From contig DNRP01000040.1 in assembly GCA_003499955.1 (NCBI GenBank), positions 2,144 to 24,401 of the forward strand: DNA of 22,258 nucleotides. Direction: 5' to 3'. The translations under genes and the position numbers were made by a program. The notes below the pieces were generated by a model that saw nothing but the letters and a program-made list of their open reading frames with translations, did not search any database and was not told the origin of the DNA. Shown piece by piece: positions 1 through 22,258 of this stretch. This DNA is from Cyanobacteria bacterium UBA9971 (GTDB lineage Bacteria > Cyanobacteriota > Vampirovibrionia > Gastranaerophilales > UBA9971). Numbering within the stretch: position 1 is the stretch's first letter; the number at the start of each line of letters is the position of its first letter.

Positions 1-122
1 GTCGCTATTCTTGGAGAAGCATATTTTTCGTTTATTTCAATTATTCTTTCAAAATGCTGTTCATAAAAAATTTTAATTACTTTTTTAAGTTGTTTTTTAA
101 TTATTTTGAGTTTTTTTAACAT
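1..122 (-). CDS. 5' end of an unknown gene running off the left edge
   Basis: An open frame starts at an ATG at 120-122 and stays open to the edge, giving about 40 residues. It is preceded by AAGGA eight bases upstream. An in-frame ATG pair six codons further upstream is possible, but the ribosome site favours 122. The visible N-terminus begins MLKKLKIIKKQLKKVIKIF. It is very lysine-rich, then becomes more mixed and acidic (EQHFERIIEINEKYASPRIAT), which suggests a basic amphipathic helix. No domain can be named from so little. It follows the transporter gene after 58 bases that carry a repeat element, and may be cotranscribed with it. Confidence 0.55.
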   Translation of the reverse strand, partial: MLKKLKIIKKQLKKVIKIFYEQHFERIIEINEKYASPRIA

Positions 123-141
123 TATTTGTTCCTTCATCATA

Positions 142-172
142 ATTGGTTTCCCGTTGGTCACTCGCAATGACG
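142..172 (-). repeat. CGTCATTGCGAG-type dispersed repeat, intergenic copy
   Basis: On the minus strand this reads CGTCATTGCGAG followed by a short variable part and ends near ACCAAT. The CGTCATTGCGAG head is shared with copies at 4129-4170, 5246-5338 and 7047-7086. It begins eight bases after the stop codon of the transporter gene and ends before the ribosome site of the next gene. It seems to be a half-length (single-arm) copy. Confidence 0.6.
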
Positions 173-180
173 GCGTGATG

Positions 181-1449
181 CTATTTAAACAAATTCGGGA
201 AAATAACACTTATTGCGTAAAGCGTTGATAAAACAATAATAAGAGTCACTATTGAAATTCCGATAATATTCTGGAATAAATTGTTTTTATATTCGCCCAT
301 TGATTTTTTGTCATTTAACAACAGAAGAAGAAAAACGAGGGTAGCCGGCAATAACATGGCAGAAACTACCTGAACTAAAAGAGTAATAAGCACTAGCGGG
401 GCTTTGGGAATCAACACGACAAGTCCCGCGCTTATTAAAGTTATAAAATAATTGGCGTAAAACCACGGAGCTTCTTTGATTTTGTTGTTAAGAGAGTGCG
501 CCCATCCGAATATTTCTCCAAAAGCCCATGAACTTGCAAGCGATATACATATTGCGCCTAAAAGTCCGGCGTTAAACAAGCCTACAGCAAGGAAAGATCC
601 CACATATTTATTCATGCCCATAAGTTTTTGAGCGGCTTGGGCGGCGCTTTCAAATTCGACTCCTCTTAAAACCGTTCCTGCTACAATTACAATAAAAATT
701 GCCACAACAATGGTTAAAATAGCTCCCACCATTGTATCAAACTTGCCCCATGGGATGTCTTTTTCTTTCATGCCTTTGTCAACAACGGCACTCTGCTGGA
801 AATACAGCATCCATGGCGCTATGGTCGTTCCTATATTTGCCATTAAAAAGAAGAAAACAGTATTATTAAAGCCTCCGGGGAAATTAGGGATAAATCCGTC
901 ATTTATAATGGCTGATATTGGCGGATTTACTATAAACGCGCAGGGAATATAAATTAAATTCAGCGCGCAGAAAGTGAGCGCGATTTTTTCCCATGTCCAG
1001 TACCTTCCGTTTAGAACCATTATGCCCATAAGAATACACACGCCGGTTACTGTTATGTATGGCGGAACTCCAAAAAGATTTAAAGCCGCCGTCATTCCGA
1101 CAAATTCGGTAATTAAAGTCAGCCAGTTTACTATCATTAAGTTTGTTAAAGAAAACCAGCCCCAAAAAGACCCGAAAGCGTCAAAAACAGATTCCGCATG
1201 TCCTCTTTTTGTTATAACTCCAAGCCTTACAGTCATTTCTTGCACAAAATACGCTATAGGAACAAGGAAAAGTAAAAACCAGATTAAATTATATCCGAAT
1301 TTTGCTCCTGTTGCCGCATAGGTTGTAATGCCTGCCGCGTCGTTATCTGCGACCATGACCACAATTCCCGGCCCTGAAATAATTAAATACAGGACTATTA
1401 TTTTCCAGATTCTTCTGTATTCATAATATAGTTTTGAAAAAATTTTCAT
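181..1449 (-). CDS. NRAMP/SLC11-family divalent metal transporter, divergent subtype
   Basis: A 422-residue integral membrane protein of normal length for the family, with about eleven hydrophobic segments. The first transmembrane segment carries GPGIVVMVADNDAAG (from residue 26), the position of the metal-binding DPGN motif of Mn/Fe transporters; here it is DAAG (residues 37-40). Segment 6 has APWMLYFQQS from residue 211 where classical members have a MPH motif. Both changes are typical of divergent NRAMP subgroups whose metal can differ from manganese, including the magnesium-transporting NRAMP-related proteins, so the ion is left open. It would sit in the cytoplasmic membrane and import a divalent cation. 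The start is ATG with no clear Shine-Dalgarno. Its GC (about 40% in sampled lines) is well above that of the sugar cluster, which suggests it belongs to the older chromosomal flank. Confidence 0.88.
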   Translation of the reverse strand: MKIFSKLYYEYRRIWKIIVLYLIISGPGIVVMVADNDAAGITTYAATGAKFGYNLIWFLLFLVPIAYFVQEMTVRLGVITKRGHAESVFDAFGSFWGWFSLTNLMIVNWLTLITEFVGMTAALNLFGVPPYITVTGVCILMGIMVLNGRYWTWEKIALTFCALNLIYIPCAFIVNPPISAIINDGFIPNFPGGFNNTVFFFLMANIGTTIAPWMLYFQQSAVVDKGMKEKDIPWGKFDTMVGAILTIVVAIFIVIVAGTVLRGVEFESAAQAAQKLMGMNKYVGSFLAVGLFNAGLLGAICISLASSWAFGEIFGWAHSLNNKIKEAPWFYANYFITLISAGLVVLIPKAPLVLITLLVQVVSAMLLPATLVFLLLLLNDKKSMGEYKNNLFQNIIGISIVTLIIVLSTLYAISVIFPNLFK

Positions 1450-1457
1450 AAATCAAT

Positions 1458-1480
1458 TAAAGTTCAAACTTTATAGTATA
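1458..1480 (-). promoter_or_regulatory. Possible extended -10 promoter with overlapping dyad upstream of the transporter
   Basis: In the 43-base gap before the transporter the minus strand has TG-A-TATACT (hexamer at 1475-1480), an extended -10 element without a well-spaced -35. One base later comes a 16-bp dyad, TAAAGTT-TG-AACTTTA, at 1458-1473. A start site seven bases after the -10 would fall inside the dyad, the usual place for a repressor operator. It does not match the Fur, MntR or DtxR consensus that I know. Confidence 0.35.
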
Positions 1481-1492
1481 TCAAGTGCCAGT

Positions 1493-1777
1493 TTATTGAA
1501 AATCAAAGAACTTACGCATTTGTTTAGCTGCTTTGAATTGTTTGTCAATAATCGCAATAAACTCGTCTATATTGCTATTGCACTTTTCTTTATATAATTT
1601 TTCTATCATTTCAGGGCTTATAGTATCATTCGCGTTATGTTTATTTAAGTCCCTTATGTATTCCACGATATCAAAGCGGTCTTTATCAGCGCAGGCGCAT
1701 AAAATATTAACGGCACTGAAGTTTTTGCCGACTATCTGCTGAATTAATTTAAATTCTTTTACTTTATCTCTTGCCAT
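1493..1777 (-). CDS. Small hypothetical protein upstream of the transporter
   Basis: A 94-residue protein starting MARDKVKEF, with no family that I recognise. I choose the ATG at 1777, because GGAG lies six bases upstream of it. A TTG four codons earlier would place that GGAG inside the gene. The sequence is charged and looks mostly helical. It has a Cys-Ala-Cys pair near residue 28 (ILCACADKD) and another cysteine in the middle, no signal peptide and no membrane segment, so it is probably cytoplasmic. It ends 43 bases before the metal transporter in the same direction and may be cotranscribed with it. A link to metal handling is only suggested by position and the cysteines. Confidence 0.65.
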   Translation of the reverse strand: MARDKVKEFKLIQQIVGKNFSAVNILCACADKDRFDIVEYIRDLNKHNANDTISPEMIEKLYKEKCNSNIDEFIAIIDKQFKAAKQMRKFFDFQ

Positions 1778-1858
1778 CTTCTTCTCCAAATATAAAATAC
1801 CCTTTATCTTGATTATTGCCCTTGATTAATGGGCATTCATTTTTCCGGCTTTGTTAAA

Positions 1859-1888
1859 AGCATAGCAGATATGTTTTGTCGTTGTAAA
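1859..1888 (-). promoter_or_regulatory. Possible sigma70-like promoter for the small gene and transporter
   Basis: In the 170-base gap between the membrane glycosyltransferase and the small gene, the minus strand reads TTTACA (1883-1888), an 18-base spacer, then TGCTATGCT with the -10 hexamer at 1859-1864. The TG one base before the hexamer gives an extended -10. The predicted leader is about 75 bases and holds a weak hairpin (TGCCC, nine-base loop, GGGCA). I see no terminator for the upstream operon here. The match is moderate for AT-rich DNA. Confidence 0.35.
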
Positions 1889-1947
1889 ATTTATTTCTTA
1901 TTTACTCAAGATGTTTTTAAACTTGTTGATTAAGTCCTGAATATAAG

Positions 1948-3276
1948 TTAAATTTCTGAAAAAAGTTTTAAATCATTTTTGTAACAGAGCTTTTTTTGAG
2001 TGGTATAAAATCCTTCTGTAATAATTATCAGTGCCATTACGGATAATATAATCGGATTTATTAAAATAGAAATACTAAAAAAGCTGTTTGGGATATTGGG
2101 GTCAACAAATTGAAGATAATTTTTAGGAATTAAAATCAAACCAAAAAGAATTGTATAGATCAAATCTGTTTTTAATTTAATTTGTAAATTTAAAAATAAC
2201 CACATTGGAATTAATAAGTGCAAAAGCTTATAATCTCCTGAGACAGGCATAAAAATTATTGAACATATCACAATTAATAAAATTTGTTTCCATAATTCTT
2301 TTTCTATAAAAAAAACATAGCAAAATATTGCTAAACTCAAAAGCATAGAGATGGGATTGAATATAGTTAATGCTTTATTAATAAAATCAAATATTTGAGA
2401 ACCGCATACATAAACAAAAGAAGTGAATCCAAAAAAATAATCATTAATAACAAAAGACTTAAAACATCCATTCATCCAAAAAATAATAAATTTAACTATC
2501 CCAAATAAACTCGATCCAAAACCTAAACCATTATTATAAATTGCATAATCATTCATATAAAGTTTTAATTGCTTTGAATAACAAATTAAATTTGTTAATA
2601 AATCACCTTTCATTAAAAGAAAGCTGAAAAAAGTTAATAAAGAAGCTGCTAACAAACAATAAACAATTTCTTTGAATTTTAATTTTTTTAAAAAAAGAAG
2701 CAAAAAAATGAGAGGAAAGCCTTTAATTGCTATAGGTATAGAAAGAATCAAAGCACTAATTAAATAATTTTCTTTTGCAAAAAAAGATATAAAAAGAGAA
2801 ATAAAAAGAAAAATTAAAATTTCAAAATTTGCCCTATCAAACCATATTAGAAAAGGATAAGATAAAAAAGATATTATAAAAAAACTTGTTATAATATTAA
2901 ATTTACAGCTTGCCGGTAAAAATTTTTTAATATTTTTATAATTATAAATTCCATAATAAACAATAGATGTAATCATAAATATTAAAAATGAAAGAAGCAA
3001 AGGTATTTTGGTAAAAAGATATTGTATCCATACTCCAAAAGGGAAATAATTTACATAAGCCCAATTTTGATTATAAGGATTAAATTCATTTGTTCTAAAA
3101 ATACTGTACATATTTATAGTAAAATCTGAAAATCGAACTTTCGGGTTAAACAAAAAGGTATTGTAAGGATAATCTAAATGAAAAATATTTCCCAAAATAT
3201 AGTGATAAATAATTGCAATTATAAATCCTGCTAAAACAATGCCCGTTATTATATTTAATTTTTTTATTTTTTCCAT
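1948..3276 (-). CDS. GT87/DUF2029-like integral membrane glycosyltransferase
   Basis: A 442-residue protein with about ten strongly hydrophobic segments. A first loop contains an Asp (D51 in FSDF), then NPY (residues 66-68) and YFPF (77-80). This is the layout of the polyprenyl-phosphate-sugar dependent GT87 family, in which an acidic residue after the first helix precedes a GxNPY motif and a YPP motif. Here the last motif is YFPF, so the match is imperfect. It would move a sugar from a polyprenyl carrier to an acceptor on the outer face of the cytoplasmic membrane. The ATG has AAGGA upstream, and the gene lies nine bases after the preceding methyltransferase. GC is very low (about 17-25% in sampled lines). 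The next gene downstream has its own candidate promoter, so this may be the last gene of the sugar cluster. Confidence 0.65.
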   Translation of the reverse strand: MEKIKKLNIITGIVLAGFIIAIIYHYILGNIFHLDYPYNTFLFNPKVRFSDFTINMYSIFRTNEFNPYNQNWAYVNYFPFGVWIQYLFTKIPLLLSFLIFMITSIVYYGIYNYKNIKKFLPASCKFNIITSFFIISFLSYPFLIWFDRANFEILIFLFISLFISFFAKENYLISALILSIPIAIKGFPLIFLLLFLKKLKFKEIVYCLLAASLLTFFSFLLMKGDLLTNLICYSKQLKLYMNDYAIYNNGLGFGSSLFGIVKFIIFWMNGCFKSFVINDYFFGFTSFVYVCGSQIFDFINKALTIFNPISMLLSLAIFCYVFFIEKELWKQILLIVICSIIFMPVSGDYKLLHLLIPMWLFLNLQIKLKTDLIYTILFGLILIPKNYLQFVDPNIPNSFFSISILINPIILSVMALIIITEGFYTTQKKLCYKNDLKLFSEI

Positions 3277-3285
3277 AAAATTTCC

Positions 3286-4035
3286 TTAATTCTGTTTTTC
3301 TTTATAACCCAATGCAATTATTGAAACACCAAAAGGACAACTTCCATTTTGGATAATAAGGCTTTCACTGGACATTATTAATTTTAACAGAGAATTTATC
3401 GGTTTTGGAGGTAAAAATGTATCTTCTTTATCTTTCAAAACGCTGATTTTTGATTTAATAAATCTTACTGCAAAAATTAAAGGAAAAAGCCATGTATTAA
3501 AATAACTACCATATTTTATTGTTATGCCTGCTTTTTTCATTTTAGTTAATAATTCGTCCAAAGTATATCTTCTTTTATGGTTATTTATTTCGTCATGACC
3601 GCTCCACAAAAACTGATACGCAGGAACTGTTATAAGAATATGACCACCCGTTTTTATTTTAGATAAAACATTTTTTAATGAATTTATATCATCATCTACA
3701 TGTTCCAAAACATCAAAAAGAGTTATTAAGTCAAAACTTTCATCAGAAAAAGGAATATTATCAGGTAAATTTCCATTTATTGTATTAAAAGCATAATTTT
3801 GTTGTGAAAGTTCTCTTGCATAAGAATTGCACTCCATACCTATAATATTTTTAGTAAATCGGGATAAAAGTTCGAAATTTCCACCTGTTCCACTTCCAAT
3901 ATCCAAAATTTCCGCTTTTTCCCCGATATTTTTTATATATGTTTTTATAACCGTTTCTATTATTTTAATTCTACTAATATGCCACCAGTTTTCTTTTTGA
4001 TATTTTGCGTCAAAATCATAAAGTGCTTTATCCAT
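3286..4035 (-). CDS. Class I SAM-dependent methyltransferase
   Basis: A 249-residue soluble protein. Motif I is ILDIGSGTGGNF (DxGxGxG at residues 45-51), and an acidic strand and LFDVLEHVDDD follow further on. Later PAYQFLWSGHDEINNHKRRY is a signature common in methyltransferases of surface-polysaccharide loci. It would use S-adenosylmethionine in the cytoplasm, but the acceptor (sugar, lipid or small molecule) cannot be read from the sequence. The start ATG has AGGA eight bases upstream. The gene begins 27 bases after the truncated transketolase C half and precedes a GT87-like gene, so it is probably cotranscribed. Confidence 0.88.
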   Translation of the reverse strand: MDKALYDFDAKYQKENWWHISRIKIIETVIKTYIKNIGEKAEILDIGSGTGGNFELLSRFTKNIIGMECNSYARELSQQNYAFNTINGNLPDNIPFSDESFDLITLFDVLEHVDDDINSLKNVLSKIKTGGHILITVPAYQFLWSGHDEINNHKRRYTLDELLTKMKKAGITIKYGSYFNTWLFPLIFAVRFIKSKISVLKDKEDTFLPPKPINSLLKLIMSSESLIIQNGSCPFGVSIIALGYKEKQN

Positions 4036-4062
4036 TATTTTTTCCTGTTTTTTATTATAATT

Positions 4063-4590
4063 CTAAACTCTTATGTATCCTGTTTTTGTACTTGTTATCC
4101 AACTGTCAAAAAGTTTATCAAAATTTTCAGATTGCCATGTCGGCAACACAGTCGCCTCCTCGCAATGACAGAGGGAGGACTTATAAGGATTATATACAGG
4201 CATGTTTATGAGTTCCATTAATTTTATGTCATCTTCATCACAAATATGAGAATTTCCGAGTGCTTTAAAATAATTATTCACTCCCGTACTTACAAATTTT
4301 ACGTTTAAATCCTGCAAAACAACGTCATTTCTGACTTGTTCTATCGCTCGAAAAGCAAGAAAATTTACTATAGAATAAAAAACGGGAATTAATCCTGTCA
4401 TTGCCATACCTGCTGCTATTCCAACAGAACCCTGTTCCATAATTCCAACGTTATAAAATCTATCCGGAAATTCTTCCTTAAATTTATCAGTAACGCCAAA
4501 TCCCATATCTGATACAAGAAGAATAATTCTTTTATCTTCTCTCGCATAAGGAATTAGTTTATCTATAACAGCACTTCTGTAGTTATTCAT
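4063..4590 (-). CDS. Transketolase-like C half, pyrimidine-binding domain only (truncated, repeat-interrupted)
   Basis: The open frame extends upstream to 4671, but similarity to its paralogue at 18827-19735 begins at MNNYRSAVIDKL, so I place the start at 4590. This overlaps the N-half stop by eight bases (175 residues). The protein has the transketolase pyrimidine domain, with VSDMGFGV and the conserved Glu in GIMEQGSVGIAAG (E52). It stops at TGYIRV, aligning with SPIYLRLGYGS of the paralogue, so the usual C-terminal domain (about 130 residues) is absent. Residues 141-154 (CHCEEATVLPTWQS) are a translated CGTCATTGCGAG-type repeat inserted between NPYK and SENFDKLF. With the N half it would make a thiamine diphosphate dependent ketol transferase. 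The frame is open, so function is possible, but partial decay is equally plausible. Confidence 0.75.
   Translation of the reverse strand: MNNYRSAVIDKLIPYAREDKRIILLVSDMGFGVTDKFKEEFPDRFYNVGIMEQGSVGIAAGMAMTGLIPVFYSIVNFLAFRAIEQVRNDVVLQDLNVKFVSTGVNNYFKALGNSHICDEDDIKLMELINMPVYNPYKSSLCHCEEATVLPTWQSENFDKLFDSWITSTKTGYIRV
4129..4170 (-). repeat. Repeat half-element inserted in frame in the transketolase C half
   Basis: The minus strand reads TGTCATTGCGAGGAGGCG and ends TGGCAATCT, 42 bases or exactly 14 codons. It shares the head of the intergenic copies at 142-172 and 7047-7086. It encodes CHCEEATVLPTWQS. The related transketolase C half elsewhere in the window has no matching segment. Confidence 0.75.
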
Positions 4591-5512
4591 ATCTGTTACC
4601 CATATTAAATTCTTCTTGAGAGGGTGTTCTAAAGTGAAATTTTGGTATATTTTCCATACAGAGAAGTCCATATCCTTTTATAGTTTTTGCAATAATAGCT
4701 TTTGGCTTGTTTTCGGAATTTTTATTTAACTTTAATATTGCCGATTCTATTTCTTCAACATCATGACCATTACAGGAAGCTGTTTCAAAACCAAAAGCAG
4801 ATAATTTTCTTTCAAAATGGTTTTCATCCTTCTTATCAATAAGAATATTTTCAAGAAAATCCATTGCCTGAAGTCCGTTATTATCTATAATCAATATTAA
4901 GTTTGACAGTTTATGTTTTGCTGCAAACTGAATGGCTTCCCACATAGAACCTTCCTGCATTTCTCCATCACCGACAAGACAATAAACCTTATAATCCTTA
5001 TTTTGCAATTTTGCCCCAAAGGCAATACCAACAGCAACAGGTAAACCATGACCAAGAGATCCGCAACTGGTTTCCAGTCCATAATCATGATTAATTTCCA
5101 CACACCCTTTTAAAGAACCGCCGTTATGAAAATTCTGAATTTCGCTATCAGGAATAATTTCGAGGTCATTTAATATTACATAAAGCGAATAACAGCCATG
5201 TCCTTTTGAAAGAATAAATCTATCACGATTTTCCCAGTCGTTCTTGTCATTGAGAGGAGCAGCCGTAGGATGCGACGAAGCAATCCATTTGTTCAATGGT
5301 TTATAGTTTGCTTCGTCACTATGTTTCTCGCATTGACGATTAGGAATGTTCATAATTTTGTAATAAAGTACAGTTAAAACATCAACGCAGGATAATGACG
5401 GGGCAATATGTTCGCCGCCTTTGTTTACAGCAAACTCAACGGTTTTTTTTCTTATTTCATTTGCTTTTGATCTTAAATTTACTTCGCTATTTAAAAGGTT
5501 TCCTGTATCCAT
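4583..5512 (-). CDS. Transketolase-like N half (thiamine diphosphate domain) with in-frame repeat insertion
   Basis: A 309-residue protein, against 279 in the paralogue at 19732-20571. Thiamine-diphosphate features are present: EHIAPSLSC near residue 34, LSKGHG (102-106), SCGSLGHGLPVAVG, and GDGEMQEGSMWEA (181-193) followed by LIIDNNGLQ. Residues about 59-89 (RQCEKHSDEANYKPL onward) are foreign to the family and match the translation of a 93-base palindromic repeat. Without them the protein would read NIPN-NDWENRDRF, as expected for the family. With the adjacent C half it would form a two-subunit transketolase, plausibly supplying a seven-carbon ketose phosphate to the sugar pathway. Its start overlaps the end of the nucleotidyltransferase-kinase gene by 22 bases. 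Confidence 0.85.
   Translation of the reverse strand: MDTGNLLNSEVNLRSKANEIRKKTVEFAVNKGGEHIAPSLSCVDVLTVLYYKIMNIPNRQCEKHSDEANYKPLNKWIASSHPTAAPLNDKNDWENRDRFILSKGHGCYSLYVILNDLEIIPDSEIQNFHNGGSLKGCVEINHDYGLETSCGSLGHGLPVAVGIAFGAKLQNKDYKVYCLVGDGEMQEGSMWEAIQFAAKHKLSNLILIIDNNGLQAMDFLENILIDKKDENHFERKLSAFGFETASCNGHDVEEIESAILKLNKNSENKPKAIIAKTIKGYGLLCMENIPKFHFRTPSQEEFNMGNRYE
5246..5338 (-). repeat. Full palindromic repeat element inserted in frame in the transketolase N half
   Basis: A 93-base dyad. On the minus strand one arm starts CGTCAATGCGAG and runs to GACGAAGCAA. The other arm, read on the plus strand, starts GTCATTGAGAGG and runs to CGACGAAGCAATCC. The two arms flank a short AT-rich centre. The length is 31 codons and the frame stays open through both arms. 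It is a two-arm version of the half copies elsewhere in the window, and the organisation recalls the Rickettsia palindromic elements that persist inside genes. Confidence 0.8.
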
Positions 5513-7026
5513 TTTTTAAGTTCTTCCAATTTTATAGGGATATTACCGACTTTACTTACTGCAATAGAAGCAATTCCTGCTCCAATAACAGAAGCTTCCA
5601 TTAAATTTGCTCCTGCACAAAGTCCCAGAACCAATCCTGAAAGAAGAGAATCGCCTGCGCCCATTACATCAACAGGATTTACGTTTAAAGCATTGAAATG
5701 TTGCGTTTGTAGAAATTTATCCTCGTTTTCTGAAATGTTTTGATAAGAAATAAAACCGTTTTCACCAAGAGTCAAAACAAGGTTTTTAAGATTAAGTTTT
5801 TCAACAAGGGTTGTTCCTATTTTTTCAAGCCCGCTATGCTTATCACCAAGCGCAATTCTTGCTTCTCTTTCTGTCGGAGTGATAAGATCAAAATTATTGA
5901 ATTTTAATATGTCACCTATTTGGCTGCTGCTTTGAGAATCACCAAAAAGCTTGATATTTTTTAATTCTGCTATTTTAGAAATGTTTTTAATAAGATTTGG
6001 AGTGATTACACCGTAAGAAAAGTCGCTTATGACAATTCCGTCAATATCATCAGCAATTAAATTTATATAATCAATGATTTGTTTTTCGATTTTGGAATTT
6101 ATATGATGTTCCTGAAGTCTTGAAACTCTTAGTAATTTTTGGTTTCCGACCATATATCTCATTTTAAAAGTTGTTTGACGTTCATTATCGCAAATCAAAT
6201 TTGCTTTTATGTTTTCCTGTTGAAGCTCTTTTTTAACTATATTAGCGGGTTCATCGTTGCCTATTACGGAAACAAAATAACAATTTGCCCCGAGACTTTT
6301 TATATGTCTTGATACAACCGCTGCCCCTCCTACAAAATCCCTTTTTTCTACTTCTTTTATATTGATCACGGGAGCTTCGCTGCTCATCCCTAATGCATCA
6401 CAGGCAATATATTCATCAACAATCGTATCTCCTATAACAAGAATATTTAAATCTTTAAAAGAATCAATATAATTATTTAGTTTTTCAGGCTGGATTTTTT
6501 GCCTTGCTACAGCTTCTTTAAATTTTTGCAATTTCTTTTGAGAAAGACTTAAAAGGTTATCATTCAACAAATCGTATGTGGAATATTCTACGCGACCAGA
6601 GCTGAAGACTACTTTTCCGTTTAATTTTTCAACCAGATCTATTTCGTCTTTTATAAAATCAGTTTTATCGCTAAATTCTTCGCCTTTTACATAAAAATCC
6701 GGCTGTACGGCTTTTATTACGTCTAAAAAAGAAATATCATTAAAAATAATCACTTTATCGACTTTTTGCAGGGAAGCTACACCTCTTGCCCTGTCGTATT
6801 CATCAAAAAAATTCTTTTTATTCTTCTCCTCAAGGTAATTATAACCCTGAATTGCTACAATTAAGCAATCTCCCTGCTTTTTTGCATATTCTAAAAATCT
6901 TAAATGCCCCGGATGTACGGTATTAAAGTGTCCCTGACAAAGCACAACTTTTTGTTCCGAACTTTTTTGCTCTTTAATATATTCGATAATTTCGTTTATA
7001 TTTAAAATTTTTTCGTTAATTTCCAT
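5491..7026 (-). CDS. Nucleotidyltransferase-PfkB kinase fusion (HldE/RfaE-like, reversed domain order)
   Basis: A 511-residue protein. Residues about 25-150 form a cytidylyltransferase-fold domain with GHFNTVHPGH (HPGH at 38-41) and a VKGEEF motif (113-118) equivalent to the VKGGDY region of HldE. Residues about 193-505 are a PfkB/ribokinase-family kinase with VIGDTIVDEY, SSEAPV, GGAA (233-236), DSQSSSQ, TPTEREAR and VMGAGDS, where D459 is the expected catalytic base. In HldE the kinase comes first; here the order is reversed. It would phosphorylate a sugar phosphate at C1 and, after dephosphorylation, attach a nucleotide. Which sugar and which nucleotide are unknown. It sits between a radical SAM gene and a transketolase pair, near a GmhA-like isomerase, which fits a heptose or heptose-like pathway. 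Confidence 0.85.
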   Translation of the reverse strand: MEINEKILNINEIIEYIKEQKSSEQKVVLCQGHFNTVHPGHLRFLEYAKKQGDCLIVAIQGYNYLEEKNKKNFFDEYDRARGVASLQKVDKVIIFNDISFLDVIKAVQPDFYVKGEEFSDKTDFIKDEIDLVEKLNGKVVFSSGRVEYSTYDLLNDNLLSLSQKKLQKFKEAVARQKIQPEKLNNYIDSFKDLNILVIGDTIVDEYIACDALGMSSEAPVINIKEVEKRDFVGGAAVVSRHIKSLGANCYFVSVIGNDEPANIVKKELQQENIKANLICDNERQTTFKMRYMVGNQKLLRVSRLQEHHINSKIEKQIIDYINLIADDIDGIVISDFSYGVITPNLIKNISKIAELKNIKLFGDSQSSSQIGDILKFNNFDLITPTEREARIALGDKHSGLEKIGTTLVEKLNLKNLVLTLGENGFISYQNISENEDKFLQTQHFNALNVNPVDVMGAGDSLLSGLVLGLCAGANLMEASVIGAGIASIAVSKVGNIPIKLEELKKWIQETF

Positions 7027-7046
7027 TTGTCTTTGCCTTTTGTATT

Positions 7047-7086
7047 GTCATTGCGGCAGCATCGCTGCACCACTAAGTGGCAATCT
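7047..7086 (-). repeat. CGTCATTGCGAG-family repeat, intergenic copy
   Basis: This copy occupies most of the 64-base gap between the radical SAM gene and the nucleotidyltransferase-kinase gene, four bases after the former's stop codon. Read on the plus strand it has GTCATTGCGG, then two small hairpins (GCAGC-ATC-GCTGC and CCAC-TAA-GTGG), then GGCAATCT. The ends match the half-element inside the transketolase C half, but in the opposite orientation relative to transcription. Confidence 0.65.
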
Positions 7087-7090
7087 AATC

Positions 7091-8185
7091 TTATATAAAG
7101 TTGACATGAGGTGATGGGTTTTTTAGTTCCCATAAATACCTGTTTATTTCATCCATTCTGCAATTTATACGACAATTTTCCGCATTCATTGTGGTTTTTA
7201 TGTATTCAAAATTTTCTTTTCTTCTTTCACCTTCCCAGATTTCTTGAAAAGAATTCTCATTAATATTACCATAACAAAATTCGGGATTTTCTAAGAATGA
7301 GCTGCACCCGAAAACATTGCCGTCAGACATTATATATCCCCAGAAAAACGGAACGGCACCGCATTTTTTATATCTTTCAACTTTATTAGTCATTTTCTTC
7401 ATAGTATTTGTCCTGAAAATAACCTTAAAGGTTTCGGTATTATACTTTTCAAGCTCTTTTTCAAGGAACATATAATCAGAATATAAAATATTTTCATATT
7501 TTTTTGTGTTGCTTGATAAATGCTGGGAATAAGGTTTTATAACAAGATAATCAAGTCCGATATCTCTTGAAATTTGTGCAAGTTCTGCTGCTGAATTAGA
7601 ATTTTCCGGCAATAAAAGCATTTGAGCACCTAGAGTAGACCCTTTTCCGATTTCTTTTCTTAAAGATACAGCTTTAGAAAGATTTTCCAGAACTTTATTA
7701 AAATCTTCTTCTTTTGTCCTGTGAATTTCAGAATAAACTTTGGCGTTTCCTGCATTAAGACTTACTTTTATCCATTTGCAGTTTTTAACATATATTTCAA
7801 GAGCTTCTTGTGAAACTATAGCGAAATTAGTGGTCAATGATGTGTCTATTCCTACATTTTCGCAGTGTTCTATAATTTCAGGAAGTTTTTTATAAAGCAG
7901 GGGTTCGCCTTCGCCTGCAAACATTAAGCTTTTAACGCCTAAATCAGCCATTTCTGTTATTCTTTGTTTTAAAATTTCATAAGGAATTTCTCTTTTTTTA
8001 TAACCTATATAGTCTTTTGCACAAAAAACACATCTGTGATTGCAATGTCCGACAGGCGAAATTTCAAGATATATCGGGTAAATGCTTTTTGCTGTATCCC
8101 ATTGTTCATTATCAGCTTGCCATTGAGCCACCCTTTGGGGATGGAATATTAATTTATGGTTATCTATTCTGTATGAATTTGTCAT
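7091..8185 (-). CDS. Radical SAM protein with SPASM-like C-terminal cysteines
   Basis: A 364-residue protein. The 4Fe-4S cluster motif is C48-x3-C52-x2-C55 (CNHRCVFC), after IYPIYLEISPVGH. FAGEGEPLL (89-97) is the glycine-rich SAM contact. The C-terminus has C275, C294, C304, C338 and C342, including MSDGNVFGCSS and GNINENSFQEIW, as expected for a SPASM/twitch auxiliary cluster domain. Radical SAM proteins of this general kind occur in polysaccharide gene sets beside GmhA-like and RfaE-like genes, but I know of no assigned reaction. It would act in the cytoplasm, perhaps on a sugar phosphate or nucleotide sugar. It starts nine bases after the isomerase gene, consistent with one operon. Confidence 0.87.
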   Translation of the reverse strand: MTNSYRIDNHKLIFHPQRVAQWQADNEQWDTAKSIYPIYLEISPVGHCNHRCVFCAKDYIGYKKREIPYEILKQRITEMADLGVKSLMFAGEGEPLLYKKLPEIIEHCENVGIDTSLTTNFAIVSQEALEIYVKNCKWIKVSLNAGNAKVYSEIHRTKEEDFNKVLENLSKAVSLRKEIGKGSTLGAQMLLLPENSNSAAELAQISRDIGLDYLVIKPYSQHLSSNTKKYENILYSDYMFLEKELEKYNTETFKVIFRTNTMKKMTNKVERYKKCGAVPFFWGYIMSDGNVFGCSSFLENPEFCYGNINENSFQEIWEGERRKENFEYIKTTMNAENCRINCRMDEINRYLWELKNPSPHVNFI

Positions 8186-8194
8186 AATACTTGT

Positions 8195-8821
8195 TCAGCT
8201 TTGCAATGCGATATTATTAAGTAATTCAGACAAGTTATATTTATCTTTTCTGGTAAATAAATCTGTTAATAAATGCAGATAATAAGCATGTGAAGACTCT
8301 GCAAAGCTGTAATCATCGGCTTTAACATATAAATTATAATCACCCTTTTTTCTGAGAGAATTTTCAGGATTAAAAGATGTAAAAGTTATTATAGGGCTGT
8401 TTTTTAGATTTTTTCTTACATAATCCGCCGAAATTAAAAGATTTGGGGAAGAACCCGAGCTGCTTATTGCTATTAAGCCGTCTCCATCTTTCATTAGTCT
8501 TTTAAGCATTTCCATATAAGCATTTTCATAAGAATAATCATTACTGAAACAGGTTATAAAAGATCCTTCAATATTAGAAAATGATGCAATATTACCGTTT
8601 TTGGTAAAATCAGTAGAGAAATGAGCCGCCATAGAAGCACTGGCACCATTTCCCAGAAAGAAAAGTTTTTTTTCACTCTTTTTAATTTTTTCAAGTAATT
8701 TTAAAACATTAACAAACCAGTTTTCCCGGCTTATTAAATTTTCACGATCCGAAAATTCGGCGTTTGTAATTACCTGAAGGAAATGGCTCAAATGTTGTTC
8801 TATATTATTTTCTAAGTTCAT
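8195..8821 (-). CDS. SIS-domain phosphosugar isomerase, GmhA-like
   Basis: A 208-residue protein with one SIS domain, a normal length for the GmhA family. FFLGNGASASMAAHF (from residue 54) and AISSSGSSPN (118-127) are the two phosphosugar-binding loops. Aligned from memory with E. coli GmhA, the metal/active-site residues His61, Glu65, Gln172 and His180 correspond to H67, D71, E175 and H183 here: two are unchanged and two are conservative changes. The family converts sedoheptulose 7-phosphate to D-glycero-D-manno-heptose 7-phosphate, and the nearby transketolases and kinase-nucleotidyltransferase support a related step. The substitutions leave room for another substrate. Confidence 0.82.
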   Translation of the reverse strand: MNLENNIEQHLSHFLQVITNAEFSDRENLISRENWFVNVLKLLEKIKKSEKKLFFLGNGASASMAAHFSTDFTKNGNIASFSNIEGSFITCFSNDYSYENAYMEMLKRLMKDGDGLIAISSSGSSPNLLISADYVRKNLKNSPIITFTSFNPENSLRKKGDYNLYVKADDYSFAESSHAYYLHLLTDLFTRKDKYNLSELLNNIALQS

Positions 8822-8860
8822 TTTTTACCCGAAACCGCCCTCTAAATTTTTATAAATTTA

Positions 8861-11053
8861 CTACTTTATTTTTTTATTATAAAAAGATAATAAAATAAAA
8901 GCAAAAATACTAAAAATTGAAATTATACCTCCATAAAAAAATGATTTTGGTTGATAAACCCATTCAATTTCATGATCTCCTGAATAATTTAAATTATAGC
9001 CTTTAAAACCATTTGCATCGAATCCTTTAACTTTTTTTCCATTATCATAACATTTCCAGCCAGGTATCCATGTATCTGCCAGTATTAAGGTTTGTCCTTT
9101 TTTTCCATTGATATGAATTTTTATATAATTATCCTTATCAATGGAAATTTTAGCACCCTTCAATATGTTACCATTTTTGTCGGTGACATAGGATCTTCCA
9201 ACATATTTAGGATTTTTAAAGAGATATCCGTCTGCTGATTTAAAAACTATCTGCCAACCTTCTTTTAAAAGTTTTTTATTAGAATTATTAACGGAAGAAT
9301 TTAAAATCATCGGGGCAACATATTTTAAATTGCCGTTAAATGTAAAATTTACTATATTATTATCTGCAATTAAATATTTAACGCCATATTTTGCCAGAAT
9401 GTCGGGATTTGTATTTGTATTATTTTTAAAATGGGAAAAAGCGCTATATTCTTTAGGAAATAAGTCATCATTTTTCATTCGAAGAAATATTGATGCAGGC
9501 ATTAATGTTGCATAGCCGCCCATTGATCTTATTTTGTAACATTGTGCCCAATCATCAAAATAATTAGTAAACGGAGAAGCATCAACAATTCTTCCTTCAT
9601 TAGGCAATAAAGAAACCGGCATTCCCTGTTTTTTTCTTATTTCTATCACATTAGTAAGATTATGAATCACATTTGTAGAAAGATAATTATTTGCCTGAAA
9701 AATACAATTTACAAAAACTAAAAGAATTATCCAAAAAGAAAAAATTGTTATGTTAAAGTTTGTTTTTTTCTTTTTTAACACCGGTATTAAAATAAATCCA
9801 ATTAACAAAAATAAAACAATAATCGACATTTGAAATATTAAATTTAAAAATCGTTCATAAACCGGAATTAAAAGAAAAATAAAAAATAAACAAATAAGAA
9901 AACAATATATAAATTCTTTAGGCAATTTGAATAATTTATCATTAACTTTAAAAAGATTAATAAGTTTGTCAGTTCCTATAGCCGCAAGAATAGAAAGCAT
10001 GAAAATAAATACAAATATTCCTCTAAAAGGGTCTGAAGCTATTCCTAATTGAAAATTCTCAGGTAATATATTCAAATAAACAACTAATATAATAAGAGGA
10101 AATATTAGTGAAAAAATAAAAAACGGCTGAATTATTAATTCTTTGAAATTAACTCTTAATCCATAAAAAGCAAGGATTATTAAAACTAATCCAATATAAT
10201 AAAAATAATCACAATAATTATGAAGTCCCCCCGAATTGCCCCAAAAAGGCATAATTAAAGTTAATATGCCCAGTTTGGGGGTAATAATTGATGAATAAGG
10301 CACGTATTTTCTATAGCTGTATAAAATTGCTTCAAGAGTAGGTATTATAACAATAAATGCGGATAATCCTCCTAAAATTATTGTAATAGCCCTGTTTTTT
10401 ATAGTTTCTTTTATGTTTTTTAAAGAAAAATCTTTCATACCTTCGATAATTGCTACTGCTAAAACCAGTATTGAAAATTGTATAAAACCGCCTAGCATAG
10501 TTAAAAATGAAAATATAAAAGCTAAAAAACGCCATTTTTTTAATTTTGTATTTTCAAATCTTCTTAAAGCGAATAATATGCAGGGAAATAAAGTAAAGGA
10601 AAGATTCATTCCATGGTATAAACTCCAAAAAAGTATTTGTCCGCTATATGCATAACCCAGCAATCCGACTATTGATGCTGCATAAGAAAAGCCCCTCTCT
10701 CTAAAATATTTCCAGGTTCCTATTAATAAAATAAAAAATAATAAAAGTACGCTTACGGTATAAGCCCATACAGGCTTTAAAAATAAATAAAAAATAAATG
10801 TCGGATTAAGTATATTAGTTGATACATCTGCTAAAAAATTATTTCCACAAAATTGAAAACTATTTAAAACCGGAAAATGTCCTGTAAAAATCTCTTTAAC
10901 CGCATAACCAAACCTTGGAAGAGATAGCCAATAACCATCAGAAAATTGAACAAAAGGTAACGGTAAAAAAGAATATAAATAACAAAGAAAAATTATTAAA
11001 ACAGCAAAATATTCTTTAATTAAACAAGAAAGTCTATTTGTAAAATTATTCAT
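8861..11053 (-). CDS. YfhO-family membrane protein, candidate GT-C glycosyltransferase
   Basis: A 730-residue protein with a hydrophobic N-terminal part of about twelve segments (to about residue 460), a soluble extracytoplasmic part, and a last transmembrane helix near the C-terminus. The N-terminal region has FSDGYWLSLPRFGY and PVLNSFQFCGNNFLAD. The end has ADTWIPGWKCYDNGKKVKGF and then HEIEWVYQPKSFFYGG, the pattern seen at the end of YfhO proteins. In Gram-positive bacteria YfhO works with a CsbB-type GT2 enzyme to transfer a lipid-linked sugar to a cell-surface polymer; the GT2 domain at 16799-18826 could be the partner here. ATG directly follows the TAA of the gene upstream, with AAGGA eight bases before it. 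Confidence 0.8.
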   Translation of the reverse strand: MNNFTNRLSCLIKEYFAVLIIFLCYLYSFLPLPFVQFSDGYWLSLPRFGYAVKEIFTGHFPVLNSFQFCGNNFLADVSTNILNPTFIFYLFLKPVWAYTVSVLLLFFILLIGTWKYFRERGFSYAASIVGLLGYAYSGQILFWSLYHGMNLSFTLFPCILFALRRFENTKLKKWRFLAFIFSFLTMLGGFIQFSILVLAVAIIEGMKDFSLKNIKETIKNRAITIILGGLSAFIVIIPTLEAILYSYRKYVPYSSIITPKLGILTLIMPFWGNSGGLHNYCDYFYYIGLVLIILAFYGLRVNFKELIIQPFFIFSLIFPLIILVVYLNILPENFQLGIASDPFRGIFVFIFMLSILAAIGTDKLINLFKVNDKLFKLPKEFIYCFLICLFFIFLLIPVYERFLNLIFQMSIIVLFLLIGFILIPVLKKKKTNFNITIFSFWIILLVFVNCIFQANNYLSTNVIHNLTNVIEIRKKQGMPVSLLPNEGRIVDASPFTNYFDDWAQCYKIRSMGGYATLMPASIFLRMKNDDLFPKEYSAFSHFKNNTNTNPDILAKYGVKYLIADNNIVNFTFNGNLKYVAPMILNSSVNNSNKKLLKEGWQIVFKSADGYLFKNPKYVGRSYVTDKNGNILKGAKISIDKDNYIKIHINGKKGQTLILADTWIPGWKCYDNGKKVKGFDANGFKGYNLNYSGDHEIEWVYQPKSFFYGGIISIFSIFAFILLSFYNKKIK

Positions 11054-12286
11054 TTATTGTTCCTTATCTAACAAAGGCTCTTTTTTACAAGATTCTTTAG
11101 ACAGAATATAAAATGCGATTAACAATGCAAAAATATAACAGGGAGAAATTCCTCCCATACAATCAATTGCTCCCTGACGCATAAATGTTGGTGTAAACAA
11201 AGGAAATGTAAGTAATATGACTAATAATAGGTTATCCTGATATTTTTTTAACGCGGCAAAATAAAAGGGCAAATAATAAACCATTTGATAAATTACTGCG
11301 ATAAAATTAAAAGATAGTGTTAAAAGTATAAAAACATAATAATAAATAGGATTTTCAGGTCTTTTCCTAATACTTATTAAATATGTAATCATAGCTAATA
11401 TTGATGTAAAGTTAATAAAAATAGTATTTTTAAAAAAGTTATTTAAAAAGTTAATAGAGGGATTCAAAAAAAACGCAAATTGATTATAAAAATAATTTCC
11501 TTCGGTAGTTCTAATATAATCTCCAATAACTACGGGTATGTTTGGGATTTTATATTTAGTAAGGTCGATAAATATAAGTTTATCAAGTGCATGATGCCAA
11601 CTATTATATAAATCAAAATAATAACTTATGCTAACAAAACTTAACGAAATTACAAACAGGATTATTGAAAAAAAGATAGAAGAGAAAAATATTTTATATT
11701 GTTTCCTAATTAAAAAATATAGCAAAACCAAAATAGGCATTAGCCTTAAATGAAATGAAACAGCAATTAAAAGACCGCTCCAAAATTTGTCTCTAAATTT
11801 ATATGCTAAAACAAATAAAAGTGCTAATAATATATAAACCTGACCTCTTTCAATGTTTGTTATAACAGGTATAGAGATAAATGCCAGTATGCAAAATTTA
11901 TCATCGATATTGTGAATTTTCTTTAAATACAGAATAAACGTAATTAATATTACACACGAAAAACCTGTCCATAGTTCTTTAGACACAGCATAAGAATTTA
12001 ATAAACCAAAAGGAATAAATAATAGAAATGATAATGGTGGATAGCCTAATCGAGAATAAAATCCATTAAAATTAGAGTCCGCATAAGCTGAACCATGTAT
12101 AATATTATTCAAATAAGGGTTATATCCGCTTAAATAAGACTTTATTGCTACGAAAATATTTCTGTAATCTGCTTGATAGCTTTGATATGCTATCGTCTGC
12201 AGAATGACAGAAAGAAAAATAAGTACAATTAATAAAAATTTATTTTCTTTTATAAATTCTTTTGTATTATTAAATATTTTATTCAT
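11054..12286 (-). CDS. GT87/DUF2029-like integral membrane glycosyltransferase
   Basis: A 410-residue protein with about ten transmembrane segments. After the first helix come D40 (in ADYRN), GYNPY (54-58) and GYPPLSFLLF (81-90), the classic GT87 arrangement of acidic residue, NPY and YPP. The C-terminus is short and charged (KKEPLLDKEQ). It would use a polyprenyl-phosphate sugar and act at the outer face of the inner membrane. Its stop codon touches the start of the YfhO-like gene, so the two are likely translated together. The ATG has AGGA eight bases upstream. The motif match is better than in the other GT87-like gene at 1948-3276. Confidence 0.78.
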   Translation of the reverse strand: MNKIFNNTKEFIKENKFLLIVLIFLSVILQTIAYQSYQADYRNIFVAIKSYLSGYNPYLNNIIHGSAYADSNFNGFYSRLGYPPLSFLLFIPFGLLNSYAVSKELWTGFSCVILITFILYLKKIHNIDDKFCILAFISIPVITNIERGQVYILLALLFVLAYKFRDKFWSGLLIAVSFHLRLMPILVLLYFLIRKQYKIFFSSIFFSIILFVISLSFVSISYYFDLYNSWHHALDKLIFIDLTKYKIPNIPVVIGDYIRTTEGNYFYNQFAFFLNPSINFLNNFFKNTIFINFTSILAMITYLISIRKRPENPIYYYVFILLTLSFNFIAVIYQMVYYLPFYFAALKKYQDNLLLVILLTFPLFTPTFMRQGAIDCMGGISPCYIFALLIAFYILSKESCKKEPLLDKEQ

Positions 12287-12329
12287 ATTAAATCCTAAAG
12301 TATTGTTTTTAGTTTGACTATTTGCATTT

Positions 12330-12971
12330 CTATTTTAAATTTAAGACATATAATCCAGCTCTTGCACATTTAGGCCAGAAAATCGGGGTTCCTCCGACAA
12401 AATAAAGATTATTTTCAATTAAATTCAAAAATGTATCTGTTTTCATAATTAAATTATTTAAATCATTGTATTTTCTAATATAATGACCTTTATCCAACTT
12501 AACATACATTTTATATAATAAATTATCATTAATTTCCGGTAATAAAATATCAACTATAACAATTTTGCCGTTTTGATTTAGTATTTTACTAACAGATCTT
12601 AACATTTCTACAACTTCTTCATCATTAATATGATGTAAAAGCCCACAGAGCAATATATAGTCATATTTTTCAGAGCTTTCAAATAAAGTTGAAATATCCT
12701 GACATTCAAATTCAAAATTTTTATACTTTTTAAAATCTTTTTTTGCATAATCTATAACAACAGGATCTATATCTATCCCTTTAAAATTTATATTAGGAAA
12801 TTTTACAAATGCCCTGGATACATTACCCAGTGAACAGCCAACTTCTAATATGTTTTTTTCATTATTATAGAACTGTGTTGAAAGTTGTCTTTTAACACAG
12901 GTTCCACCGACTGTTAACTGAAATATCTTCCATAAAAATGGGAAATTAGTTTGATTTAAATGTTTCAACAA
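12330..12971 (-). CDS. Class I SAM-dependent methyltransferase
   Basis: A 213-residue soluble protein. Motif I is ILEVGCSLGN (from residue 41), followed by FKGIDIDPVVIDYA, and LCGLLHHINDEE marks motif IV; NGKIVIVDILLP follows. The acceptor is unknown. The start is TTG, with AAGGA nine bases upstream; a second TTG follows at once. It lies 33 bases after the next upstream methyltransferase, which shares the LLHHI/MLHHI signature, and the two may be distant paralogues. GC is low, like its neighbours. Confidence 0.85.
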   Translation of the reverse strand: MLKHLNQTNFPFLWKIFQLTVGGTCVKRQLSTQFYNNEKNILEVGCSLGNVSRAFVKFPNINFKGIDIDPVVIDYAKKDFKKYKNFEFECQDISTLFESSEKYDYILLCGLLHHINDEEVVEMLRSVSKILNQNGKIVIVDILLPEINDNLLYKMYVKLDKGHYIRKYNDLNNLIMKTDTFLNLIENNLYFVGGTPIFWPKCARAGLYVLNLK

Positions 12972-13004
12972 TTTAAGACTTCCTTTAAAAAATGGGTGTT
13001 TATA

Positions 13005-13745
13005 CTATTTTGATAAATTTTTGACAGATTTATAAACTATAATATCTACAGCACAAAATAAAGCATTTATAACAGGGGTTTTTTCAAAAAGTGGTTCAAT
13101 AAACTTTAATGATTTAGCCGCCCAATCAGGACAAAAACAAGGAACTAAACCAGCTCTTTTGTGATAAATTACCTTTCCTCCGGCTTCATTTATCCATTTA
13201 TTTAGTTTAACAAATCCATACGAGCATTCCCCGTGTTCTTTATGATATTTTGAAAATTGTTCTATTATTTTTAAAATAGGGCTATAACCGTTAGGCTCAA
13301 GAATTACAACCATATCAGACCACTCTAATGCTTTTTCAATAGCTTGATTCGGATATTGAATATGATGTAACATTCCCCTAAATAAAGTTATGTCATATTT
13401 TTCTTCACTATCTAAAACAAAATTATCTGTATCGGCATTTATGTAATTTATATTATTTTGAATATTATTATTTATTTTTGCAAATTCTAAAGCTTTTTCA
13501 CATGGATCAAAGGCAAGTACCTGTTTTGCTTTACCTCTTGTTATAAGCATTTGAGTATAGGTACCATCGCCACAACCGGCATCAATAACTCTTTTCCCCT
13601 CAAAATCAACACTTTCTAAAATTGCTTCAGTATTTCTTTCATGCGCTATCTTGCTGGAATAGATATCTCTTGTATACACATAACCGCCAAATTTTTCTAT
13701 ATCTTCACCAAATTGATGTATATTTTGCTGTTTACTATATGACAA
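13005..13745 (-). CDS. Class I SAM-dependent methyltransferase
   Basis: A 246-residue protein with motif I VIDAGCGDGTYTQ (DxGxGxG through residue 61), FDPCEKALEFA as the acidic strand, and LFRGMLHHIQYPN as motif IV. The C-terminal third has several cysteines (GLVPCFCPDWA) and a hydrophobic patch (INALFCAVDIIVY), which may mean contact with a membrane or a hydrophobic substrate. The start codon is TTG, four bases after a strong AAGGAGG ribosome site; no closer Met fits. It follows a radical SAM gene by 52 bases. The target of methylation cannot be told. Confidence 0.85.
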   Translation of the reverse strand: MSYSKQQNIHQFGEDIEKFGGYVYTRDIYSSKIAHERNTEAILESVDFEGKRVIDAGCGDGTYTQMLITRGKAKQVLAFDPCEKALEFAKINNNIQNNINYINADTDNFVLDSEEKYDITLFRGMLHHIQYPNQAIEKALEWSDMVVILEPNGYSPILKIIEQFSKYHKEHGECSYGFVKLNKWINEAGGKVIYHKRAGLVPCFCPDWAAKSLKFIEPLFEKTPVINALFCAVDIIVYKSVKNLSK

Positions 13746-13797
13746 ATTACCTCCTTCTGCATTAATTTTTTATTTATAAACCTGTTTTTTTAAAAAT

Positions 13798-14880
13798 TTA
13801 AAACGATTTGTTTTTTTGGGGAAATGGTGATAAATTAAATATTTCTTCTCCATTAGCAGGTTTTTCTTTATCAAAACCTTTACTCACATATTTTTCTATA
13901 AAATCTTTATCTTCACCTGCAAGACATTTATCAGGATATTCTCTGAATTCACGAATTGTTAAAGCTCTGTTTCTTATATCTTTTAAACTATTTTCTTTTA
14001 TATTGCCAATACCTATATGCATATATACACAAGGAAAAATATCACCAAATACATTCATATATAAAGATTCTGTAACCGCAGGGCAACCGCTTCTTCCTAA
14101 ATGCTGATACAAATCTCTTCTAATTCTCTTATCTTTATTATGAAGATCATTAATATATTTAAAATTTTCATCTGTTAAAATCAAATCTAATCTGCCATCC
14201 CAGTTTCCAATAGGTTGAGGAATATTAATCTCAACATTAATATTTTTAGAAAGACAATAATTTATTAATTTCTGTACGCTTTCTGTGTGTAAAGTATCAT
14301 TTGTTACAGTAATTGCCACACCTGTATCAAGTCCTACTTCTCTTGCTTCATCGAGTGCTTGCATAGCTTTTTGATAAGCCCCCTGAGAATTTCTAAATGA
14401 ATCGTGCTCTTCAGGTATAAAACTGTCAATGCTTAGTGCTAATTTATCTACTCCAAGTTCATATACTTCTTTTAATTTTTGTTTATTAACAATACCACCG
14501 TTAGAAACAAGAGTAATATAACTACTGGATGGATTTGTTGCCTTTATTATTTCATTTAAATTCTGATGCAAAAAGGGTTCTCCTCCTTGAAGAGCAAAAT
14601 GAAATACACCTTCTTTTTTCATTTCTTTAATAGCAGTTTTTATTTCATTTAAAGAGAGTTTTTCTCTGTTTTTTATATTTGAAAAAGATTCTGCAAAACA
14701 ATGTTCACATCTCATGTTGCATTCAGTATTTATCATTACAACCATTGATCTTAATTTTGAAGTATTATTCCAAAATCCCAGATAATTTCCCGCAATTTGT
14801 TTAAAAATTTTTATCATCAAGGGAAGTTTTTTTGTTATTAATCTCAATCGAAATTGAGTTGAAAATTGCCCTAATTTCAT
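13798..14880 (-). CDS. Radical SAM/SPASM protein
   Basis: A 360-residue protein. The cluster motif is C54-x3-C58-x2-C61 (CNMRCEHC), followed by HFALQGGEPFLHQN (the GGEP motif) and LVSNGG. The C-terminal region GCPAVTESLYMNVFGDIFPC, then IGNIKENSLKDI and a later Cys, is the SPASM layout that binds one or two extra 4Fe-4S clusters. SPASM proteins modify peptides, sugars (for example dehydrogenation of aminoglycoside precursors) or other small molecules. In this setting a sugar or glycolipid is the most likely target, but this is inference. The start ATG shares one base with the upstream methyltransferase stop (TAATG), with AAGGA upstream. Confidence 0.88.
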   Translation of the reverse strand: MKLGQFSTQFRLRLITKKLPLMIKIFKQIAGNYLGFWNNTSKLRSMVVMINTECNMRCEHCFAESFSNIKNREKLSLNEIKTAIKEMKKEGVFHFALQGGEPFLHQNLNEIIKATNPSSSYITLVSNGGIVNKQKLKEVYELGVDKLALSIDSFIPEEHDSFRNSQGAYQKAMQALDEAREVGLDTGVAITVTNDTLHTESVQKLINYCLSKNINVEINIPQPIGNWDGRLDLILTDENFKYINDLHNKDKRIRRDLYQHLGRSGCPAVTESLYMNVFGDIFPCVYMHIGIGNIKENSLKDIRNRALTIREFREYPDKCLAGEDKDFIEKYVSKGFDKEKPANGEEIFNLSPFPQKNKSF

Positions 14881-15887
14881 TAACTAATCCTTTTTGTTAT
14901 TAAGTGTGTATTTTCTTTTATAGAAGGTGTTTTTTCTTTTTTAAATACTGAAAGAACGATATTGGAATCATAAAATAGATTATTAATAATTTCAACAATT
15001 AGTGATAATAATATTATTAATGGGTTATTAGTATTTAAAATATTTTTTATTATTTTAGATTTGATATTATCTTTTATTTTATATTGAAAACTTAAAGCAT
15101 TTACAGTCGGTCTAAACATCTTAAAAGTTTTCAAATGATAAAATCCTGTTTTTTGCATAATATTTGCTAAAGATTTTTCGGAAAAATGAGAAAGATGTCT
15201 AGGTAAATGATATAAAAACCAGTGTTTGCCAAATAGTGTTCTCATAGGAGAATTAGGATTTGGTAATTCTGCAATAATTATTCCATCTTTTTTTAATGAT
15301 TTATTTAACTTTATCAAAGCAGCTTTTGGATCCCATAAATGCTCTAAAACATTAAATAAGCATATTACATCATAATAATCATCTTTTATAGAAGCATTTT
15401 CTAAAGTGGAATTAATTATATTAAGTCCTTCTTGCTTACACTGTATTGCCAATTGTTCATTTGGTTCAATTCCTTCAGATTCCCATCCATAATTGTTTTT
15501 AACAAATTGTAAAAATTCACCTGTTGCAGATCCAACTTCAAGGATTTTGATATTTTTTTTCTGAAAATATTTTTTAATTAAAGAAGCTCTTTCTTTAGCT
15601 TGTTTCCCCATCCTAACTTTGTCTATAAAACAAGCTAATCCTTTTTTATGTTTAACTCCATAACATAAATAATTATCAGGATAAAAAACTTTATATAGTA
15701 CTTCTTCTTCGGGTCTTATGGATGTATATATAAAACCACAGTCAATACAAACTGAAACAGTGAATTCAACATTGTAGTCCATTTCATAATCTTTAGTTTT
15801 AACAAGATTGTTTTTATTAAATGAAGAGCAGTAAGGACAATTTGTTTCTAATAATATAAATTCAGTTTGTTTTTCTTCAATTAACAA
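14880..15887 (-). CDS. Methyltransferase with N-terminal zinc ribbon
   Basis: A 335-residue protein. An N-terminal zinc-ribbon-like module has C17-x2-C20 (CPYC) and C47-x2-C50 (CIDC), then VFYPDNY. A class I methyltransferase domain follows, with ILEVGSATGEF (from residue 115), GIEPNEQ and LFNVLEHLWDPK. FGKHWFLYHLPRHLSHF is a signature often seen in methyltransferases of surface-sugar clusters. The family is associated with methylation of sugars or lipids, with substrate unknown here. Start is TTG, eight bases after AAGGA; no upstream ATG fits. It is 16 bases from the next upstream gene, a related zinc-ribbon methyltransferase. Confidence 0.85.
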   Translation of the reverse strand: MLIEEKQTEFILLETNCPYCSSFNKNNLVKTKDYEMDYNVEFTVSVCIDCGFIYTSIRPEEEVLYKVFYPDNYLCYGVKHKKGLACFIDKVRMGKQAKERASLIKKYFQKKNIKILEVGSATGEFLQFVKNNYGWESEGIEPNEQLAIQCKQEGLNIINSTLENASIKDDYYDVICLFNVLEHLWDPKAALIKLNKSLKKDGIIIAELPNPNSPMRTLFGKHWFLYHLPRHLSHFSEKSLANIMQKTGFYHLKTFKMFRPTVNALSFQYKIKDNIKSKIIKNILNTNNPLIILLSLIVEIINNLFYDSNIVLSVFKKEKTPSIKENTHLITKRIS

Positions 15888-15903
15888 GTTTTTAGTCCTT
15901 AAA

Positions 15904-16809
15904 TTAATATTTATAACCCAATATCGCTATATTTCCAGCTTTAATACCCAAATTTAAATCATCAATTTTTAAATATTTTATAATTTTAATTATATTATCT
16001 TTAAGTAATTTAGGAAAAGGAAACATTTTTATCCAATAATTTAAACTATAATAGTTTTTTATATCAACTACTTTTATATCTTTAAAACCGGCTTCTTCAA
16101 GAAGTTTTTTTAAGGTTGATTTATTAAATAAATAAATATGCTCTATATCTATAACAGGAGATTTGTCTTTTAAAATTTTAGCTTGTAAGGCATCAACATC
16201 ATGTGTAATAAAAAATGACACTCCGCCTTTTTTGCAAAGATCATAAGATTTTTTAATACTGCTTAAAGGATTTCTAACGTGATCTAATGTGTGGAAAGAA
16301 CATACTATATCAAAATAATCAGTCTTTAAATTTGCATTTTCAATAATATCATTGAGAAGAAATTCTTTAATTAAAGGATTTGCCTTTAGCACTGCTTTTA
16401 AAGAAGGTTCGATTCCTTTTACTTCTTTAATGCCTTCTTTAAGAAGTTTTTCTAAAAAAAAACCGTTGCCACAGCCAAATTCTAATACTGATAAACCATT
16501 TAAACTTTTATTAAAAAGCTTTTTTAATACTTTAAGATACGATTTTTGAATATTTTTAACTTCTTCTTCATAAGTAAAATCACTATCAAAATATAATTTG
16601 TTTATAATTTCTTCTGATAATATTGGTGTTGAAAAAACCATTCCGCATTTACATTTTACTATTCTGTAATGACAGCCATAGTCTATACGTCTTGCTGTAA
16701 ATGTATTAATATTAAAATCTTCATACGAAAAATTTGCAGGATAAAGTTGAGTAATATCCTGTTTATCTTGACAAATAGGACATAACATTTCGATTAAATT
16801 AATATTCAT
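15904..16809 (-). CDS. Methyltransferase with N-terminal zinc-binding module
   Basis: A 301-residue protein. The N-terminus has C10-x2-C13 (CPIC) and C53-x-C55 (CKC) with C46 nearby, likely a zinc-binding knuckle pair. The methyltransferase core has LEFGCGNGFFLEKLL (GxGxG at 112-116), GIEPSLKA, and CSFHTLDHVRNP as motif IV, where His-Asp replaces the commoner Glu-His. FNKSTLKKLLEEAGFKDI is a typical C-terminal methyltransferase helix. It resembles its neighbour at 14880-15887 in layout and may be a tandem paralogue. Its start lies inside the end of the epimerase-glycosyltransferase gene (11-base overlap), with AGGA some ten bases upstream. Confidence 0.85.
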   Translation of the reverse strand: MNINLIEMLCPICQDKQDITQLYPANFSYEDFNINTFTARRIDYGCHYRIVKCKCGMVFSTPILSEEIINKLYFDSDFTYEEEVKNIQKSYLKVLKKLFNKSLNGLSVLEFGCGNGFFLEKLLKEGIKEVKGIEPSLKAVLKANPLIKEFLLNDIIENANLKTDYFDIVCSFHTLDHVRNPLSSIKKSYDLCKKGGVSFFITHDVDALQAKILKDKSPVIDIEHIYLFNKSTLKKLLEEAGFKDIKVVDIKNYYSLNYWIKMFPFPKLLKDNIIKIIKYLKIDDLNLGIKAGNIAILGYKY

Positions 16810-18826
16810 TTTTATTACTTCCTATTTTTATTTTTTGTTTATTAATAAAATCTTCTATTTCGTTTACATCTTCTATGATGATATTGGAATTTATAATTGC
16901 TTTTCTTATAAATCTTGGTCGTCCTTTAGTTTCTTCGATTATTTTTGCAATATATTCTCCTATAATACTTATTGCAAATAATTGAACTCCGCCGATTAAT
17001 AAAATAAGCAAAATTATCGTTGTAAGTCCTGTTGGAACTAAAGAAGGATACATAAGTTTTATAATAAATTGAACTATAGCAAATAAAAACGCAAAAACGA
17101 ATATAAAGAAACCGGCATATGATATATACTCAAGAGGCTTGTAGCTGAAAGAAAAAATTCCTTTTTTAGCCCACCAAATATACCTTATAATGTTATTTGT
17201 CGATTTTCCAAACATCCTTTCAGGTCTATAGTAAGGGATACCCGTTTGCTTAAATCCAACCCAGGCTCTTAGACCTCTTAAAAAGACATCTTTTTCCGGT
17301 AATAATAATAATTGGTTAATAACTTTTCTGTCTAATAAAGAAAAATCTCCCGCATCATTAGGTATTTCAATATCTGCCAGAAACTTGAATATTCTATAAT
17401 AAGTTTTAAAAAGAAATTCCATAAATGAAGACATCTCTCTTTTTTGTCTTATTCCATAAACTACGTCATAACCTTCTTTCCATTTTTTATAAAAATCCTC
17501 TATTAATTCCGGCGGATCTTGTAAATCACCATCAAGAAGAACAGCAATATTTCCCGAACAAATTTCCATACCACTCAAAAATCCGGGTTGTGCTCCAAAA
17601 TTTCTGCTGTGAGTAATACCGATAACATTATGATCATTTTCTGAAAGTTTTTTTATTTCTTCTTCTGAATTATCGGGGCTTCGGTCATTAACGAAAATTA
17701 TTTCATAATTTACAGCAAGTTTATTAAAAACTTTAACCAGTTTTTCATACATAACGGGAATAGCCGGTTCATCACGATAACAAACTATAATTGCACTAAT
17801 TTTATCTTTTTTTTCAAAAGTTTTATCAAGAATATAATTTTTATAAAATTCCGTTTTGTTTTTCATCCAGTTTGCTGTTCTAATTAAGCCGTCATTTATA
17901 TTAATTTGGGGTTTCCAGTTTAGCAAATTTATAGTTTTTTCAATATTTCCCGCGCATAAATCTAAATCCCAATTTCTTTTTTCAAAATTAAAAAAAGAAG
18001 GTTCAAAAGGAATTTCAAAATGATTTTTTGAAAAATCAGCAAGTTCCTGTAGGGAGGTTTTTAGACCGGAAGCAATATTAAAAGTTTCTCCTTTAAAGTT
18101 TTCTGCCGTTAAAGAGGCCTTTAGAACAGCATTTATTGCATCATCAATATAAATAAAATCTTTAGTAACTGTTGGAGAAGCGAAAGAAGGATATTGTTTA
18201 TTAAATCCTTTAACGATTAATTGTGAAACCAACCTGTCAGGCTCTTCCCATGGACCGTAAACAGAATAAAATCTTAAATTGACTATCGGTAAATTATAAA
18301 CATTTCCGAAATATTTAATTAAATAATTAGAGGCTATCTTTGATACCGAATATTCGCTATATGGTTCCAGAGAAGAATTTTCATCAGGGTATTGGCTGTT
18401 AAAACCGTATTCAGCATAAGATCCTGCCTGAATAAAAGCTGAAATGTTTTTATTTTTAATGGTGTCCAGCAATAAACCTAATCCGGTAAAATTTACATCA
18501 TAAATTCTTTTGACATTTTGTTGATAAGAATAAGAACCGTATTCTGCAAAATTATATATTGTTTTAGGGTTTAAATTATTAATTAAAGATTCGATTTCAT
18601 GGACTTTTGTAATATCACATTTTTTAAGATTTCTTAAAGGTAAATTTTTTAATCTCCAATACTCTTTGTTATCATCTAAAACTCCAAAACAATCATCTCT
18701 GTGTTTCAGTATTTTTCTAAATATATTAGATCCTTCAAACCCGCTAACTCCAAAAATTAATATAGGTCCTTTAAGTTTTTCTATATCTTCAGCAAAAACC
18801 GATTCATTATTAATATTTTCTTGCAA
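16799..18826 (-). CDS. Fusion of NAD-dependent epimerase/dehydratase and polyprenyl-phosphate GT2 glycosyltransferase
   Basis: A 675-residue two-part protein. Residues about 20-320 are an extended short-chain dehydrogenase/reductase, with GVSGFEG (GxxGxxG, 26-32), S136 and Y159-x3-K163 as catalytic residues, and RFYSVYGPWEEPDR as substrate-binding signature. Residues about 342-565 are a GT2 domain: SAIIVCYRDEP, D381 in VNDRSPDNS, LDGDLQDPPE (DxD at 432-434) and NFGAQPGFLSGM. Two transmembrane helices (about 569-592 and 602-625) and a basic tail follow, as in DPM1/ArnC/CsbB-type enzymes. It would epimerise or dehydrate a nucleotide sugar and then load it onto polyprenyl phosphate at the cytoplasmic face. 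The start is TTG directly after the TAG of the transketolase gene, with AGGG upstream; no Met precedes the Rossmann motif. Confidence 0.88.
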   Translation of the reverse strand: MQENINNESVFAEDIEKLKGPILIFGVSGFEGSNIFRKILKHRDDCFGVLDDNKEYWRLKNLPLRNLKKCDITKVHEIESLINNLNPKTIYNFAEYGSYSYQQNVKRIYDVNFTGLGLLLDTIKNKNISAFIQAGSYAEYGFNSQYPDENSSLEPYSEYSVSKIASNYLIKYFGNVYNLPIVNLRFYSVYGPWEEPDRLVSQLIVKGFNKQYPSFASPTVTKDFIYIDDAINAVLKASLTAENFKGETFNIASGLKTSLQELADFSKNHFEIPFEPSFFNFEKRNWDLDLCAGNIEKTINLLNWKPQININDGLIRTANWMKNKTEFYKNYILDKTFEKKDKISAIIVCYRDEPAIPVMYEKLVKVFNKLAVNYEIIFVNDRSPDNSEEEIKKLSENDHNVIGITHSRNFGAQPGFLSGMEICSGNIAVLLDGDLQDPPELIEDFYKKWKEGYDVVYGIRQKREMSSFMEFLFKTYYRIFKFLADIEIPNDAGDFSLLDRKVINQLLLLPEKDVFLRGLRAWVGFKQTGIPYYRPERMFGKSTNNIIRYIWWAKKGIFSFSYKPLEYISYAGFFIFVFAFLFAIVQFIIKLMYPSLVPTGLTTIILLILLIGGVQLFAISIIGEYIAKIIEETKGRPRFIRKAIINSNIIIEDVNEIEDFINKQKIKIGSNKNEY

Positions 18827-19735
18827 CTATTGTTCCCTCTTTTCAGCCATTTTTATGATACTTGTTTTTATTGATTCTATATCAATTCCAGATTCTTTTC
18901 TATGAAAATTTTGGCTACCGTAAGTTCCGCTGGGATATCCTTTTGCTGTCAATAATTCTAAGCAAAAATTACTACATCCGTTTTCTATTAATTTTGAAAC
19001 CAGATATTCTCCAAATCCTCCTCTTTTAACATGTTCTTCAATACAAATCAGTTTTTTCGTCTTGTTAACCGAGTCAATAAATTCAGAAGGAATTTCTTTA
19101 AAAGGGATTTCTCCTATTGACCATAAATCTGCTTTTCCTGAAAATTGTTCAGCTGCAAGGTAACTATTAATGCCGATTGATCCTATTGTTGCTATTGTAA
19201 TTTCATTTCCTGTTAGCAACTGCCGCCAATCATTAAATTCAGAAATTTTATTATTCAAAGAACCATAACCAAGGCGTAAATAAATTGGGCTGTTATATGA
19301 TATCGCTGTTTTTACGGCTTTTTCAACATCATTATTAATCATAGGGGCTATGCATTTAATATTTAGTAGACTTAAAGCTCCATAATCTTCGATTGCATGG
19401 TGAGTTGCGCCCATAATTCCATATCCGTATCCTCCTCCATTTCCGGTAATTATGACCGGTAAATTATGAAAAGTAATATCATTTCTTATTTGTTCATAGC
19501 CTCTGTAAACTATAAAAGGTGCTATTGAGTATACAAATGGATGAAACCCTTGTTTTGCAAGACCTGCCGCAAGACCTATTATATTTTGTTCAGCAACTCC
19601 TGCATTTATAAATCTATTGCCAAGTACTTCTTTAACTTCTTCAAGAGCGTTAAAGCCAATATCTCCGGTTATAAAAATCAATTTATCATACGATTTAGCA
19701 ATATTTATAATAGATTGTGCAAATTCTTTTCTCAT
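18827..19735 (-). CDS. Transketolase-like C half (pyrimidine plus C-terminal domains)
   Basis: A 302-residue protein of normal length for a split transketolase C subunit. The pyrimidine domain has FITGDIGF, then GVAEQNIIGLAAGLA with the catalytic Glu (E49), and GGYGYGIMGATHHAIED. The C-terminal domain begins after IYLRLGYGS and includes LICIEEHVKRGGFGEYL near the end. It would pair with the N half encoded just upstream, whose stop overlaps its start by four bases (ATGA), so stoichiometric synthesis is likely. As a ketol transferase it could make a sugar phosphate for the pathway. It is the intact counterpart of the shortened gene at 4063-4590. Confidence 0.9.
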   Translation of the reverse strand: MRKEFAQSIINIAKSYDKLIFITGDIGFNALEEVKEVLGNRFINAGVAEQNIIGLAAGLAKQGFHPFVYSIAPFIVYRGYEQIRNDITFHNLPVIITGNGGGYGYGIMGATHHAIEDYGALSLLNIKCIAPMINNDVEKAVKTAISYNSPIYLRLGYGSLNNKISEFNDWRQLLTGNEITIATIGSIGINSYLAAEQFSGKADLWSIGEIPFKEIPSEFIDSVNKTKKLICIEEHVKRGGFGEYLVSKLIENGCSNFCLELLTAKGYPSGTYGSQNFHRKESGIDIESIKTSIIKMAEKREQ

Positions 19736-20571
19736 TTTTTTATATATTCTTCAGGTTTACAATTTTTCACTTCTTCGCAAGCAATTTTATATTGTTCATC
19801 ATTCATGGTCAAATAATGCCAATCTACGGTGTTTTCCATAAAACTGACACCTTTTCCTTTTATAGTATTGCAAACTATGCATTTAGGTTTTTCATTTTTT
19901 TCTTTGTTTAGTTTATCAAAAGCTTTTTCAATCGAATAAAAATTATGTCCATCACATTCAGCTGTATTCCAGCCAAATACATTCCATCTTTCCGATAGGT
20001 TTTCCATATTCATTACTTCTTTAGTAAAACCAAAAGCTTGTATATTATTTTTATCAACAATAATAGTAAGATTATTTAAGTTATTATGTGCTGCAAATGC
20101 AGCTGCTTCCCAAACAGAACCTTCATTACATTCTCCGTCTGAAACTAAACAATAGATATTTTGTTTTGTATTATTGATTTTTGCCCCGAGAGCCAGTCCT
20201 GCTGCCAGAGAAGGCCCATGTCCCAGGCTTCCTGTAGCAAACGGTATTCCTTCAATCCCTTTTGCAGGTGGATGTGCACTAAAAAATGTACCTTCTTTAT
20301 AAAAAGTCGCTAATTCTTTTTCAGAAACTAAACCTTTAAAATTTAAAACAGAATACAAGGCAGCTGCAGCATGTCCTTTTGAGAGAATAAAATAATCATT
20401 TTCTGCAGATTTATAAAGATTAAAATAAACCAGCAATTCAATACAAGATAAAGATGAACCAATATGACCGGCATTTGCTTTTTTATATAAATCAAGTATA
20501 TTTAATCTAATTTCTTTGGAAATATCAAATAAATCAGAAATATTATTTATTTGTGTTTTTAAATTATACAC
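19732..20571 (-). CDS. Transketolase-like N half (thiamine diphosphate domain)
   Basis: A 279-residue protein. GHIGSSLSC (35-43), LSKGHAAAA, ATGSLGHGPSLAAG, and CLVSDGECNEGSVWEA (141-156) followed by IIVDKNNIQ form the cofactor site. The usual GDG of the Mg/thiamine-diphosphate motif is SDG here (S144), a mild change. It has no extra segment between the helical N-terminus and FILSKGH, in contrast to the copy at 4583-5512. The start is GTG without a clear Shine-Dalgarno; no better start exists. It is the first gene after a strong-looking promoter, so it may begin its own transcript. Confidence 0.88.
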   Translation of the reverse strand: MYNLKTQINNISDLFDISKEIRLNILDLYKKANAGHIGSSLSCIELLVYFNLYKSAENDYFILSKGHAAAALYSVLNFKGLVSEKELATFYKEGTFFSAHPPAKGIEGIPFATGSLGHGPSLAAGLALGAKINNTKQNIYCLVSDGECNEGSVWEAAAFAAHNNLNNLTIIVDKNNIQAFGFTKEVMNMENLSERWNVFGWNTAECDGHNFYSIEKAFDKLNKEKNEKPKCIVCNTIKGKGVSFMENTVDWHYLTMNDEQYKIACEEVKNCKPEEYIKK

Positions 20572-20596
20572 TTTTAATTAACTTACCCATTTAAAT

Positions 20597-20608
20597 CAAA
20601 TTAATTTG
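20597..20608. repeat. 12-bp perfect palindrome in the transketolase leader
   Basis: CAAATTAATTTG lies about 40-50 bases downstream of the predicted start site of the promoter at 20657-20685 and about 26 bases before the GTG. It could be an operator, but a palindrome of this size is not rare in such AT-rich DNA. Confidence 0.2.
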
Positions 20609-20656
20609 TTAATACTGTTTATTAATAAGTTTTTTCATCTTGTTAATCTAATTTTC

Positions 20657-20685
20657 AATATAATGTTTTTATAAAACAAAGTCAA
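20657..20685 (-). promoter_or_regulatory. Sigma70-like promoter upstream of the transketolase pair
   Basis: The minus strand reads TTGACT (20680-20685), a 17-base spacer and TATATT (20657-20662): five of six matches to each consensus box with ideal spacing. The -35 box contains the TGA stop codon of the upstream radical SAM gene. Transcription would start near 20650, giving a leader of about 80 bases. The leader holds tiny ORFs (ATGAAAAAACTT, nine codons; ATGGGTAAG, eight codons, overlapping the GTG start), which I do not regard as established. The rest of the 110-base gap shows no hairpin terminator. Confidence 0.6.
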
Positions 20686-21776
20686 ATTGATATGATAAAT
20701 TTATTAATATATTGCAGGGATTTATTTATTATATCCGAGAAATCGTTAACCAAATATTCAAGTTGTCTTGTGCAAATACATCCATTACATTTTTTTCTGT
20801 ATTTTTTAAAGATTTTCTCTTTTTCCTTGTTTTTATATAAATCCTTAATATTTTTATAATCAAATCCCGAAATTTCAGGTGTTGCATTGCATACACCGAG
20901 AAGACCGTTTGCAAATACTTCCAAATAATAGTCCCCTGCATTGCAATTCCATCTCATATTTAAATTGGAAGATGAATAATAATTAATAAAATCATCTAAA
21001 AGCTTATTAGAATTAAAAATCGGGGATTTTTTTTCTTTTTTTAGTTGTTTAATTTTTACAAAAGTTTCTTTTAAAGATTTTTTTTGTTTTTCATCCGGCA
21101 ATAGTTGGGAATCACAAGAACGAATATTGTTTTTATCAGTTTCATCTCCCATTTCTAAACCATAAAAACCTATTAAACAATTATTTTCTTGTGCAAATTT
21201 ATTTAGATTTTCAACTTCTTCAATATTTATCGGTTGCAAAACTGTTGTTAAAAAAACTCCTACTCCATATTTTTTTGCTATTACAGATGTTTTTTTTATA
21301 TTTTCAACAACTTTATAAAATATATTCTCATTTTCTAAGCCGTTAATTTTAGTAAAAATATCAGGTTTTAAACTATCCAGAGATACATAAATATCATCCA
21401 AACCTATAGAAAAAATTTTTTTTATAAAATCTTCATTAATTAAACAACCATTGGTTTGAAGTCTTACTATAAAATTATTTTTTTTGAATATATTTATAAT
21501 TTCAAACAAATCTTTACGTAAAAGAGGTTCTCCTCCTGTTAAAGCTACGCTTTTAACTCCTATTTTACGAAGATTTTCAGCTAAAATTTTAATTTCTTCA
21601 AGTTTTAATTCAGAAGTCAAATCCGCTTCATTTTTCCATACACAGCAAGAAAGACATCTGAAATTACACCTTCTTGTTAACTGAAAATGGACATGATATG
21701 GCTTTTTAAAAATTTTGCTTAAAATTAATAAATGAAAAATATAACTGATTTTATTAATAAAATTTTTAATATTCAT
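20682..21776 (-). CDS. Radical SAM protein with C-terminal auxiliary-cluster cysteines
   Basis: A 364-residue protein with C37-x3-C41-x2-C44 (CNFRCLSC) after VHFQLTRR, then SVALTGGEPLLRKDLFEI and RLQTNGCLI, the standard radical SAM core. The C-terminus has WNCNAGDYYLEVFANGLLGVC and then KKCNGCICTRQLEYL, a cysteine arrangement like SPASM or twitch domains that hold extra iron-sulfur clusters. The N-terminal 25 residues are hydrophobic and basic (FHLLILSKIFKK), which may bring it to the membrane. Substrate unknown. Its start overlaps the stop of the preceding radical SAM gene by four bases (ATGA), so the two are coupled and could act in sequence. Confidence 0.87.
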   Translation of the reverse strand: MNIKNFINKISYIFHLLILSKIFKKPYHVHFQLTRRCNFRCLSCCVWKNEADLTSELKLEEIKILAENLRKIGVKSVALTGGEPLLRKDLFEIINIFKKNNFIVRLQTNGCLINEDFIKKIFSIGLDDIYVSLDSLKPDIFTKINGLENENIFYKVVENIKKTSVIAKKYGVGVFLTTVLQPINIEEVENLNKFAQENNCLIGFYGLEMGDETDKNNIRSCDSQLLPDEKQKKSLKETFVKIKQLKKEKKSPIFNSNKLLDDFINYYSSSNLNMRWNCNAGDYYLEVFANGLLGVCNATPEISGFDYKNIKDLYKNKEKEKIFKKYRKKCNGCICTRQLEYLVNDFSDIINKSLQYINKFIISI

Positions 21777-22258
21777 TTTTTTAATCCCCTAATGCCTTTA
21801 AAAGCTTTTAAATAAAGAAGTATATTGCCCGGTCTTATTTCTAAAATCTTTTTTAAAATAAAAGAAGGAGAAAAGAAAAATTCTCTATAAGCTTTATCAA
21901 TCCATTTTTCTGTATCTTTAAACAAATAAGGAATTCTCGGATAATTTTCATCTTTAAGAAATTTTTGCCAGTAATTTGAATCGACTAATCCTGCTTCAAC
22001 TGATTGTTCAAATAATTTTGTACAAGGAAGAGGGGTTGCAACATTATACATAAGTAAATCCGGTTTTAATTTTTTTACAAAATCAAGCGTTTGTTTCATT
22101 GTTTTTTCTGATTCATTAAGATAGCCGACAATCATATAAGCAAAAGTTTCTATTTTAGCTTCTTTTGCCCATTTAAAAGCTGTAAATATTTGTTCAAGAT
22201 TAATATTTTTATTCATAAGCTTAAGTATTTCCGGCGAACCGCTTTCTACACCAAATCT
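21773..22258 (-). CDS. C-terminal part of a radical SAM protein of the B12-binding type, cut by the right edge
   Basis: The frame stays open to the edge, so the first internal Met (22216) is not the start. The edge residues read RFGVESGSPEILKLMNKNI, the signature late in the radical SAM barrel of B12-dependent enzymes. MIVGYLNESEKTMKQTLDFV and PLPCTKLFEQSVEAGLV follow, matching the usual G-P-E-T and P-G-T-x-L segments loosely. The cobalamin-binding domain and the CxxxCxxC motif would lie outside the window, so the B12 assignment is by resemblance of this C-terminal part. Such enzymes methylate unreactive carbon or phosphorus centres or rearrange rings. It is coupled to the next radical SAM gene by a four-base overlap. 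Confidence 0.75.
   Translation of the reverse strand, partial: RFGVESGSPEILKLMNKNINLEQIFTAFKWAKEAKIETFAYMIVGYLNESEKTMKQTLDFVKKLKPDLLMYNVATPLPCTKLFEQSVEAGLVDSNYWQKFLKDENYPRIPYLFKDTEKWIDKAYREFFFSPSFILKKILEIRPGNILLYLKAFKGIRGLKK

Follow-up and report, generated by a model that had tools for sequence, protein, structure and literature searches.

Small palindromic repeats that are read as part of a protein are best known from Rickettsia. The Delihas review (PMC2229807) mentions 19 reading frames that are interrupted, and an insert-bearing guanylate kinase that is active. CGTC REPs have been published from Proteobacteria, Chlorobi, Bacteroidetes, Spirochaetes and Thermotogae (Di Nocera, De Gregorio, Rocco, 2013, PMC3733652). 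That paper reports R. conorii RPE-4 and RPE-6 as CGTC-4 and CGTC-1 repeats, calls the B. malayi Wolbachia elements unrelated to the CGTC-4 repeats of other Wolbachia, and already notes different REPs at about the same recB site in two Xanthomonas species.

Here we describe a heavy load of protein-coding palindromes in a distant lineage, represented by Cyanobacteria bacterium UBA9971. Melainabacteria belong with the Cyanobacteria. The window, meaning the whole stretch of DNA analyzed (22,258 nucleotides), lies on contig 148 of a 2.24 Mb assembly with 188 contigs that is 83% complete. We conclude that a 93-bp segment of a transketolase N-subunit (TktN) gene in this Melainabacteria-lineage genome is very probably an inserted copy of a small, non-autonomous palindromic element, which would be translated with the enzyme. 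The phenomenon is real and genome-wide, and its chief interest is the repeated occupation of the same loops.

A repeat palindrome lies in frame in a split-chain transketolase gene

The features of the locus, with that of the paralogue, are as follows.

4583..5512, minus strand: split-chain transketolase N subunit (TktN), 309 aa, with the insert at residues 60-90 (Pfam Transketolase_N from residue 90; AF2)
5246..5338, minus strand: in-frame palindromic dimer, 92 nt GTC...GAC plus one base, equal to 31 codons
5245..5287, plus strand: first half-element, TGTCATTGAGAGGAGC..hairpin..GACGAAGCAATCCA (L078:7388-7430; a row of the halves alignment A1)
5288..5304: spacer between the halves of the TktN dimer
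5305..5337, minus strand: second half-element, more degenerate, GTCAATGCGAG...GACGAAGCAAACTA, by reading of the sequence
4063..4590, minus strand: transketolase pyrimidine-binding (C) subunit (TktC), 175 aa from MNNYRS; listed ORF start 4671 (Pfam Transket_pyr)
4128..4170, minus strand: half-element in the C subunit, CHCEEATVLPTWQSE, net +14 codons relative to the same-genus genome G001
7046..7087, plus strand: half-element-like repeat between ORFs 5491-7026 and 7091-8185 (L078:9189-9230)
19732..20571, minus strand: paralogous transketolase N subunit, an insert-free internal control (Pfam, alignment)

In the TktN dimer, the tags of the two halves face outward and their tails face inward. On the plus strand, 5246-5337 reads GTCATTGAGAGG...TCGCATTGAC (92 nt); once position 5338 is added, which supplies the C of the opposite CGTC end, the length is 93 nt, or 31 stop-free codons (RQCEKHSDEANYKPLNKWIASSHPTAAPLND) flanked by AAT (N) and AAG (K). 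An initial annotation had described a complete palindrome with two arms, in frame, exactly 31 codons long and free of stops. ORF 4583-5512 (minus strand) bears out the codon count and the open frame, and confirms an in-frame repeat palindrome in a transketolase gene. The two arms and the 93 bases also stand. "Complete" does not: the dyad is real but imperfect, with arms that pair imperfectly in a single-stranded DNA fold of 5240-5345 (−14.5 kcal/mol vs. a shuffle mean of −7.6; z = −3.15; 2/200 shuffles as good). The junction is in frame as described, with a downstream flank of KNDWENRDRF, not NDWENRDRF. A 97%-identical protein from another source, P0001, carries the identical insert, which argues against an assembly artefact.

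All 31 residues are missing from the 16 other sequences of alignment A3, including the orthologue in G001 and the paralogue at 19732-20571, which had rightly been described as lacking the segment. Among solved structures, the insert-free TktN orthologue has its best relative in 6YAK, which is the N-terminal component of a split-chain transketolase. The point of insertion maps to the 6YAK stretch KEMRIDPANPKWQDRDRF and lies, as annotated, ahead of the LSKGH motif. In an AF2 model built from a 17-sequence alignment (mean pLDDT 78.7, pTM 0.82), residues 60-86 had pLDDT <50 and no secondary structure, between helices 43-53 and 90-95. The insert is a predicted disordered loop, and the predicted disorder suggests that it is exposed at the surface.

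The TktC half-element lies in frame near the C terminus (YNPYKSSLCHCEEATVLPTWQSENFDKLF vs. YDPYKTPETDFDKLF in the orthologue without it). Among the C termini of the 21 best TktC homologues, P0241 is the UBA9971 protein itself, a similar insert is present in P0242 and P0243, and the other 18 lack one. The insert peptide is near-identical in UBA9971 (SSLCHCEEATVLPTWQSE) and P0242 (SSLCHCEEATVSPTWQSE), in proteins that are 83% identical. Truncation of TktC by its half-element was rejected, because homologues are short too (159-190 aa, mostly 161-166, among the best 120 of 1244). An RNA-family origin was likewise rejected: the single Rfam hit in 3900-5700 (E 0.71) fell far under the cut-off. The initial annotation had overlooked the TktC half-element, as well as the genome-wide scale of the family and the repeated loop occupation in relatives.

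The split transketolase genes (4063-5512) cluster with 5491-7026, an HldE-like kinase/nucleotidyltransferase, and 8195-8821, a SIS-domain, GmhA-like protein, the HldE-like and GmhA-like names coming from reading the ORFs rather than from a family search. As read from these sequences, the cluster suggests a supply of sedoheptulose 7-phosphate for heptose synthesis.

The palindrome belongs to an abundant repeat family

A blastn search of the UBA9971 genome (E ≤ 0.001) returned at least 24 matches including the query copy (40 of 89 candidates scored). The core GCGAAGCAATCC, with at most one mismatch, occurred at 110 places vs. 3 for a reversed control, and the pattern GTCATTGCGA-N8-38-GGCAATC at 161 places vs. 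0 for its control. Covariance model R1 matched at least 149 half-elements (150 of 969 candidates scored). The repeat thus recurs in its own genome. Among the relatives searched, the same 31 residues were not found in repeat-free lineages, and the extra residues that do occur at the site look palindrome-derived from their peptides. Within the window, GTCATTGCGAG with at most two mismatches was found 7 times vs. 1.94 expected (1/100 shuffles had as many). Intergenic remnants of the family lie at 161-171 (minus strand) and 7046-7087 (plus strand).

The pattern was present in 20 of 60 genomes (UBA9971 and 59 relatives) and its control in none. UBA9971 had the highest count (161), compared with 94 in G012, 68 in G041, 67 in G057 and 12 in G001. 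The covariance model matched 15 of 21 genomes (UBA9971 and 20 relatives; up to 150 candidates scored per genome). The one Rickettsiales genome searched, G069, had no pattern hits.

Half-elements follow the plan [C/T]GTC-ATTGC-...-variable hairpin-...-GCAAT-C(C/T)A, with an inner end that lacks sharp definition, and dimers are two inverted halves. We aligned 49 of 61 selected halves (91 in total) in A1. Halves of a 41-nt class read [C/T]GTCATTGCGAGGA, a variable hairpin, then GACG(T/C/A)(G/A)GCAATC(C/T)A, and their stem has 5 constant pairs, an internal loop, 5 variable pairs and a 3-nt loop. The outer 5 pairs never vary and so are uninformative on covariation. In the inner stem of 29 sequences of this class, two-sided changes occurred at 5/5 pairs, a number that is itself no excess over shuffles (5 vs. 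4.8; 386/500 as high). The cells with two-sided changes were more numerous than in shuffles (50 vs. 15.1), and the covariation score was 0.466 vs. a shuffle mean of 0.159 (0/500 shuffles as high; slid controls ≤0.142).

The base preceding GTC was T in 77, C in 12 and another base in 2 of 91 distinct halves, tag counts that are conditioned on a search pattern demanding GTCATTGCGA with at most one mismatch. Pairs A5-T38 and T6-A37 were present in 29/29 halves of the 41-nt class, where the pattern favored an AT start. Tails among the 91 halves were TCCA (43), TCTA (35) or other (13). Related palindromes with GTCATTCTGAG, GTCATTCCGA and GTCATCCTGA ends were also present among the matches listed. 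Three loci (L048, L092 and L097, on C35, C180 and C30) have similar segments around the element and a differing hairpin module, a short GCGAAGC in two and a long GGGTACCC...AAGGGGGA in the third, as if swapped.

Mobilization by an IS200/RAYT-type transposase was considered and rejected. No Y1_Tnp match was found in the UBA9971 assembly (83% complete) or in G001 (80%), and G002 has a broken Y1_Tnp fragment. Across the 60 genomes, 18 had a match, 17 of them above the cut-off, and presence of Y1 did not track repeat counts: Y1 is missing from G057 with its 67 pattern hits, the best Y1 match comes from G047, where the pattern has 0 hits, and G012, G018 and G041 have both.

Copies occur inside conserved genes

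We surveyed genic copies in 60 stretches (321,078 non-overlapping bases) that contain 87 of 100 listed core sites (110 total); the other 13 listed sites fall outside. In these stretches, 166 halves grouped into 111 elements, comprising 55 dimers with tags outward and 56 singles. A search based on the ends gave 75 pairs, 74 of them ≥50 nt. The initial annotation had proposed counting copies inside ORFs against those between them; done in part, for these stretches, this placed 13 of the 74 dimers in conserved genes, where "genic" refers to a hand-made list that includes Wzy, whose Pfam match flanks the element on a single side, and C132, included through a G001 orthologue whose site is occupied.

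By NCBIfam/Pfam names, the element-bearing genes include MnmE, PriA, PyrK, PyrD, MqnE, RsmD, QueE, RNase HII, an M16 peptidase, a menaquinone-type UbiD decarboxylase, two glycosyltransferases (GTa and GTb), a nitrogenase-component-like protein, MqnA (VitK2_biosynth) and others, part of which hold half-elements rather than dimers. The MqnA, MqnE and UbiD-type decarboxylase names, all of the futalosine menaquinone route and all with palindromic inserts, fall on L083 (C155) and L095 (C8).

Ten genes could be set against an insert-free orthologue (TktN, TktC, MnmE, M16, MqnE, RnhB, GTb, UbiD, PyrK and PyrD). Every length difference was in whole codons, and frames were open across the inserts. Relative to the UBA9971 protein, orthologues were shorter by 30 aa in TktN, 14 in TktC, 14, 50 and 23 in MnmE, 39 in M16, 33 in MqnE, 35 in RnhB, 28 and 15 in GTb, 34 in PyrK (2 relatives) and 10 in PyrD (3 relatives). 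UbiD was shorter by 30 aa in the 3 relatives aligned, and its flanking matches were 0-6 nt apart in 5/5 searched. GTa differed by only 17 residues from G001, whose loop is partly filled. For PriA, MqnA, RsmD and QueE the evidence is a family match that spans the element, and the PrmA ORF runs into a masked stretch. An orthologue hunt with 24 queries in a first sample of G001 found 4 empty or changed sites besides MnmE and the transketolases; for most other queries, the gene lay outside the sampled stretches. The MnmE gene (L069:1258-2880 on C110, 541 aa) is interrupted at three sites by palindromes with three or more types of end, which add 87 residues relative to the G002 orthologue.

Dimer lengths differed between genic and other copies. 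After one 18-nt pairing was removed (75 to 74), 11 of the 13 genic dimers had a length of 2 mod 3 and 2 of 0 mod 3 (the M16 and MqnE dimers fall outside the 2-mod-3 class), compared with 26, 21 and 14 of the 61 others at 2, 0 and 1 mod 3. The excess (11/13 vs. 26/61, Fisher p = 0.012; binomial vs. one third, p = 0.0002) is flattered by these p-values, because the class was spotted on the same data. Such an excess would arise if the net change exceeded the element by 1 mod 3, and GTb, with an 83-nt element and a net 84 nt, matches this exactly. Elsewhere, the net insert and the element measured 90 and 92 nt in TktN, 90 and 77 in UbiD, 99 and 84 in MqnE, 117 and 81 in M16, and 102 and 119 in PyrK. 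Since the net length is often unlike that of the element, later indels are assumed, and a target-site duplication is undefinable. In the 61 other dimers, 26% of frames were open vs. 19% in base-shuffled copies, a modest excess.

The same loops are occupied differently in relatives

We compared the TktN loop in 32 rows (UBA9971, G001 and the 30 best homologues, from a list of the best 120 of 847). The loop had 5-9 residues in 25/32 and 17-42 in 7/32. Among the long loops, those of UBA9971 and P0001 hold the same insert. The peptide is dimer-like but not the same in P0002, palindrome-like and again different in P0005, half-like in P0003 and P0004, and shorter in P0006, with P0002-P0006 judged palindrome-derived from their peptides alone. 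G001, with a 7-residue loop, clusters with P0005 (support 89). The tree requires at least 5 changes, with many weak branches and with gain and loss not told apart.

MnmE was compared in 36 rows, with 4 of 30 database rows chosen for length (from the best 120 of 2266). Long forms of loops 1, 2 and 3 were seen in 3, 17 and 8 rows, requiring at least 2, 10 and 4 changes, respectively. These change counts overstate the palindrome events, since no palindrome could be recognized in some of the long loops (loop 2 of P0137, P0139 and P0144; loop 3 of P0131 and P0172). In loop 3, UBA9971 has CHCEQSEAI...IASSQAPRND vs. CHSEGFSPKNLSN...ILRFAQDD in P0124, which clusters with it (support 90). In loop 2, UBA9971 has CHPEEARSADV, P0122 CHSELDSESIQR, P0123 CHCEEHSDAAIQ and P0182 CHSEFISESQN...LKQVQHD. 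At the site of a CGTC-type dimer in the UBA9971 NifE-like gene, G001 (C16, L159:9722-9850) has a palindrome of another family, GTCATTCCGAACTTG...CAGCATGAC, with an open frame throughout (CHSELDSESIQ...LKQVQHD).

The different palindromes, half-like peptides or empty states in the same MnmE and TktN loops of relatives imply that inserts were gained, lost or exchanged more than once at set positions. It is conceivable, although we hold it to be somewhat doubtful, that certain loops of conserved proteins are standing addresses for palindromes in this lineage, emptied, half-emptied or refilled with a palindrome of another family between close species. If so, palindromes would be swapped at these positions or cut out of them precisely, perhaps via their shared GTCAT...ATGAC ends, and would be more than rare neutral insertions that decay.

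Origin and fate of the inserts

In the mechanism we propose, a palindromic dimer inserts into the TktN gene and the enzyme would gain an extra disordered loop. Selection would retain only insertions into loops that tolerate a disordered peptide, and over time the insert would erode, be lost, or give way to another palindrome in the same loop. Persistence in genes would reflect an element that is open in several frames, a net length that is a multiple of three, and loop-selective retention. The pattern suggests that the element spreads as a selfish or near-neutral repeat, and it may also bring a benefit.

That the element-bearing genes are decaying pseudogenes, with frames that are open by accident or because the insertions are recent, might be read from the repeat-rich genome and from the short TktC ORF (202 aa as listed vs. 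302 aa in the paralogue). We consider it very unlikely: TktC homologues are short too, all ten compared genes keep open frames, including MnmE with its three sites, genic dimers prefer one length class, and inserts of relatives at the same sites are also in frame. Less probable still is removal of the insert from the RNA or protein, as by an intron or intein, so that it would be missing from the mature enzyme. Although differing families at one site would then do no harm, Rfam gave no match above the cut-off in 3900-5700, and tolerance extends to half-elements as well as dimers, from several families. Whole-codon differences and the lack of stops, expected only under translation, point to codons that are translated.

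Adoption of the extra loops for a function (regulation, binding or mRNA structure) has in its favor the nearly constant TktC insert peptide in UBA9971 and P0242, and the inserts in three proteins with menaquinone names, MqnA, MqnE and the UbiD-type decarboxylase. It is nonetheless improbable, if slightly less so than decay, given that relatives differ at a single site in the sequence, family and length of the insert, down to none at all, that G001 has neither transketolase insert, and that the TktN insert is structureless in the AF2 model. We thus favor a tolerated palindromic element that would be translated with its host protein. The range of states at shared sites, from empty through half-like to full or swapped, would then form a natural series on how selfish repeats invade proteins, persist there and are lost again, and on how proteins acquire disordered loops. 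They also call for caution in annotation, as peptides like CHCERSEAI...IASSQAPRND within proteins may be repeat-derived.

Comparison with known systems

REPINs with RAYT transposases (see PMC3116915 and PMC2817692) share inverted REP pairs and many dispersed copies with the UBA9971 family; they differ in their Y1 transposase, which was not found in the incomplete UBA9971 assembly or in G001. The Wolbachia palindromic elements and enterobacterial MITE fusions treated in part of PMC2229807 are also small palindromes fused in frame to genes, with other sequences and other hosts.

The CGTC REPs, as described in PMC3733652, share a [C/T]GTC tag, a stem that starts with AT, inverted dimers with a spacer and intragenic copies. 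They are also described with a CCA-type tail, which about half of the UBA9971 halves have, and with an apparent lack of a dedicated transposase, to which the missing Y1_Tnp match in the UBA9971 assembly may correspond. In UBA9971, we found the terminal CGTC/TGTC tag, the AT-initial stem and inverted dimers (55/111 elements). The published stem, 8-9 bp long and closed by a loop of 4-5 nt, differs by description from the 5 + 5 pairs, internal loop and 3-nt loop found here in the 41-nt class, and formal membership is partial.

The host also differs, being of the Melainabacteria lineage rather than of the five phyla listed in PMC3733652. A literature search for the exact text of GTCATTGCGAG found no paper on palindromic inserts by title, a search for Melainabacteria and palindromic found Mendelian-randomization titles only among the matches listed, and the main text of the RepRanger paper (PMC12306157) has 0 occurrences of 'Melainabacteri' and 'intragenic'. 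Because those five phyla exclude Cyanobacteria and these searches, which took in few subscription papers, found none, the host lineage seems to be new for CGTC-type repeats, although it may be in print elsewhere.

The initial annotation had likened the insert to the selfish palindromic elements of Rickettsia in an apparently different organism, and this likeness is supported: in both, palindromes are read in frame within conserved proteins and are absent in orthologues. UBA9971 is of a distant lineage, and the likeness is one of described features. It may exceed analogy, through the link of RPE-4 and RPE-6 to CGTC REPs. The UBA9971 family therefore resembles a known kind of repeat, with the CGTC REPs and the Rickettsia RPEs as its nearest described counterparts.
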